In this document: positions 1 to 64,000 of the stretch, one piece after another | Layout of the letters: every line of letters begins with the position of its first letter | How positions within the stretch are numbered: position 1 is the stretch's first letter | Assembly (NCBI RefSeq): GCF_000969885.1 | Contig: NZ_CP009501.1 | Location: forward strand, 1,054,001 to 1,118,000 | Source: Methanosarcina thermophila TM-1 | GTDB lineage: Archaea; Halobacteriota; Methanosarcinia; Methanosarcinales; Methanosarcinaceae | Length of the DNA: 64,000 nt | Reading direction: 5' to 3' | Program-made: the position numbers and the translations under genes | Notes under the pieces: generated by a model | The model's input: the letters and a program-made list of their open reading frames with translations, nothing else | Told to the model about the DNA's origin: nothing | Database searches by the model: none

Positions 1-271
1 TTATTTCTTCCGGGGAAACAGAAAACCCGTTTTCCTCCCTGAACTTGGTACTCAAGGCTTCTCTCAACTCCGGGATTCCAGTACCTACAGTATAACCCGT
101 AAAGCCCTCGTTTATGGCTTTTATTGCGGCAGCTTTGATATGCTCCGGGGTATCAAAATCCGGCTGCCCAAGCCCAAGGTTAATTGCATCCGACCCTGCA
201 GCTTCGAAAATCTTTCTAATCCCAGACGTGTCTATCCTGGTGACGTTTTCAGAAAATTTTATTCCTTTCAA
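1..271 (-). CDS. class I/II aminotransferase, N-terminal part (runs off window)
   Basis: The minus strand reads about 90 codons before the window edge. The opening matches PLP-dependent fold-type I aminotransferases of the aspartate aminotransferase family: a start near 'GIKFSEN', then INLGLGQPDFDTP and an ITEGF/INEGFTGYT-type segment where substrate and cofactor sit. The start is a TTG preceded by GGAGGG. The PLP lysine lies outside the window, so the substrate cannot be judged. The gene is oriented with hxlB but separated from it by about 75 nt. Family call is firm; aspartate specificity is only the commonest option. Confidence 0.8.
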   Translation of the reverse strand, partial: MKGIKFSENVTRIDTSGIRKIFEAAGSDAINLGLGQPDFDTPEHIKAAAIKAINEGFTGYTVGTGIPELREALSTKFREENGFSVSPEEI

Positions 272-346
272 ATTGAGCCCTCCTGTATCCCTGCAAATAA
301 CTGTTCTGAATATACCCACTGTTTTCCGACAATTTATGGACTATTT

Positions 347-979
347 TTATTCAATGTTTGTGTGCCTTGACTTAAGTTCGGCTTCCGATGCACCTGTAAG
401 CGTTATCAGCTGCGCGATTATAGAATCAAGGAAAATTAACGAGGTAATTTCGAAAGATGTGCCCAGAGGAGGCATGTTTTTGTAATCCCCACGTAAATTT
501 CTTTCAAGGTAGCCGCCTGCATCAAGGTCGTTTTTGGTCTTGCTCGGAAGGATCATAACTATATCCGAGATTCTACCAAGTGTAGATTCTTTTTTGGAAG
601 TTACCGTTATGAGGGTCGAGCCAATATCTTTTACTATTTTTCCGAGGTCTGCTATAGAGCGGGTTTCCCCTGACCCTGAGATAGCAATTACAACATCCTC
701 TGGCTTAACAGCAGGAGTTATGGTTTCGCCTACCACATACACGCTGAATCCAAGGTGCATAAGCCTCATTGCAAAAGCCTTGGCAACAAGCCCTGACCTT
801 CCGGCTCCCATCAAAAAGATTCTTTCGCCTTCAAGAATTTTCTGGATCATAGCCTTTATGGCTTTTCTGTCAAGTACATCAATTACCTCATTGAGGGTCT
901 CTGCAATCATTCTCATTGATAATAATACTTCTTCGCAGTCGTTTACCTGAACTTTTTCCACATGAGTTACTTTTTCCAT
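347..979 (-). CDS. hxlB: 6-phospho-3-hexuloisomerase (SIS domain)
   Basis: A sugar isomerase (SIS) fold protein of about 210 residues. It shows the phosphosugar-binding stretch MGAGRSGLVAKAFAMRL, then VVGETITPAVKPEDVVIAISGSGETRS, where the SGSGET loop binds the phosphate. Length and sequence fit 6-phospho-3-hexuloisomerase, which interconverts D-arabino-3-hexulose 6-phosphate and fructose 6-phosphate in the ribulose monophosphate route; archaea run this in reverse to make ribulose 5-phosphate. The start at 979 is preferred over an upstream in-frame ATG at 997 because GGAG lies the right distance before it. The partner synthase is not in this window. Confidence 0.88.
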   Translation of the reverse strand: MEKVTHVEKVQVNDCEEVLLSMRMIAETLNEVIDVLDRKAIKAMIQKILEGERIFLMGAGRSGLVAKAFAMRLMHLGFSVYVVGETITPAVKPEDVVIAISGSGETRSIADLGKIVKDIGSTLITVTSKKESTLGRISDIVMILPSKTKNDLDAGGYLERNLRGDYKNMPPLGTSFEITSLIFLDSIIAQLITLTGASEAELKSRHTNIE

Positions 980-1203
980 ATGAGTTCTCCAAAACACATT
1001 GGGTTAAATACCTAATTCACTAAATAGATTAAAGTTTTATCTACCTGACTGCATCAATAATTGAAAGCCTGCGTCAAAAATGACATTTATTCTGAAGCGC
1101 TTTTTCAAAAGCCTGCTCCACTCCCTTTAAGTTTATGATGTGGATTTTAGGATAAGTTTTTGGAAACTTTCCTTTTATCCTGCCGCAGCACCAGCGCAGG
1201 TTT

Positions 1204-1716
1204 TTACTTGCTTGTTTGCGGGTCGGTCTTGTAATTAATAGCTTTCAATTCCCAATTTTCAATATTGTTCTTAAATTCGTGATAAAGCCTCTGTATATCG
1301 CAGTCACTCCCATTCCAGTAAAAGTCCTTACGTGCATCTCCTTTCTTGAGTTCTTCAAGTATAAATTTTGATAAGTGGAAAAGAGCTTTTTTATTGGAGA
1401 AAGGAATACTATAGTTTACGCGATAGCCGCCGGCTGTTTTTCCATAGGACACGAGCGTGTACCCTTTACTCTCATATTCCGTGATCTCATCAAAGCTGCA
1501 GATTATCTCAAACTCATGAACCGTAGACTGATCGATTTTTGAAATCCCTAGGAGTATCTGCGCTATAATGTGATCAGGAACCTTCCGTCCAAACCATACT
1601 GCGATTTTCCCATAAGTACAGGTTACATTAACGTCATTCCTGCCCATCTCAAAGGAGCCGAGGGACTGGGGAGGGAAGATTATAGCTTCCGAGTCTTGGG
1701 TCTTCTGGGCACACAT
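1204..1716 (-). CDS. conserved protein of unknown function downstream of DUF2073
   Basis: I do not recognise this protein of about 170 residues. It has no CxxC zinc ribbon, no membrane segment and no signal peptide; it alternates beta-like stretches (VNVTCTYGKIAVWFG) with a charged helical C-terminus (LSKFILEELKKGD). It begins within about 15 nt of the end of the DUF2073 gene, so it is probably co-transcribed with that gene and the Era-like GTPase. The start is uncertain: an in-frame GTG at 1725 precedes the ATG at 1716. A function in the same translation- or RNA-related process is only guilt by association. Confidence 0.6.
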   Translation of the reverse strand: MCAQKTQDSEAIIFPPQSLGSFEMGRNDVNVTCTYGKIAVWFGRKVPDHIIAQILLGISKIDQSTVHEFEIICSFDEITEYESKGYTLVSYGKTAGGYRVNYSIPFSNKKALFHLSKFILEELKKGDARKDFYWNGSDCDIQRLYHEFKNNIENWELKAINYKTDPQTSK

Positions 1717-1730
1717 TGCTTCCACTTCGT

Positions 1731-2090
1731 TTATTTACTTGTAGAGACAAGTGCACTTATGAGGTTCCTATCTTTCTTAAGGGTTTTTAGCTGGTTTGCA
1801 GGTCCTATTACTGTAAGTCGTTTACTGCTCTGTTTTTTGAACAATTTTCCCAGCAGCGAACCCTCAGAGTTTGCAGGATAACTTTGCATTTCAATACCTG
1901 AAAACACATCAGGCTGGATTGCTGACATTGTCATTTCTATAAGCTTTGCTTCCTCCATAGGGTTCAGGCCCTTTTCAAGCACCAGTATTTTACCTTTCCT
2001 TACCTCATCGATTATATATCGGACTTTTTCCATTGAAGCCATCTGAGAAATTCGGGCTTCGGATATTAGATCAAGCTGAATTCCCTGCAT
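1731..2090 (-). CDS. DUF2073 family archaeal protein
   Basis: A small archaeal protein (about 119 residues) matching the DUF2073 family, which in many archaea follows an Era-like GTPase gene. No catalytic motif is visible; the sequence has amphipathic helices (IDEVRKGKILVLEKGL) and a basic C-terminal half (GKLFKKQSSKRLTV). The ATG at 2090 is chosen because GGTGAT, a good archaeal ribosome-binding site, lies just before it; an in-frame GTG at 2099 overlaps the GTPase stop codon and is the alternative. Tight coupling to the GTPase suggests a regulator or partner of it. Confidence 0.75.
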   Translation of the reverse strand: MQGIQLDLISEARISQMASMEKVRYIIDEVRKGKILVLEKGLNPMEEAKLIEMTMSAIQPDVFSGIEMQSYPANSEGSLLGKLFKKQSSKRLTVIGPANQLKTLKKDRNLISALVSTSK

Positions 2091-2095
2091 GTAGA

Positions 2096-2737
2096 TCACC
2101 CGAACTGTTTTGCCAGAGCTTCATAAAACGAATCCATTCCAATTCCTTCAAGTGCTGAAACTGGCACCATGGGGTGCTGGGGAAAGGCTTCCTTTATGAC
2201 GGCTGGGTCGGCATCAGGAAGGTCTATTTTGTTTGCCACAATAAGAAGTGGAAGGTTCCTGGCTTCCATATTCCCTATTACCGTTACATTTACCTGGGTA
2301 TAAGGATTTTCGGTGGAATCCATAACCAGTATGACACCATCGAGGTCATCCAGCCATTTGACAGCTTCGATTACCCCTTCTGTTGCTTCTTTGGACCGCT
2401 TCTTGGACTCGGCATCACTCATTCCCTGCTCCATGAAGTCGTGGAAATCGATTTTTGTAGCAAGCCCGGGCGTGTCTACGATATCAAGGTTGATGGTATG
2501 CCCGTTTGCCTCGATAACTATTCCATTCCTTCGTTTGGCATGCCTGGTCTCATGGGCGATATGAGAAACAGAACCCATTGTTTCGTCGCCTCCTACCCAG
2601 TCCTTGAGGATCCGGTTGCTGAGGGTTGTCTTGCCGGCATTGGGGGGACCGTAGATTCCTATGCATGCTCCTTTTTTCTTGAAGAGCTTACTGAATATTT
2701 TTGAAAAGCTTACCTTAAATCGTTTTATCATATTCAT
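2096..2737 (-). CDS. Era-like GTPase
   Basis: A P-loop GTPase of the TRAFAC class, about 213 residues. Visible motifs: G1 GPPNAGKTTLSN near residues 30-40, a G2-region threonine in the segment SVSHIAHETRH, G3 DTPGL near 92, and G4 NKID near 170. The N-terminus is short and basic (MIKRFKVSFSKIFSKLFKKK) and could touch RNA or membrane. There is no KH domain, unlike bacterial Era. The ATG at 2737 follows AAAGGAGGG. It heads an operon with DUF2073 and an unknown gene. A role in ribosome or RNA metabolism is likely from the family but not shown. Confidence 0.85.
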   Translation of the reverse strand: MNMIKRFKVSFSKIFSKLFKKKGACIGIYGPPNAGKTTLSNRILKDWVGGDETMGSVSHIAHETRHAKRRNGIVIEANGHTINLDIVDTPGLATKIDFHDFMEQGMSDAESKKRSKEATEGVIEAVKWLDDLDGVILVMDSTENPYTQVNVTVIGNMEARNLPLLIVANKIDLPDADPAVIKEAFPQHPMVPVSALEGIGMDSFYEALAKQFG

Positions 2738-3783
2738 AGCTTCCCTCCTTTGGGAAAAGCACAGCACCTAAGGATTTCTCGGATTGCTTTCCTGTATGGG
2801 TTGGTAATTATAGTAAATTTTTGATTTATTGATCCATGCATATAAGTAATTTCCATTTGTTTGTAGTGAGAGGATCAGAGGAAATTGGAGATATTCCTTT
2901 CCCTTTCCGGCACATCCAGGTATAAACAGGGGGTTTCGGATCCTTTCTACGGTAAAATAGAAAGTGCCTCCGTGGAAATAACATCAGAATATAAATAAAT
3001 TGCTTTTATTGCCTTATTCCCTCACCACAATGATAAAAGCTTTTTATTTTGAATAAAAAGCTTTTTATTCAAGAGATATTATTTCTCCTGAAATTCTTTT
3101 ATTTGTATTAAATTTTTGTATGTGCACTGATGTTCTGCACATTCCTTTATATTTTTTCCTATTTTTATTCATTCAACCTTAAAAATATAAATCATTTATA
3201 TCAGAATATCTTCCGATATCCACCTGATTTAATGTTAAATACCAGCTTTTACAGCTCAGTTTTCCTCTAGATATTTCAAGATATCTTTTAAAAATTAAGA
3301 TTATTTTTATAAATTACAGTATATTTTTTTGTATAGCTCAGGGCATTGAAAGGTAAATCTCCCTCGAGTTTAAGATCTTAGCTATATATCTAATTTTTTT
3401 ATTACTTCAAGCATATTTTACTAAAAACAGCAATACCTTTACCTTTCAGGTGAGGAACATTTCTCATTCCTCAGACAGGGTTTTGCTCATCTGTTCCAGA
3501 TTTGGCTTTCATCAGTGCAAGGTAATAATCAATAATTTTTAAGCGCCCTTACAGCGACCTTTCGGGTTAAATCTGATAAATTTGAGATCAGGAATATTTA
3601 TTCATAATTTTATAGTACTTCCTGGTAACAAAGCACTTTTTCTATACACCGCTCAATCTAACTATTTATATATGGGGATTCCCGCTTTCTTGATGAATCT
3701 TGAGTCCTGTCTTTGGGCAGCATAATCAGGTTCTATGAAGAAATACAGCAAAAAATATTAAAGAACAGCGCATTCTGAACTTG
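2738..3783. other. long AT-rich divergent intergenic region
   Basis: About 1.05 kb between the Era-like GTPase (minus) and shikimate kinase (plus) without a credible ORF. It must carry both promoters; TTTATATA at 3665-3672 is a plausible TATA box for the kinase gene. A perfect 20-bp palindrome lies at 3051-3070 (AATAAAAAGC/GCTTTTTATT type). No tRNA or other RNA gene was recognised. Confidence 0.5.
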
Positions 3784-4647
3784 ATGACATTTCAAGGGAA
3801 TGCCTGCGCATCAGGGGCAGGAACCATAATAAATGCCATAGCAACATGGAAGGGCGCTGCATTTGGAATTGACTTACTGACCTTTGCAGAAGTCGAACTT
3901 TCAGAAGATGAGAGAGGAATCTCAGGTTTTATCGAGGAAATGCCTGAAGGGGATACCCGTCTTATTGAGCAGTGTGTCGAAATGACCCTGGAGCGGTTCG
4001 GGCTTGAGATGGGAGGTACAGTAAAGACAAGAAGTGAGATCCCTCTGGCAGGCGGGCTCAAGAGCAGCAGTGCCGCAGCAAATGCCTCAGTCCTTGCAAC
4101 CCTTCGTGCAGTTGGGAAGACTTTACCGCCTCTTGAGATAGTAAAACTGGGGGTGGCGGCTGCAAAAAAAGTAGGGGTTACTATAACAGGCGCCTTTGAT
4201 GATGCGTGTGCTTCTTTTTTTGGGGGAATTGTGGTTACCGATAACCGTAAAATGGAACTTCTCAGGCGTGAGGAGTTTAATTCAAAAGTCCTGATATTTG
4301 CGCCTGCCAAGAAAGCTTTCAGTGCGGATACAGATGTAAAGCGCTCAAGACTTATAGCCCCGTACGTGGAAATTGCTTACGAACTTGCCCTAAAAGGTGA
4401 ATATGAACGAGCCATGACGCTCAATGGTTTCCTCTATTGCGGAACTCTTGGCTTTGGCACGGAACATATGCTTCGAGCACTTGAGCTCGGGGTAAAAGGA
4501 GTAAGCCTATCCGGAACAGGACCCTCATATGCGGCACTTGTCCGAGCTGAACAGGTAAAAGAACTGAGATCAGCCTGGGAAAGCTGTGGAGTAGAAGGTA
4601 GGGTTATAGAAACCTCTATAAATAACAGAGATGCAATGTCTTTATAA
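3784..4647 (+). CDS. aroK: archaeal shikimate kinase (GHMP family)
   Basis: A GHMP-superfamily kinase of 287 residues. It has the GHMP ATP-binding loop in the form PLAGGLKSSSAAANASVLATL, and a C-terminal glycine motif VSLSGTGPSYAAL. This is the archaeal shikimate kinase type, which phosphorylates shikimate at O3 and is unrelated to bacterial AroK. The chorismate mutase gene follows 14 nt downstream, which supports a role in aromatic amino acid synthesis over homoserine or mevalonate kinase. The ATG at 3784 directly follows an in-frame TTG at 3781; no strong ribosome-binding site is visible. Confidence 0.9.
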   Translation: MTFQGNACASGAGTIINAIATWKGAAFGIDLLTFAEVELSEDERGISGFIEEMPEGDTRLIEQCVEMTLERFGLEMGGTVKTRSEIPLAGGLKSSSAAANASVLATLRAVGKTLPPLEIVKLGVAAAKKVGVTITGAFDDACASFFGGIVVTDNRKMELLRREEFNSKVLIFAPAKKAFSADTDVKRSRLIAPYVEIAYELALKGEYERAMTLNGFLYCGTLGFGTEHMLRALELGVKGVSLSGTGPSYAALVRAEQVKELRSAWESCGVEGRVIETSINNRDAMSL

Positions 4648-4661
4648 AGCGAGGGGTTCAC

Positions 4662-4949
4662 TTGAGCGAACTTGAGGCTGTCCGCAAAGAAATTGAAGAA
4701 ATTGATAGGGAAATTCTTGCCCTTATTAATAAAAGAGTAAACTTGGCTGAGAAGGTACTTGAATCAAAAAGAATAAATGGAACTTCGATAAATGACCAAA
4801 GACAAAATGAGGTTGTAATAAACAGGGCTTTAAATGCTGCAACCGAGCTCAATCTTGATCTGGGGTCCATAAAGGCTATTTTTGAGATCCTTATCAAGAT
4901 GAGTATTGAACGCCAGAACGAGTTGAGTGGCAAGGGAAGTCTGCCCTGA
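4662..4949 (+). CDS. chorismate mutase, AroQ type
   Basis: A 95-residue all-helical AroQ-fold chorismate mutase that converts chorismate to prephenate. Typical elements are the N-terminal IEEIDREILALINKRVNLAEKV helix, which carries the substrate-binding arginine, the central K36-type region VLESKR, and the C-terminal IFEILIKMSIERQ helix. There is no fused prephenate dehydratase or dehydrogenase domain. The start is TTG preceded by GAGGGG. It lies between shikimate kinase and purE in one transcription unit. Confidence 0.9.
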   Translation: MSELEAVRKEIEEIDREILALINKRVNLAEKVLESKRINGTSINDQRQNEVVINRALNAATELNLDLGSIKAIFEILIKMSIERQNELSGKGSLP

Positions 4950-4967
4950 TGCTGAGGAGAAAGAAAA

Positions 4968-5369
4968 ATGGTTGATATCTCAATAATCATGGGTTCCGAA
5001 TCCGATAGGTCTGTCGCCAATCGTGCGGTAGCCGTGCTGGAAAAAAGTAAATACACATATGAAGTAATGGTTATTTCCGCTCACAGGAACCCTGACGAAC
5101 TTGACAGCTACATCTCAAGCACAGATGCAAAGGTCTTTATTACAATTGCAGGTTTATCAGCAGCCCTTCCAGGAGTCGTGGCTTCCAAAACAAAAAAACC
5201 TGTAATAGGAGTTCCTGTTAGTGCAAAACTTGGAGGGCTTGATGCCCTGCTTTCCATTGCCCAGATGCCTCCAGGTGTACCTGTCGGAAGTGTAGGAATA
5301 GATAACGGAGCAAATGGTGCACATCTTGCCCTGAGAATCCTAGACTTGATAGATACCGTAAAAACTTAA
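4968..5369 (+). CDS. purE: PurE, AIR carboxylase / N5-CAIR mutase
   Basis: A 133-residue PurE-fold protein that acts in purine synthesis on aminoimidazole ribonucleotide. Motifs seen: [13 protein letters not shown] at the N-terminus, [15 protein letters not shown] with the catalytic histidine, [16 protein letters not shown], and VIGVPVS. It is at the short end for the family. No purK is nearby, so whether it uses N5-CAIR (class I) or AIR plus CO2 (class II) is open; a CO2-rich methanogen could use either. GAGGAG precedes the ATG. It is the last gene of the run starting at 3784. Confidence 0.9.
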
Positions 5370-5978
5370 AAATTCTGTTAACTAAGAGTCTGTTAACTAA
5401 GAATCCTGTTAACTGAGAATCCGTTAAAAGCCTTCACTACAGGTTTAAAAACACATAGATTATTTCCTCTATGGATTTTGCCACGAGAATTTCTTTTTTT
5501 AAACTGTCTTATTATTTGCTTTTGATCTTTATTATCTATTCTGTTTTTATTATCCATTTTTATATCTGTATAGGAATTAAAAAAAAGATAATTAGAGAAC
5601 AAGCATTAGAAAACAAGTATTAGAAAACAAGCATTAGAAGACAGTATTAGTGGATTATATTGGGGATGGGCATCTGAGTATTGGGAATGTGGGGAGTTGG
5701 GGGTAAAAATGTTGGCTGAGGTTTAAAACAGAATAAGGTTTTTCTCAGATGCCTCACATACAAAAATATGTATCATATTATATAAAAATAGGGATATACT
5801 GCTATTTATATCAAATTTTTTGCAGTACCTTAATTTTTTAAAGAATCCTTTAAACGGAAATTTATGTTGACAGTTTAGATTAAGTCTCAAAAAGCCATTG
5901 GGAGAGGCTATAAAGATAATAAACTTAAAAACACATGCAAGTATCAGACATTAAGAATAATAAGAAAGAAAATTTTAC
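5370..5978. repeat. convergent intergenic region with two short tandem arrays
   Basis: About 610 nt between convergent purE and the Dph6-type gene. Immediately after purE (5374-5425) lie about four degenerate copies of a 15-nt unit (CTGTTAACTAAGAAT). At 5595-5650 lie about four copies of a 14-nt unit (ACAAGCATTAGAAA). TATA-like boxes occur near 5775-5788 and 5803 with no ORF after them on the plus strand, so an unannotated small RNA is possible but unsupported. Short ORFs here look accidental. Confidence 0.5.
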
Positions 5979-6650
5979 TCAATTTTTGTCAACAAGTTTT
6001 GCTTCGAGGATCTTTAGAGTGCCAGTGTCGCCTTGCCATTCAACCTCACTTTTCACAATCTCAATGCGTTTTTTGAAGAAGGGAGCATCAAGTACAACAG
6101 TCTCGTACTCTCCACCTTCACCTGCCATGTGAACCATGTACCTTTTGTTCAGGGCTTTCAGATGTTCAATAGAGTTTACGTTTATAGGGCGACCCAGCCA
6201 GGATTTATCAAGACCGTCAGCTGCAACCCTGACAATTCGAATATCAAGCACTTTAGACATTTCGGTGAGCAATTCCTCAGGGTCTCTGTGCCAGAGGGGG
6301 GCATAGACCTTAAGTCCCAGGGAGTCGCAGATCTTCTGTACTCTGCCTGCCTGGTACTGGGATTCAATCGCGCCTATGACTACACCATCTACATCCACTT
6401 TCTTGAGGGCAAGGGTCAAGTCATCAAGCTCGAGCTCCTTTATTCCACTTGATTCTTGCTGAATCAGCGGGATCTCAGAGGCGGCAGAGATTAATTCTAC
6501 CATGTGGAGGTTTATTGAGTGGTACATATAGGAATCGTCCCTTGCGGGAATTATATTTATCAGGTGGGTGACTTCATGCCCTTCCAGGAGGGCTTTATAT
6601 ATGGCAAAAATCGAGTCCTTGCCACCGGAAACCAGTGCTGCGAGTCTCAT
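5979..6650 (-). CDS. diphthine-ammonia ligase-like ATP pyrophosphatase (Dph6 family)
   Basis: A PP-loop protein of 223 residues. The motif MRLAALVSGGKDSIFAIYKAL is the ATP pyrophosphatase signature; VIGAIESQYQAGRV and the C-terminal GEGGEYETVVLDAPFF are hallmarks of the Dph6/COG2102 family. Dph6 carries out the last step of diphthamide formation on elongation factor 2, amidating diphthine with ATP and ammonium. The diphthine synthase gene lies 2.2 kb away on the same strand, which supports this. The ATG at 6650 is preferred over 6656 because the GGA ribosome-binding site is correctly spaced from it. Confidence 0.85.
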   Translation of the reverse strand: MRLAALVSGGKDSIFAIYKALLEGHEVTHLINIIPARDDSYMYHSINLHMVELISAASEIPLIQQESSGIKELELDDLTLALKKVDVDGVVIGAIESQYQAGRVQKICDSLGLKVYAPLWHRDPEELLTEMSKVLDIRIVRVAADGLDKSWLGRPINVNSIEHLKALNKRYMVHMAGEGGEYETVVLDAPFFKKRIEIVKSEVEWQGDTGTLKILEAKLVDKN

Positions 6651-6762
6651 CTGCATTCCTTTTTTTGTTACTTTTTTTCCTTATTTCGGGGAATTATAAT
6701 GCGTGATCATTATAATATATACTTTTTGAATTTTCATCATCCTGTCTTTGATATTCACAATC

Positions 6763-7662
6763 TCAGCATCCTTTCTCAAGTTTTCCGAAATTAGCCTCAT
6801 AGCGGGTCTTCATTTCTTCCCATGTGGGGAGACCTGTCTGGCAACCCCGGGTCTCTACAACAAAGGAGGCTACAGTCGACCCGATTTTTCCGCATGTTGA
6901 AAGTGAATACCCTCTGGTGAAAGCCAGCAAAAAACCAGCCCTGTAGGCGTCTCCCGCGCCTGTAGGATCTACAGCTCTGACAGGAATCACAGGTATTATA
7001 AGTTCTTCTTCATCTGTATAGACCCTGCTGCCCTCGGCATCATATGTCACCACGATAATATCAATAGCAGCCTTAAGCTCAGAGAAGCTTTTTCCAGTTA
7101 TCTCTAAGACCCGCCTGATTTCGTGCCGGTTAGCAAAAAGGATATCAGCATGGGCAAGTATAAGCTCAAGGTTTTCTTTCGAATATGTAACAAGATCCTG
7201 TCCGGGATCAAAGGAGACGAAGCCGGCAATCTGTGCGATTTTTGAATTGTAGATAGAGTCTGCAGTTGCAAGATGGACAAAATCTACCGGTTCGGGCTCC
7301 AAATCTTTGAATTTTGAAGAGGCTCCCCAATAAAAATAGGTTGCCTGGTTGCCTTCCCTGTCCGTGAAAATAAATGCCTTGGAGATTTTCTGATCCTTAA
7401 GCCTGTATAGTCTGGAGAGGTCAACACGGGCTTCTGTAAGGAGTTTTTCATATCCTGAGCTTTCAAAATCCATCCCTACAGGAGAAATTAGCTGGCTTTT
7501 TCCCCCAAGCCTTGCGATGGCAACTGCAATATTGGCAGCTCCTCCTCCAGGATATTCTTCGTAGTCAATAACAGGGGACGACTCATTTTTTCCTGCGATT
7601 TTCTCAACATTTACTATGTAATCAAGGGCAGTATGCCCTACAACCGAAATTACTCTGTCCAT
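6763..7662 (-). CDS. PfkB-family sugar/nucleoside kinase
   Basis: A ribokinase-fold kinase of 299 residues. The N-terminal PGGGAANIAVAIARLGG is PfkB signature 1 and the C-terminal DPTGAGDAYRAGFLLAF is signature 2 with the catalytic aspartate. Single-copy archaeal members of this size often phosphorylate nucleosides or sugars broadly; the substrate cannot be read from sequence. GAGG lies before the ATG. It is followed in the same direction by the Dph6-type gene with about 110 nt between them. Confidence 0.85.
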   Translation of the reverse strand: MDRVISVVGHTALDYIVNVEKIAGKNESSPVIDYEEYPGGGAANIAVAIARLGGKSQLISPVGMDFESSGYEKLLTEARVDLSRLYRLKDQKISKAFIFTDREGNQATYFYWGASSKFKDLEPEPVDFVHLATADSIYNSKIAQIAGFVSFDPGQDLVTYSKENLELILAHADILFANRHEIRRVLEITGKSFSELKAAIDIIVVTYDAEGSRVYTDEEELIIPVIPVRAVDPTGAGDAYRAGFLLAFTRGYSLSTCGKIGSTVASFVVETRGCQTGLPTWEEMKTRYEANFGKLEKGC

Positions 7663-7910
7663 GTAGTGTCCTCTTTTCTTATGAGCTGTGAAAATACCCA
7701 GAGTCTTTGTGCTGGATATGATTTAAAAAACCAAGTCTGACGGAATGGTAAAACTTGTTTTTGCTGGCTTCAATTAAATGATAAAACTCATTTCTTACCA
7801 GAAGTTTCTTCTCGACCGTAAATCTATTCAAGCCAGTAATATAAAAACCAGGGGCATAACTAACCGCAGCATAATATTTCTCTTATCCTTACAGGTTCCG
7901 GAAAAACTGT

Positions 7911-8300
7911 TTATTTGCCTGCTTTGCTCTTCTGCTGCTGTTCGCCTTTCTCGGTTGATCTTTCAAATTCGGTCACTTCAATAACTCTCAACGGAATGTC
8001 CCTGAGGGATTTCCCTATGACAGATTTTGCAATCCTTTCCGCATGTTCGGCAGACTCGGCATCAAAAACCTTCATCTCAAAAATAAGACCTACAAGAGCT
8101 GTGTTCGCTGCTATGAAAACACTGCTGAAAGGTTCGCCGCACACCGGGCAGGATGTAGTTCCTACGTCAACCTCTACAAAATCCAGTTTAGGGTTCAGGC
8201 GTTTTCCAGCCTCAGAAATCGCAACCCCTATAGCATCATCAGCCGTCTTTACATCTCTAACCAACCAAGCTGCTTCAAGTACCACATGAAAGTTCTTCAT
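7911..8300 (-). CDS. UPF0212 (DUF555) family protein
   Basis: A 129-residue archaeal protein of the UPF0212/DUF555 family, function unknown. A CxxC pair ([11 protein letters not shown]) near residue 50 suggests half of a metal site or a redox pair. The ATG at 8300 is preferred over 8312 since GGTGG precedes it. A TATA box (TTTATATAAATA) lies only about 22-26 nt upstream, which would make the transcript leaderless or nearly so. The charged glutamine-rich tail ([15 protein letters not shown]) is probably disordered. Confidence 0.8.
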
Positions 8301-8495
8301 TCTGTCCACCATGCTTATTTATATAAATTTTTCAGGAAGATCTCCAGATAAGTTAAAGATTTTTACAGGATTTAAGGAATAGAATAAAGTATATAAATTG
8401 TTTCTGTTTCGGATATAATATGCTATCCTTTCTCCCTGGTATCAGGGCTCAGTTATTTTTTGACTTTTCTCTCCTTTTTATGCTCACTTACCCAT

Positions 8496-8777
8496 TTATA
8501 TAGTAAAAAGCGTTTCATCATCGACTGCAAAAACCCCGAGTTTTGCTCCCGCATCAAGCCAGGCATGACCATAGCTGAAAGATGCGAGGGCGTTTACAGG
8601 GTCGTTATTTTCCAGGAAATAAACCCCATCTTTATAATAGGCTTCTGCCATCGTATAATAATCCTTTGCAACAGCATACATATGAGAGGCTGGTATTGGG
8701 AAGTATTTTGCTTTCTGAAGTGCCCTTTTTAACATATCTTCGTACCTTTTGACTTTTTCATCCAGATCTGCAGGCAT
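8496..8777 (-). CDS. DUF357 family helical protein
   Basis: A 93-residue, all-helical archaeal protein with the DUF357 pattern: an N-terminal VKRYEDMLKRALQKAKY helix, then YYTMAEAYYKDGVYFLENNDPVNALASFSYGHAWLDAG, which resembles a single TPR-like hairpin. Function is unknown. GGTGATTAGA precedes the ATG at 8777. It lies 63 nt after diphthine synthase on the same strand and is likely co-transcribed with it. Confidence 0.8.
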   Translation of the reverse strand: MPADLDEKVKRYEDMLKRALQKAKYFPIPASHMYAVAKDYYTMAEAYYKDGVYFLENNDPVNALASFSYGHAWLDAGAKLGVFAVDDETLFTI

Positions 8778-8840
8778 TCTAATCACCGCGAGCTTTGCTA
8801 GAATATTAATTTTTGTTATTATTTGCGTGTGTTGTTCTCC

Positions 8841-9641
8841 TTACTCTGCTTCTTTCATGAATCCAATAGGGGCTCCTGCAAGTTTCACAAGTGCTTCAGC
8901 CTCAAGAAAGTGCAGTTTCCCGGGAATCACAAGGATATGGAGAGGTTTTCCAAAATCGAAGTCTTTTAAGTTTTCCACGTAGTCTGCTTTTACAACAGGT
9001 TTTTCCGAGCCTGCCCTGGCTATTCCTACTGCTGCAGCTCCGCTTATAACCCCTTCTCCTCTTTTTTCCTCAACCTCCAGGAGAAGCTCAAGTGCGGTGT
9101 TTACAGTCATATAACCTTTCTCCTGGTCTATATCCAGAAAGACCAAGGTGTGCAGGCCAAGTTCTAAGTTTTGTTTTATAATGTCATAAGGAGTTTCCGA
9201 GATTACTCTTGTGCCTCTCCCGCTTTCATAGGGATGAGGAATGCTTGCGGATCTCCCAAAGCGATAGTTCTGCAATCCCGTAAGCCCTGAGACAGCTGAG
9301 GCAATTGAAGCCCCGTGAATCAGGCGGGTTTCTATTCCCAGTTTTTCAGCTCTCAGGCGTAAATCTACATGGGTTGTGGAAACCATTGTATCTCCGCCTG
9401 TCAGGAAACATAGCTTCTTGTTCCTTGCCTCGCTGAGCCAGTCAGGATGCTGTTCTACATCCTCTCTTGAAAGCAGAAAAACTTTTTTTCCATAAAGCTT
9501 CTCCATTCTTTCAAGGCTTGTCCCCATAAGACAGGACGTGTAAAACTCTGCATAAACGAGGTCAGCTTCCCTGATAGCTTCAAGTCCCTTTAAAGAAATG
9601 TCATATTCGTCAAAAAGACCCAGACCTATAAATGTAAGCAT
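8841..9641 (-). CDS. dphB: diphthine synthase
   Basis: An SAM-dependent methyltransferase of 266 residues, of the tetrapyrrole methylase fold. It trimethylates the modified histidine of archaeal elongation factor 2 on the way to diphthamide. Characteristic stretches are MLTFIGLGLFDEYDIS at the start, FLTGGDTMVSTTH, and LIHGASIASAVSGLTGLQNYRFG. The start at 9641 gives the family length; the longer in-frame reading to 9731 adds 30 residues unlike the family. It is paired in this region with a Dph6-type ligase, so two steps of the pathway sit within 4 kb. Confidence 0.93.
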   Translation of the reverse strand: MLTFIGLGLFDEYDISLKGLEAIREADLVYAEFYTSCLMGTSLERMEKLYGKKVFLLSREDVEQHPDWLSEARNKKLCFLTGGDTMVSTTHVDLRLRAEKLGIETRLIHGASIASAVSGLTGLQNYRFGRSASIPHPYESGRGTRVISETPYDIIKQNLELGLHTLVFLDIDQEKGYMTVNTALELLLEVEEKRGEGVISGAAAVGIARAGSEKPVVKADYVENLKDFDFGKPLHILVIPGKLHFLEAEALVKLAGAPIGFMKEAE

Positions 9642-9804
9642 AGCCCGTTTTAGGAATCCTCTTTGTTTAAAGCTTTTTGTTCGGAGCGACCAGGACGATA
9701 AAAATTCATTGTTTCCTATGTTTACGGGCACGATTAACTTATTTATATTTGGAAATTAATACTACAATGGGTTTATAACTGCAGTTTTTAAAGGGGTTTT
9801 AATA

Positions 9805-10047
9805 ATGGTTAAAGTTACACTTATTCATGCCAGCTGGTGTACTGCCTGCCCGGCAACTCGTAGATTCTGGAAAGATCTGAAATCTGAATACAACTTTGAA
9901 TACGAAGAAATAGATGTGGAAACTCCGGAGGGTCAGGCATTGATTGATAAATATGGCATAATTGGGGTTCCTACGACTATTATTGATGGGGAGGTAGCTT
10001 TTACGGGTCTTCCGAAAAAAGCCGAAGCGATTGCTCGTATTAGCTGA
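9805..10047 (+). CDS. glutaredoxin/thioredoxin-like small redox protein
   Basis: An 80-residue thioredoxin-fold protein. The active site is WCTACP at residues 11-16, an unusual CTAC pair rather than CGPC or CPYC; the cis-proline loop is GVPTTIIDG. These small proteins pass electrons from a reductase to targets such as ribonucleotide reductase. The thioredoxin reductase gene begins 55 nt downstream, so this is very likely its partner. It sits downstream of a divergent promoter region shared with dphB. Confidence 0.87.
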   Translation: MVKVTLIHASWCTACPATRRFWKDLKSEYNFEYEEIDVETPEGQALIDKYGIIGVPTTIIDGEVAFTGLPKKAEAIARIS

Positions 10048-10102
10048 ATTTTAGACTTAAAATGCACATTTTTTGAGACATTCTTCTTAATTTGGAGGAA
10101 GC

Positions 10103-11032
10103 ATGTACGACCTAATAATTGTAGGAGGGGGCCCCGCAGGGCTCACAGCCGGTATTTATGCTGTACGTTTCGGGCTTAACACTCTGATTCTTGAAAGAAG
10201 CGAGATCAGCGGCCAGATCGCGCTTGCAGATATAGTGGAAAATTACCCTGGCTTTCCATCGATTTCAGGGCTTGAACTGATGGAAAATTATAAAAAGCAT
10301 GCTCAGGAAGTAGGGGTAGAAACAAAAATAACTGAAGTTCTTTCTGTTCGCACGGAGGGGGATAAGAAAATAGTCTCCACAGACGGCGGAGACCTCGAAT
10401 CAAAGGCTGTTATAATTGCCACTGGCGCAAATCCCAAGCCTCTGAATGTGCCCGGGGAAAAAGAATTCATTAGTAAAGGAGTATCCTATTGCGCCACATG
10501 TGACGGACCATTTTTCAAGAATAAAACGGTTGTAATAGTCGGAGGCGGCAATTCGGCAGTTACGGATGCTCTTTTCCTTTCAAAGATTGCCCGGAAAGTC
10601 TATCTTATTCACAGAAGAGACCAGTTGAGAGCTGCAAAAGTCCTTAAGGACAGAGCCTTCGCAACTCCGAATATTGAGTTCATTTTTAATACCCTTGTTC
10701 TTGAAATAATAGGCAGCAGCGGAGAAATTCGAAGAGTCGAAAAAGTAATAATTAAAAATCTCAAAAGTGGAGAACAGCGTGAGCTGGCTACAGACGGTGT
10801 TTTTATTTACGTAGGCATTCACCCTAACACTGAAATCATTGATGTGGATAAGGATGAGGAAGGCTTTATCAAGACTGACCGTTTCCTTGAGACTTCACAG
10901 AAAGGAATTTATGCTGCGGGAGACTGCCGAGACACACCTATCTGGCAACTTGTGGCAGCTGTTAGAGATGGAGCGCTCGCAGCCACTTCTGCAAATGCGT
11001 ACATAGAAAGCCTAAAAAAGGATGTTACATAA
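10103..11032 (+). CDS. trxB: thioredoxin reductase
   Basis: A low-molecular-weight flavoprotein disulfide reductase of 309 residues. FAD-binding IVGGGPAGLTAGIYA opens the protein; the redox pair is CATC; the NAD(P)-binding motif is VVIVGGGNSAVTDALFLS, followed by HRRDQLRA whose arginines suggest NADPH; the C-terminal FAD motif is GIYAAGDCRD. It reduces the small redox protein encoded just upstream. GGAGG precedes the ATG. Complete and of normal length. Confidence 0.95.
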   Translation: MYDLIIVGGGPAGLTAGIYAVRFGLNTLILERSEISGQIALADIVENYPGFPSISGLELMENYKKHAQEVGVETKITEVLSVRTEGDKKIVSTDGGDLESKAVIIATGANPKPLNVPGEKEFISKGVSYCATCDGPFFKNKTVVIVGGGNSAVTDALFLSKIARKVYLIHRRDQLRAAKVLKDRAFATPNIEFIFNTLVLEIIGSSGEIRRVEKVIIKNLKSGEQRELATDGVFIYVGIHPNTEIIDVDKDEEGFIKTDRFLETSQKGIYAAGDCRDTPIWQLVAAVRDGALAATSANAYIESLKKDVT

Positions 11033-11164
11033 AAAATTATCCGAATAAGGGTCTTCCCAGTCGAAACTGTCTTAAAGTTTATCATCAGTAAATTTTAAAA
11101 AACGGAGCAGTAAACCTATTCTGCCCCCTTGTTTTCAATTTTTCGCACATAGCTTTTTTCGGGC

Positions 11165-11446
11165 TTATTTCAGTATCTGATTGATTTTATTATAGAAATC
11201 TATTATCAGGCGTGTTGCTTCGCTGTCCATGTTGAGCTGAAAAGTCCGGATTTGCTTTCCAAGTGGTTTTTCTATAACAATGCCTGATTCAATCAAGGGA
11301 GTAATAACCCTTGAGACACTGGAGTGAGACAGACCAGTTTCTTCAGCAATTCCCGAAAGGTAAGTTGATTCATTCTGGTGCTCGATCAAATTTTTGAGAA
11401 CTGTCATTTGTGCAGTTTTTCCGAAGATTTTTTCCATTGGATCCAT
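11165..11446 (-). CDS. winged-helix transcriptional regulator
   Basis: A 93-residue single-domain winged helix-turn-helix protein. The recognition region is YLSGIAEETGLSHSSVSRVITPLIESGIVIEKPLG, giving helix-turn-helix then wing. The rest is a short C-terminal helix (LIIDFYNKINQILK), perhaps for dimerisation. No ligand-binding domain is present. The start is uncertain among 11455, 11446 and 11437. It is convergent with trxB and divergent from the receiver-domain gene at 11688, which could be a target. Confidence 0.8.
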   Translation of the reverse strand: MDPMEKIFGKTAQMTVLKNLIEHQNESTYLSGIAEETGLSHSSVSRVITPLIESGIVIEKPLGKQIRTFQLNMDSEATRLIIDFYNKINQILK

Positions 11447-11687
11447 TGTTATCATCTCAGAGGTGGCTGTTCTCAGTAAGTAATTCTTATTTCCAATATT
11501 AACTTGCTATTTACCGTTATAAACTTATCTGCTTATTGGTTAAGCCGGCGATACATAAAAATTCTTCTAAATATTTGGGTAACTCTGCTTTCTTTAAACT
11601 GTATTAAGTTTGTATCAATATCAATTCCAAAAAAATTGGAAAATATTTAATACCTAAGAAAATGTATAATGTATGGTGATGGAGGGT

Positions 11688-12197
11688 ATGAATAATAAAA
11701 ATCTTGACCATGAGATTTTAAAATTGATTGAAGCGCATCCTGAAATAACTGAAAAGGATATAGCCTCGTCTCTTTCAGTCTCGGAAGAACTGGTAAAAAC
11801 TCGCATTGAGAGTTTTAAAGATACAAGGCAAAAAATCCTGATTATGGGTGAAGGGAGCAGTACTCCAAATATTAAGACTGCGCTTGAAGCTGAAAACTAT
11901 AATGTTGTCAAGTTTTCTGGTGGCTCTTCAGCACTTGAAGCCGTGAAAACTGAGAGACCCGACCTTGTATTGCTGGATACCGGACTTGCCGACATTGATA
12001 GCTTTAAAATATGCGAGCAACTTAGAAGCAGTTCAAATTACTGGTGGATCCCGGTAATGGTGCTCAGCGAGAGAGGTGGGGCGAAAAATTGGATTAAAGC
12101 TTTTGAATCAGGTGTAGATGACTATGTTACTGCGCCTTTCAACCCGGTGGAACTTAGAGCGAGAGTGGGAATGGTATTAAGGCGTGCTCAGGTTTAA
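11688..12197 (+). CDS. HTH-receiver protein with degenerate receiver domain
   Basis: A 169-residue protein with an N-terminal Lrp-like helix-turn-helix (residues about 5-45: HEILKLIEAHPEITEKDIASSL) and a C-terminal response-regulator receiver (47-168). The receiver keeps the phospho-acceptor aspartate (LLDTG, D97) and a switch serine (S127), but the usual acidic pair after strand 1 reads MGEG and the invariant lysine of the KPF motif is alanine (VTAPF). Phosphorylation may be lost or altered. The start follows GGTGATGGAGG; in-frame starts at 11673 and 11679 are alternatives. No histidine kinase is nearby. Confidence 0.8.
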   Translation: MNNKNLDHEILKLIEAHPEITEKDIASSLSVSEELVKTRIESFKDTRQKILIMGEGSSTPNIKTALEAENYNVVKFSGGSSALEAVKTERPDLVLLDTGLADIDSFKICEQLRSSSNYWWIPVMVLSERGGAKNWIKAFESGVDDYVTAPFNPVELRARVGMVLRRAQV

Positions 12198-13117
12198 CTC
12201 GAAAGCCAGATAGCAGGAAAGAGCTCCTTCTTTCGCAAGGGCATTGCAAGCGGAAAACGGTTCTGAAAAGACCGATCTTTAGGGCATCCCATCGAAAAAT
12301 TTTATCTTTTCAGGAATATCCGAAACATTCTAAGGCGTTTTTATTAATTCTTGTACCAAACGTTTTTATTAAATATCCTGTTAAAAATATATGTCACTTC
12401 TATAGTGGCTTCCTGAACTTAATTGGTTAATTTATGACATCTGCCACAATTCCCAGTATAATCATATCCAATATTTGTGTAAAGATCTTTGGAATACACT
12501 TTTAGAAGATTAAAAGCTGTGAAAGGAAGATTTCCCGTTCTAATTTGAAACTAAGGTCTCAAGTTCAGTCTCCTGAATTTAGAGAGATTCTCATATTCCC
12601 AATAGAAACGCTAATAATCAAACTGTTAAAATGCCGTGAGAGAAGGAAATTCCAACTTTTGTCAGAATTGAACTTGTCTTATTTTTCCGTTTTTATTTTA
12701 TAGGTCTACTTTTTTCATGTCAGGGCAAAAACGTGGAGGAAATAGAAAAAAGTCGGAAAAATCTGAGACTAAAATCAATATATTTTATTAATTTTAATAA
12801 TAATTTGAAAGAGCTCGATATAAAATTATTTAAGCCTATCTAATTCTTATCCATGACTTTTAAATTATATTTTTAAAATAATAAAACCTCAGAAATATTT
12901 CAAAATCCTTAAAAAATAGCAAAACATAGGTTATCATGCGCAACTGTAAATATGTCGTCAGGGCGTAAATCATGGTGTGAGGCGTGAATATCTCCTTATT
13001 TTTGATACGGAACTAAAGTACAAAATCGATTTAACGCTCTGAAGGCATATACTATTATTGCTGGAGTTTATGTGACAGATGTGGAAAAACGTAATCGAAA
13101 AAAGGTGTGGTTGAGTG
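12198..13117. other. AT-rich intergenic region
   Basis: About 920 nt between the receiver gene and the first TPR gene. No ORF with coding character, RNA gene or clear repeat was seen. It is strongly AT-rich toward 12770-12900. The promoter of the TPR gene is presumably in its last 200 nt. Confidence 0.4.
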
Positions 13118-13996
13118 ATGACTTCGAATGAGTGGTACAATAAAGGCGTTGCACTCCATGAGCTTGGACGATTTCAGGAAGCTCTGGATGCATACAACAA
13201 AGCTCTGGAAGCAAGCCCTGACAATGCAAAAATCCTGCTTAACAAAGGGATGGTTCTGAGAAGTCTTTTCAGATATGAAGAGGCTCTCGATGCCCTTAAC
13301 AGGTCCCTTGAGATCAATCCTGCGGATGCGAAAACCTGGTACACCAAAGCTGAACTGCTTATGGATCTGATGCAGTATAGAGAGGCTCTGGATGCTTACC
13401 ATCGGGCTATATATCTCGCTCCTGAAGACCCTGAAGCCTGGTACAGGCGAGGAATGGCTCTGAGGGAAATGAAGGCATATGAAGAAGCTATGGATGATTT
13501 TGAGAAGGCTATCCGTCTTTATGAAAAGAAATGTGATATGAGTTCCATGAGTGCAAGCGAATGGTGCAAGAAAGGCATGGGGCTCTGCAAGATAAAGAGT
13601 TATGAAGAAGCTATTAATGCGTTTGACAAGGCACTTGAATTAAACCCTGCTAACGGAAAGGCTCTTTATAACAAAGGTTTAGCTCTCCGCTGGCTTGGAA
13701 AACATGAAGAAGCAAGACTTTATACAGAAAAGGCTGTGGAGGTTTTTGAGAGCAAGATAAAAGCAAATCCTGAAAATGCCCGGTTCTGGTATAATAAAGG
13801 AATTGCCCTGAGGGATCTGGAGAGATATAACGAGGCACTTCAGGCTTTTGAGAAGGCTATCGATATCAACCCAAGTTTTACAAAAGCCTGGATTGGTAAA
13901 GGTATTGTATACGACAGGATTAAGAAACACCAGAAAGCAATAGAAGCCTATGAGAGAGCAGTCGATATAAACCCAGTTTATTCCGATCTCCTTTGA
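13118..13996 (+). CDS. TPR-repeat protein (8 repeats)
   Basis: A protein of about 292 residues made of eight tandem tetratricopeptide repeats, each near 34 residues with the pattern W-Y-KG-AL--L-RY-EALDAY-KALE-NP. Repeats four and six carry insertions (CDMSSMS; VFESKIKANPEN). No signal peptide or other domain is present, so it is a cytoplasmic scaffold; the partner is unknown. An in-frame GTG precedes the ATG by three nt. AGGTG lies upstream. A related ten-repeat protein is encoded 1.4 kb away. Confidence 0.88.
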   Translation: MTSNEWYNKGVALHELGRFQEALDAYNKALEASPDNAKILLNKGMVLRSLFRYEEALDALNRSLEINPADAKTWYTKAELLMDLMQYREALDAYHRAIYLAPEDPEAWYRRGMALREMKAYEEAMDDFEKAIRLYEKKCDMSSMSASEWCKKGMGLCKIKSYEEAINAFDKALELNPANGKALYNKGLALRWLGKHEEARLYTEKAVEVFESKIKANPENARFWYNKGIALRDLERYNEALQAFEKAIDINPSFTKAWIGKGIVYDRIKKHQKAIEAYERAVDINPVYSDLL

Positions 13997-14046
13997 GTAG
14001 CCCGACTTCAGGTTTTTACATAATGTCAAAGCCCAGAGCTAAAAAA

Positions 14047-14090
14047 AGCCGTTAGCCGAAAATCCTTTTCGGATTTCCAGACTGGCGGCT
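14047..14090 (+). terminator. nested hairpin after the TPR gene
   Basis: About 50 nt after the stop codon. The inner stem CCGAAAA/TTTTCGG (14056-14062 with 14066-14072) is perfect, with a three-nt loop; an outer AGCCG/CGGCT pairing (14047-14051 with 14086-14090) encloses it. It probably marks the 3' end of the transcript. Confidence 0.5.
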
Positions 14091-14100
14091 AAATGTTTAC

Positions 14101-14452
14101 TTTTCTCTGAAATTATTCTATAGCTTGACGTACCTGACTTACAGATCTTGTGTTTAACTTCAACCTGCTCAAGTCTAGTTATAAAATACTAAAATAATTT
14201 GTTATTTAATAATAACCTTATTTGTTATTTTGTCAAGTAATAATAACACATCAATTAAGCCAGTCCAAAAGTATACTTTAATCTGTACTCTTTTATTGGA
14301 TATCGAGCGTAAATGCACTCTCAGCACTGTCCCATTCACCGGTTTATGGATTACAGGTACATCTTGGAGACTTTGCATAGAGGTTCCCAGTGAATCCATA
14401 AGCCCAGGGTCTGCAATTCAATTAAAAATATTTTTGTGAATTTACATTAGCC
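14101..14452. other. intergenic region with possible gene fragment
   Basis: No confident gene. On the plus strand 14230-14439 reads an open frame ending in VPFTGLWITGTSWRLCIEVPSESIS, which looks vaguely like a beta-sandwich fragment, but there is no ribosome-binding site. The antisense frame is also open. It may be a decayed gene end. Confidence 0.25.
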
Positions 14453-15199
14453 TTATTTTTGTTTAGACTCCGGAATCTCAAGCAAATCCGAAAAGGTACT
14501 GAGTCTAAAATCAAAAAATTGATCCATTTCTTCTCCGGGCCTCCAATCTCCATAAGAGGCGTATGCAGTTCTTAATCCTAGTTTGCGGGCAGGCACAATA
14601 TCCCTTTTAATGCTGTCTCCTACTACCAGAGTTTCATCAGGTTTTGTCCCGAGAGCCTCAAGTGCAAAAAGAAAATGCGCAGGATCTGGCTTTTTTGTTC
14701 CAGTCATATCTGCCGCCACGAGGAGATCGAAGTATTTCAGGAGCCCAACTCTTGTAAGCCTTGCCAGTGCATGACGTCTATCGGCATCTGTTATGATTGC
14801 AAGTTTTAAACCTAACTCCCTAAGCTTATCAAGAGTGTCCGTTACAGCTGGATAGAGTTCAAGATTTCTTAGTTTTTCCCTCTCATAAATCTCACAACAC
14901 TCCCTGTAACCCTGAACCGTAAAAAGATTTCTTTCCTGCATGTAGTCACGAATGTTTTCGTAATCTTCAAAACCATAAATTCCCCTCAGAAAATACCTGA
15001 AAAGTTCCGAAGGTTCCCCGATAGTGTCTCCTTTTTCCTTCCCAAGATGTGAGATTATCTCCCTGCAGGCTCTGAGTTTTGCGGCTATGAAGTCAAAAAG
15101 GGTATTGTCCATATCAAAAAGAATGGCTTTCAGAGTCCCTCGATAAACCTCTTCTGTGTTCTTCTGAACTCTTTTTCTGTTCTTCTCATCTTCTTCCAT
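14453..15199 (-). CDS. HAD-superfamily phosphatase
   Basis: A haloacid dehalogenase-like hydrolase of 248 residues. Motif I is FDMDNTLFDF (nucleophile D29, acid D31), motif II lies in AIITDADRR, the motif III lysine is in TGTKKPDPAHF, and motif IV is VVGDSIKRDI. The helical cap between motifs I and II resembles phosphoglycolate phosphatase or pyrimidine nucleotidase types. A charged 20-residue N-terminal extension precedes the domain. The substrate is unknown. It lies between two TPR genes on the opposite strand. Confidence 0.85.
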   Translation of the reverse strand: MEEDEKNRKRVQKNTEEVYRGTLKAILFDMDNTLFDFIAAKLRACREIISHLGKEKGDTIGEPSELFRYFLRGIYGFEDYENIRDYMQERNLFTVQGYRECCEIYEREKLRNLELYPAVTDTLDKLRELGLKLAIITDADRRHALARLTRVGLLKYFDLLVAADMTGTKKPDPAHFLFALEALGTKPDETLVVGDSIKRDIVPARKLGLRTAYASYGDWRPGEEMDQFFDFRLSTFSDLLEIPESKQK

Positions 15200-15414
15200 T
15201 TTCTGCCTGCCTTTTTCTGAATTTTGAGTACATTGCTTTTATTTTTCCTTATTCACCTTTCCTGTACTTTTTCCAGAGTTTTTAGGGGAGAGGCTATAAA
15301 AGCCATAAAGGACAGATGTATAGATCATAAAGACAACAGATTTAAGTAAATACCTAACGCGGCACTTAAGAGTCCGCAGGATTTACTATAAAAGTCAGAA
15401 CAGGATATTTTGAT

Positions 15415-16605
15415 ATGAACTCCGATGAACCAAATGACAAAGCCTTCACAAAAGAAGGCAGGAAAGAAAAATCTGAAGAAAAACCTGTTTCCGAAGACAC
15501 GTATATTCTCAATGATACGGGGGATGTGGGGAAGCAGGAAGTTACCGACGAGATCCTTGCAGCCGAACTTAACGAATGCGGACTTGACTTTCTCAGGCTT
15601 GGGAAATTTAATGAGGCAATTGTATCTTTTGACAAGGCAATTAGCATAGATCCGAATAACATATACCTTTTAAACAATAAGGCTGCAGTCCTTGAGACCC
15701 TTGGAAGATATGAAGAAGCCATTGAGCTTTATAAAAAAGCTATAAAGATCAATCCTGAGGATCCTGATCTCTGGAACAATATAGCTTTTTCCTTTTCCCA
15801 GGCTGGAGAGTACAAAGAAGCTATCGAAGCCTATGAAAAAGCTCTTGAGATAAGACCTGACTATCCCAACGCGTGGTATGGAAAAGCCCTGAACCTGAGC
15901 CAGGTTGGAGAATACGAGGCGGCTATCGAAGCCTATGAAAAGGTACTTGAGGAAGATCCCGATTATAAAGAAGCCTGGGTAGGAAAAGGAATAGCTCTCG
16001 GGCAAATGGGCAACTATGATGAGGCAATTATCGCTTACGACAGGGCATTAGAAATTGATCCTGATTTCCTTGAAGCCTGGTACTATAAAGGTGTGGATCT
16101 GGACAGTCTTGGAAGTTACAGGCAGGCACTCAAAGCATATAAAAAATCTGTGGAACTTGATCCTGAGAACGATGATGCCTGGAATAATATGGGAATAGAC
16201 CTCGAGAATCTCGAAGAATATGATGAAGCAATTAAAGCTTTTGACAAAGCAATTGAAATTAACGCTGAAAATGCCGATGTCTGGTACAACAAAGGTTTTA
16301 CCCTGAGCCAGATGCAGAGATTTGAAGAAGCCGTAGAGACATACAGGAAAGCAATAGAGCTTGACCCTGAGTATTTCGAAGCTTATTCCAGTCTGGGTTT
16401 CGTGCTCGTCCAGCTCAAGCGTTTTGAGGAAGCTCTGGAGATTTATGAGAAGGCGCTCCAGCTTAATCCTGAGGCTGCAGACTCCTGGTTTGGGAAGGCT
16501 GTCTGCCTGAGCTTCCTCGGACGGGAAGAAGAGGCTGAAGAAGCATACATAAAAGCTGTAGAAATCGATCCCAGATATGCTGAGGTAGGAGGAGACACAC
16601 AGTAA
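15415..16605 (+). CDS. TPR-repeat protein (10 repeats)
   Basis: A protein of 396 residues. The first 45 residues are charged and probably disordered (KEGRKEKSEEKP); then ten regular 34-residue tetratricopeptide repeats follow, each ending in I/L-DP-x-Y/N. It lacks a signal peptide and other domains. It is similar in design to the eight-repeat protein at 13118 and may be a paralogue. No specific partner can be inferred from the context. Confidence 0.88.
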   Translation: MNSDEPNDKAFTKEGRKEKSEEKPVSEDTYILNDTGDVGKQEVTDEILAAELNECGLDFLRLGKFNEAIVSFDKAISIDPNNIYLLNNKAAVLETLGRYEEAIELYKKAIKINPEDPDLWNNIAFSFSQAGEYKEAIEAYEKALEIRPDYPNAWYGKALNLSQVGEYEAAIEAYEKVLEEDPDYKEAWVGKGIALGQMGNYDEAIIAYDRALEIDPDFLEAWYYKGVDLDSLGSYRQALKAYKKSVELDPENDDAWNNMGIDLENLEEYDEAIKAFDKAIEINAENADVWYNKGFTLSQMQRFEEAVETYRKAIELDPEYFEAYSSLGFVLVQLKRFEEALEIYEKALQLNPEAADSWFGKAVCLSFLGREEEAEEAYIKAVEIDPRYAEVGGDTQ

Positions 16606-16620
16606 CCGAACTTTCAAATC

Positions 16621-16651
16621 AAAGAGCCTGTTCTTATCCAGGACTCTTTTT
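16621..16651 (+). terminator. hairpin plus T-run after TPR gene
   Basis: AAAGAGCCTG pairs with CAGGACTCTTT across an eight-nt loop and runs into a stretch of T, 15 nt after the stop codon. This is a typical intrinsic terminator shape. Confidence 0.65.
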
Positions 16652-16873
16652 CATTTGCTCTCTATCTTTTATTTTTTCTCGGATATAGCGGTCTGAAAGA
16701 AAGGACGGTCTGAAGGAAAGGATTTAGCATAAAAATAAAAAAATTCTATCGTAGGAAAAAATTGTATACAATATGCCGTCTTGTGGAGGCAGGAAAAAGG
16801 AGAAGGCATACGATTCAGATAATTGAGACAATCTTTATCTTTGTTTTTATTCCTTCTCCTTAAATCAAAGTCT

Positions 16874-17386
16874 TCACTCCGCTTCTTCCTGAACTACCAC
16901 AGTTCCTCTCATATCTGGATGGATCGAGCAGTAATAATCGTAGCTGCCTGCATTGGTAAACAGGAACTCGTATGAATCTCCCTGGTTCAGAACCTCAGAT
17001 CTAAAATTGGTCCCTGTACCTACCACGGTATGAGAAGCTGTGTCAAGATTAGTCCATTTTACGGTGTCACCTGTGGAGATATTGACTGTAGCTGGGTTAA
17101 AGGCGTTATCTTCTATTGCTACTTCTACAGTCTCGCCGTCACCTATCGGAAGCCCAGACGTTTCTCCCTCTACCGGGGCCGCCGGTTCTTCTGCTGGAGC
17201 AGCAGGTGTTTCAGCTGGTGTTATCCGTTCTTCGCTTGCTCCGCCTTCACCTGCTTCCGGTGTTCTTTCTCCTTCCTCAGCCGGAGTTACTCCTTCCTCG
17301 ATCCCACCTTCTTCACCAGTGTCAGCACATCCTATTGCGAAGAATATGCTGAGTAAAATTATAAAAACTGCAAGTTCTCTTCTCAT
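16874..17386 (-). CDS. cupredoxin-domain lipoprotein
   Basis: A secreted lipoprotein of 170 residues. The signal peptide ends in a lipobox-like FAIGCAD. Residues about 22-80 are a Glu/Pro/Ala/Thr-rich linker (PAETPAAPAEEPAAPVEG). Residues 83-168 form a plastocyanin-like cupredoxin: copper ligands would be the His of ASHTVV and the Cys, His and Met of YYCSIHPDMRG. It probably carries electrons or binds copper at the outer membrane face. It is the first of three lipoproteins with similar leader peptides and promoters; only this one has a folded domain. Confidence 0.88.
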   Translation of the reverse strand: MRRELAVFIILLSIFFAIGCADTGEEGGIEEGVTPAEEGERTPEAGEGGASEERITPAETPAAPAEEPAAPVEGETSGLPIGDGETVEVAIEDNAFNPATVNISTGDTVKWTNLDTASHTVVGTGTNFRSEVLNQGDSYEFLFTNAGSYDYYCSIHPDMRGTVVVQEEAE

Positions 17387-17427
17387 TCTTTTCCCCCCAA
17401 AATAAGGTGGTTTATAATTAATATTCT

Positions 17428-17461
17428 GATTTTATAATAGTTCCTACCAGATTCTAAACAT
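17428..17461 (-). promoter_or_regulatory. promoter of cupredoxin lipoprotein gene (copy A)
   Basis: On the minus strand this block reads ATGTTTAGAATCTGG...ACTATTATAAAATC and contains a TATA box. The same block stands upstream of the lipoprotein genes at 18042 and 19138, with the most change in this copy. Confidence 0.5.
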
Positions 17462-17934
17462 AGTTTCTTCCAAAATTAAGCTGGCATTATTGTGCTTTAA
17501 AGAATGAGACTGAAATAGACCCTCGAATTCCTCATTTTTAATTCATCTTTTTCTCTTATTCAGAGGTAAAATACTTTAAATGTATAAAATAGGTACTTTA
17601 AAATGGGTTTAAGGTGTACACAGTATCTTTCATACGGTTAAAGGTATATACAGTGACTTTAACACAAAAAACACTGCCGTCAGTAAAAAGCGATTCAATG
17701 GGTTAAGAGCATTTATTTATTTTTGAAGAAGTAGAAAATATTTAAAAGCTCTTTCTTCTAAGCTAAACTCTCAGGCAACCCTGATATATCTTCTAGAGAG
17801 GACGCGGGTATGGATATTTAATCCAGTACTTCTATTCAATTACTTTTCTTCCTGCTGCATCTGGAGTGCAACAGCTAAGCTGGTAATATTTAAAGTTTCT
17901 GTTAGAACTGTACTTAAATAGTTTTGCATTAGGG

Positions 17935-18025
17935 GCAATGCATTATGGGCAGGTTCCTGAGCACGGCTGATTATCATAATAATTCAGCCTTGCTAACAGT
18001 TGCTGGATTGCCTGCCCATACTGGT
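17935..18025. other. multi-branched inverted-repeat element
   Basis: An outer perfect nine-bp inverted repeat (ATGGGCAGG at 17945-17953, CCTGCCCAT at 18011-18019) encloses an inner hairpin (GGCTGA/TCAGCC at 17965-17970 and 17984-17989) and a GGCAAT/ATTGCC pairing. It lies just beyond the stop of the 18042 lipoprotein gene on the minus strand. It may be a terminator, a structured RNA or a small palindromic mobile remnant. Confidence 0.45.
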
Positions 18026-18041
18026 ATTAATTTAAGTTTAT

Positions 18042-18437
18042 TCAGCTACCGCCTGTGCGGGGAGTTACTCTGATTACTCCACCATTCTCGTCTGCAGTGC
18101 CCGTAACGTTTCTGGCTGGAGTCTCTTCTTCAGTTACATTCTCCATTTCAGTTTCAGCTGGGGTGCCTTCTTCAGCCGGAGTTACTGCTACAACTGGAGT
18201 TTCTGCTACAACTGGAGTCTCTGCCACTACTTCTTCAACCGGAGTTACAACTTCAACTTCAGTTACAGCCTCAACCTCAGTTACAACCTGCGCTGGAGTC
18301 CCTTCTTCAGCTGGAGTTACACCCTCCACTTCTTCAGCTGGAGTTCCTGCTTCCGGAGCCTCTCCCTCTTCACCAGCGCATCCAATTGCGAGGAAAACGC
18401 CTAACAATACTATCAACATGATAAGTGCTTTTCTCAT
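18042..18437 (-). CDS. low-complexity lipoprotein
   Basis: A 131-residue predicted lipoprotein: signal peptide MRKALIMLIVLLGVFLAIGC with a lipobox, then a Glu/Val/Pro/Thr repeat stalk (TEVEAVTEVEVVTPVEE, and PVVAETP twice), ending VIRVTPRTGG. No folded domain is visible. It is a close paralogue of the protein at 19138, which shares the leader, most of the stalk and the VIRVTP tail. The stalk plus thin C-terminus suggests a cell-surface tether or a glycosylated spacer. GGAGG lies upstream of the ATG. Confidence 0.8.
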   Translation of the reverse strand: MRKALIMLIVLLGVFLAIGCAGEEGEAPEAGTPAEEVEGVTPAEEGTPAQVVTEVEAVTEVEVVTPVEEVVAETPVVAETPVVAVTPAEEGTPAETEMENVTEEETPARNVTGTADENGGVIRVTPRTGGS

Positions 18438-18490
18438 ACCTTCCCTCCACTTAATCCGTGCGTTTTATAAAATGCTTTATAATAGATATT

Positions 18491-18526
18491 GAGGTTTTAT
18501 AATAATTACTGCTAGATTCTGAACAT
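18491..18526 (-). promoter_or_regulatory. promoter of lipoprotein gene (copy B)
   Basis: The minus strand reads ATGTTCAGAATCTAGCAGTA then ATTATTATAAAACC, with TATAAAA as TATA box. It is nearly identical to copy C at 19651-19686, so the duplication that made the two lipoprotein genes included the promoter. Confidence 0.55.
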
Positions 18527-18832
18527 TATTCCTTTTAAGATTCTAATTAGACTCTAAATTTGACTCGCAGGCTTCATAGAGAAATCGTGTTCGATTAACC
18601 AATACATTCCTTTTTAAATTATATTTATTTTAAATAGTTACTAAAAATATGTTTATAGAGGGAGTTAGATCTCTATTAGAACCTAAAAAATCCTGGTTCA
18701 TTAGAAAGAAAAAGAATTAAAAAATAAACTAATAAATATATTCAAATGCTGACCATTAAAAATACCTGGCAGTTGATCATCACTTCAGTTAACCATCATT
18801 TTATTGTTATGTCAACCCTAAACTTAATACAT

Positions 18833-18881
18833 TTTACCGGAAAAGAAATTATTTGGCTAACTGTATTTCTTTCCCGGTAAA
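18833..18881 (-). terminator. long hairpin downstream of an intergenic lipoprotein transcript
   Basis: TTTACCGGAAAAGAAAT (18833-18849) pairs almost perfectly with ATTTCTTTCCCGGTAAA (18865-18881) over a 15-nt loop. It stands 257 nt beyond the stop codon of the 19138 gene, rather far for a simple terminator, so another role is possible. Confidence 0.4.
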
Positions 18882-19137
18882 CTGTGATTTCATTGTTTTA
18901 TCTGACTCTCACCTGCTTTTTTGATTAAACCCAGAAATCTGCTATTAATTGCAAATTTAGAGCAGAAATACAAAGTACAATAAAAAATCTGAGTTTTAGG
19001 TGATTGTTTTTACAGATCAGCTTTATCCAGAATTTTTATTCACTTTAGACATACCAGCAGGATCAGACTCTTACCAGTAGGGGCGGACTCTTACCGGTAA
19101 AACCGAACTCGTCTGCTTACAATCCTTCTGGATAAAT

Positions 19138-19596
19138 TTATTCACCTTTGCTGGGAGTTACTCTGATTACTCTACCTCCAGTCTGATTTTCAGCGGCGGT
19201 CTCTTCCTCCTCAGCTATTTGCTCTTCTTCCTGTGCACCTCCTTCTGGTGTTACATCCTCCACTGCTTCAGCTGGAGTTACATCTTCTACTGCTTCAGCT
19301 GGAGTGCCTTCTTCAACTGTAGCTCCTTCTTCAGCCGGAGTTACTGCCACAACTGGAGTTTCTGCTACAACTGGAGTTTCTGCCACTACTTCTTCAACCG
19401 GAGTTACAACCTCAACTTCAGTTACAGCCTCAACCTCAGTTACAGCCTGTGCTGGAGTCCCTTCTTCAGCTGGAGTTACATCCTCCACTTCTTCAGCTGG
19501 AGTTCCTGCTTCCGGAGCCTCTCCCTCCTCACCAGCGCATCCAATTGCGAGGAAAACGCCTAACAATACTATCAACATGATAAGTGCTTTTCTCAT
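19138..19596 (-). CDS. low-complexity lipoprotein (paralogue)
   Basis: A 152-residue predicted lipoprotein with the same leader as the 18042 gene (LGVFLAIGCAGEEGEAPEAG). Its stalk is longer by repeats of the type EDVTPAEAV and an acidic QEEEQIAEEEE stretch, and it ends VIRVTPSKGE. The shared VIRVTP tail is the only non-repetitive conserved part and may be functional. There is no enzymatic domain. Recent tandem duplication with repeat-number change is the simplest origin. Confidence 0.8.
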   Translation of the reverse strand: MRKALIMLIVLLGVFLAIGCAGEEGEAPEAGTPAEEVEDVTPAEEGTPAQAVTEVEAVTEVEVVTPVEEVVAETPVVAETPVVAVTPAEEGATVEEGTPAEAVEDVTPAEAVEDVTPEGGAQEEEQIAEEEETAAENQTGGRVIRVTPSKGE

Positions 19597-19650
19597 ATAT
19601 TTTCCCCCACATAGTTGTGTGTTTATAACAGATGATCTGTAATAGATGTT

Positions 19651-19686
19651 GAGGTTTTATAATGATTACTGCTAGATTCTGAACAT
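19651..19686 (-). promoter_or_regulatory. promoter of lipoprotein gene (copy C)
   Basis: The minus strand reads ATGTTCAGAATCTAGCAGTA followed by ATCATTATAAAACC. TATAAAA is the probable TATA box, about 55-65 nt before the start codon at 19596. Confidence 0.55.
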
Positions 19687-19868
19687 AATTTCTGCTCAAA
19701 TCAAGAAATCCGGTTATTTAAGGAGATTTCTCTCTATCGGAGCTTCTATGCAGCATCATTCCGAATAAATTTAAACTGAAAGCTTTATTTTCTCGCCAAT
19801 TTCTTTAAGTTATAATATTTGGAATTCTAATATTGTAATGCTTTTAAATGACTTTTCGGGGGGAAGTC

Positions 19869-21233
19869 ATGAAGATCAAATCCATTAATCCTTATACAGA
19901 AGAGGTAAACTGGGTATATGACTCGTTTTCTTTCGCAGAGTGCGAGGCTAAAATTGGAAAATCCAGGGCTGCTTTTTCCGGATGGAGTTCATTGCCTGTG
20001 GAGGAAAGGGCAAAGCATTTCACACGGGTCTCCAGTGTCCTTCGGCAAAATACTGAGATCTATGCCGAAATTATTACTAAGGAGATGGGAAAACCTATCA
20101 GGCAGTCAAGGGGCGAGATTGAAAAATGCGCCTGGCTTTGCGATTATTACGCAGAAAATGCAGCAGAATTTCTGAAAGACGAGATTGTGGATACGGGAGC
20201 TGAGAAAAGTTATGTAACTTTTGAGCCACTCGGGGTAATTTTTGGGATAATGCCCTGGAATTTTCCATTCTGGCAGGTCTTCAGGTTTGCAGTGCCCGCA
20301 ATATGTGCAGGAAATGTATGCGTTATCAAACATGCATCAAATGTGCCAAGGTCGGCAATGGAGATTGAGAAAGTTTTTATTGAAGCCGGGTTTCCGGAAA
20401 ACGTTTTTAGTTCCCTGTTAATTGACGCGAAGACTGCAAGGGAAATTATTGAAAAAGAAATGGTAGATGGAGTTTCGCTTACCGGCAGCGTAGGTGCAGG
20501 CTCGGAGATAGGGGAACTTGCCGGAAAACTGATCAAGCCTGTTGTGCTGGAACTGGGAGGTTCAGATCCTTTTATAGTACTTGAGGATGCTGACATCGAG
20601 AGGGCTGCGCAGGTAGCTGTAGAATCTCGATTTCTTAATACCGGACAGAGCTGTATTGCTGCCAAGCGCTTTATTGTTATTGAAGACGTTGTGGTTGACT
20701 TCATCGAGGCATTTGAGCTTGAAATGCAGGAACTGAAGATCGGGAATCCTATGGATGAGGAGACCGATATAGGACCGATTGCGAAGAAAGAATTTCTCGA
20801 TAGTCTTGAGAAGGTTTTGAAAGACGCGAAAAAGAAAGGTGCAGAACCTCACATCTATGGAGAAGAGCAGAGTAAGGGTTTCTTCTTTAGACCGACCCTT
20901 ATCCCTGCAGCAAGTACAGATATGAAGGTCTGCAATGTCGAGGTTTTCGGGCCCATTGCCCCTGTTATCACGGCAAAGGACGAGGATGAAGCCGTAAAAA
21001 TTGCAAACTCAACAGAATTCGGGCTTGGAGCCGAGATCTGGTCAAGAGACCTTGAAAGAGCCCAGAGGCTGGCAAAAAGAATAAAATCCGGATTTGTAGC
21101 AATTAATGGAATGGTCAAATCCGACCCGAGGCTGCCTTTTGGTGGGGTAAAGAAGTCTGGAGTCGGGAGAGAACTTTCCCATTATGGGCTCAAAGAATTT
21201 GTGAATATAAAAACAGTTGTTGTCAACAGGTAA
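19869..21233 (+). CDS. succinate-semialdehyde-type aldehyde dehydrogenase
   Basis: An NAD(P)-dependent aldehyde dehydrogenase of 454 residues. Catalytic parts are the oxyanion asparagine in MPWNFPFWQ (N131), the general base in LELGGSDPF (E228) and the nucleophile in NTGQSCIAAKRF (C262). The sequence style fits succinate semialdehyde dehydrogenases of the Sad/YneI kind. It oxidises an aldehyde to an acid, here probably succinate semialdehyde to succinate. GGGGGGAAGTC before the ATG at 19869 decides the start over 19848. It begins a five-gene plus-strand cluster; a TPP decarboxylase-like gene follows. Confidence 0.85.
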   Translation: MKIKSINPYTEEVNWVYDSFSFAECEAKIGKSRAAFSGWSSLPVEERAKHFTRVSSVLRQNTEIYAEIITKEMGKPIRQSRGEIEKCAWLCDYYAENAAEFLKDEIVDTGAEKSYVTFEPLGVIFGIMPWNFPFWQVFRFAVPAICAGNVCVIKHASNVPRSAMEIEKVFIEAGFPENVFSSLLIDAKTAREIIEKEMVDGVSLTGSVGAGSEIGELAGKLIKPVVLELGGSDPFIVLEDADIERAAQVAVESRFLNTGQSCIAAKRFIVIEDVVVDFIEAFELEMQELKIGNPMDEETDIGPIAKKEFLDSLEKVLKDAKKKGAEPHIYGEEQSKGFFFRPTLIPAASTDMKVCNVEVFGPIAPVITAKDEDEAVKIANSTEFGLGAEIWSRDLERAQRLAKRIKSGFVAINGMVKSDPRLPFGGVKKSGVGRELSHYGLKEFVNIKTVVVNR

Positions 21234-21351
21234 AATATCTGAACTGCAAACTTAATTTAAGCTTAAATAGCTTAGTCAGAACTTAATAAGCAAACATGAG
21301 TTAGTTATACCCAGTTCGGATAAAAGCCAGATAACTTATTTGAGGTTTTTC

Positions 21352-22986
21352 ATGAAGGCTTCAGATCTTTTCGTTGCCCAGCTTAAGGAGGAAGGTGTAG
21401 AATATATCTTCGGGCTGCCAGGCGAAGAAAATCTTGACCTGCTTGAATCCCTTAGGACTTCCGGAATCAAACTTATAGTAACAAGGCATGAACAGGCTGC
21501 AGCATTTATGGCTGCAACATATGGGAGGCTGACAGGTAAACCAGGAGTTTGTTTTTCAACGCTTGGTCCAGGGGCTACCAATCTTGTCACAGGTGTTGCC
21601 CAGGCACAGCTTATAGGAGCCCCTCTTATTTCCATATCCGGTCAGAAGGCTCTGATCGATAACTGGCAAGCTCGCTTCCAGCTTGTAAATGTTGTCAGGA
21701 TGATGGAACCTCTCTGCAAAAACGCTGTGTCCATTACAGATCCCGGAATGATTCCCACAGTTATTCGCAACGCCTTCAAACATGCGGAAGCTGAAAGACC
21801 AGGAGCTGTACATATCGAGCTTCCTGAAGACGTGGCTGGAGCAGAAACTGAAGCTGTGGTGCAGAAGCGAAGCGAGATTAAAATCCCTCACCCTGATCCC
21901 GAAGCTGTAAAAAAAGCCGCAGCCATGATCTGTGAGGCTAAAAATCCGCTGATCATAGTTTCTTCAGGTGCAAACAGGAAAGCGGTCAGTGAAGAGCTCG
22001 AGGACTTTGTCCAGCGGACAGGCATCTACCTTGTGCATACCCAGATGGGAAAAGGTGTCGTTCCAGATGACTGCCCTCAGAGTCTCTTTGCCACCGGAAT
22101 TCATGCCCGAGACTATGTTAACTGCGGAATTGACATAGCTGACCTTATTATTACTATTGGGTACGATATAGTTGAATATCCTCCCTATCTGTGGAACAGG
22201 GCACTGGACAAGCAGATTATAAATATTGATTTTGTGGAGTCCGTACCTGACAGGTATTTTAACCCGACTGTAGAAATAATCGGGGATATCGCCTTTTCAA
22301 TCCGAGAACTTGCCGCATGTATACCGGGAAGACGAGAATTTCCGGTTTTTGAGCAAACTAAAAGTTTCATTGAAGAGAAGATAAACACTGTCGCCAGGAA
22401 GAGTTATCCTCCTCTCCCACAGGCGGTAGTCCAGAGTGTCAGGAAGGTGCTCGGGAGAAAAGACATAATCACGCTTGACAACGGGATTTATAAACTCTGG
22501 TTTGCTCGCCTTTATAAGACATATGCCCCAAATACCGTGCTCCTTGACAATGCGCTTGCAACTATGGGCGCAGGGCTTCCGTCAGGAATTGCCGCAAAAC
22601 TTCTTAATCCAGAGCGCCGGGTACTTGCAATCTGTGGGGATGGAGGGTTTATGATGAACTGCCAGGAACTTGAGACTGCAGTCCGATATGGAATCCCTGT
22701 TGTCGTCCTTATCCTTAATGACAATGGTTTTGGATTCATTAAATGGAAACAGAAAAAATTGAATTTTACGGATTATGGGCTAGATTATGGAAATCCTGAT
22801 TTCCCTAGCTTTGCTAGGAGCTTTGGAGCTGAGGGATTCAAGGTTAGGGAAGATGATGACCTTGAAGAGGTTCTCGAGCGAGCTTTTGCCCTTAATAAGG
22901 TGGCAGTTATCGAATGTCCTATTGATTATTCTGTAAACTATGAGACTTTCTCGATAGAACTGGGAAAGCTCACATGTAAGTTCTGA
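21352..22986 (+). CDS. acetolactate synthase-like TPP enzyme, candidate 2-oxoglutarate decarboxylase
   Basis: A thiamine-diphosphate enzyme of 544 residues with the three-domain pyruvate-oxidase layout. The N-terminal domain has GVEYIFGLPGEENLDLLE and the catalytic glutamate in TRHEQAA (E47); the C-terminal domain has the TPP/Mg motif GDGGFMMNCQELETA...LNDN. Annotation pipelines would say acetolactate synthase (AlsS type), but there is no regulatory subunit gene, and the neighbour is a semialdehyde dehydrogenase. In cyanobacteria a similar pair encodes 2-oxoglutarate decarboxylase plus succinate semialdehyde dehydrogenase. That substrate is my inference; acetolactate formation stays possible. 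GAGG precedes the ATG at 21352. Confidence 0.85.
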   Translation: MKASDLFVAQLKEEGVEYIFGLPGEENLDLLESLRTSGIKLIVTRHEQAAAFMAATYGRLTGKPGVCFSTLGPGATNLVTGVAQAQLIGAPLISISGQKALIDNWQARFQLVNVVRMMEPLCKNAVSITDPGMIPTVIRNAFKHAEAERPGAVHIELPEDVAGAETEAVVQKRSEIKIPHPDPEAVKKAAAMICEAKNPLIIVSSGANRKAVSEELEDFVQRTGIYLVHTQMGKGVVPDDCPQSLFATGIHARDYVNCGIDIADLIITIGYDIVEYPPYLWNRALDKQIINIDFVESVPDRYFNPTVEIIGDIAFSIRELAACIPGRREFPVFEQTKSFIEEKINTVARKSYPPLPQAVVQSVRKVLGRKDIITLDNGIYKLWFARLYKTYAPNTVLLDNALATMGAGLPSGIAAKLLNPERRVLAICGDGGFMMNCQELETAVRYGIPVVVLILNDNGFGFIKWKQKKLNFTDYGLDYGNPDFPSFARSFGAEGFKVREDDDLEEVLERAFALNKVAVIECPIDYSVNYETFSIELGKLTCKF

Positions 22987-23078
22987 TCTGAAAATAAAAA
23001 TTTTGGCTGCAAATAGGGTTTGCGGATTAAATCCATGCAAGCCCCAGATTTTAGAATTAAGCCCTGAGGGGGGGACTA

Positions 23079-24884
23079 ATGGAAGGCAAAGAAAATGAGG
23101 CTGGATATCCTGTACACTCACATGATGTAGTTATAGTCGGTGCCGGAATTACAGGGCTTAGGGCGGCGATTGAAACCGTAGATCAGGGGCTCAATACAGC
23201 CGTTATTTCTAAGGTGCATCCTCTCCGCTCCCACTCCGTAGCAGCCCAGGGAGGGATAAATGCAGCTTTAGGAAATGCCGTAGCCAGTGATTCCTGGGAA
23301 GCACATGCCTTTGATACAGTAAGGGGGTCGGATTATCTGGCTGACCAGGATGCCGTGGAAATCCTGTGTAAAAACGCACCTGAAGCAGTGATAGAGCTTG
23401 AGCATTTCGGAACTGTTTTTTCCAGGCTTCCTGACGGCAGGATTGCTCAGAGACCCTTTGGAGGAGGTATGTTCCCAAGAACCTGCTACGCTGCAGATCG
23501 GACAGGGCATAATATTCTGCATTCACTCTATGAACAACTTGTTGGCAGGCAGAGAAAAGAAAGTGAAAACTGTGAAAACCGGAAGCCGAGCAAACTTAGC
23601 TTTTACGAAGAATTTTTTGTAACCTCCCTTGTAAAGTCAGGAGAAAGCCTGTCTGAGAAAGGCTCGAAGAAAGAAGAAAGATGTGTAGGCTGTACTGCTC
23701 TGAATATCGCTGATGGGAACTTGCATGGTTTTACCTGCCATTCTCTTTTACTTGCAACCGGCGGTTTTGGGCGACTTTTTGACCGTTCCACAAACGCCCT
23801 GATTAATACAGGGGACGGTGCATCCCTGGCGCTTCGGGCAGGTGTGCCTTTAAAGGACATGGAATTCGTGCAGTTCCATCCAACTACCCTTTACGGCACA
23901 AACATCCTGATCACAGAAGGTGCAAGAGGAGAAGGTGGGTATCTCCTGAATAACAGGAATGAGCGTTTTATGGAGAGATATGCCCCTGCCTCCATGGAGC
24001 TTGCCCCAAGAGATATTGTTGCGAGAGCCATCCAGCAGGAAATTGAAGAAAGCAGGGGATTTGAGGGCGGTTACGTCCTCCTTGACCTGAGGCACCTGAA
24101 AGAGGAGAGAATTACAGAACGCCTGCCCGGGATAAGGCTCATCTGTCTGAACTTTGCAGGCATTGATCCTGTTAAATCTCCAATCCCGGTACAGCCAGGT
24201 CAGCATTATTCAATGGGAGGAATTTCGGTAGGCAACTCCCTGGAAACCGAACTCCCAGGGCTGTATGCGGCAGGAGAATGCGCCTGCATAAGCGTGCATG
24301 GGGCAAATCGGCTAGGAGGCAATTCTCTGCTTGAAACTGTGGTTTTCGGCAAGCTTGCAGGGCAGGAGATAGGAAAAGCTTTCCTGGCTTCTGGATATGA
24401 TAGAAAGGAGGCTAAAAAGGCTGTCCTTGAGAGCCTGCATAGGGAAAACGAGCGTATAAAAACCCTGCTCGCCAGAAAATCCGGAGTAAAAATGCACAGC
24501 CTCAGGGATGAACTGAGAAAAACAATGTTTGAATATTTCGGAGTTTTTCGGGAAGGGAAAAAGATGGAAAAAGGTTTGGAAAAACTCCTCCAGCTTAAAA
24601 ACCGCTTTAGCGATGTTTATATTAATAATAAATCCAGAGAATTTAATTATGCACTTATCTATGCTCTCGAACTTGAGGGATTGTTTGATATTGGAGAAGC
24701 CGTTGCAAGAGGAGCTATTGCCAGGAAGGAAAGCAGGGGTTCCCATTCAAGGGTTGATTACCCGCAGAGGGACGACAATAACTTCCTTCATCACACTCTG
24801 TACAGGCTAAAAAAAGGAAACCCTGTGCTTGAATCCCTACCTGTAAGGATCAGGAAGTTTCCTGTTAAGGAGCGTGTATATTGA
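23079..24884 (+). CDS. fumarate reductase / succinate dehydrogenase flavoprotein subunit
   Basis: A 601-residue FAD subunit of the succinate dehydrogenase/fumarate reductase family. Seen: dinucleotide fold [16 protein letters not shown], the FAD-linking histidine in [17 protein letters not shown] (H52), the substrate region [31 protein letters not shown], and [19 protein letters not shown]. It interconverts fumarate and succinate. Its stop codon overlaps the start of the iron-sulfur subunit, so the two are translated together. No membrane anchor genes follow. GGGGGGG lies upstream of the ATG. Confidence 0.92.
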
Positions 24885-25660
24885 TGAAATTGAAGGTATT
24901 TCGATTTGACAGGAAAGATGGGAAGTCCCGTTATGATACTTTTGAAATCGAGCCCTCTGCAGGAATGACAGTCCTTTCCGCGTTATTCAAAATCCAGGAA
25001 GAATTTGATGATTCCCTTGCTTTCCGCTACTCCTGCAGAGGCGCGGTTTGCGGAAGCTGTGCAATGCTGATTAATAAAATACCTTCGCTTGCCTGTCAGA
25101 CCCGGATAGAATCCCTGCTTAAAGGTGAAAGAAGAGTAAAGTTGCGCCCCTTTCCTGGAATGGAAGAGAATATTTCCTGGGATCCCGAAAATGAGGTACT
25201 TGTAGAGCCCCTTCCTTCTCTGCCGAAAATTAAAGACCTTATAGTGGATATGGATAAGTTTTTCGAATTTTACAGAGCAATCGAGCCGACTTTAAAACCG
25301 GCTCCAAAACCGCCCGAGAAGGAGCATCTCATGCAGCCTGATCCTGTAAAAGAGCTTGAGAAATACACAAACTGCATACTCTGTGCAGCCTGCGTGAGTG
25401 CCTGCCCTGTCTCGGGAAAGGAAAAAGATTTTCTAGGTCCTGCAGCTCTTGCAAAACTGTACAGGTTCTATATAGATCCCCGCGAAGCGAATAATGAATT
25501 GCGGCTCATGCTCGCCAACAGCAAATCAGGCTGGTGGGGTTGTGAATTCCATGCCAACTGCAGGGCTGTCTGCCCAAAAGGTGTTCCACCTATTGAGGGC
25601 ATCGGAAAAGCCAGGAGGCAAATCAAAAAATCTGGGATGGAACCTGTACAAAAATTCTGA
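24884..25660 (+). CDS. fumarate reductase / succinate dehydrogenase iron-sulfur subunit
   Basis: A 258-residue iron-sulfur protein. The N-terminal [2Fe-2S] site is CRGAVCGSC plus a fourth cysteine (C51, C56, C59, C71); the C-terminal ferredoxin-like domain has CILCAACVSACP and CEFHANCRAVCPKG for a [4Fe-4S] and a second cluster. It lacks the CCG (heterodisulfide-reductase-like) domains of the thiol:fumarate reductase subunit TfrB, so coenzyme M and B are not obvious donors. ATG at 24884 overlaps the flavoprotein stop (TGATG); AAGGAG precedes it. Confidence 0.92.
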   Translation: MKLKVFRFDRKDGKSRYDTFEIEPSAGMTVLSALFKIQEEFDDSLAFRYSCRGAVCGSCAMLINKIPSLACQTRIESLLKGERRVKLRPFPGMEENISWDPENEVLVEPLPSLPKIKDLIVDMDKFFEFYRAIEPTLKPAPKPPEKEHLMQPDPVKELEKYTNCILCAACVSACPVSGKEKDFLGPAALAKLYRFYIDPREANNELRLMLANSKSGWWGCEFHANCRAVCPKGVPPIEGIGKARRQIKKSGMEPVQKF

Positions 25661-25697
25661 GATTCTCAAAGGAGATCTTCTGGGGTGATCTATTACT

Positions 25698-27125
25698 TTG
25701 AATAGTCGGATTGAGAAAGATTCTCTTGGGGAAATGGAAGTTCCAGCTGATGCTTATTATGGCATTCAGACCCAGCGTGCTATCTGTAATTTCCCTGTAA
25801 GCGGGCACAGGGCGAGCCCGGAGTTTATCAGGGCATATATTCTTGTAAAAAAGGCAGCAGCACTTACCAATCTGGAGCTTGGAGTGCTTGACAGGGTGAG
25901 AGGAGATGCCATTGTAGCTGCAGCCGATGAAGTGCTTTCCGGGCTTTCAGGAAAGTATTCAGACCAGTTTCCTGTGGATATCTTCCAAGCAGGGGCAGGC
26001 ACTTCTTTTAATATGAACGTTAACGAGGTACTTGCAAACCGGGCTCTGGAAATCCTGGGCCGGAACCGGGGAGATTACAGCTTCCTGAGCCCTAACGACC
26101 ATGTAAATATGTCTCAATCAACCAATGATACCTTTCCGACCGCCTCAAGCATAGCTGTAATTTTTGCGGCTGACAGGCTTATTGATGTGCTTGCCTCTCT
26201 TGCGGAAGCTTTTCAGGCAAAAGCACTGGAATTCTCGAGAATCCCTAAATCTGGCCGGACACACCTTATGGACGCCTTGCCTGTGACTCTTGGCGATGAA
26301 TTCGGAGCTTATGCGGCTGCGCTGCTGAGGGCTTCAGGCAGGATAAAAGAGCGAAGAAATGATCTGCTTGAACTTCCTTTAGGAGGGACTGCAACCGGGA
26401 CAGGGGCTAATACCGATCCGAAATATCGCGAGCTTGTAATTTCGAAACTTTCCGAGCTCTGTAAATTACCTTTTCGAAAGGCAAGCAATAGTTTTGAAGC
26501 CCTGCAGAGCCGTTCCCAGCTTGCTGCTTTTTCAGGAGCCCTTCGGGAATTAGCACTTGAACTTATAAGAATAGCCAATGATTTGAGGCTCCTTAACGCC
26601 GGTCCAACTTCTGGAATTTCTGAAATTGAGCTTCCTGCTGTGCAGCCTGGCTCGTCCATGATGCCGGGAAAATACAACCCTGTAATGGCTGAATGCCTGG
26701 ATATGATAGGGTTCCAGATTGTAGGCAATGACACTGCAGTGGCTTTTGCAACTCAGGCTGGGCAGCTCGAGCTCAATGTTATGACCCCTGTTATAACCTC
26801 CAATATTCTTATGTCAGTTTCCCTTCTCACAAACTATCTGCCGATTTTTCAGACTCGCTGCGTGGAAGGGATAAAAGCGAATGAAGATAGGTGCAGAGCC
26901 TACCTTGAGTTGAATCCTACCCTTGTAACCTTCCTTGCCCCAAAGTTAGGGTATCTTAATGCTGCCGAGATTGCAAAAGAGGTGCTGGATAAGAGAATAC
27001 CTGTAAAGGAAGTCCTGGTAATGAGGGGGTTTTTGAGCAAAGAGGAAGCCGATGAACTACTTAAAATTGAAAACCTGCTACAATTCCCTGGCTCAGAAAA
27101 AAGTAAAACGAGCTTGAAAGAGTAA
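25698..27125 (+). CDS. aspartase/fumarase superfamily lyase, probably aspartate ammonia-lyase
   Basis: A 475-residue lyase with the superfamily signature GSSMMPGKYNP (318-328), SPNDHVNMSQSTND (131-144) and GRTHLMDALPVTLGDEF. The N-terminus IEKDSLGEMEVPADAYYGIQTQRAICNF, with YYG, resembles aspartases, while the PGK and IVGND parts are also fumarase-like. It releases fumarate from aspartate (or hydrates fumarate). The TTG start follows GGGGTGATC and lies 37 nt after the iron-sulfur subunit gene, so it is in the same operon and would feed or drain fumarate. The degenerate AT-rich repeats after it (27127-27215) are non-coding. Confidence 0.85.
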   Translation: MNSRIEKDSLGEMEVPADAYYGIQTQRAICNFPVSGHRASPEFIRAYILVKKAAALTNLELGVLDRVRGDAIVAAADEVLSGLSGKYSDQFPVDIFQAGAGTSFNMNVNEVLANRALEILGRNRGDYSFLSPNDHVNMSQSTNDTFPTASSIAVIFAADRLIDVLASLAEAFQAKALEFSRIPKSGRTHLMDALPVTLGDEFGAYAAALLRASGRIKERRNDLLELPLGGTATGTGANTDPKYRELVISKLSELCKLPFRKASNSFEALQSRSQLAAFSGALRELALELIRIANDLRLLNAGPTSGISEIELPAVQPGSSMMPGKYNPVMAECLDMIGFQIVGNDTAVAFATQAGQLELNVMTPVITSNILMSVSLLTNYLPIFQTRCVEGIKANEDRCRAYLELNPTLVTFLAPKLGYLNAAEIAKEVLDKRIPVKEVLVMRGFLSKEEADELLKIENLLQFPGSEKSKTSLKE

Positions 27126-27311
27126 AACGAGATTAGAAAGTAAATGAGATTAAGAGCATTAAGTTAGATTAAAAGCTTTTAAATGAAATTGAGAGTATAA
27201 AATTAGATCAAAAGCTTCTTTTATTAGTTTTCAAAACCATGGGTTAACTGCGGTTAATTAAGCGTAGGCTAAGACAATCTGTGTAAAATGAATGAAGGTT
27301 TTAAGGCATCC

Positions 27312-27662
27312 TCAGTTAAGATACCCTTTTCTTTCAAGCCATTCGACCTGAGGCCTTGTATATTTCCAGGTAACATCGGCTTTGGAATCCTGAATTTCCC
27401 AGGGGTTCGCTATTACTATATCACCTTCGCGTATCCACATTCTCTTTTTTTTGGACCCAGGAATCCGGCCCATTCGGACGACTCCGTCCATACATTGTAA
27501 TGTGACCCTTTTTGAACCAAGTAAACCTGATACAGTTGCAAGAACCTCGTTTCTGTCCTTACGGGGAGTACGTACCCTTGTTACTTCCGGGGCATCTCCT
27601 GTACCTACAGGCTTATTTGATCCTGCATTTCTCTTTTTCATAATGCTTCTATAATTAGCCAA
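27312..27662 (-). CDS. translation initiation factor aIF-1A (copy 1)
   Basis: A 116-residue OB-fold initiation factor, the archaeal form of eIF1A/IF1, which binds the ribosomal A site during start-codon selection. Core: [45 protein letters not shown], then a basic tail. The start is TTG with GGAGGAATAAT at proper spacing; the N-terminus [14 protein letters not shown] is basic as usual. A second aIF-1A lies 1.6 kb upstream on the same strand, about 75 per cent alike by eye, with three zinc-ribbon genes mixed in. Confidence 0.93.
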
Positions 27663-27968
27663 ATTATTCCTCCGATTTTTGTCTCTTATTCGATAGTTTT
27701 AATCTCGGATAGTTTTTTCTTGCTTTTACCCTTAATTCGCCTGTTTTTACTTCTTTCCGGATATCTTTACAGGTCTTCACCGTCTAATGCTGTTAACTTT
27801 CTCAGAAAGACCTGTAGAACGATTGTTTCCTGGTCCCCAAAAACCCCTGAACAAAAGGTAAAAAGCAAAGCGACTCAAGACAAATAATGAAAATGAATTG
27901 AGCATTAATCCTAGCTAAGCCATAAAGCTGGCTAAATCTTTAAAATTAATACCCAACGCAGATCGTTT
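27663..27968. other. intergenic region
   Basis: About 300 nt between aIF-1A copy 1 and the first zinc-ribbon gene, containing the aIF-1A leader. No extra gene or strong hairpin was seen. Confidence 0.35.
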
Positions 27969-28175
27969 TTAGAATTTCCTGTGGTTAGGCAGGCAGTCTC
28001 TACAGTAAACCGGTCTTCCTTCGGTCGGTTTGAATGGAACTTCAGTCTCAATACCGCAGTCAGAACAGGTAACTCTGGTCATTTCCCTGGGGCTGCTGTT
28101 GCCGCCTCTGAATCCTCCGTGGTTTCTGTCTCTGTTGCCACCACGGTAAGAATTTCCTCTGTCATTAAAACCCAT
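27969..28175 (-). CDS. RGG-rich CxxC-x17-CxxC zinc-ribbon protein (copy 1)
   Basis: A 68-residue protein. Residues about 1-30 are Arg/Gly/Asn-rich (NSYRGGNRDRNHGGFRGGN), like RGG boxes that bind RNA. Residues about 36-60 form CSDC-x17-CRDC, matching the small archaeal CxxC-x17-CxxC domain. It ends LPNHRKF. Likely a zinc-binding, RNA-associated protein; no experiment is implied. The ATG at 28175 is preceded by GGAGGTGA, and a hairpin overlaps that site (see leader). Two paralogues at 28658 and 29967 share the layout. Confidence 0.85.
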   Translation of the reverse strand: MGFNDRGNSYRGGNRDRNHGGFRGGNSSPREMTRVTCSDCGIETEVPFKPTEGRPVYCRDCLPNHRKF

Positions 28176-28335
28176 TTTCGTTTCACCTCCGTTATAAACG
28201 GATAACAATAAGGCAAAAATAAGATTGTATAAAATTTATTGATTAAAAACAAAAATGGAGTTTTTAATAACAGATTATACGTCTCTTTATTTTCAACCAC
28301 CTCTACATAGTTATTTGATTATATAAATCTTTCTA
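28176..28335 (-). promoter_or_regulatory. conserved leader and promoter of zinc-ribbon copy 1
   Basis: TATA box ATTTATATAAT near 28316-28326; the start of transcription would be about 25 nt on, giving a leader of about 120 nt. A perfect AT hairpin ATTAAAAAC/GTTTTTAAT spans 28242-28268. A second hairpin TCCGTT/AACGGA (28188-28202) ends in the GGA of the GGAGGTGA ribosome-binding site. Both hairpins and the box TCTGTTATTAAAAAC recur before the other two paralogues. Confidence 0.7.
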
Positions 28336-28584
28336 TCAATCATCTTAGAAATCTGCACACTTAATGGAAATTATAAAATCGATCTTGTTGATAGATCTAG
28401 AATTTACCTATAAATTTAGAGATTTTATATCTGTTCAGATAGATTATAAAAGAGATTAAATTCCGTAGTTGAATATGAAAAGGAGATTGATGACTCAATA
28501 AGAAGAAAAGACTATGAACTTTCAATAAAACATTCTATCCGGTATAATCAATACTATCCGATATGATCATTATAAAAGAAGGGA

Positions 28585-28618
28585 GTCCGTTTGACCTGCC
28601 CAAGCTAACGAAACGGAC
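28585..28618 (-). terminator. terminator of zinc-ribbon copy 2
   Basis: GTCCGTTT (28585-28592) pairs perfectly with AAACGGAC (28611-28618); on the minus strand it is followed by TTCTTTT. It lies 40 nt past the stop of the 28658 gene. Confidence 0.65.
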
Positions 28619-28657
28619 ATAATCTGTTATTAAAATTTTTTGAACAAACCTGGCACG

Positions 28658-28858
28658 TTAATACCTGTTTTCTCTGGGTTTCCTGTGGTTAGGAAGGCAT
28701 TCTCTACAGTAGACTGGTCTGTCAGGGTCAGGTCTGAATGGTACCTGAGTTTCAGAGCCACAATCCGAACAGGTTGCGTTGTGCATTTCCCTTAGACCTC
28801 CGAACCCTCCGCGGTTGCTGTCCCTTCCCCTGAAGGGATTTCTGTTATTAAAAACCAT
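28658..28858 (-). CDS. RGG-rich CxxC-x17-CxxC zinc-ribbon protein (copy 2)
   Basis: A 66-residue paralogue. The Arg/Gly part is shorter (NPFRGRDSNRGGFGG), the zinc site is CSDC-x17-CREC, and the C-terminus is more basic (RKPRENRY). The start ATG has GGAGGTGA upstream, overlapped by a hairpin with stem TCCGCT/AGCGGA. It is followed by its own terminator, so it is a single-gene transcript. RNA binding is inferred from the RGG-like segment and its place between two aIF-1A genes. Confidence 0.85.
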   Translation of the reverse strand: MVFNNRNPFRGRDSNRGGFGGLREMHNATCSDCGSETQVPFRPDPDRPVYCRECLPNHRKPRENRY

Positions 28859-29015
28859 TTTATTTTCACCTCCGCTTACAGCGGATAGTCATTTGTTTAA
28901 AAATAAGACTGTATATTGCTCTTTGATTAAAAACAGGAACTAGTTTTTAATAACAGAATATACATTTCTTTATTTTTAATACTCTTAATATGCAATCAAA
29001 TTATATAAATCTTAC
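28859..29015 (-). promoter_or_regulatory. conserved leader and promoter of zinc-ribbon copy 2
   Basis: TATA box ATTTATATAA near 29001-29010; AT hairpin ATTAAAAAC/GTTTTTAAT at 28926-28951; ribosome-site hairpin TCCGCT/AGCGGA at 28871-28885. Compared with copy 1, both sides of the small stem changed (TT/AA to CT/AG), so pairing is kept. Confidence 0.7.
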
Positions 29016-29213
29016 CTATAAAAAGCATACTCATGCAGAAAAGTGCTTTTGCTTCAGAAAATTATAGTAAGTTAATGGAATAACCTCAGAAATTACAGGG
29101 AAGTGTTTGAAGAAGAAACATGGGAAGGAGAGAAGGGTTTAACCGAGAGCTGGTTAAAACCGGAGTGATGGGGGAATACAGTTTTATCGAGTTTACTGCA
29201 TTATTTCGGGTGC

Positions 29214-29558
29214 TCACTTGAGGTATCCTTTTCTTTCAAGCCATTCGACCTGATGCTTTGTGTATTTCCAGATTACATCGGCTTTGGAATCCTGAATATC
29301 CCAGGGGGTGACGATTACTACATCTCCCTCGTGGATCCACATTTTCTTGTTCTTGGATCCTGGAATCCGCCCCATCCGGACTACACCGTCCATACACTGC
29401 AATTTCACCCTTTTTGAACCTAAAAGGCTTCCTACGGTTGCCAGGACTTCGTGGTTTTCTTTGCGCGGAGTGCGTACCCTTGTTACTTCCTGCGTGGAGG
29501 GTGTAGCGCCCCCAGCCCCTGCTTTTCTTTTTCTTATATTGCTTCTATAATTCGCCAG
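29214..29558 (-). CDS. translation initiation factor aIF-1A (copy 2), probable CTG start
   Basis: A full aIF-1A of 114 residues if read from CTG at 29558. The first residues then read (L/M)[16 protein letters not shown], aligned with copy 1 (MANYRS), and GAGGAG lies at the spacing used by copy 1. No ATG, GTG or TTG exists in frame until the ATG at 29408, which would delete the basic N-terminus and half of the OB fold. The core [29 protein letters not shown] and tail [10 protein letters not shown] are intact. It may be a specialised or weakly translated second factor. Confidence 0.75.
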
Positions 29559-29966
29559 ATTAACTCCTCTTTGATTATCAGTTTGGTTTATTTTATTATG
29601 ATTTGCTACTTTCTTGTCAACTTATCAAACATTCTATACTAAGCGATGCTTCAGGTACTTTAACGTGAGGGTTCATAAACGGATAGGAATTAAAGAACCT
29701 CTAAAAACCTGAATCTTTGAAAGCTCCTGAACCTCAAGAATTTCCACATATCAAAGATATTTAAAGATCCTTCACTGTTCCCCAGCCCAGAGATCCCATC
29801 AAACGGTTCTATTATCCCATGAATAAGTAAATTAAAGCATTAATAAAAGTTCGGGATTATAAGATCCCTAGCCTGCTATAAGGTAAAAACTTAGAACAAA
29901 AAGAAAGCAGGTGTTGATAATTTTAAAATCAGCACTCACCTTAATTTTAATTTAAAAGCTTTTAAA
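29559..29966. other. intergenic region
   Basis: About 410 nt between aIF-1A copy 2 and zinc-ribbon copy 3. No gene was recognised. The region is AT-rich with no obvious hairpin beyond short AT stems. Confidence 0.35.
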
Positions 29967-30185
29967 TTAGAATTTCCTATGATTAGACAGGCAATCTCTA
30001 CAGTAAACTGGTCTTCCTTCAGCCGGCTTGAATGGAACCTGGGTCTCTACACCACAGTCAGAACAAACTGCAGGATACATTTCCCTAGGACCGTTGTTGC
30101 TGCCTCTGAAAGCTCCGCGGTTGTCTCTGTTTCCCCGGCTGCTGTCTCTTCCCCTGAAAGAGCTCCCTCTGTTATTAAAACTCAT
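29967..30185 (-). CDS. RGG-rich CxxC-x17-CxxC zinc-ribbon protein (copy 3)
   Basis: A 72-residue paralogue with the longest Arg/Gly segment (GSSFRGRDSSRGNRDNRGAF), then CSDC-x17-CRDC and LSNHRKF. The ATG has GGAGGTGA at seven nt and the same overlapping hairpin as copy 2. It is the most upstream gene of the minus-strand group that alternates with the aIF-1A genes. Function as for copy 1: presumed RNA-binding zinc ribbon. Confidence 0.85.
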   Translation of the reverse strand: MSFNNRGSSFRGRDSSRGNRDNRGAFRGSNNGPREMYPAVCSDCGVETQVPFKPAEGRPVYCRDCLSNHRKF

Positions 30186-30345
30186 TTTCGTTTCACCTCC
30201 GCTTACAGCGGATACAGTCTAAGTTGCCATAAAAATAAGATCTATACATTCTTTTATTAAAAACAAAATGAGTTTTTAATAACAGAGTATATGACTCTTT
30301 ATTTTTACTGCGATTATGTCCGTGGCTTTTATACTATATAAATGT
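30186..30345 (-). promoter_or_regulatory. conserved leader and promoter of zinc-ribbon copy 3
   Basis: TATA box CATTTATATAG near 30333-30343; AT hairpin ATTAAAAAC/GTTTTTAAT at 30256-30280; ribosome-site hairpin TCCGCT/AGCGGA at 30198-30212. The predicted leader is about 125 nt, as in the other two copies. Confidence 0.7.
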
Positions 30346-30527
30346 ATCTGAAAAATATCTCTATTACAATAATAAAAACCTGATAACGAAAGAAAGCTTT
30401 TCGAGTCATCAATCGTGGTTTTTAACTGAAGAAAGCAAATAAGAGTAGATTTAGAAGGGGAAATAATATTAAATAAAAAATAAATGAAAGAGAAGATAAA
30501 AATAAAGAGACGAAAAATAATTAATTA

Positions 30528-30854
30528 ATGAACTCTCATTATCTGCTCTTACTGGCAATTTTATTTGAAGTCTGCGGAACTACATGCATGAAACTTTCCC
30601 AGGGATTCTCAAAAATTCTTCCTTCTATACTAATTTTTGTTTTTTATGCGGTGAGCTTTTTCCTATTTACCCTGGCCCTTAAGGGTATGGATGTAAGCAT
30701 TGCATATGCAGTATGGGCAGGATTAGGTACAGCTCTGATTACTATTATCGGGATTTTATGGTTCAGGGAACCTGTCAATTCTGTGAAAATGATTTCTCTT
30801 TTCATTGTCGTGGTAGGGTTAATTGGGCTTAACCTCAGCGACAGAATAACCTGA
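30528..30854 (+). CDS. small multidrug resistance (SMR) family transporter
   Basis: A 108-residue membrane protein with four predicted helices. The proton/substrate glutamate lies in helix 1 (LLLLAILFEVCGTTCMKLS, E14), and YAVWAGLGTALITIIGILWFREP in helix 3-4 is typical of EmrE/QacE proteins. It would work as a dimer exchanging protons for cationic compounds. It is single, without the paired subunit seen in heteromeric members. There is no nearby regulator. Confidence 0.9.
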   Translation: MNSHYLLLLAILFEVCGTTCMKLSQGFSKILPSILIFVFYAVSFFLFTLALKGMDVSIAYAVWAGLGTALITIIGILWFREPVNSVKMISLFIVVVGLIGLNLSDRIT

Positions 30855-32333
30855 AAAAACCTGAGCAACCCTGAAACAATAGTCTCAAATATGAAGTCTA
30901 CCAGCAAACAGATAGTTCTTTCTTGAAAATATTTATATCCTGAGATAAGGACTAGATAAGGACTAAAAATAAGAAAGATATTTCAGGCAGCCCCTGAAAT
31001 CCGCCCTATCAGGAACTGTCTGAAAGGCTCTTCGCGTAAGGATTTAATCCTAATACATACGGTAGCCGACACCGTCTTGCTACCGATGTAGTTAGGTTCT
31101 CATCCCACAGCTGAAATTGCAGGTCTGCCTGCATGCCTGAATCCCTACAGAGAAATGTGGCTATTTCTGCTGCATTCACAACCTTCCTGAAACTTATCAG
31201 TCACAGGACAGGTTGCCTGTATGGGACTCATAAGCGGCCTCTGCTGCAATTGCACCGGAAGGGATCAGAGTGTGTGTGACGATATTACAAGAGAGCAGAG
31301 GTCGCATTTTCCGTTCGAACTCCCTAAAGTTCATTTTTTTCAGTTTTTCCAGTGTTTATCCATTTTTTGAATTTTCTTTCTTATTTTTAAGATCTTTATT
31401 TTTTTCAATTCTAAAGATCTTTAAGCTCCCATTTTGTTACATCCCAACTTTTGACTTTATTTCTCGGGAGGCAAGTTGGGACTAATTCTAAAATTGTAAA
31501 ATTAAAATATAAGTATACTTTCTTCAACAGTCCAGTAATTTCTCTGGTTGAAGGCTTTTAAAGCTTGATAATACTTTATCTCCCTTTATGAAAGATGAGA
31601 AAAATTCAGAATTGTAAAATATTACAGATCAACTCACATATAATTAAATTAGGAGTTGAAAGCCTAAAATAAGAATTTCAATTATTTAATATTCTTATTA
31701 TTCTCGGTTACATCTGTTAATATTTCTGAAAAAACAAAAAATCCCAGAAATTTTTTTCTATAGCTTCCATTATGGTATACAATCCGAAAATTTCATAACA
31801 GGCATGGGATAAGCTCCAGATACCAATTTAGATCTGGAGAAACAGTTAAAGTCGGGCACATCTCTTTCTCTATCTTTCTTCTCTGAAACTCGGGGATGAT
31901 CAGGAGATTTCGGCGCATTTACGGTTACCCTACTTGCTTAGGCTATTTTTGCAAAAAACTCAGGGACGATCAGGAAATACAGTTACCTTACCCTTGCTTG
32001 AGCTATTTTTGCAAGAGCACATACCTGTGCTACCGAAGGAAATGTATTCGCGGCAAATGCCTACCTTGCTTATTCCACAAACTCGCCCATAGTCCCACTA
32101 AGGCGGCGCTTTATTGCAAGTTAGCTCTCTATTTTCGGTTTTATTTTATGTTGTATATTGTAAAAAAATGTAAAAGGTAATTAATAGACGTTATAAAATT
32201 AATTGGACAGTTAATATATAAATTATTAATTTAATCTGTATATTAACAAATTATGGTCATTATAACAATGAGTATCGGTTCAAACTTATCTTGTCTTGAA
32301 CCGGAGGGTTAATGTAATTCTGGAGGGTAAGTT
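30855..32333. other. long intergenic region, possible element remnant
   Basis: About 1.48 kb without a confident gene. The part 31010-31310 has more even base composition than its surroundings and may be a decayed coding or mobile sequence, but no frame is recognisable. An imperfect direct repeat of about 65 nt occurs at 31885-32015. The last 150 nt are AT-rich and carry the promoter of the next gene, which has GGAGGGT twice upstream (around 32302 and 32322). Confidence 0.4.
31885..32015. repeat. imperfect tandem direct repeat (about 65 nt, two copies)
   Basis: Copies at 31885-31954 and 31955-32015 share AACTC(G/A)GGGA(T/C)GATCAGGA and, later, TTGCTT(A/G)(G/A)GCTATTTTTGCAA; the second lacks about nine nt. 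A Cys-rich frame (31896-32180) crosses it but has no ribosome-binding site. Confidence 0.55.
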
Positions 32334-33674
32334 TTGAAAATCATGCTTATCGGAGACTGCCGTAACCGGCAGAGGTTCAGTGCCGCATTTTTTGTCATCT
32401 TATTTCTATTCTCATCATATGTAGGAAGTGCAGAGGTTATTTATGTAGAACCCGGAAACTCAATCCAAGCTGCAGTAAATAATTCTACATCCGGGGATAT
32501 TGTAATTGTGAAAGCAGGAGAGTATCAGGAGAACGTGCTTGTCAATGTATCTGGAATAAAGATCAGTTCGGAATCTAATAGCTCTGGAGCTGTGCTTATA
32601 AAAGCCAGGGACGGAAATTCAAGCGTATTCCGGGTTAAAGCTGATAACGTGACTATCAGTGGTTTCAATATAACTGGAACAGGGGAAATTACTGCCGCTC
32701 CTGAGGCTTCAAATTCCATAAATACCTCTGACCACGGCAATAATTCCAGTAATCTCAGCGATACAGGAGAAAATCCGGTTACAGATCAGGCTCCTGATTC
32801 CGAATCGAATGCGTCTGTCTATTTATGGGATGAGATAAGCTGCCCTCCGGCAGGGATCTGTCTTGAGCAGGTAAATAACTGCACAATCGAGAATAATACA
32901 TTTTTCGAAAATCAGTACGGAGTTTACCTCCAGAACTCCAGAAACTGTACACTCCTGAAAAACACTTTTCTCCGAAACGGCATCTGGCTCGATGAGGGAT
33001 GTGGGAAGAACTTGCTGCTAAATAATACCATTGAGGGGAGTAATCTCATTATTGGAGCCCATTGCTGGGACAATATAATGTTCCAGAATCGTGTCTTGAA
33101 TGGCAATGGGATAAGCATTGCCTGCTGCGGTGGAAACAATCTAGTCTCATGGAATGAAATCGTAAACTGCAGTACCGGCATCGATATTTATGACGTTCAG
33201 GCAAGAACTGTGCTTCGTGACAATCTGATTACAGGTTGCAGGGAAGGAATTTATTTGACCTTCGTCTTCGATTCCAGAATATATAACAACACGATTTCAA
33301 ATGGCAGCACAGGCATCCTTCTAAAAGAAGACTGCCACGACAACGAGCTGTCTGACAACAAAATAACAGCAAATAATGAATCTGGCATCTACCTGCTGGA
33401 TCACAGTGCAAATAACCGAATTTACAATAATTGTTTCAATAATAGCATAAATGTGAAAACAGAAAATGCTGAAGGAAATATCTGGAATACTACGCAGTCT
33501 GTTGGGACAAATATAATTGGGGGACCAAACCTGGGAGGAAATTTCTGGGCAAATCCGAATGGTTCGGGTTTTAGCCAGAAATGTACGGACCTAGATAAGG
33601 ATGGAATCTGTGATTCCCCTTATGAGGTTAATGGCAGTGAATTTGATCACCTGCCACTTTGTTCTGTCTCTTAA
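32334..33674 (+). CDS. secreted right-handed beta-helix protein (NosD-like)
   Basis: A 446-residue exported protein. After a signal peptide (FFVILFLFSSYVGSAE) comes IYVEPGNSIQAAVNNSTSGDIVIVKAGEYQENV, the typical NosD/pectate-lyase-like opening, and many PbH1 coils (NCTIENNTFFENQYGVYLQNSRN). About 20 N-x-S/T sequons suggest heavy N-glycosylation on the cell surface. A charged Asn/Ser/Asp-rich insert covers residues about 125-160. The TTG start follows GGAGGGTAAG. The protein may bind polysaccharide or metal; no catalytic site was identified. A beta-propeller surface protein follows. Confidence 0.85.
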   Translation: MKIMLIGDCRNRQRFSAAFFVILFLFSSYVGSAEVIYVEPGNSIQAAVNNSTSGDIVIVKAGEYQENVLVNVSGIKISSESNSSGAVLIKARDGNSSVFRVKADNVTISGFNITGTGEITAAPEASNSINTSDHGNNSSNLSDTGENPVTDQAPDSESNASVYLWDEISCPPAGICLEQVNNCTIENNTFFENQYGVYLQNSRNCTLLKNTFLRNGIWLDEGCGKNLLLNNTIEGSNLIIGAHCWDNIMFQNRVLNGNGISIACCGGNNLVSWNEIVNCSTGIDIYDVQARTVLRDNLITGCREGIYLTFVFDSRIYNNTISNGSTGILLKEDCHDNELSDNKITANNESGIYLLDHSANNRIYNNCFNNSINVKTENAEGNIWNTTQSVGTNIIGGPNLGGNFWANPNGSGFSQKCTDLDKDGICDSPYEVNGSEFDHLPLCSVS

Positions 33675-33794
33675 AGGATATTGAATATAACTTAATCTGT
33701 TCTGGCTTTTCGATTAGCCAGGACTAGATTCCTTTTTCCACTGTAAACTCTGGGAAAAAATTCATTTGGGTTAAACTCCTTCATTATAATTATT

Positions 33795-35285
33795 ATGAGA
33801 CAGTTGGCGGGAATATGGTTGTTTATAGCACTGGGTTTGTCCTTCGGCCTGTTTGCAGATTTGGGAGCTGCGGACCCAGTTATCCCGAATAATGGGAACG
33901 TAAATCTTTCGGAACTCAGGGCTTTTAATCTGCTCTGTAAGTGTGAAACCGGACACATAGTTAATGCGGTTTCTCTCTCTTCCGGGGGGAATTTTCTTGC
34001 AACAGGGGGCTTTGATCATAATGTTTCTCTTTTCAATTCTGAGGGAAAAAAACTCTGGAGCTATACTACAGGAGATGTTGTTTATACAGTATCGATTTCT
34101 TCGGATGGGACCCGTGTAGCTGCAGGTAGCAACGATAATAAGGTATACTGTTTTGCACGGAATGGTAATCTGCTCTGGGATTATGAAACCGGGGGCAGTC
34201 TGAATAGTGTGGCGGTCTCTTACGACGGTTCCTATGTGGCAGCAGGCAGTGAGGACGGCAAGCTATACTTCTTTAGCAGGGAAGGCAAGCTTTTATGGAA
34301 TTTCGATTCAAGAGATCCCATCCGAAGTGTAGCTATCTCAAGAGATGGTTCCTATGTTGCAGCCGGGGGTTACAATAAGTATATTTACCTTTTTGACAGC
34401 AAAGGAAAAAAAATCTGGGAAAGGAAGACAGGCAGTGTAATCAATAGCGTATGCATGACTCCACAAGCTCACTATGTGGCTGCTGGTGGATCCAATTATA
34501 ATGTGTATCTTCTTTCCCAGAAAGGGGAGTTTTCCTGGATGCATAATCCTGCTTACTGGATCAGCAGCGTTTCACTAACAAGCAACGGCTCACACCTGGC
34601 AGCCGGAAGTTTTGACGATAGAGTCTATCTATTTAACAATACAGGCACAAAACTCTGGGACTATAAGGCAAAGGACGATATTTACAGCGTTGCAATTTCC
34701 CCAGATGCGTCATTTATTGCAGCCGGAAGCTGGGATGATACGCTTTACGTCCTCGATATGGAGGGAAAAGAATTCTGGAACACCAGTTGTGGAGGAAATA
34801 TTAACTGCGTGTCTATTTCTCTTGACAGCTCAACTCTTGCCGCGGCAAGTGACGACGGATCAGCGTACCTTTTTGAGCGAAACTCCACGGTTTTTGCACG
34901 GCTCTTTGGAGATAGTTTCCTTTACAGTAAAGAGATCAGAGAATCCGACCTTGATAAGGAAGGGGAAACCGGAATACCGCTAAATGAGGGTACTGCAACG
35001 ACTGAAGGTATTGAAAACGTAGTTGAGATTGCATCGGCTTCTTCAGGTGAAAACTCGGCTGATATAAATAATAAAGCCGATTTGGGCACAGAGAATTACG
35101 GCTTTTTGGGGGACTCCTCAGAGCTTTCCGGACTGCTTAATTTCTTTAAGTTTCCTATAGTTCTTTTACTGGCAGTCATGATAGTAGCCATCTTCCTGAA
35201 AAACAAAACCTTCAAACGAGCCCAAGAGGAGGACCCTGACGACTTTGAAAACCTTGATGATGAAAAACACATTCCTGAAAATTAA
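33795..35285 (+). CDS. membrane-anchored WD40/PQQ-like beta-propeller protein
   Basis: A 496-residue protein with a signal peptide (WLFIALGLSFGLFADLGAAD), about eight propeller blades of about 41 residues (SVAISxDGSYVAAGSxDxKLYLFxxxGKLLWxY), a Ser/Glu-rich linker and a C-terminal membrane helix (FPIVLLLAVMIVAIFL) with an acidic cytoplasmic tail. The blades lie outside the cell. It is probably an adhesion or surface-assembly scaffold. It lies 120 nt after the beta-helix gene, likely in the same functional set. Confidence 0.87.
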   Translation: MRQLAGIWLFIALGLSFGLFADLGAADPVIPNNGNVNLSELRAFNLLCKCETGHIVNAVSLSSGGNFLATGGFDHNVSLFNSEGKKLWSYTTGDVVYTVSISSDGTRVAAGSNDNKVYCFARNGNLLWDYETGGSLNSVAVSYDGSYVAAGSEDGKLYFFSREGKLLWNFDSRDPIRSVAISRDGSYVAAGGYNKYIYLFDSKGKKIWERKTGSVINSVCMTPQAHYVAAGGSNYNVYLLSQKGEFSWMHNPAYWISSVSLTSNGSHLAAGSFDDRVYLFNNTGTKLWDYKAKDDIYSVAISPDASFIAAGSWDDTLYVLDMEGKEFWNTSCGGNINCVSISLDSSTLAAASDDGSAYLFERNSTVFARLFGDSFLYSKEIRESDLDKEGETGIPLNEGTATTEGIENVVEIASASSGENSADINNKADLGTENYGFLGDSSELSGLLNFFKFPIVLLLAVMIVAIFLKNKTFKRAQEEDPDDFENLDDEKHIPEN

Positions 35286-35342
35286 GAAGAAAATCCGAAA
35301 ATCTGAAATTTACAGAACTGAAGGTATTGAAGGTATAAATCT

Positions 35343-35569
35343 CCAGTTCTGAAAATTTCCTTTCTATAAATCTTAATCCGTAAATCTCAATTCTGTAAAT
35401 TTCAATTCTTAAAATCTCAATTCTGAGATTTTAATTCTTTAAATTTTAGTTCTGTAAATCTTAATCCTTTAAACTTCAGTTTCGCAAATTTTAATTCTTT
35501 AAATCCCAGTACTGCAAATTTCAATACTATTAATCTCAGTACTGTTAATCTCTATCCCATAAATAATAA
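35343..35569. repeat. degenerate tandem array, about 15 copies of a 15-nt unit
   Basis: Immediately downstream of the propeller gene, units such as CAATTCTGTAAATCT follow each other with a period of 15 nt, about 15 copies with drift. The array is not an open frame. It lies between convergent genes. Confidence 0.7.
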
Positions 35570-35687
35570 TCATATAGTTATGAGATCTTATTTTTACTGG
35601 AAGTATGTATTTCTCAGCTATGTAGCTTTCAATTATAAGCTGATTTACATCTGTAGAATCTTGTAGAGTCTTAAACAGCTCAATTTT

Positions 35688-36359
35688 TTAAATATCTGGA
35701 TCTCTGGCAGTTTTCAAATCTTTGCTTGCAGCTTTGGATAAAGCCCTTACATGGAAATCCACATCGAGCTCCTTGGCAAGCTTTCTACACTCTTCTATGT
35801 CTATTTCGGACACTTCAACTACTGTAACTCTTGTATTGATTCCTGCCTGTTTTGCTCCTCTTATAAAATCGAGTACTGCACCATAAGCGTTTTTGTGAAC
35901 TGGTCTGCAGAGTTTGTTATACTTTTCTTCGGACTCGGCGTTCAAACTTACGGAAATTGAGTCTATACCTGCAGATTTCAACTCCGAAATCACGTCTCTT
36001 CTCGGATTTATCAGGGCTGCCTGTCCGTTGGTATCAAGCCTGACCCGGATATTTTGACTTTTTAGCCAGCGGGTTATTGCAAGCACTGTGTCAAACCTGA
36101 GAGTGGGTTCTCCAAGTCCTGTGAATACAATCTCTCGATATTTTGAAAGATCCAGTCCTTTCAGGGCTTCAATGACTTCTTCAGTTGTCGGTTCTTTCGA
36201 GAGCCTAAGGTTATATCCGTAAACCCCGTCTGCAAAATTGCGGATGCAGAAGACACAATCCGCACTGCATCGGTTTGTAAGGTTAAGATAGAGATTTTTG
36301 TGAGCTTCATAGTAGATTGTGTCCATGTGATCAAAATTTCTTACATTCCTTATAACCAT
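35688..36359 (-). CDS. radical SAM protein
   Basis: A 223-residue radical SAM enzyme. The cluster motif is CSADCVFC (Cx3Cx2C) preceded by LNLTNR; GLGEPTLR is the SAM-binding GGEP-like motif. It resembles the short TatD-associated radical SAM group, though no tatD gene is in this window. There are no C-terminal auxiliary cluster cysteines beyond one at about residue 192. The substrate is unknown. It is a single gene, convergent with the propeller gene. Confidence 0.83.
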   Translation of the reverse strand: MVIRNVRNFDHMDTIYYEAHKNLYLNLTNRCSADCVFCIRNFADGVYGYNLRLSKEPTTEEVIEALKGLDLSKYREIVFTGLGEPTLRFDTVLAITRWLKSQNIRVRLDTNGQAALINPRRDVISELKSAGIDSISVSLNAESEEKYNKLCRPVHKNAYGAVLDFIRGAKQAGINTRVTVVEVSEIDIEECRKLAKELDVDFHVRALSKAASKDLKTARDPDI

Positions 36360-36615
36360 GACGTGTTAACTCGGTTTTTCATCCGGGAACTGAAATAACC
36401 TTATATATAAGAATTTCTTATTACTCTACTTCTGCCTTTCGTTTATGACTAACGTTTTCAAGCAGAAAGTTTATAGGTGATCATGTACTTCTAAGGTTCG
36501 ATCTGCGGCATTTAGCTAGCAGTATCTAGTTTCAACTCATTTACTCTCCGCATTGAAGTATCTCAGGCTTTATTAAAAATCTGAAGCTCAATGTTGATAG
36601 ATGTGTGTTAAAAAA

Positions 36616-36659
36616 CCTATGATTGATGAAAAATTGCGAGTACCGCAATTTCGAAGGAG
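36616..36659 (+). promoter_or_regulatory. L7Ae leader hairpin, k-turn-like candidate
   Basis: A perfect eight-bp stem AAATTGCG/CGCAATTT (36631-36638 with 36644-36651, loop AGTAC) ends three nt before AAGGAG. Directly 5' of the stem lies TGATGA, as in a C box, and directly 3' lies CGA. CCT at 36616-36618 could pair with AGG of the ribosome-binding site. L7Ae binds k-turns, and translational autoregulation through one is known in other archaea. Confidence 0.5.
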
Positions 36660-36667
36660 AAATTTAA

Positions 36668-37030
<363 letters not shown>

Positions 37031-37042
37031 TCCTGATAATAG

Positions 37043-37481
<439 letters not shown>

Positions 37482-37522
37482 GAATAGAGTTGGCAGTTTA
37501 TTCGAATTATTAAGGTGTGTAC

Positions 37523-37972
37523 ATGGAACAGACATACGTTATGGTAAAGCCTGACGGAGTCCAGCGCGGGCTGATCGGAGAGGTAATTTCCAGAATCGAG
37601 AAGCGGGGTTTGAAAATCGTCGCTCTCAAGATGAACGTTATCAGTGAAGATACTGCAAAAGAACACTATGCTGAACATGCAGCAAAACCTTTCTTCTCTG
37701 GTCTTGTAGAATTCATCACGTCGGGCCCTTCAGTTTCAATGGTAGTTGAAGGAAAAGACGCAATCCGGGTCATGAGGGCTATAAACGGGGCTACAAACCC
37801 TGTAGATGCGGCTCCCGGAACAATCCGTGGTGACTTCGCTCTGGATGTGGGCAGAAATGTAGTTCATGCATCCGATTCCCCCGACGCTGCAGCAAGGGAA
37901 ATCGCAATTCACTTTAAGGACTCCGAGATAGGGAAATATTCCAGGATTGACGAGGTCTGTCTGTACGAATAA
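37523..37972 (+). CDS. ndk: nucleoside diphosphate kinase
   Basis: A 149-residue NDK that transfers phosphate between nucleoside triphosphates and diphosphates. Motifs: [17 protein letters not shown], and [16 protein letters not shown] with the catalytic phosphohistidine (NxxHgSD). AAGGTG precedes the ATG at 37523. It lies in the translation operon, where its GTP supply suits the initiation factor that follows. Confidence 0.97.
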
Positions 37973-38134
37973 AGCAGGTACTCAAAGCCTTTTTCCGTGT
38001 TTCTGAGACTTCAGGACACTACTCCAGGCTTTCTGTTTATCCGGTACGGTACCTGCAATATGGGTCCATAGGGGAAACCCGGACCCTTCTGGACCTGCAG
38101 CAAATAAGACGCGGGAATGAGAGAGGTTTTGCAT

Positions 38135-39910
38135 ATGGCTGACAAGAAAAATTTAAGGACTCCCATAGTCTGCGTGATGGGGCACGTCGACCACGGGAAA
38201 ACGACTTTGCTGGACAAGATCAGGGGCACTGCAATTGCTAGTGGAGAAGCCGGCGCTATCACACAGCATATAGGGGCAACTGAAGTCCCAATAGACGTGA
38301 TTGTCAGCAAGCTCAGAGATCCGAAGCTTCGAGACAGGTTTATAGTGCCAGGACTGCTCTTTATTGATACCCCAGGACACCATGCCTTTACAACTTTAAG
38401 AAGCAGGGGAGGCGCTCTAGCCGATCTTGCAGTTGTAGTTGTGGATATAAACGAAGGTTTCAAGCCCCAGACCTATGAGAGTCTGCAGATTTTAAAGCGT
38501 TTTAGAACTCCTTTTGTTGTTGTTGCCAATAAGATCGACAAAATTGGCGGCTGGGTTCCACATAAAGACCTGCCTTTTGCAGCCACTTTCAAAAAACAGT
38601 CCGGGGATGTCCAGGCTCGGCTTGAGACAAAACTCTACGAAGTAATAGGCGAGCTGTACAATCAAGGTTTTTCAGCAGATCGTTATGACCGGGTTACAAA
38701 CTTCCAGAAAACCCTGGGTGTTGTGCCTGTAAGTGCTTTTACGGGTGAAGGAATTCCTGATGTCCTTATGGTGCTTCTGGGCCTGGCTCAGAAATTCCTA
38801 GAGGCAAACCTGCGGTACAGCGCTACAGGTCCTGGAGTCGGCACTGTGCTAGAAGTCAAGGAAGAGAAAGGACTGGGTACAACCCTTGATATTATTCTCT
38901 ATGACGGCACTCTGAAAAAGGGCGATACTGTTGTTATCGGAAGCCTGGGAGAACCCATCCAAACAAAGGTCCGTGCGCTTTTAAAACCCAGGGAACTTTC
39001 TGAAATCCATTACGAGAGCAAGTTCAAACAGGTGAGTAAGGTCACTGCTGCTGCTGGTGTAAAAATTTCGGCTCCCGGGCTCGAAGGTGCCCTTGCAGGC
39101 TCTCCGATAAGGGTTGCTACCGAAGAAACTCTTGATGAGATTGTAGCCCAGATAAAATCCGAGATCGATGAGGTAAGGATTGATACTGATTCGGAAGGTA
39201 TCATGATCAAAGCCGATACTCTTGGCTCCCTTGAGGCTCTTGTCCATGAGTTTCAGAAAGATGAGATTCCTATCAGGAAAGCCGAAGTAGGAGACATCTC
39301 ACACCGGGATGCGGTTGAGGCGTCGACTGTCGAAGACCCGATTTATTCCGTGATTGTCGGTTTCAATGTCAAGGTTCACCCTGACGCTAGAGATTTTCTG
39401 CAGGAAAGCAATGTGAAGGTATTCACAAGTGATGTGATCTACCGCCTGGTTGAAGATTACCAGAAATATGTGAAAGAACAGCAGGAACAAGCTGAAAAGA
39501 AGATTTTTGAAACGATAATCCGTCCCGGAAAATTCAAAATCCTTCCGGGCTGTGTATTCCGCCAGAGCAAGCCTGCAGTTGTCGGCGTAAGAGTGCTTGG
39601 TGGAGTCGTGCGGACAAATGTCGATGTTATGCTTGAAAACGGAAACGTTGTAGGCAAGATTAAGGGACTGCAGTCCGAAGGCGAGAACATTCCGTCGGCA
39701 GGGGTAGGCAAAGAGGTTGCAATGGCAATTGAAGGCGCAACCGTAGGCAGGCAGATTAAAGAAGAAGACGTGCTCTACATTAATGTGCCTGAGAAGCATG
39801 CTAAAATTCTTGAGCACGAGATTTATGATTCCCTTTCAACCGATGAGAAAGAAACTCTTGATGCTTTCCTTTCCCTGAAAAGGAAAGACAATCCTTTCTG
39901 GGCAAAATAA
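38135..39910 (+). CDS. infB: translation initiation factor aIF5B (IF-2 homologue)
   Basis: A 591-residue translational GTPase that helps join subunits and place initiator tRNA. G-motifs: GHVDHGKTT (G1), DTPGHHAF (G3), NKIDK (G4). The long beta-barrel and C-terminal domains II-IV follow, typical of archaeal aIF5B without the extra N-terminal region of eukaryotes. The ATG at 38135 has GAGAGAGG upstream; the in-frame ATG at 38117 lies within that site. It is last in the operon apart from S6e, which has its own ribosome-binding site 145 nt on. Confidence 0.96.
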   Translation: MADKKNLRTPIVCVMGHVDHGKTTLLDKIRGTAIASGEAGAITQHIGATEVPIDVIVSKLRDPKLRDRFIVPGLLFIDTPGHHAFTTLRSRGGALADLAVVVVDINEGFKPQTYESLQILKRFRTPFVVVANKIDKIGGWVPHKDLPFAATFKKQSGDVQARLETKLYEVIGELYNQGFSADRYDRVTNFQKTLGVVPVSAFTGEGIPDVLMVLLGLAQKFLEANLRYSATGPGVGTVLEVKEEKGLGTTLDIILYDGTLKKGDTVVIGSLGEPIQTKVRALLKPRELSEIHYESKFKQVSKVTAAAGVKISAPGLEGALAGSPIRVATEETLDEIVAQIKSEIDEVRIDTDSEGIMIKADTLGSLEALVHEFQKDEIPIRKAEVGDISHRDAVEASTVEDPIYSVIVGFNVKVHPDARDFLQESNVKVFTSDVIYRLVEDYQKYVKEQQEQAEKKIFETIIRPGKFKILPGCVFRQSKPAVVGVRVLGGVVRTNVDVMLENGNVVGKIKGLQSEGENIPSAGVGKEVAMAIEGATVGRQIKEEDVLYINVPEKHAKILEHEIYDSLSTDEKETLDAFLSLKRKDNPFWAK

Positions 39911-40055
39911 TGCTTATAAGTGTAGATTACGTTCAGAAGTTATCTCAGGCTGCAAATAAGGTTCAGGTGAAAATTCAGGAAAAATCCGGTTAAAGTTTCG
40001 GATGAAAAGGCAAAGGAATTATTAAAAAATAAAATCAGATATTGGAGGATTTCAC

Positions 40056-40475
40056 ATGGCTAGTTTCAAAGTTGTAATTTCTGACCCAAAGGAAGGGCGC
40101 GCTTACCAGGTCGATGTAAAAGACCCTGAAGCAAACGCATTAATCGGAAAATCAATAGGCGATGTTGTTGACGGCGGCATTTTTGGTCTTACCGGATACA
40201 AAATCCAGATCACTGGCGGCTGCGACGGCAGCGGTTTCGTTATGAAACCCGACCTCCCAGGTCCCAGAAGGCAGAGAATCCTGCTTGCAGTCGGCGTGGG
40301 CTATTCCCCTAAACTCCCCGGACAGCGCAGGAGAAAGATGATGCGCGGCAAGGAAATTGCCCCTGACATCGTCCAGATCAATGCAAAAGTCGTTGAATAC
40401 GGAAGCAAATCCATAAGAGCCCTTCTCGGCCTCGAAGCTCCGGCAGAAGCACCAGCAGAAGCTCCAGCAGAGTAA
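40056..40475 (+). CDS. rps6e: ribosomal protein S6e
   Basis: A 139-residue small-subunit protein: [16 protein letters not shown] at the N-terminus, [24 protein letters not shown], and [19 protein letters not shown]. The tail is an Ala/Pro/Glu repeat ([12 protein letters not shown]), longer than in many archaea. GGAGG precedes the ATG. Confidence 0.96.
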
Positions 40476-40487
40476 TTTCTAAAAGTT

Positions 40488-40501
40488 CCGCCTGCAGGCG
40501 G
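40488..40501 (+). terminator. palindromic terminator after S6e
   Basis: CCGCCTGCAGGCGG is a perfect 14-bp palindrome 12 nt after the stop codon, followed by a mixed T-rich stretch. It probably ends the translation operon. Confidence 0.6.
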
Positions 40502-40615
40502 GCTTTAAAACACTTTTCACTTTATTTTTAGTCCTGGTTCGTTTTTATTTGACCTATTTTGATATTGTTTTTTCTTATTTGGTTTTGTTTTGACTTATTT
40601 CATTTGCTATTGATT

Positions 40616-40795
40616 TTAGTGTTCTTTTTCTACTTCTTGTTTCCTTCTCTCTCGTCTTTTTACAAGTATATTCCCTATAACGAACCCAATTCCCATGAAA
40701 ATTCCAGTACGTGTTCCATTCATTAAATCATTAGACAGGTACCCTAATAATGTGCATACGATAAGAATAATAATAAAATGCAAAAAATTTGCCAT
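40616..40795 (-). CDS. small two-helix membrane protein
   Basis: A 59-residue frame with two predicted membrane helices (FLHFIIILIVCTLLGYL and GIFMGIGFVIGNILV) and a strongly charged C-terminal tail (KRRERRKQEVEKEH). The family is not recognised. The ribosome-binding site is weak; a longer in-frame start at 40840 exists. Upstream on the same strand are two frameshifted membrane frames, so this gene may be the last intact member of a decaying group. Confidence 0.4.
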   Translation of the reverse strand: MANFLHFIIILIVCTLLGYLSNDLMNGTRTGIFMGIGFVIGNILVKRRERRKQEVEKEH

Positions 40796-40874
40796 GTCAC
40801 TATTGAGAGAATGAAGGTTGTGGTTACCAATTTTGAGCATGACGATAACAGTTCATAGTGGTTGAAAACAGATT

Positions 40875-41050
40875 TCAGATATTCATCAAAATTCCTTTCC
40901 CTTCGTTAAATACGTACCACACTAGATAGATAACTCCTACCAGGGCAACAATATTTCCTATCGCTTTAAGGACTAGTATATCTGTGATATCCATAAAAGC
41001 AACTCCGATCAGAATATCTGCAACCGCAAATAGAAATGTTCCTTTATCAT
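40875..41050 (-). pseudogene. frameshifted small membrane protein gene
   Basis: GGAGGAAATAAC precedes an ATG at 41050, but that frame stops after 13 codons. Removing one base near codon 4 opens a frame to 40875: TFLFAVADILIGVAFMDITDILVL... then VALVGVIYLVWYVF, with two membrane helices. A single-base insertion in the 5' end is the simplest reading. Confidence 0.45.
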
Positions 41051-41072
41051 GTTATTTCCTCCCTAAGTATAT

Positions 41073-41422
41073 TCAGTGTTTAGCATAATCTATTGTAAAA
41101 ACTATAAGAGCTATAAACCCAAAAATCAGAAAATACTGATTTTGTGTGAGGATTGCCTGCGAAACAAGTGCTAAAACGATACATAGACCAACCACAAATC
41201 ACAGTATTGGTAAATCTCTTTTTTCACGCATTTTAATAGATGAGAATAATGCTGCAAAGCCCACTAATATAATAAATATAGAGTAATTGCTAGAGTTCAT
41301 AAAAAATCTATTGTACCAAATAAAATTAGCAGAAAAGAGACTATGAGAGAAATATCACCCCATCTATTCTTATCGGTCTCAGTGATTTGAATATTACCAT
41401 CTTCCTTTTCTATTTATTTCAT
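41073..41422 (-). pseudogene. broken multi-helix membrane protein gene
   Basis: Conceptual translation gives DISLIVSFLLILFGTIDFL, then after a frameshift NYSIFIILVGFAALFSSIKM, an in-frame TGA where TGG (Trp) would fit, and FLIFGFIALIVFTIDYAKH to a stop at 41073. An early TAA also interrupts it. Four membrane helices can be traced. Limits are approximate. Confidence 0.4.
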
Positions 41423-41754
41423 CTAAAAGGCAAGAAACAAACTTTAAAACAACTTTAAAATCTATTTCTTGCCCTCAGATATGCAGGATTTAGAGTTGCT
41501 CTTAAAACTACTAGATCCTGCAAAACTTTCTCACTTCACAAGTTTAAAATAAATATTGATAAGTTTTTCTGTCAAAATATTCGCCAATTAGCCGTATAGT
41601 TTTATGAAAATTTATTACAAAAAATAATATTCACAAAAAGACATCACAATACCGTTTACTGAAATATTTTATCAAAAAGAGAAGTAATGAGAATGATTTT
41701 TCATCCTCAGTGTCAGAAAAAAAGTATAAGTTTTTATGCGACTTATAAACGCTT

Positions 41755-42162
41755 TTAGAGAAGTCTCTTTCCTGGCTCTGCGAAGGCTTTGCACTCATAA
41801 ACTTCAGTAATTTTCATAACTACAAGGGCTTTTGCAGGGAACTTATCGGATTTAGCTTTAACCTCTTTATACATTTTCTCGTAATCTTCACCTTCGGTCT
41901 TTATCTCAATATCCCCTTTTATCTGGTAACAGCCCTCGATGTCCGGACCCCAGACATAAAGTGCTCCTCTCGGATTTTCATCAAGGTTCTTGCGGGTCTT
42001 TAGGAAATAATTGTCCGTAATCCAGATAGTTTCCCCATCTTCCTGCAATTTGCACATGCCTATCGGTATTACGTTCGGTTCTCCGCTTTTAGATGCGGTT
42101 GCAAACGGAAAAATTTTCATCTTTGCAAAATCATTCTTCATTTCTTCTGTTAATTTTACCAT
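41755..42162 (-). CDS. pyridoxamine 5'-phosphate oxidase-like flavin-binding protein
   Basis: A 135-residue split-barrel protein of the PNPOx-like family: FPFATASKSGEPNVIPIGM is the usual opening, and ITDNYFLKTRKNLDENPRGALYVW the flavin-side strand-helix. Such archaeal proteins bind FMN or F420 and often have unknown reductase activity. True pyridoxine oxidase activity is unlikely at this length, even with PdxS/PdxT close by. The ATG follows AGGGGTAAAAATAA. Confidence 0.8.
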   Translation of the reverse strand: MVKLTEEMKNDFAKMKIFPFATASKSGEPNVIPIGMCKLQEDGETIWITDNYFLKTRKNLDENPRGALYVWGPDIEGCYQIKGDIEIKTEGEDYEKMYKEVKAKSDKFPAKALVVMKITEVYECKAFAEPGKRLL

Positions 42163-42460
42163 TTATTTTTACCCCTTATTGAATTGGTTTTTATTAATAT
42201 GGCTGCAATCCGTATATAACTTTCAAGGTATTAAAAACAAAAGAAGTTATAACACTTTTTATTCAGCCTTTTATATTTATAACTTAGCATGCCTTAAGAG
42301 GCAGGAAAGCGTGTAGAAAATAAGATAGTATAAATATATATAAATTTCTTAAAAAATATTTAGTAAAAAACGCAATATAAGTTTATAAAGCTTAATACAA
42401 AAATCACAAAAATTTGTAATAAAGAAAACAGCCGGAAATAAAACTAGAAATCCTTCTGTT
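42163..42460. other. AT-rich intergenic region
   Basis: About 300 nt between the flavin-fold gene (minus, start side) and the end of pdxT. It includes the promoter of the flavin-fold gene. No other feature was seen. Confidence 0.35.
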
Positions 42461-43060
42461 TTAACAGTTAAACACTTTATCCAGGAAATATTGATGAATC
42501 CGTAAATCGTCGGTCAATTCCGGATGGAAAGCAAGCGCCAGCACATTTCTCTGCTCTGCGGCAATAATCAGGTCATCAAGCCTGGAAAGTACGCGAACCT
42601 CAGGTCCGCAGCTTACAATTCCGGGAGCTCTGATAAACACGCCGGTGAAAGGAGAATCAAGGACCTCAACTTCGAGTTCAGCTTCAAAAGAATCCCTCTG
42701 CCGACCAAAAGCGTTCCTGTTAACTCTGGTATCCATAATTCCGAGCAGCTCCTGCCTGGTTTTCTCAACCTGCTCATCCCCTTCCTTCGCAACTACAATC
42801 AAACCTGCACAGGTTCCGAGAATTGGAACGCCTCTTGCAGCCGCATCCTTAATCTCTTCTGCAATCCCCTCGCGGGCAAGCAGCCTGCAAAGCGTTGTAC
42901 TCTCCCCGCCGGGAATCACAATCCCGCTGCACTCCGGGACAATGCCTTTATGCTTTATAGCAACTACCTCTGCATCTGCCCTTCTTTCCCTGAGGGCTCT
43001 CCTCAAAGCATCAACATGCTCAGAAACCGCTCCCTGAATAGCGATTACACCTATTTTCAT
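42461..43060 (-). CDS. pdxT: pyridoxal 5'-phosphate synthase glutaminase subunit
   Basis: A 199-residue class I glutaminase that supplies ammonia to PdxS. Motifs: IGVIAIQGAVSEHVDAL, PGGESTTL, the nucleophile in LGTCAGLIVVA, and the catalytic HxE in LAFHPELTDD. The ATG at 43060 has GGTGTT upstream; 43072 is the alternative. The gene is downstream of pdxS on the same strand but separated by a hairpin-rich 300-nt spacer. Confidence 0.95.
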   Translation of the reverse strand: MKIGVIAIQGAVSEHVDALRRALRERRADAEVVAIKHKGIVPECSGIVIPGGESTTLCRLLAREGIAEEIKDAAARGVPILGTCAGLIVVAKEGDEQVEKTRQELLGIMDTRVNRNAFGRQRDSFEAELEVEVLDSPFTGVFIRAPGIVSCGPEVRVLSRLDDLIIAAEQRNVLALAFHPELTDDLRIHQYFLDKVFNC

Positions 43061-43261
43061 GAAGAACACCATTTTCCAGAAGTAATTTTACCTGTTAATC
43101 CAAAAATAAAAAATGAAGAATTTATTCTTACAGCCCGTAAGAAAAAATCCATTTTTAAAAATAAAATTCTAAACCCCGTTTTGTGTGAAACTGAACGCCA
43201 GTTTTTCTAAATTGCCGCTTAAGCGAATTAATAATTGTTTTACTTGTCCATAAATTATTCC

Positions 43262-43363
43262 GCTTGAGGGAGCGTAGCGACCGAAACGGAGGCTTGCTGT
43301 TGCGATTACATCGCAACTCCCAGAAAATCTTCGATTTTCTGTGCTCCCGAAGCGAAATTCGGG
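43262..43363 (-). repeat. three to four consecutive hairpins between pdxS and pdxT
   Basis: On the minus strand, starting one nt after the pdxS stop: CCCGAA/TTCGGG (43346-43363), AGAAAATC/GATTTTCT (43322-43340), GTTGCGA/TCGCAAC (43299-43317), then TCCG/CGGA around a GGTCGCTACGCTCCC core. It looks like a dispersed Methanosarcina intergenic repeat and may attenuate pdxT. Confidence 0.6.
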
Positions 43364-43364
43364 G

Positions 43365-44261
43365 TTACCAGCCACGTTCCTGAAGTGCTTCCTCAGCAGG
43401 GATCGTACTTGCGCTGATACCTTTCATGCCAGAACCGACGCCTTTTGAAATCTCCGCAAGTTTTGCAGGGTTGTCAAAGTTGTTTACGGCTTCAACGATG
43501 GCTTTTGCCATCTTCTCGGGTTTCTCGGCTTTGAAAATGCCTGAACCCACAAAGACTCCATCTGCTCCAAGGCGCATCATCAGTGCTGCATCTGCAGGGG
43601 TCGCAATTCCGCCGGCTGCAAAGTTTACCACAGGCAAGCGCTGCATTTTTGAAGTTTCGACTACAAGCTCGATAGGAGCTTCGATTTCCCTGGAAACCAT
43701 AATCAGTTCTTCTTTAGTCTTCCCGGCAAGTGCACGGATCTCGCCCTGAATCTGCTTCATGTGTTTAACTGCCTGGCTGACATCTCCGGTTCCGGCTTCC
43801 CCTTTCGTCCGGATCATGGCTGCCCCTTCGTTAATTCTCCGGAGGGCTTCCCCAAGGTTTCGGGCTCCGCAGACAAAAGGCACGGTAAACTGCGTTTTGT
43901 CTATGTGGTAATAAGGGTCGGCAGGGGTCAGAACCTCGGACTCATCTATCATGTCAACACCAAGAGCTTCCAGGATTTCTGCTTCTACGAAGTGACCTAT
44001 CCTGACTTTTGCCATTACAGGGATTGTAACCGTATCAATTATCTGCTGGATTATTTCAGGATCGGCCATACGCGCAACTCCGCCTGCTTTCCTGATGTCG
44101 GCAGGAACAGCCTGGAGAGCCATAACAGCAACTGCTCCGGCTTCTTCTGCGATCCTGGCCTGCTCAGGAGTTGTAACATCCATAATCACACCCCCTTTCT
44201 GCATTCTTGCAAAGCCCCGCTTAATAAGCTCGGTTCCGTGTCTTAACTTTTCAAAGTCCAT
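43365..44261 (-). CDS. pdxS: pyridoxal 5'-phosphate synthase subunit PdxS
   Basis: A 298-residue (beta/alpha)8 enzyme that makes PLP from ribulose/ribose 5-phosphate, glyceraldehyde 3-phosphate and ammonia. Motifs: [27 protein letters not shown], the active lysines in [16 protein letters not shown] and [13 protein letters not shown], and [21 protein letters not shown] precedes the ATG. Complete, in the same order as PdxT. Confidence 0.97.
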
Positions 44262-44862
44262 GAATGTCTTCCTCTCTGTTTTGGTATAATTATAAGTCTT
44301 ATGCCGTGGGAAACCCTCTCCACGGTGAAATGACTCTCAGGTTTTTTCCATTGTTGCAACCGATAGGTTGCGATTTTCGGTTAGTTATATCTCAGGTGAA
44401 TTGTGAATACGCTCAATAGTTAAAAGCATTATTTAAGTTATTCCTTGTGAATAATTACAGAACAAATTAGATTATAATGATATACGACCTTTCCCTTTTT
44501 TCCACAAGAGTAAAATTTTATTAATCCTGTACGGTTCGCTCAATTCTGTACGGTTCATTCCCTCTTTAGCAAGTGCATTACAGAGCCTTACTGCAATCTT
44601 TTAATATATTTTTGTTTATAATTTAAGGCTATTAACACTATTTCAGTCTTCATATAATATTATGATCCCCTACCGATTATAAGATATAAAGTTTTCTCAA
44701 GATACAGGGCAAATAGGATTCGAAGAATTTCTCGGTAACCCTGAATAATTCAATATTTCTTATTCAATTCTATAGGCTTCAGCGGATTTTGACAACCACA
44801 GCATAAGACTATAAAATCCAGTTCTCAGAAACTTTATTAAAATTCCACGAATCTTATTAATC
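44262..44862. other. intergenic region upstream of pdxS
   Basis: About 600 nt between pdxS (minus start) and the end of the PAP2 gene. It holds the pdxS promoter and a short direct repeat of (C)TGTACGGTTC near 44529-44560. No ORF with coding character. Confidence 0.4.
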
Positions 44863-45936
44863 TTAATAACTCTTCCCAGACTTTTCCAATGATCTCCTGT
44901 CCAGTTCACTCTCCTGAGCGCCTGCAATCTCCCTTCTATAGAGATTGAGTTTTATGCAGGCGACTGCAGATATCCATATTGTAGATGCAGGGACGAAAGC
45001 TTCCAGGAATTCTATGAGTTTAAAGCTGAGAAAGCCTGCAGCTCCGATGGCATCAAACCCGACAGCAAGAACAAAGCAGGAGACTCCAAACAGCAGAAGG
45101 GCGATAAATACCCTCAAAACTCTCTGTTCCGCACTTCCAGTATCATCAGGGAGCCCTTTTCGTATAATCAGAATGTATGCTACATTTGTGCCAAGGAAAA
45201 ATCCTGCTGCTTCAGCACTTACCAGAGATAGAGCTGCAAATGCAGGAAGGAGAACTAAAATAACGGAGTAAAAAATGATATTCTGCCACCTGAATGCAAG
45301 TTCGAAGTTCTCTTTCCTGAAAAACTCATCTTTCAGAGGGCTTTTAAGAAATAGGGTAAAAGCGGTCAGTAAAGTTAAGCCTATTGCCGTTCCTCCCAGC
45401 ACATCTCCCAGGAAATGTCTTCCAAGGTACATCCTCGAAAACGCTACAAGTAATACCATTATTGGAGTCATGATTTTAATTATTCTGCTGCAGAAAATCG
45501 CATAACTTCCTCCCCAGAGTGCAGTCGTAAGTGAAGCATGCCCTGAAGGAAAACCAAAACATGAGTGGGTAAGTGATTCATCATGACGAAACGCTTCAAG
45601 AACTTCCTTGTCTGGAAGTGCGAACACACCATCAGGTCCATCCCCACTAAAAGGCGAGGTACTCTTTACTCCTGATTCAAGGTTAATCACTCTATTATCT
45701 ACAAAATCCGGCCTTGGAAAAGCGACTATTGTCTTAAGAATCTCAGTAATCAGCCCTGTCCAGATTAAGAGCTGAAACAGAAGAAAACCTTTCCTGAAAC
45801 TAATCCCGAAAGTGATGCATATTACTGCGGCAGCTAAGAAGGCTGACGATCCCATTTTAGTTATCAGGATCATCAGAAGGGTAAACCACTCATTTCCAAG
45901 GGATTGCAAATAAATTATAGGCTCGGTCTGAAACAA
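44863..45936 (-). CDS. PAP2-superfamily membrane phosphatase
   Basis: A 357-residue polytopic membrane protein with the PAP2 catalytic triplet: KTIVAFPRP (KxxxxxxRP), FPSGHASLT (PSGH) and SRMYLGRHFLGDV (SRxxxxxHxxxD). It would dephosphorylate lipid phosphates such as isoprenyl pyrophosphate or archaetidylglycerol phosphate outside or at the membrane. A C-terminal part with four more helices extends beyond the catalytic core. Stands alone. Confidence 0.9.
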   Translation of the reverse strand: MFQTEPIIYLQSLGNEWFTLLMILITKMGSSAFLAAAVICITFGISFRKGFLLFQLLIWTGLITEILKTIVAFPRPDFVDNRVINLESGVKSTSPFSGDGPDGVFALPDKEVLEAFRHDESLTHSCFGFPSGHASLTTALWGGSYAIFCSRIIKIMTPIMVLLVAFSRMYLGRHFLGDVLGGTAIGLTLLTAFTLFLKSPLKDEFFRKENFELAFRWQNIIFYSVILVLLPAFAALSLVSAEAAGFFLGTNVAYILIIRKGLPDDTGSAEQRVLRVFIALLLFGVSCFVLAVGFDAIGAAGFLSFKLIEFLEAFVPASTIWISAVACIKLNLYRREIAGAQESELDRRSLEKSGKSY

Positions 45937-46577
45937 AGGTTCCGTCTCCTAATCAGATAATTGCTGCGGTATCCAGCTTTCCTCAAAAAGACTGGGTAAA
46001 GCCAGATATCAGAGAATCTATGAAATTTCTTACTGATTCAGGGCAGATAAATTATTTTAACTTTACTGATTTATTTCCGCACTGGATAATCCGTTTCAGC
46101 GTTGCAGGCACAATACCTGTATAACGGGCTTCTTCCAGGGCTGTCTTTCTCCATCTTGCAATGTTTTCAACACCTGCGATGTGGAATACTACTATAAATT
46201 TTGCCTGGATTCCGGGATTCTATTTAAGAGGGCAGAAGATTTGTTTAACATATATACAGAAGGCAAAGTTATATCAGAAATATGCGCTAAAGGCTTTTCG
46301 GAAGTACAAATCGAAATTCTATGTTAAAAAATGTCGGAAATGAACAAAGGAAATATCAGGATTTTTCCTTTAAAGAAATAATAATCTGTATGGTTTATAT
46401 CCCTTAGCATATAATTTTCTATTAATATATCTGGGAATTATCCTGTTATATGAAGTATGTCAGGCTCATACATAGACAGGTTTTCAGAGCCTCCCGGAAC
46501 CTCATGTATTCCGGAAAAGGACATCCAGATTGCAGGATAGTTCCCAGTGTATATAATTTTGGGGGGTAATAAATTCC
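45937..46577. other. intergenic region with a short gene fragment
   Basis: About 640 nt. On the minus strand near 46050-46205 an open stretch of about 49 codons lacks a start and reads ...FHIAGVENIARWRKTALEEARYTG..., resembling the end of a protein whose front is gone. Upstream of the hydrolase gene, GGGGGGT precedes its ATG. Confidence 0.35.
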
Positions 46578-47447
46578 ATGAACAAATTAGTTATATTCTT
46601 GCTCATAGCGAGCCTGCTTAGCGCTTTAGGGGGTGCGGCTGCCTTCTATTGCAATTCAGAGGTTTTAGATGTTTCCGAAAAAGCCTGCAATAATACCGAG
46701 AGCAAGCACTTAGCTTCACCACAGGATAACTGTAATGAGACCAGAAATAATTCATCCCTGATAGAGACTGAAATTGTAAATATTACAAGCGGGTCTAAGG
46801 TTTATCCGGCTTATACAGCAGTTCCGGCTGAAGAAGGAAATTACCCGGCTATAGTACTTATTCACTCATTCAGAGGTTTCGAGCCCGGCTATCAGACTAT
46901 GGTAGACAGAATGGCTGAAGACGGATATTTTGTGATTGCTCCTTTCTGGCAGACCCACTCCGAAGCTCCTTCGGACGCCGAAGTGGAAGCCCTTATCAGG
47001 AACAGCACAGCTTACCTTGAGACAAGGGACGAGGTAGACCCCGAGAAATTAGGGCTTACGGGCTTCTGTGCTGGCGGCAGGTATACCATGCTTTTCCTGC
47101 CCCAGATGGATGAGTTCGAATCTGGGGTAGCCTGGTATGGTTTCCCTTACATGGGCGGAACTGAAACCCAGCCCGGCATACCGGCAAACATGACAGACCA
47201 GCTTGATGCGCCTATGCTTATAATACACGGCACAAGGGACCAGTATAGCAATATTACCGATATTTACAGGTATGCCAGTGAACTGGACGCAGCTGATAAG
47301 TATTTTGAGCTGAAGGTTTACCAGGGCGAACTTCATGGTTTTATGCTTACAGAAGATGGAGAACTTTCTGAAAGCTTTGTTGCACAGGACGCATATGAAG
47401 AGATGATAACCTTCTTTGACAGAACATTGAATAATTCGAGCCCGTAA
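46578..47447 (+). CDS. exported dienelactone hydrolase-family protein
   Basis: A 289-residue alpha/beta hydrolase with a signal peptide or anchor (LVIFLLIASLLSALGGAAAF). The triad can be placed: Cys in GFCAGGRY, Asp in HGTRDQYSN and His in GELHGFM, the arrangement of dienelactone hydrolases. A linker rich in N-x-S/T sequons (residues 30-65) suggests that it is glycosylated and acts outside the cell. Substrates may be esters or lactones of environmental origin. A single gene. Confidence 0.85.
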   Translation: MNKLVIFLLIASLLSALGGAAAFYCNSEVLDVSEKACNNTESKHLASPQDNCNETRNNSSLIETEIVNITSGSKVYPAYTAVPAEEGNYPAIVLIHSFRGFEPGYQTMVDRMAEDGYFVIAPFWQTHSEAPSDAEVEALIRNSTAYLETRDEVDPEKLGLTGFCAGGRYTMLFLPQMDEFESGVAWYGFPYMGGTETQPGIPANMTDQLDAPMLIIHGTRDQYSNITDIYRYASELDAADKYFELKVYQGELHGFMLTEDGELSESFVAQDAYEEMITFFDRTLNNSSP

Positions 47448-47748
47448 GAACATCTAACAATTCAACGCTGTAAGAACACCAATAGTTCGACATAGTAATT
47501 TGAGAGGGGCTGTCCTCTCGTTAACAAATTTTATTTTTAATAAGAGACAAACATTTCCTTTTTATAAAAAACGGCTTCTCGTTTTACCTGCAATCCTGAA
47601 GAGTTGCTTTTAATGCCTAACTTTTGTTTCCATTATTCTCAAAAGTAAAGACAACTTTGCAACTCTCGCACACGATTTTTCAAAAAGAAATAATATATCT
47701 TTTATTTTCTATATTATATTATAAAAATCCGCGCAGGAATAAGGGGTT
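47448..47748. other. intergenic region
   Basis: About 300 nt between the hydrolase and the first DUF457 gene. It starts with a short repeat of AACA(T/C)C(T/A)AA(C/T)A and has a strongly AT-rich part near 47680-47725, probably the promoter. No gene seen. Confidence 0.35.
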
Positions 47749-48801
47749 ATGGTAAACGTAATTTCCCATATGGGAGTGGGTCTACTCATAGGTCTGGCTT
47801 TAGGCCTGAAAGGAGACAAGTTGAGAGCCGTAGTGTTATTATCCGTGCTTCCTGATCTGGATTACATCCTGTACTCTGCATTTGTCTTTACCGAAATCAG
47901 TCTGAGCCCTGAGGCTAGAAACCAGCTTTTCTATCTGATCGGGCACAGGGAATTCACGCATTCCGTACTCTTCATTGTCATGGTTACACTTTTTATCTGG
48001 TTTAAGACAAAAGACTGGCTTTTTACTGTCGGAGGATTCCAGTCCCTTTTCTTCCACTCCTACCTGGATTACGTTACAAGCTGGAAAATGCGTCCTCTCT
48101 ATCCCTTCAGTACAGATACGTCTATTATGAGAGCCGTTTATTTCTTTGACCCCCTGTTAAATTTACTTCCTCTCCTGCCTCCCTTCATTGTGATTATGGG
48201 AAGTTTGAGCAACATGAAAAAAATCAACGGGAAAATAAGAAGCTTCTGCACGTTAATATCAAATATCGATGATAAGCTCTATTCCTCTCTAATTCTTCTG
48301 TTACTAGTCTGGCTAACCTTCATGCCGATTTCAAAAGCTTTCCTGATCAACCATATTTCCGAGATCGAAGAAGCCGAAATAAGCTACCAGAGTACCTATC
48401 CCGAATCCGTGGATAAGTTCCTGACAGCGTACTCATATAACTCTACACATTATAAAGTCCTCAGAGTAGGTTATCTCTCAGGGATCGAGGAAAGCTTCTA
48501 CGTTGAAAAGGTTTCCGTGGAGGGAAACATCTCGGATTTTGAGGATTACATAAAAAGAGCGGAGAATCTGTACAGGGAAGGTGTATCTGATGAAATCGAT
48601 TATCCTGTTTACAGCGTTTCGGGAGATAATAATACGGTAACGGTTACCCTCAGTGATGCAAGAAATCCGTATCTTGAAGAACTGGCTTATTTTAAGTCGT
48701 TTTACAGGTTTATTTTTGACAGGAACAGTACAGAGTATGAAGTCTACGCAGGTATGTATGGGGGACAGGAAGAGAGGCTGGGCAAGAACTGGTATGGATG
48801 A
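47749..48801 (+). CDS. DUF457 membrane-bound metal-dependent hydrolase (copy 1)
   Basis: A 350-residue protein of the YdjM/DUF457 family. The N-terminal half has membrane helices and conserved metal-site candidates: ISHMGVGLL, LPDLDYI, GHREFTHSVLF and FHSYLDYVTS. The C-terminal half (about 200-350) lies after one more helix and is soluble, with VYSVSGDNNTVTVTLSDARNPYLEELAYF, probably exported. Two paralogues follow (49238, 51515), about 60 per cent alike by eye. Substrate unknown; the family has been linked to phospholipid or stress responses in bacteria. Confidence 0.85.
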   Translation: MVNVISHMGVGLLIGLALGLKGDKLRAVVLLSVLPDLDYILYSAFVFTEISLSPEARNQLFYLIGHREFTHSVLFIVMVTLFIWFKTKDWLFTVGGFQSLFFHSYLDYVTSWKMRPLYPFSTDTSIMRAVYFFDPLLNLLPLLPPFIVIMGSLSNMKKINGKIRSFCTLISNIDDKLYSSLILLLLVWLTFMPISKAFLINHISEIEEAEISYQSTYPESVDKFLTAYSYNSTHYKVLRVGYLSGIEESFYVEKVSVEGNISDFEDYIKRAENLYREGVSDEIDYPVYSVSGDNNTVTVTLSDARNPYLEELAYFKSFYRFIFDRNSTEYEVYAGMYGGQEERLGKNWYG

Positions 48802-48904
48802 GCTTCTCAGTCATTACCCTCAAGTAAATAGCCTATGAAAGAATACCATGAGAATCATAGTGTCTTGCCTTCTGTACAGCAGATATCCAAAAGCGTGTCC
48901 TAGT

Positions 48905-49000
48905 TTCCCTTTATACCTGATTGATATTACTGTTCTGATTTACCTTTATACCTGATCGGATTATTATTCTGATTTCCTTTTACACCTATCGAATTACTAT
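48905..49000. repeat. three imperfect direct repeats of about 34 nt
   Basis: Units like TTTACCTTTATACCTGATCG followed by GATTATTATTCTGA occur three times in a row, the third more diverged. They lie in the 436-nt spacer between DUF457 copies 1 and 2; the rest of that spacer is AT-rich with no gene. Confidence 0.55.
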
Positions 49001-49237
49001 TTATCAATTCTTTTATATAATATCAGGCGAATATTATAGATGCTTTCTCAGCAAACTATCAAAAAGAGATTACTCAAACTAAATCAGAAAGAGTGCTTGG
49101 AGTACGACATAAAAATCCATGATTTAGATACGCAGTTGGAGAACTGTTAAAATCTGTTAAGAATTATTAGAAAAATTATAGAGATATTACCAAAAACATT
49201 AAAATTTGGCTAAAAAATTTACACAGACGGTAAATTT

Positions 49238-50317
49238 ATGGTAAATACACTTTCCCATCTTGGAGTCGGTCTGCTCCTTTCCTATGCTCTGGGTCTTAAA
49301 GGAAGGAAGAGACTGGTTTTACTCTTTCTTTCTTTACTTCCAGATCTTGACTACTTCACATATTCGGTATTTACGCTCATCAGCGGCAGTGTAAGCCATG
49401 AGGCTCGGAACCAGCTATTCTACCTGCTTGGTCACAGGGAGTTTACACACTCGATTTTTTTTGCTTTCCTTGTCGCACTTCTGATCTGGTTCAGTACTAA
49501 AGACAGACGCTTTACTTTCGGAGGGCTTCAGGCTGTTTTCCTTCATATTTTGCTCGATTATACAACAAGTGCAAAAATGCGCCCCTTCTATCCGTTCAGT
49601 ACCGAGGAGTCAGCTCTCAGAGCCATTTATCCCTTCGACCCAATTCTAAACCTTCTCCCGCTGCTGCCTCTGTATATAGTGGCTTCAGAATTTGTTAAAA
49701 ACAGCTGGAGTACTAAAGACAGGGATACTTGGAACAGGAAGCTTAATGGGTTAAACAGGTTCCATAGTCTTGTGAACAGAAACGAGAAGAAATTCTATGC
49801 CTCCGTAATCCTGGTTCTCCTGCTCTGGATCGTGGTTTTTCCGGTTGCAAAAATCTCCCTGATCAGGCATGTTTCCGATACTGAAGGGACCGAGATAAGC
49901 TACAGGAACACTTATCCAATATCCATCGGCAAATTCCTTGCAGCCTACTCGTACAGTGATACCCATTACAAGCTGATAAAAGTCAGCTACTGGTCAGGAG
50001 TTGAGAAGAGCTTTTATGTCGAAAAAGTCTCAGTAACAGGCAATGTCCCTGACGCCCAGGCATATGCCGAAAGGGCAGGAAAACTTTACAGTGCTTCAGT
50101 ACCCCAGGCAATTGATTATCCCGTGTATTCAGTCTCCGAAGAAAACGGGTTAGTAACCGTGGTTTTGAGCGATGCCAGAAATCCGTACGTTGACAAATGG
50201 CCTTACTTCGATACAGTCTACAGATTCGTTTTTGATAGAGAGAGCGGAGAATATGAGGTATATGAGAGCCATTATGGAAGACCGGAAAAGAAGCTCGATA
50301 AAAATTACTTTGAATAA
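49238..50317 (+). CDS. DUF457 membrane-bound metal-dependent hydrolase (copy 2)
   Basis: A 359-residue paralogue with the same layout: LSHLGVGLLLSYAL, LPDLDYF, GHREFTHSIFF, LHILLDYTTS, then SVLLLWIVVFPVAK-type helix and a soluble C-terminal part with VYSVSEENGLVTVVLSDARNPYVDKWPYF. The sequence is as complete as copy 1. Its own promoter region precedes it. It is convergent with superoxide dismutase, with a bidirectional terminator between them. Confidence 0.85.
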   Translation: MVNTLSHLGVGLLLSYALGLKGRKRLVLLFLSLLPDLDYFTYSVFTLISGSVSHEARNQLFYLLGHREFTHSIFFAFLVALLIWFSTKDRRFTFGGLQAVFLHILLDYTTSAKMRPFYPFSTEESALRAIYPFDPILNLLPLLPLYIVASEFVKNSWSTKDRDTWNRKLNGLNRFHSLVNRNEKKFYASVILVLLLWIVVFPVAKISLIRHVSDTEGTEISYRNTYPISIGKFLAAYSYSDTHYKLIKVSYWSGVEKSFYVEKVSVTGNVPDAQAYAERAGKLYSASVPQAIDYPVYSVSEENGLVTVVLSDARNPYVDKWPYFDTVYRFVFDRESGEYEVYESHYGRPEKKLDKNYFE

Positions 50318-50328
50318 CTCAAATAAAT

Positions 50329-50449
50329 AAAACTGCTTTGAGTGAAGTTGCTTTTAGTGAAGCTGCTTGAGTGAGGCTGCTTCGAGTGAGGCTGCTTTGA
50401 GTGAAACTGCTTTGGGTAAAGCTGTTTTGAGTGAAACTGCTTTGAGTGC
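50329..50449. repeat. tandem array, eight copies of a 15-nt unit
   Basis: The unit is AACTGCTTTGAGTGA with one to three changes per copy, directly after DUF457 copy 2. The flanks also repeat (AACTCAAATAAATA at the start, TGCTCAAATAAATA at the end). It is non-coding in all frames that matter. Confidence 0.75.
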
Positions 50450-50490
50450 TCAAATAAATATAAACTTGCTTTTGATAGAAAAAAGCCTTA

Positions 50491-50527
50491 TTTCCAATTA
50501 CCCTTAAAATAAAAAGGTAATTGGAAA
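50491..50527. terminator. bidirectional terminator between DUF457 copy 2 and sod
   Basis: A perfect 12-bp stem TTTCCAATTACC/GGTAATTGGAAA with a 13-nt loop lies between convergent genes, with T- or A-runs on both sides. Confidence 0.7.
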
Positions 50528-50584
50528 AATTTAATCAGAATGGAACAGACATTTTAAAGACAATTTTTAGACTAGATTTTTCGA

Positions 50585-51196
50585 TTATTTTCTCACTTTC
50601 ATGAAGTATTTGTCAATTTCTTCCCAGTTGATTATATTCCAGAATCCTTCTATGAACTTGCCCCTATCATTCTTGTAATCAATATAGTAAGCATGTTCCC
50701 ACACATCAAGGTCCATGATAATCGGATAATCGGGCACAAGATTTACGTTGTGCTTCTCGATCTGCAAAATCATGAGCCTTTCCGTATCCTTACAGTAGGT
50801 CAAGGCTGCCCATCCGGAACCTTCAACACTTAATGCGACCTGAGAAAACTCCTTTTTAAACCTGTCAAAGCTTCCGAAATTTTCTTTGATCACTTCAGCC
50901 AGTTCGCCGACAGGCTCTTTACTTGAGTTGCTCTCTGGGGTCATCTCCCACCAGAAAAAGTCATGAAGGACATGCCCGCCGAGATTGAATGTCAGAGCTT
51001 TTGCGGCGGCTTTATAATCAAAATCCGTTCCTTCTTTCCTTGCCTTGTCCATCATCTCTATAAGTGAGTTTGCATTGGTCACATAAGCCTGATGATGCTT
51101 GTCGTGGTGAATGCGTAGCTGTTCTTCGGAAATGTAAGGTTCAAGGTCTGAATAGCCATATTTCAAATCTGGTAACTTGTATAACCCTTTAGCCAT
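50585..51196 (-). CDS. sod: superoxide dismutase, Fe/Mn family
   Basis: A 203-residue Fe/Mn superoxide dismutase. The four metal ligands are His in LRIHHDKHH, His in GGHVLHDFFWWEM and the Asp and His of DVWEHAYYIDY. It removes superoxide in the cytoplasm, part of oxygen tolerance. The metal cannot be decided from sequence; methanosarcinal enzymes tend to use iron. A TATA-like TTTAAATA near 51277-51284 suggests a leader of about 60 nt. The gene is surrounded by DUF457 paralogues. Confidence 0.95.
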   Translation of the reverse strand: MAKGLYKLPDLKYGYSDLEPYISEEQLRIHHDKHHQAYVTNANSLIEMMDKARKEGTDFDYKAAAKALTFNLGGHVLHDFFWWEMTPESNSSKEPVGELAEVIKENFGSFDRFKKEFSQVALSVEGSGWAALTYCKDTERLMILQIEKHNVNLVPDYPIIMDLDVWEHAYYIDYKNDRGKFIEGFWNIINWEEIDKYFMKVRK

Positions 51197-51514
51197 GTTG
51201 TTATCCCCTATTCCTGATCAAATACATACTAAATCGCCAGATGGCAATTCCAATGCAGAATATAGTTATACGCCGCATCTATTTAAAGGTAAAAGATGCA
51301 AACTATGAAAGATTCTTGTAGAAACCTATCTGGATTAGTATTAACTCTCTGGATATTATAAGAATATATAAGAATTCGAACTATTTTTATCTTCTGTTAT
51401 TATATCTTCCGCTCATGCCATCTTTTTTCTTTTTGGTTTCCTCTGTTTCTCCAAACCTTTCAATTAAAAATATATATTTTCACAGTTATTTTCTTTAACT
51501 AAGGGATAAAGAAA
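51197..51514. other. divergent promoter region of sod and DUF457 copy 3
   Basis: About 320 nt carrying the promoters of two divergent genes. CTATTTAAAGGT near 51279-51290 (minus TATA) serves sod; ATATATATTTT near 51470 may serve the other gene. No small gene seen. Confidence 0.4.
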
Positions 51515-52597
51515 ATGGTAAACACACTCTCCCACCTGGGAATTGGCTTATTGATCGCTCTTGTCCTCGGCTTCAAAGGAAAAAAGCGAAATGAAGTAGC
51601 TTTCATGTCAATTCTTCCGGATCTGGATTTTATACCATATGCGGTATTTGCCCTCATTGCCGGCAGTTTAAGCCATGAGGCTAGAAACCAGCTTTTCTAC
51701 CTTTTCGGGCACAGGGAATTCATGCACTCCATCCTTTTCATCCTGTTTGTAACGCTTTTGATCTGGCTCAAAACAAAAGACCGCCTGTTCACGGTTGCCG
51801 GGCTTGCAGCCATCCTTTCCCACGTCTACCTCGATTACGCGACAAGCTGGAAGATGCGCCCCTTTTATCCGTTCAGCACTGAAACATCCACTCTCGGAGC
51901 CGTTCACTTTTTCGACCCGCTGGCAAACCTCATTCCTCTGCTGCCCATTTTTATAGTACTCGTGAGCTACCTGAAAAACCGGGGAAAATGGAGCGGGAAA
52001 TTCGAGAATTTCTGTGCCTTTGTCACGAGCAACCGCAGCAAATTCTATACAACCCTCGCAGTCGTGCTTGTAATCTGGCTTGTTGCATTCCTGCCTGCGG
52101 CAAAACTATTTCTTGTGAATTATATTTCTGGCGCGGAAGGAGCAAAAATCAGCTATCAGAATACCTATCCCTCATCCTTCGGGAAATTCATTACCGCATA
52201 TCCCTATAACGCCACCCATTACAAAATCATGGAAGTGAGCTACTGGTCAGGCATCGAAAGAAGTGATTATATCGAGAAAATTAACGTGACCGGCAACGTT
52301 TCCGATGCCGCCGCCTATGCCGAGAGAGCCGGAAAACTCTACAGCACAGCCGTTCCGCAGGAAATCGATTATCCTGTCTACAGCGTTTCGGAAGGAAATG
52401 GATCGGTAACTGTCACGCTGAGCGATGCCAGAAATCCGTACGTTAAGTACTGGGCTTATTTCAAGAAGGTTTACAGGTTCGTTTTTGATAGGGAAAGCGG
52501 AGAGTATGTTGCGTATGCGAGCGATAGGCAGGGAGAGAGGGAGGAGAGATTGGAGGAAAATTGGTTTAGAGATATTTCATCTCTCAAAATCAGTTAA
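51515..52597 (+). CDS. DUF457 membrane-bound metal-dependent hydrolase (copy 3)
   Basis: A 360-residue third paralogue: LSHLGIGLLIALVL, LPDLDFI, GHREFMHSILF (Thr replaced by Met in the HREFTHS motif), SHVYLDYATS, and C-terminal VYSVSEGNGSVTVTLSDARNPYVKYWAYF. The last 21 nt overlap a small convergent frame. The three copies differ mainly in the soluble half. Base composition is slightly GC-richer than the following HD-HSP90 gene. Confidence 0.85.
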   Translation: MVNTLSHLGIGLLIALVLGFKGKKRNEVAFMSILPDLDFIPYAVFALIAGSLSHEARNQLFYLFGHREFMHSILFILFVTLLIWLKTKDRLFTVAGLAAILSHVYLDYATSWKMRPFYPFSTETSTLGAVHFFDPLANLIPLLPIFIVLVSYLKNRGKWSGKFENFCAFVTSNRSKFYTTLAVVLVIWLVAFLPAAKLFLVNYISGAEGAKISYQNTYPSSFGKFITAYPYNATHYKIMEVSYWSGIERSDYIEKINVTGNVSDAAAYAERAGKLYSTAVPQEIDYPVYSVSEGNGSVTVTLSDARNPYVKYWAYFKKVYRFVFDRESGEYVAYASDRQGEREERLEENWFRDISSLKIS

Positions 52598-52759
52598 CTC
52601 ATAATTCCAGAACCAAGGAAAGTCATCAAATGAAAAACCGATAAAGTCTTCATCATGAGAAATAACCCCTAAGTCTTTTGCCTCTTCCCAGTATTGTTCT
52701 ACTGCTTCATAGAACTCATGGAATATTTCTGGGTAATACTTGAGAACTCCAATTAACAT
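52577..52759 (-). CDS. small acidic protein, possible partner of HD-HSP90 gene
   Basis: A 60-residue acidic, aromatic frame (VEQYWEEAKDLGVISHDEDF; FDDFPWFWNYEL) 100 nt downstream of the HD-HSP90 gene on the same strand. Amino acid composition looks real rather than random, but there is no good ribosome-binding site and it overlaps the 3' end of the opposite DUF457 gene. I do not recognise a family. Confidence 0.4.
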   Translation of the reverse strand: MLIGVLKYYPEIFHEFYEAVEQYWEEAKDLGVISHDEDFIGFSFDDFPWFWNYELTDFER

Positions 52760-52860
52760 GTAATTGATATTACTACTTATCTGTAGTTTATAATTAGGTC
52801 TAAAAGATGAAAAATATAATCTACTATATAGATATGATAAACATTCTTCCAGATAATTGG

Positions 52861-55551
52861 TTAACTTATATATTGCCTTTTTAGAAGCTTCATTTTGGGT
52901 TCTCCGCCGTTTAGAAGTCTTGCAAATAGTGGATGAGAAGCGTTGTAAATTACTTCTGTGTCAGCCGCTTTATAGAAGCCTGGAGGATGTACAAAAATTG
53001 GTGCTTTTCCTATTGAACCAATATGTATTTGCTGTATAAACTTGTTATATTTTCTAAAAACAATATTTTCATCACTTTTTTTAGTATTATAAAATGTTTT
53101 GATTACTACTCCTGGTATCGAAGTAATATAAATTTCTGAAGAATCTCCTAAGATTTCATTTAAGAAACTATTTCGCTCCTCTTCACCTTCTTCTTGCATA
53201 AGAAGAATGGTTCTTGGGCCAATAAGACTCTTAGTTTCTTCCAATATTTTAGCGTCAGTTATTTTCTCTGGAAGGTCATTAGCGCCAGTAATTGCCAAAT
53301 TTGTTATATTATCCAGTTCCTTCAAAGTTTTATATTTTCTTTGTCCATCGTCAGAAATAGTTAACAATGGTACATAATTTAAAAAGATTTTTACCAGAGT
53401 ATTCTTAGATTTTTCACAATAATATAAGCCTTTATATAATAATGATCCCGATAAACTCAGGATCTCATCTTCTAATAGTTCATTAACTTTTTCGATATAC
53501 TGTTCAACTGAACTTGAATCATTAGTAGTCTTCAAATATTTCTCGAGTCCCTCTAAAATATTTTGCTCTATTTTACCAATAAATTCATAATATTTCTCAT
53601 CCATAATTACATGTGATCTACTGGGAGATAATGATAATTTAGACTGGCCGGAGATGTTTATTGATGCTTGAATGGCTGCCTTGTAAGATAGCCGTCCAAG
53701 TGGGAATTCGCTACTGGGGATTGCAAATCCCCTTTGAGCGATAATACTTAGAACAGTAGGTTTTAAAAAATTAGGTTTAACAACGTATAGTTTTCCCTCT
53801 ATGCCCTCCTTTTTATCATCGAATGAAACTTCAAAGTGTTCTTTCACGACGTTTTTACTTCTTATTTTTTCCCCTGGTAAAAGAGGTTCATATTTGCTCT
53901 TTCCTTTGTCAGTATTAATTTCTATCTGATATTCTATGAAAGGAGCTATTTCTGAAATTGTCTTTACTAATGTCTCGGCGGAAAATGGATGATTGGGTTT
54001 TAAATACAAAGTTATCTTTGTTCCATACTTAGAACGATTAGATTGCTTTCTTATAAAATAATCATAAGCTGTTGGAATCTCAAAATATATTGGTTCAGAG
54101 GGATTAAACTCTTCTTCAAACGTTTTCCTTCTACTCTCAACAGTAAACTTATCGGCAACCATAAAGACTGATAAAATACCTATTCCGAATTCACTTACTG
54201 GATCTACATCTACATTCTTTTGCCGAAACTCTGGACTCTGGTAGTAACTTCTACCGACTCTCATGAAATAATTCTTAAATATTTTTTCATCCATCCCTAT
54301 GCCATTGTCTTCAATAATCAATTCGTTATTTCTCAAAGAGACTTCTATAGAAGGTTTATATCCATTTCCTTCTCTTTTTTCTAGAGACTCTCTATAACGT
54401 ACGGCATCTACAGAGTTCTGTAGAAGCTCTCTAAGTGCTACAATCGGATTTCTATAGAGTCCTTCTCCCATCAATAAGTCAAGTACTCTACGATAATCAA
54501 GTTCAAAACGGAAATCACAGTATTCATAGCCAATAGAATGAATCTCTGCATCAACTGGCTCAGAAAGTTTAAGTATATACTTATCCTCTAAATTGTCTCT
54601 GTAACTTGAGACTAATCGATAGCTATCTTCAATTTCCTTATCGATTTCTTTTATGAATTTTCTAAGTGTTCGTTCCTGTTCTGGATGTTTACAATTAGCT
54701 ACAATTTTTATCTTCTCAGGTGTAATTTGAAATCCGGTTATAGAGAGATGTTTTTTCCACTCTTTGATACTAACCTCGTCTTTTGGATTTATGTAGTAGA
54801 ATAAATGTCTCGGAGTTCTCTCGGGATCTACATCCAAAATATCAGCCAATCGAAATATTACAGCTAAATACTGAACATTTACTAGTTTATTCAGTACGAC
54901 AGTATCATTTGGCCAAGATTTAGTATTATACAAAGCTTTTACTGGAAGCTCATGACTGTCACATACCGCCCTTACCAAGTTACCATATGGAATGTTTTTC
55001 CATGAAATTTCAGAATCCAATTTATATTCATCGATTATTTTGTGTGCGCGTTGAACGTGATTTTTTCGAAGAAAATCAGTAAAAGCTTTGTTTTCAATAG
55101 CAAGCACTACTTCATAATCACTATTGTTTTTCGCTTCCTCCAACTTTCTGTATAGTTCTTCATTTGAGGTTAAATGTTTTTTAAATTCACTAGTTTTAAC
55201 TATCTGCTTCCGCTCATCAGAAGATGAGATCATTCCTATATCATGAAGATAGGCAGCATAAATAAGTATGGAAATCTCAATAGTGTTTAATTGTTTAAGA
55301 GTTTCACAAGGTATTATTTTGTCCATATTTTCAATTACATGAACGCTGTGATTAGCATTATGCAATGTGAATTCAGGCATGTTTTCTGGAACTCTTTCTA
55401 GCAAAGGAGCAGCCTTGCGAACAACTGAAATTATATTTTGTGAAATCTCATAATCTTCGAATGAGGTCTCTTTCGATTCTTCTTTCTCTTTCTCACGAAG
55501 CTTTTTAAACAGAACAGTTTGTTTTAACCTGAGAATCGCATCTTCAGACAT
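52861..55551 (-). CDS. HD-domain + HSP90-type ATPase fusion
   Basis: An 896-residue two-part protein. Residues about 60-250 form an HD metal phosphohydrolase: H64/H68 in HNANHSVHV, H103-D104 in LHDIGM, H200 in CDSHE and D237 in RLADILD. Residues about 355-700 are a GHKL/HSP90-like ATPase: ALRELLQNSVDAVRYR (E375, N379, D382), IEDNGIGMD, SEFGIGILS and YGTKITLYL. The C-terminal 200 residues are unassigned. It is AT-rich compared with its neighbours, suggesting acquisition. Related HD-ATPase fusions are thought to act in prokaryotic conflict or stress responses; that role is inferred. GGAGCAG precedes the ATG. Confidence 0.85.
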   Translation of the reverse strand: MSEDAILRLKQTVLFKKLREKEKEESKETSFEDYEISQNIISVVRKAAPLLERVPENMPEFTLHNANHSVHVIENMDKIIPCETLKQLNTIEISILIYAAYLHDIGMISSSDERKQIVKTSEFKKHLTSNEELYRKLEEAKNNSDYEVVLAIENKAFTDFLRKNHVQRAHKIIDEYKLDSEISWKNIPYGNLVRAVCDSHELPVKALYNTKSWPNDTVVLNKLVNVQYLAVIFRLADILDVDPERTPRHLFYYINPKDEVSIKEWKKHLSITGFQITPEKIKIVANCKHPEQERTLRKFIKEIDKEIEDSYRLVSSYRDNLEDKYILKLSEPVDAEIHSIGYEYCDFRFELDYRRVLDLLMGEGLYRNPIVALRELLQNSVDAVRYRESLEKREGNGYKPSIEVSLRNNELIIEDNGIGMDEKIFKNYFMRVGRSYYQSPEFRQKNVDVDPVSEFGIGILSVFMVADKFTVESRRKTFEEEFNPSEPIYFEIPTAYDYFIRKQSNRSKYGTKITLYLKPNHPFSAETLVKTISEIAPFIEYQIEINTDKGKSKYEPLLPGEKIRSKNVVKEHFEVSFDDKKEGIEGKLYVVKPNFLKPTVLSIIAQRGFAIPSSEFPLGRLSYKAAIQASINISGQSKLSLSPSRSHVIMDEKYYEFIGKIEQNILEGLEKYLKTTNDSSSVEQYIEKVNELLEDEILSLSGSLLYKGLYYCEKSKNTLVKIFLNYVPLLTISDDGQRKYKTLKELDNITNLAITGANDLPEKITDAKILEETKSLIGPRTILLMQEEGEEERNSFLNEILGDSSEIYITSIPGVVIKTFYNTKKSDENIVFRKYNKFIQQIHIGSIGKAPIFVHPPGFYKAADTEVIYNASHPLFARLLNGGEPKMKLLKRQYIS

Positions 55552-55849
55552 TTATCTGCTCCTTTTCTGCTTGCAAATCCTTTAAACATATAACCTGATT
55601 TATTTTTTGTTTTTATCTTTGTATATTAGTTCAATACTTTCACTTCTTTTCGGTCTCCGTCGCCTGCTCTGCAGGCGTGTACCAACCCTGTTTTAAGAAT
55701 CGCCAAATCTTAAACCGACACTGAATAATGAATATTCTGAAAAATCATTCCTTTAACGCCTTATTATTAGAAGTGTTTCAAAGTAGTTCGTTTTCTGGAA
55801 AAATTTAATCTATGTGTACAAACATTTAAACTAATATGGAAGTGTTAAT
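55552..55849. other. divergent promoter region
   Basis: About 300 nt between the HD-HSP90 gene and the Yip1 gene. A short GC-rich patch (GGTCTCCGTCGCCTGC...) at 55645-55685 differs from the AT-rich rest. No gene seen. Confidence 0.35.
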
Positions 55850-56368
55850 GTGAATTATTTTACTGTATTTACGGATGTAATACTGAAACCTTCAGAGTTT
55901 TTCAAAAAAATGCCTCGTGAGGATAGTTTCGTTCATCCTTTGATTTTCAGCATAATATTTCTATTACTTACAGTATTAACTGGACATTTTTTTGATAGTA
56001 TTTACCTAAATAAATACATTGAAATCCCTGGACCTGTCTTTATTACTGAACTTTTGCAAATTTTCTTTTCTTATGCATGTGTCTCAATAGGATGTGTTTT
56101 GTCTTTTAAATTTCTTGCAAATAAAGAAAATTATGAAGAATCTTTTAAAATAGTTGCTTACTCGTTTGCAGTTTTACCTTTTCAATTTATTCCTTTTTCT
56201 CTGATACCAATAATAGCCAGTATATATTGGATACATATTTGCATTCGAGGAGGGCAGTTTGTTTATAATCTGAGTTATTGGAAGTCATGCTTTATTGTAT
56301 TGATAGGATCATTAGTCTTTCCTATTCTGCTAGCTTTTCTAATAATTGACATCACTTTATATCTATGA
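55850..56368 (+). CDS. Yip1-domain membrane protein
   Basis: A 172-residue protein with five predicted membrane helices. The opening FTDVILKPSEFFKKMPRE, followed by helices, is the standard Yip1-family start in prokaryotes. Function in prokaryotes is unknown. The start appears to be GTG after GGAAGTGTTAAT. It is divergent from the HD-HSP90 gene and shares its AT-rich composition, so the two may belong to one acquired segment. Confidence 0.75.
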   Translation: MNYFTVFTDVILKPSEFFKKMPREDSFVHPLIFSIIFLLLTVLTGHFFDSIYLNKYIEIPGPVFITELLQIFFSYACVSIGCVLSFKFLANKENYEESFKIVAYSFAVLPFQFIPFSLIPIIASIYWIHICIRGGQFVYNLSYWKSCFIVLIGSLVFPILLAFLIIDITLYL

Positions 56369-56645
56369 AACTGAGAATATTCAATCAATTTTCACTTTGG
56401 TGAAGGCTGAATGATTTTTCTCAGAAATTACAGGTAAAGGCAGATGATAAAAACCATATTCTCTTTTAAATCTTACAACATAATTTCACATTTATTTATA
56501 GACACTAGTAAAATGCCACGAAAATTATATACATAAACTTTTAGACCCGTAGCATAAGGTTCTGAGAATTCTAAAAACTATACCTTCCGGCACCCAATAT
56601 TCAAAAAATCGATTCAAAAAACTCACCTCGAAAAATAAGTCCCCC

Positions 56646-56742
56646 GTCCGGCTCCCCTCCGGACAAAAACCCCGCCGCCGGAAATCAATTCCCCAAAAAA
56701 ATAATTCCAGCAGCATTTGAGTGAAGAATTATTCTTCTTCAC
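56646..56742 (-). terminator. two hairpins beyond gyrA
   Basis: GTGAAGAA/TTCTTCAC (56721-56742) lies 10 nt past the gyrA stop; GTCCGG/CCGGAC (56646-56664) lies further on and is followed on the minus strand by a T-rich run. They probably end the gyrBA transcript. The rest of 56369-56645 is AT-rich and holds no gene. Confidence 0.6.
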
Positions 56743-56751
56743 CCGCGTATG

Positions 56752-59607
56752 TTATTCAGTCTTCTCAACCTCTTCGGGCTCGTCTTTATCAGCGTCTTCA
56801 GGTTCTTCGGCTTCTTCGTCAGCGGCTTCGAGGTCTTCAAACTCTTCAGCCTCTTCAAAGTCTTCTTCGGCTTCGTCTTCCTGAAGATTGGTTTCATTGC
56901 CGGCTGAAGCTGCTTCTGCGGCTTGCCGGGATCTGGTGGCTTTGGATTTCAGTTCTTCTTCGGTTTTACCGTTCTGGATCCTTGCCACGCCTGCGACTGT
57001 GTCACCGGGTTTGAGGTTAATGAGCCTTACGCCCTGAGTGTTTCTACCATGGATTGGGATATCTTTGACCGGGATGCGGATTATTATGCCATCTGCGCTG
57101 GTGAAGATAAGCTCGTCATCCTGAGCTACGGACCTAACTCTCGAAACCGGGCCGTTTCTCGCGCTGGTGACTATCGTTTTCACACCTTTTCCGCCGCGGC
57201 GGTGCAGAGGATACTGGGAGTACTCAGTTCTTTTACCAAAACCATTTTCAGTAACGGTTAGGAGGGTTGCGTTCTCGTCAACAAGATCCACGCTTACAAC
57301 CTCGTCTTCGGGACCGTCAAGGGTCATACCGCGGACGCCTCTTGCGGTTCTGCCCATCGGGCGGACATCTTCTTCCGAGAAGCGGATAGCTTTTCCTTTT
57401 CTGGATACCATGACCACTTCCTTATTCCCGTCAGTCAGCAGAACCTTCACAAGCTCATCGCCTTCGTCAAGGGTGACTGCGATTATGCCTGCTTTTCTTG
57501 GGTTCCTGAACTCGGAGAGAGGCGTCTTTTTGACAATGCCTGCCCGTGTTGCCATAAGCAGATAATGGTTTTCGTCAAACTCTTTTACCGGGATCATGGC
57601 ATTGATCATTTCGCCTTCATGGAGTTCAAGGAGGTTTACTATGGCTTTGCCTCTCGACTGGCGGGGACCTTCCGGGATCTCATAAACTTTCTGCCAGTAG
57701 ATCCTTCCCAGGTTTGTAAAGAACAGGATATAATCGTGGGTTGAAGCAATGAAAAGATTTTCCACAAAATCTTCTTCCTTTGTCTCCATGCCGATTATAC
57801 CCCGCCCTCCTCGGCGCTGCATGGTATAAGTGCTGAGAGGTAGACGTTTTATATAGCCTCCGTTCGTAATCGTGACCACAACTTCTTCTTCGGGAATGAG
57901 ATCCTCTTCCCTGACCTCAGCAACTGCAGGCAAGATTTTTGTCCTGCGGGCATCGCCATATTTTTCCTTGAGCTCCAGGAGTTCATTCCTGATTATCTCG
58001 TATTTGAGCTCATCACTTTCAATAATTTTCTCTAGTTCGCCAATCAGCTTTATAAGACTCTCAAGTTCCTCAATGACCTTTTGAGTCTCAAGCCCTGTCA
58101 GGCGCTGTAACCTCATATCAAGGATAGCTTTTGACTGTATCTCATCAAGGGCGAAATTCTCCATCAAGCCTCGCTTTGCTTCATCCGCATTTGCCGAGCC
58201 CTTTATAAGAGCAACAACGGCATCTATGTTATCCAGAGCAATTTTCAGCCCTTCAAGGATATGGGCTCGCTCCTCGCTCTTTCTGAGGTCATAAAGCGTC
58301 CGCTTCTGGATAATCTCCATCCTGTATTCCAGGTAGATCTCAAGAAGCTCTTTCAGGTTCAACTCCTTTGGCTTTCCGTCAACAAGAGCCAGGTTAATTA
58401 TCCCAAAAGTGGTTTCCATTTGTGTGTGCTTATAAAGCTGGTTTAAAACGACTTTTGGATTTGTGCCTCGGGAAAGCTCAATAACAATCCTGATTCCTTC
58501 CCTATCAGACTCGTCCCGAAGGTCTGAAATTCCAACGATTGTTTTTTCCCGAACTAACTGGGCAATATTTTCAATCATCTTGGCTTTGTTTACCTGGTAG
58601 GGAATCTCAGTTACGATAATCTGCTGCCTGTCTTTCTTTAACTCCTGAATATCGGCAACTGCCCGAACCTTTACAGTGCCACGCCCTGTCATATACGCCG
58701 ATTTTATGCCTGCAGTTCCGATAATATTAGCCCCAGTTGGGAAATCCGGTCCTTTGATCACAGTCATGAGTTCAGGAATAGTGGCGGTTGGGTTTTCGAT
58801 AAGCATCAGGGCTCCATCAACTACCTCTCCTAAATTGTGGGGAGCCATATTCGTCGCCATCCCGACTGCGATACCCGTGGATCCATTAATAAGGAGGTTC
58901 GGAAGCTTTGCAGGAAGGACTTCGGGCTCTTCCAGTGACCCGTCATAATTGGGTCTGAAAGGTACGGTCTCCTTGTCGATGTCAGCCAGCATTTCCTCTG
59001 CTATCTTGTCCATACGGACTTCGGTGTAACGCATGGCAGCAGCGGAATCACCATCTATTGACCCGAAGTTTCCCTGTCCATCAATTAAAGGATAGCGGAG
59101 GGAGAAATCCTGAACCATACGCACGATGGTGTCATAAACTGCAGCGTCTCCGTGCGGGTGGTATTTACCGAGCACGTCTCCCACCACACGGGCAGATTTT
59201 TTATATGGCTTGTCGTATGTGATTCCTGCTTCCTTCATGGCAAAAAGAATCCTGCGATGGACAGGTTTTAAACCGTCGCGAGCATCGGGAAGAGCTCTTC
59301 CAACAATGACACTCATCGCATAATTGATATAGGAGCGCTTCATCTCGTCATCAATAAGGACGGAAGTAACTCCCACTCTTCCGGGTTCAGGCTCCTCGTC
59401 CTCGGGCTCTCCGTTTTTCGGCTCCTCAGGTACAGGATCTGGTAGGGTTATCTCGGTGTTTTCATCCAGCTCCTCTGGTATGGAGTAGGGTGCAGTTTCC
59501 TGTTCTTCTGCTTCCGGCTCTTCGTCCGGCTCGTCAGGGATAAGCGTAGATTGATAAAATTTTTTCATTTTAGATTCCGATTTATTCTCTTCTTGGTCAT
59601 TTGCCAT
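56752..59607 (-). CDS. gyrA: DNA gyrase subunit A with acidic extensions
   Basis: A 951-residue type IIA topoisomerase subunit. The core starts with [32 protein letters not shown]; the active tyrosine is in [10 protein letters not shown]; the C-terminal pinwheel has the GyrA box QRRGGRG, diagnostic for gyrase rather than topo IV. Unusual are an acidic N-terminal extension (residues about 1-78: [18 protein letters not shown]) and a very acidic C-terminal tail (last 65 residues). It introduces negative supercoils. GAGGTGG precedes the ATG; gyrB ends 11 nt upstream. Confidence 0.96.
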
Positions 59608-59618
59608 TTTTAGCCACC

Positions 59619-62175
<2,557 letters not shown>

Positions 62176-62375
62176 AAACCGTTGCGCCGGTTTATCACCA
62201 AGCGTTGCGCCGCTTAACCACGCCGTTGCTTGGGGTTTTCGCTCAAGCCTTTTTTGAAAAGGCTTGTGATCAAACTTTTTTCTAAAAAGTTTGCGCTCAA
62301 GCTCTTTTTTCAAAAGGCTTGCGCTCCAAAATCTTTTTTCAAAAGATTTTGTGAAAAGGCTTGCAGGATGCAAGC
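62176..62375. repeat. array of seven consecutive hairpins downstream of top6A
   Basis: Palindromes follow one another: AAACCG/CGGTTT (62176-62193), AAGCG/CGCTT (62200-62215), AAGCCTTTT/AAAAGGCTT (62245-62265), AAACTTTTT/AAAAAGTTT (62272-62292), AAGCtCTTTT/CAAAAGgCTT (62299-62320), AAAATCTTTT/AAAAGATTTT (62328-62350) and GCTTGCA/TGCAAGC (62359-62375). The first two share a TTGCGC loop. The array ends one nt from the top6A stop codon. Confidence 0.75.
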
Positions 62376-62376
62376 T

Positions 62377-63486
62377 TTAAAGCATACCCAGTTCTTTTAA
62401 CCGGTTCGGAAGATAAACCTCGGTTACGAAATCGAGACCTTTGCCTGCGAAAGCCTGCTGTTCAGCTTTTTTACCTATATCGAGCTGAAGCTGAATCTGT
62501 TCTTGCCAGTAATCGGATTCGAAACGGGGATCGGATAGCTCACTCCGCAGTGCGCTTATGTCCTGTTCTGTAAGCTTGTCGGTTGAGAGTTCATATTCGA
62601 CTATATCTGAAGGCTGTAGACCGAGGAACTTAGCTGATGGAGTTGCCATAAATTCAGAGAGATGGGCACTTTTTATGGCTCCGTAGGCAACCGAGGCATA
62701 GATCCTGTAGGACCAGGGGTCGCCGTCCGTAAAAACGGCTACAGGGAGGTCTAGCTCCTCGTTCATACGTTTGATAATCCTGCGGGTTGACCTTGCAGGC
62801 TGTCCTTTTAAATGGACAAGGATCGCATTGTAAGCTTCGTCAAAGCCATTTTCCATAAGACGCGCGTACATACCACCAGTTTCTATGGCAATTATCATGC
62901 TTGCATCGTGGTCTTTGAATTCAATATTTTCCACATTGAAAGGAATCTGGTATCCGCCTTCACCCACGTCCTTCTGGCAGTGAATAATCCGTTCTCCTCT
63001 TTTTGTCTGCTCGGTAATCTCAATGGGTCCAAACATTGTAGCCCCGTCCTCCTCAGGGCGCATATGGAAAAATTCCCTCTGGAGATTGGTAAGGAGCTCA
63101 AGATCTTCGATCAGGCGGTCGCTCTCAGCCTGTTCTTTGAACTTCGCAGCAACCCAGCCCTCTGAAATATAGTAGAGTTCTCGAAGCGTTGATCCGCGAT
63201 TATGGGCGAGATGTTCGTTTATAAGGAAGTCTGTCGCGTAAACGGTTTTCAGGAGCTGGAATGCCCCTTTTACGGTTTTTGCGCTCCTTTCGCTTTCTCT
63301 GTCTCCGTAGACCCAGACATCACTCTCATCGGAATATTCTATATTCGCTTTTGTCCGGCTTGGAAGGCTGACGCTTGGGATAACCTCATTCTCAAACTGG
63401 TTATAGATCCTTTCTACAAGTTCAAGCAGCTTTTCCCTTGCCAGGGCATCTCCCTTAGACATTTTGTTATTTGTTTCTCTAGCCAT
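62377..63486 (-). CDS. top6A: DNA topoisomerase VI subunit A
   Basis: A 369-residue Spo11-like cleavage subunit. The catalytic tyrosine lies in [18 protein letters not shown] motifs are [12 protein letters not shown] and [18 protein letters not shown]. With subunit B it cuts both strands and passes DNA with ATP, removing supercoils and unlinking DNA. The ATG at 63486 starts two nt past the top6B stop. Having gyrase and topo VI side by side fits a Methanosarcina. Confidence 0.96.
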
Positions 63487-63488
63487 TT

Positions 63489-64000
63489 TTATGCCCCCTT
63501 GAAGGCTTTTGCCCCGGTTACAAGCTCTTCTTCGAGCCCTTCCACAATAAGGTCGGGAAGTTTTTCGAGTTCTTTATCAGTCACACTTTCTATCCTGTAG
63601 CTGAGTACCTTTGAAGATCCAACTGCTGCCGAGATATCCCATACGTAATCATAGTCGTTGCCCAGGGTCACAACCTTTGGTTCTGGCTTTGCCCTGCTTA
63701 TTGTCCATGGCAGCATCTCATGAACTCTGAACGCGTATGAAGAAGTTCCGAAATTCTTAACCTTAATTACAATATCTGCGGACCCATCCTCATTCTTTTT
63801 AACTTTTCTGTGTACGAGCAGATTCCCCATAATCTTTGCAACAACAGGGTTAATGTCAGGGACATCCTTTTCCAGGATATTTGCTACCTTTGAAGCCATC
63901 TGCGGGAGTACCTTTGTAATTATAATCTCTTTCTCCCGGCGCTTCTTAAGGTTGCTCTGTTTACTAAGATAGTGCTTGAGTTTTCGTGCAACCTCCTTGA
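63489..64000 (-). CDS. top6B: DNA topoisomerase VI subunit B, C-terminal part (runs off window)
   Basis: The last 170 codons of topo VI subunit B. The frame continues through the window edge; the ATG at 63899 is internal ([26 protein letters not shown] precedes and follows it). It carries the C-terminal extension with an Ig-like fold ([16 protein letters not shown] type segment). ATPase motifs lie outside the window. It is joined to top6A by a two-nt gap. Confidence 0.93.

Follow-up and report, generated by a model that had tools for sequence, protein, structure and literature searches.

A complex II core accompanied by a lyase, with no adjoining membrane anchor, in Methanosarcina thermophila TM-1 and its family

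The genome of Methanosarcina thermophila TM-1 is a single contig of 3,127,379 bases, and the window, the whole stretch of DNA analysed here, covers 64,000 nucleotides of it (positions 1,054,001-1,118,000). SdhA and SdhB are encoded by the third and fourth genes of a five-gene run on the + strand (19848..27125), after which lies a reverse-strand eIF1A-like gene. The run opens with a succinic-semialdehyde dehydrogenase (SSADH)-like aldehyde dehydrogenase of 461 aa (19848..21233; PF00171, 462 bits) and a thiamine-diphosphate enzyme of 548 aa (21340..22986; NF006187/PRK08322, 799 bits, cut-off 509), continues with the 601-aa SdhA/FrdA flavoprotein (23079..24884; TIGR01812, 742 bits, cut-off 567) and the SdhB/FrdB iron-sulfur protein, 259 aa when counted from a TTG start (24881..25660; TIGR00384, 213 bits, cut-off 88; PF13085, 105.6 bits), and ends with an aspartase-like lyase of the aspartase/class II fumarase superfamily (475 aa, 25698..27125; PRK12273, 615 bits, cut-off 510), all on the + strand. 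The original prediction placed the pair at 23079-25660, where both ORFs indeed lie (SdhA 23079-24884, SdhB 24881-25660); it identified the gene pair correctly but overlooked the longer run that begins at 19848. The overlap that it described between the two genes is present as well, measuring 4 nt with TTG 24881 as the SdhB start and 1 nt (TGATG) with ATG 24884. The latter start, giving 258 aa, is judged the more likely because AAGGAG lies just upstream. All five genes of the run are under purifying selection, with dN/dS of 0.10-0.18 against genome G080, and therefore the ORFs are not due to chance. Directly upstream of the run, on the - strand, are two near-duplicate lipoprotein-like ORFs (18042-18437 and 19138-19596) with a common signal-like start and Thr/Pro/Glu/Val-rich repeats. 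The locus was also scanned for sigma-70 promoters and terminators, a scan that carries no information for an archaeon.

The best solved relatives of the SdhAB pair are E. coli, mitochondrial or bacterial succinate dehydrogenases. SdhA keeps the covalent-FAD histidine, which aligns with His45 of E. coli SdhA and is likewise present in 43/43 archaeal rows; this histidine is usually associated with succinate oxidation. Alignment of SdhB to its E. coli counterpart shows the cysteine motifs for the 2Fe-2S, 4Fe-4S and 3Fe-4S clusters to be intact, and the positions equivalent to E. coli Trp164 and His207, which we take to be residues of the ubiquinone site, to be occupied by other residues.

A membrane anchor is missing from the neighbourhood of this core. 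The intergenic gaps within the run, 37 to 106 nt, are too small to accommodate an overlooked anchor gene, and on its own strand the SdhA-SdhB-lyase stretch is free of membrane ORFs of at least 35 aa out to a distance of 700 nt, bearing out the earlier claim that no anchor genes follow. Similarly, none of the 39 Methanosarcinaceae loci has a conserved membrane ORF near SdhAB. Genome-wide, where the anchor search consisted of the PF01127 (Sdh_cyt) profile only, TM-1 has no match and 0/111 family genomes score above the cut-off, compared with 7/14 control genomes; one weak match under the cut-off, interrupted by two stops, occurs in G005. The SdhB-type domain PF13085 is present in a single copy in the genome, and a second SdhAB copy with an anchor or a CCG subunit was sought with such profiles and did not turn up.

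SdhB matches were found in 79/237 genomes in a class-wide scan, and most of the SdhB loci examined from the sister families f3 and f5 carry what the Methanosarcinaceae loci lack. In six of nine SdhB-bearing loci retrieved from f3 and f5 (L230-L235) a short membrane ORF lies directly behind SdhB, with a length of 104-120 aa in the four that were read; the one in L232 matches PF01127 at 44.7 bits (cut-off 25.8). Another sister-family contig, L229, ends about 200 nt past SdhB, and the more distant SdhB copies of L238 and L239 have no membrane ORF behind them. In contrast, an anchor of the sister type follows SdhB at 0/39 loci of Methanosarcinaceae. The SdhA tree unites the window clade with one f5 sequence and with a clade of other genera that includes two f3 sequences (support 97/97). 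The TfrA-like and the remaining f5 rows fall outside this group, and long branches leave the deep root unsure. The SdhAB of L230-L235 belongs to this same SdhA clade, and f3 also shares the lyase-SdhA-SdhB order. From this distribution the anchor was probably lost in Methanosarcinaceae; a possible alternative is that it was gained in f3 and f5. Beside the SdhAB copy of L239 (f5) lies a 928-aa ORF (3504-6290, - strand) resembling, on visual inspection, the alpha subunit of nitrate reductase, which suggests that f5 is a family of nitrate-reducing methanotrophs.

The anchored relatives also raise the prospect that TM-1 encodes an unrecognised anchor elsewhere in its genome and that the enzyme is an ordinary, methanophenazine-linked membrane complex II. 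At the third cluster, anchored f3 and most anchorless genera, those with the lyase-SdhA-SdhB order, share an almost identical SdhB loop, and anchors are described as diverging fast in a complex II review (PMC10238741). We nevertheless consider such an anchor unlikely, given the lack of any PF01127 match over the cut-off in the family and of any conserved membrane ORF near SdhAB, and the loop of the Methanosarcina-type SdhB is altered to E-F-[HN]-A-N in 9/9 cases.

A CCG subunit is missing as well. PF02754 finds no CCG domain in the SdhB protein and the TfrB model (PRK06259, 488 positions) gives 144 bits against a cut-off of 385, as expected from the original prediction that SdhB lacks CCG domains. 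The enzyme resembles the TfrAB of methanogens in that each is an anchorless enzyme of anaerobic archaea with an SdhA-like and an SdhB-like subunit, and differs in that TfrB carries CCG domains and the 259-aa window SdhB does not. The proposed genome-wide search for unlinked subunits, which returned no PF01127 match, found ten CCG domains on five ORFs, none of them near SdhAB. By NCBIfam model and position, two of these ORFs are HdrB proteins, one behind HdrC and one behind HdrA and HdrC; a third is HdrD-like and is preceded by a membrane ORF resembling HdrE, and a fourth adjoins a GlcD-like gene. The fifth, of 382 aa, is without a clear partner gene (L161:6120-7268; G000:C1:2522619-2523767) and scores 147 bits with LdhH and 132 bits with TfrB, both far under the cut-offs. 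No SdhE-like CCG subunit, the mark of class E complex II, lies beside SdhAB, the best score with the SdhE model (149 of 500 bits) being that of an HdrB.

Could SdhAB nonetheless act as a thiol:fumarate reductase by borrowing a CCG half in trans from the HdrD-like or another CCG protein? The HdrD-like protein (L162:5690-6952) and a second CCG protein (L160:6307-7476) do match the C-terminal part of TfrB, at 239 and 256 bits; both remain under the TfrB cut-off of 385, however, and each has its own gene neighbours. In addition, f3 genomes possess, apart from SdhAB, an SdhA-like gene with a CCG-bearing TfrB-like gene of 541-546 aa behind it (373 bits against the cut-off of 385 in the one protein scanned), and these flavoproteins fall outside the window SdhA clade. 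The window enzyme is therefore not simply TfrAB minus its CCG half, and we regard supply in trans as very unlikely.

The lyase accompanies SdhAB almost without exception. Real SdhB is present in 39/111 family genomes (41 at E<=0.001, from which G002 and G028 were dropped as weak fragments) and the aspartase/fumarase-type lyase in 44/111, with 38 of the 39 SdhB genomes having it as opposed to 6/72 others (p about 3e-22, kinship between genomes ignored). The one exception, G017, has a truncated SdhB adjoining a lyase fragment. The original prediction named the lyase correctly as the next gene but missed this near-perfect co-occurrence. In 28/39 loci the order is lyase-SdhA-SdhB, in 9/39, all in Methanosarcina (the window included) and genus g5, it is SSADH-thiamine enzyme-SdhA-SdhB-lyase, and 2/39 are cut or broken. 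Neighbours of the lyase-SdhA-SdhB set in other genera were considered as electron carriers and rejected, since none of the nine proteins scanned is common across genera; they include a glutamate synthase with rubredoxin, a topoisomerase, a beta-CASP nuclease, a DUF2117 protein, histidine kinases and a P-type ATPase.

By its scores the lyase is nearer aspartases than fumarases. Among solved structures it matches the Bacillus aspartase at 469 bits and the best fumarase at 417, and E. coli AspA at 433.5 bits as against about 370 for E. coli FumC. Its QSTND motif, in which the Thr is presumably an aspartase-type mark, is found in 12/12 lyases of its type and is QSSND in 30/30 of the other type. 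The RTHLMDA and GGTA motifs are not aspartase-like, and the scores lie under the cut-offs of both TIGR00839 and TIGR00979. A role as sole fumarase is ruled out, since a class I fumarase is present in 105/111 family genomes, TM-1 among them. Seven genomes of genus g7 (L122, L123, L133, L134, L143, L144 and L153) share an in-frame TAG in the class II lyase gene next to SdhAB, always at one codon position (about 219, before ELNMGGTAVGTG), where two others of g7 have Trp or Gln; pyrrolysine read-through is probable. An amber codon has been reported in the citrate synthase of M. mahii (PMC3017947).

The thiamine enzyme (E<1e-80) occurs in 74/111 genomes, 27/39 with SdhB and 47/72 without (p 0.83, kinship ignored), which rules it out as a fixed partner of SdhAB over the 111 genomes. 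Eight loci were retrieved that hold a thiamine enzyme of a second kind, and in six of them it again has an SSADH-like neighbour, away from SdhAB; in those six the thiamine enzyme shows 43-46% identity and the SSADH-like protein 48-52%. Within Methanosarcina (g1), SdhB is found in 5/30 genomes and the thiamine enzyme in 26/30, two of them with internal stops. Gene remnants around an intact thiamine enzyme in G084, G092 and G094 (L220, L221 and L228) have the look of repeated decay. G092 has kept the SSADH, thiamine enzyme and lyase genes, which enclose broken pieces of SdhA and SdhB, G084 has a broken SSADH with SdhA and SdhB remnants, G094 has lyase fragments, and in G081 and G093 the lyase lies directly behind the thiamine enzyme. 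The recurrence of remnants and partial runs among Methanosarcina genomes makes it probable that the five-gene run dates far back in this genus, with SdhAB as its most frequently lost part. As the series G092, G084, G081 and G093 illustrates, SdhAB is dispensable where SSADH and the thiamine enzyme are retained; G075 likewise has SSADH and the thiamine enzyme and no SdhB match.

The best solved relatives of the SSADH-like protein are 3vz1-3vz3 and 4it9/4ita/4itb (439-445 bits), SSADHs that we take to come from the cyanobacterium Synechococcus PCC 7002, followed by E. coli Sad (381) and GabD (286); the protein falls under the NCBIfam SSADH cut-offs (PRK09406, 515 of 730 bits). The thiamine enzyme is named acetolactate synthase by the model PRK08322, for which 2/14 control genomes are above the cut-off. 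Because of these SSADH relatives, and because the TM-1 genome has a citrate synthase and lacks SucC (23 bits against a cut-off of 376, with none above it in the 111 family genomes either), the enzyme is probably a 2-oxoglutarate decarboxylase. It is possibly a catabolic acetolactate synthase; a biosynthetic one is unlikely, as a 587-aa large subunit followed by IlvN-/IlvC-like ORFs lies at G000:C1:2865568. Among 40 of 345 plasmid records listed, no cyanobacterial 2-OGDC was seen for comparison. Outside the family, an SSADH-like gene adjoins the thiamine enzyme in L016, L017, L019, L020, L021, L023 and L024, seven of the ten loci L015-L024, whose two proteins are 55-59% and 56-69% identical to those of the window; L015, L018 and L022 are without a full SSADH match. 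These ten loci come from Nitrospirae, Syntrophaceae, Planctomycetota, Nanoarchaeota and Woesearchaeota, plus Methanosarcina (L018, L022). Judged from such sequence identities, the pair travels across phyla.

Taken together, the intact core under purifying selection, the lack of a recognisable anchor or CCG subunit, the near-obligate company of the lyase and the SdhC-like anchor of sister families lead us to favour, with evenly balanced confidence, loss of the anchor from a two-subunit complex II core, which would now act as a soluble or peripherally bound succinate/fumarate oxidoreductase. The lyase would release fumarate, derived from aspartate in the Methanosarcina type and perhaps from malate in other genera, and SdhAB would reduce that fumarate to succinate. 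In Methanosarcina and the related genus, this unit would be joined with SSADH and the probable 2-oxoglutarate decarboxylase such that both arms end in succinate, the oxidative arm yielding NAD(P)H and the reductive arm using electrons; carbon from glutamate and aspartate would be disposed of in a balanced way. Against this reading stand the covalent-FAD histidine of SdhA and the presence of the class I fumarase, which leaves the need for a second fumarate lyase unexplained.

For the direction of the reaction, redox potentials were compared. Methanophenazine lies at about -165 mV. The fumarate/succinate couple is at +33 mV, compared with -140 mV for CoM-S-S-CoB, -360 mV for F420 and -420 mV for ferredoxin (Buckel and Thauer, PMC5861303). 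Because each of these carriers is more negative than fumarate/succinate, fumarate reduction is favoured, with moderate confidence. An annotated succinate dehydrogenase has elsewhere proved to be a fumarate reductase (Juhnke et al., PMC2680327). The residue at AQGG/AEGG, Gln in E. coli SdhA and Glu in E. coli FrdA, is ruled out as a guide to direction: it is Gln in 43/43 archaeal rows, the window among them, and also in 4/4 f3 TfrA-like proteins, these being the rows with readable N-termini. The name fumarate reductase in the original prediction implies a direction that is an inference, and the Gln decides nothing.

The opposite direction would make the run an oxidative branch, in which 2-oxoglutarate is decarboxylated to succinic semialdehyde, which is oxidized to succinate, SdhAB oxidizes succinate to fumarate and the lyase yields aspartate or malate; with citrate synthase, a TCA cycle of the cyanobacterial type would be closed. 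The gene order matches this path in 9/39 loci, the SSADH is nearest what is presumably the cyanobacterial type, citrate synthase is present with SucC under its cut-off in TM-1 and all 111 genomes, and the FAD histidine of SdhA is retained. Succinate oxidation would, however, run uphill with each carrier, by about +33 kJ/mol with CoM-S-S-CoB (standard state, our own arithmetic), the co-occurrence of SdhB with the thiamine enzyme does not exceed chance, and SdhAB has been lost where SSADH and the thiamine enzyme remain. We therefore hold an oxidative branch to be decidedly unlikely. Its fullest form, with the run as the lower half of an oxidative TCA cycle closed by a soluble succinate dehydrogenase without an anchor, working with an electron acceptor new to complex II, is highly improbable.

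For the preferred anchorless fumarate reductase, the candidates for the electron partner can be ranked by judgement. A docking protein at the methanophenazine/heterodisulfide level and a ferredoxin or flavodoxin share first place, each as a tentative proposal; CoM/CoB thiols acting via a CCG protein in trans appear unlikely, and F420H2 is a very doubtful partner. The original prediction did not settle on one partner, which holds as far as the genome-wide profiles reach, and overlooked the sister-family relatives with an SdhC-like anchor.

Parts of this arrangement have precedents. A 'fumarate reductase' beside a fumarase in M. mahii has been in print since 2010 (PMC3017947); there, in the same family, the gene number of the fumarase (Mmah_0724) adjoins those of the fumarate reductase (Mmah_0725/0726), as in the lyase-SdhA-SdhB loci, and no canonical succinyl-CoA synthetase was found. 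The M. mahii cluster differs in having no SSADH or thiamine enzyme and a lyase of the QSSND type, and the section of that paper available to us does not mention the absence of an anchor. Fully soluble complex II homologues, and examples with SdhA only, appear in the accessible part of the complex II review (PMC10238741). The cyanobacterial 2-OGDC/SSADH bypass is similar in that an SSADH is teamed with an enzyme bearing the annotation 'acetolactate synthase', SucC being absent from the genome; in contrast, a run in which SdhAB and a lyase join such a pair goes unmentioned in the portions available of accounts of the bypass (Zhang and Bryant 2011, known through PMC12214013, PMC9765476 and PMC4224347). 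Related 2-OGDC/SSADH genes in 'some methanogens' are noted in the accessible text of the Bryant memorial (PMC12214013). No paper on the five-gene run or the loss of the anchor was found, in a body of literature short on subscription journals. On the sources available in part, then, the run and the anchor loss appear new, and the fumarase-fumarate reductase pair of 2010 and the 2-OGDC/SSADH-like methanogen genes of 2011 were already known.

Complex II is classed by its membrane half, and a family in which the core is under selection and anchorless would offer a natural experiment on a core cut off from its membrane quinone-like carrier. The five-gene run may also join two loose ends, namely the genes of the cyanobacterial 2-oxoglutarate bypass and the formation of succinate in methanogens that have no recognisable succinyl-CoA synthetase.

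Follow-up and report, generated by a model that had tools for sequence, protein, structure and literature searches.

Immune proteins that couple a GHKL ATPase to a hydrolase are known from prokaryotes: in VcSduA, a Shedu protein of this kind, both the ATPase and the nuclease are required for phage defence (PMC12137116). The HD-CE domain (PF24391) is found in a further group of proteins including RT_UG24, where it is fused to a reverse transcriptase. HtpG/Hsp90 proteins combine an ATPase domain with middle and C-terminal domains. Our literature search returned no paper on HD-CE together with Hsp90 and no known activity for the combination, and the combination is not recognised as a defence system by any PADLOC or NCBIfam model.

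The window analysed here, a 64,000-nucleotide stretch of the Methanosarcina thermophila TM-1 genome, contains a gene, hdce-hsp90, that resembles each of these systems in part (Table 1). Like VcSduA, its product carries a GHKL ATPase and a hydrolase domain on the same chain, but the effector of VcSduA is a C-terminal PD-(D/E)xK nuclease, whereas here an N-terminal HD enzyme precedes an Hsp90 clamp. It shares the HD-CE domain with all metal ligands with RT_UG24 and other HD-CE proteins, but the fusion partner is an Hsp90-like machine rather than a reverse transcriptase. With HtpG/Hsp90 it shares the ATPase and middle domains with the catalytic Glu and Arg, and probably a C-terminal domain with an NPxHPL-like motif; it differs in its HD-CE domain, in a middle/C-terminal part too divergent to be recognised by PF00183, and in being patchy and mobile rather than housekeeping. 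The DUF4263 PD-(D/E)xK nuclease that marks Shedu/SduA was not detected in the window protein by Pfam and PADLOC scans, nor does the protein contain the reverse transcriptase domain of DRT UG24; the PADLOC RT_UG24 model matches only its HD-CE part. We propose that hdce-hsp90 encodes a single-gene antiviral effector, in which an Hsp90-like clamp would sense a viral client and activate a two-metal HD phosphodiesterase (probability about 0.5). A role of the gene in defence is in itself quite likely.

Table 1 Features of the hdce-hsp90 gene and its flanks in the window
Feature	Coordinates	Strand	Basis
Entire hdce-hsp90 gene with frameshifted tail	52577..55551	-	orthologs of 981-997 aa align across both frames; ~985 codons in relatives
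Truncated 896-aa open frame, as called in the earlier note	52861..55551	-	ORF
HD-CE domain (predicted phosphohydrolase), residues 58-308; ligands H64, H103, D104, H165, H200, D237	54628..55380	-	PF24391 E 5.6e-52
Hsp90-type N-terminal ATPase, residues 345-550; E375, N379, DNGIGM 415-420, G2 box 456-460	53902..54519	-	HATPase_c_3; HtpG/PRK14083 E 2e-29; PDB Hsp90 NTDs
Mosaic boundary, ~residue 540, at ATPase/middle-domain junction	53925..53940	-	identity drop vs M. spelaei; tree conflict
Hsp90 middle domain (predicted), ~residues 551-810; invariant R645	53122..53901	-	Foldseek of fragment model; hhalign to HtpG
Start of probable Hsp90 C-terminal domain, N870/H873 motif (VIYNASHPLFARLL)	52897..53121	-	hhalign to HtpG CTD motif
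One-base frameshift, codons 886-887 (near 52,894)	52885..52897	-	DNA alignment with three relatives
C-terminal tail in a different frame, predicted dimerisation helices; includes the small acidic frame 52577-52759	52577..52888	-	77% identity over 90 aa to intact ortholog
ydjM3, conserved gene bordering the variable locus; 3' end overlaps the hdce-hsp90 stop	51515..52597	+	YdjM E 1.3e-19; synteny
Yip1-family membrane protein, occupant of the variable locus	55850..56368	+	PF04893 E 3.9e-14; 53% identical copies at the locus in two other species
gyrA, conserved gene bordering the variable locus	56752..59607	-	present in 29/31 species

An earlier note on this DNA, made from the sequence alone, had described an 896-residue protein standing alone beside a small acidic frame. 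The single 896-codon ORF is indeed present, but it does not reach the natural end of the protein: the seven intact Methanosarcina orthologs have 981-997 aa, and the window copy alone is frameshifted. The small acidic frame is the gene's own split-off tail, corresponding in another frame to the last ~60-90 residues of the orthologs, and is thereby ruled out as an independent small gene; its PRO8NT match (E 0.0012, under the cut-off) is spurious. The frameshift falls directly after the C-terminal motif, and the predicted terminal helices, ~100 residues, are lost with it. A programmed frameshift is held unlikely from the DNA alignment, because no relative needs one. Since the last ~100 residues are removed, the window copy has probably been newly inactivated, barring an assembly error at the base. 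That it is by now a dead pseudogene without a function in M. thermophila TM-1 has slightly better than even odds and is compatible with the antiviral reading of the family; the tail-removing lesion is confined to this genome while all seven orthologs are intact. Against an established pseudogene, this is the sole lesion: the tail frame remains open, is 92% identical to one relative over 60 aa and shows no second lesion, so that the break is either very recent or a sequencing error.

The fusion of an HD domain to an HSP90-type ATPase, which the earlier note had recognised together with the HD ligands and the N, G1 and G2 box residues, holds up in both halves. The PF24391 match scores 177.5 bits against a cut-off of 27, and the six HD ligands are invariant in 16 diverse archaeal and bacterial relatives. 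The H-HD-H-H-D pattern is typical of two-metal HD phosphodiesterases. When the HD-CE profile was compared with the PDB, the matches were weak (best E 0.009) and nearly all to cyclic-nucleotide phosphodiesterases, besides one predicted HD hydrolase. Judged by the curated HMM and the metal ligands, the protein belongs to the HD-CE group and is predicted to be a phosphohydrolase; an inactive HD site, which the earlier note had named as a ground for abandoning its reading, is not suggested by these intact ligands. More distant HD-CE proteins, in frames of 877-1214 aa, are also found in Methanosarcina outside the gyrA-ydjM locus described below (L022:8558-11191(-) in G002; L074, L076 and L078 in G006, G025 and G008), and are ~25% identical to the window protein or match its HD-CE part alone.

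In the Hsp90-like half, HATPase_c_3 covers residues 371-476 (Pfam, E 1.2e-9), and NCBIfam HSP90-family models match residues 348-556 far under their equivalog cut-offs, the HtpG equivalog reaching 82 bits against 371. PF00183 matches in none of the 31 Methanosarcina genomes, and the window protein is therefore regarded as Hsp90-like rather than as an HtpG ortholog. The residues E375, N379, D415, G417/G419, G456/G458 and R645 do not vary among nine full-length relatives, bacteria included, with R645 at the position of the catalytic arginine of the Hsp90 middle domain. An hhalign comparison with HtpG extends over residues 351-676 (E 5e-17), thus spanning the segment with R645, and the HtpG C-terminal motif is matched with E 0.0095, a value reached by none of 60 column shuffles. 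The M. spelaei ortholog was also modelled with AlphaFold2 from a low-depth alignment of nine rows (pLDDT 71.8), and in Foldseek this model matches full-length Hsp90, TRAP1 and HtpG (best E 4e-17, ~690 columns). Because the ATPase domain could drive this whole-model match, a separate model was built of the part following it (pLDDT 66); Hsp90 accounts for all of the first 30 PDB matches of this fragment, over the middle domain (best E 7e-5), with a TMt of 0.55 to the yeast Hsp90 middle domain 1usv. The modelled architecture is thus HD-CE, ATPase and Hsp90 middle domain, probably followed by a C-terminal domain, whose dimerisation helices are predicted with low model confidence and are missing from the open frame of the window copy. 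The C-terminus, left unassigned in the earlier note, thereby finds a predicted identity, and a C-terminal effector of a new type is ruled out in favour of Hsp90 domains by Foldseek, hhalign and the C-terminal motif.

Full orthologs are present in only eight of the 31 Methanosarcina species searched, which rules out the universal housekeeping gene that would have spoken against the earlier note's reading, and in 10 of 295 genomes sampled across the phylum. Seven of the eight Methanosarcina copies lie in the same variable interval, bounded by gyrA and ydjM3. The gene region is AT-rich, as noted earlier, with 30-34% GC vs 45-50% in gyrA, and the Yip1 neighbour also named there is confirmed as another occupant of the interval. 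The earlier note had also suggested looking for the gene in defence islands; the interval is one that PARIS and further systems recognised by PADLOC occupy as well. In other species its occupants, read at this one locus from the whole interval or the part reachable from one flank, include PARIS AriA and AriB, PDC-S39 (E 4e-221), an NB-ARC/TPR protein, a CARF-PDDEXK-like protein (E 7.6e-9), TPR and pentapeptide proteins, and IS21 elements. There are also AAA_14-DUF4143 proteins matching PDC-S01 (E 7.6e-106), although AAA genes of this type are common and are weak evidence for defence. In one species (L029) the site is nearly empty. PARIS directly adjoins hdce-hsp90 on the same strand in M. spelaei and UBA11020; the two systems share the locus, but their proteins are unrelated.

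Several further features of the interval were observed. A repeat-like protein of ~950-1113 aa that fits no clear family often occupies the interval (L023:615-3956(-), L034:1240-4413(+), L033:1216-4065(-), L032, L026 and L042) and is a candidate defence gene. A chagasin-like peptidase inhibitor I42 gene of ~104 aa borders the interval on its gyrA side in many species (~14 copies of the locus, e.g., L015:14086-14403(-)). C-terminal fragments of ydjM recur within L033, L043, L025 and L026 (G008, G010, G030 and G005), and recombination or insertion may take place at the ydjM 3' end. In the window itself, three tandem ydjM-family paralogs surround a Fe/Mn superoxide dismutase gene (47749-52597), and no RNA family was detected by Rfam within 46-62 kb.

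In the eighth species (G007), hdce-hsp90 is flanked by a PolB gene and a Cas1 remnant, in casposon territory, with a complete Cas1 (E 1.4e-64) and an Mrr-type nuclease close by. There (L100:2390-5913), within ~10 kb of hdce-hsp90, a casposon-like Cas1 adjoins the Mrr-type restriction nuclease (PDC-M58A-like, E 3.2e-11). Beyond Methanosarcina, nothing was returned by a single-sequence genome scan, but an alignment-based scan succeeded, yielding full-length relatives, 36-39% identical in their best-matching segments, in Paenibacillus and Mucilaginibacter; within 8 kb of these chromosomal copies, no obvious defence neighbours were seen by eye. In one archaeal relative (G101), the gene is placed between a type I methylase gene and a SIR2 gene of PDC-S65 (E 1.8e-202); all three and a 163-aa frame share one strand. 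The 18-20 kb stretches that hold the plasmid-borne relatives also contain Shedu (E 1.8e-90), type I RM, SIR2 and AbiEii genes. The gene is therefore found in a defence locus or on a mobile element, with a patchy distribution. Of the defence or stress effector put forward in the earlier note, the defence part gains ground from the variable locus shared with PARIS, the casposon location, the defence-linked relatives, the patchiness and the exchange of the C-terminal module described next, while the complete stand-alone protein of 896 aa has to be given up.

The window copy is a mosaic on sequence grounds, with residues 1-540 grouping with one clade and the remainder with another. It is 82-92% identical to M. 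spelaei up to residue 540 and 32-48% thereafter, vs 43-72% and then 50-89% for G010. In the N-half tree it groups with the spelaei clade (97/95), the alternative grouping being rejected (p-AU 1.4e-4); in the C-half tree it groups with G010/DH2/MSH10X1 (96/99), and the N-half grouping is rejected (p-AU 4.7e-4). These p-values are somewhat optimistic because the groups were chosen after the identities had been seen. In addition, the median end-branch length is 0.38 for the C half vs 0.092 for the N half, a roughly fourfold higher rate of evolution in the Hsp90 half. Exchange at the junction together with a fast client-binding half would show the pattern of a recognition module under virus pressure.

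By analogy with VcSduA, the proposed effector would work as follows. At rest, the N-terminal HD-CE domain, a putative two-metal phosphodiesterase or phosphohydrolase, would be kept inactive. A viral protein or viral-stress signal would be bound as a client by the fast-evolving middle/C-terminal part, ATP-driven closure of the clamp would release the HD site into activity, and the active site would destroy a nucleotide pool, a signalling nucleotide or nucleic acid, stopping the infection. A more specific version is tentative: an Hsp90 chaperone may have been turned into an immune receptor, in archaea otherwise without Hsp90, with a client half that would recognise viral proteins, diversify through recombination at the ATPase/middle junction and upon closure activate the fused HD phosphodiesterase.

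The control could also run in the opposite direction, with HD-CE as a sensor that binds or hydrolyses a signalling nucleotide and controls an Hsp90-like clamp acting on viral or host proteins. The weak profile matches to cyclic-nucleotide phosphodiesterases point this way, and protein clients are targets of other GHKL proteins, but it is the Hsp90 half that is swapped and diversified while the HD half is conserved, which suits recognition better than output, and HD-CE is also fused to an unrelated RT defence protein; we regard this wiring as unlikely. Somewhat less probable still is an accessory stress chaperone with a nucleotide-hydrolase tag, substituting for Hsp90 in archaea that lack HtpG and unrelated to viruses. 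Hsp90s are ordinarily chaperones, so that a stress role is possible, and the absence of PF00183 from all 31 Methanosarcina genomes and the Hsp90 N and M domains with their catalytic residues would fit it; a distribution over eight of 31 species, known defence systems at the same locus, carriage by a casposon and the adjoining PARIS in two species argue against it. A selfish addiction gene, that is, a toxic HD hydrolase restrained by its own Hsp90 part and maintained with the casposons and plasmids that carry it, is improbable, as no conserved separate antitoxin gene adjoins it and the majority of copies sit at one fixed chromosomal locus.

If the antiviral effector reading is true, the prokaryotic immune receptors known so far would be joined by a chaperone-based sensor. 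Control of a hydrolase by a GHKL ATPase is already known; an Hsp90 clamp with a swappable client half would be new with respect to the literature searched. The gyrA-ydjM interval represents a probable chromosomal defence hotspot of Methanosarcina, in which new archaeal defence systems may be sought among the large uncharacterised genes, and the finding would tie casposons to defence cargo.

Viral sequences were also compared. No relatives were found in the viral contigs searched; among phage records, one weak match spans the HD-ATPase part (human faecal contig, 22.6%) and the others cover the Hsp90/ATPase part alone. A structure search against viral proteins recovered T4-type RIIA proteins of many phages and HtpG-like proteins of haloarchaeal tailed viruses (BFVD R4T9B1, L7TK51), which share the Hsp90-like fold but are viral and show no HD-CE. 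Since RIIA is known to counteract exclusion by RexAB, interference with systems of this kind by viral Hsp90-like proteins is conceivable. These modelled folds hint that Hsp90 may be used on both sides of the virus-host conflict.
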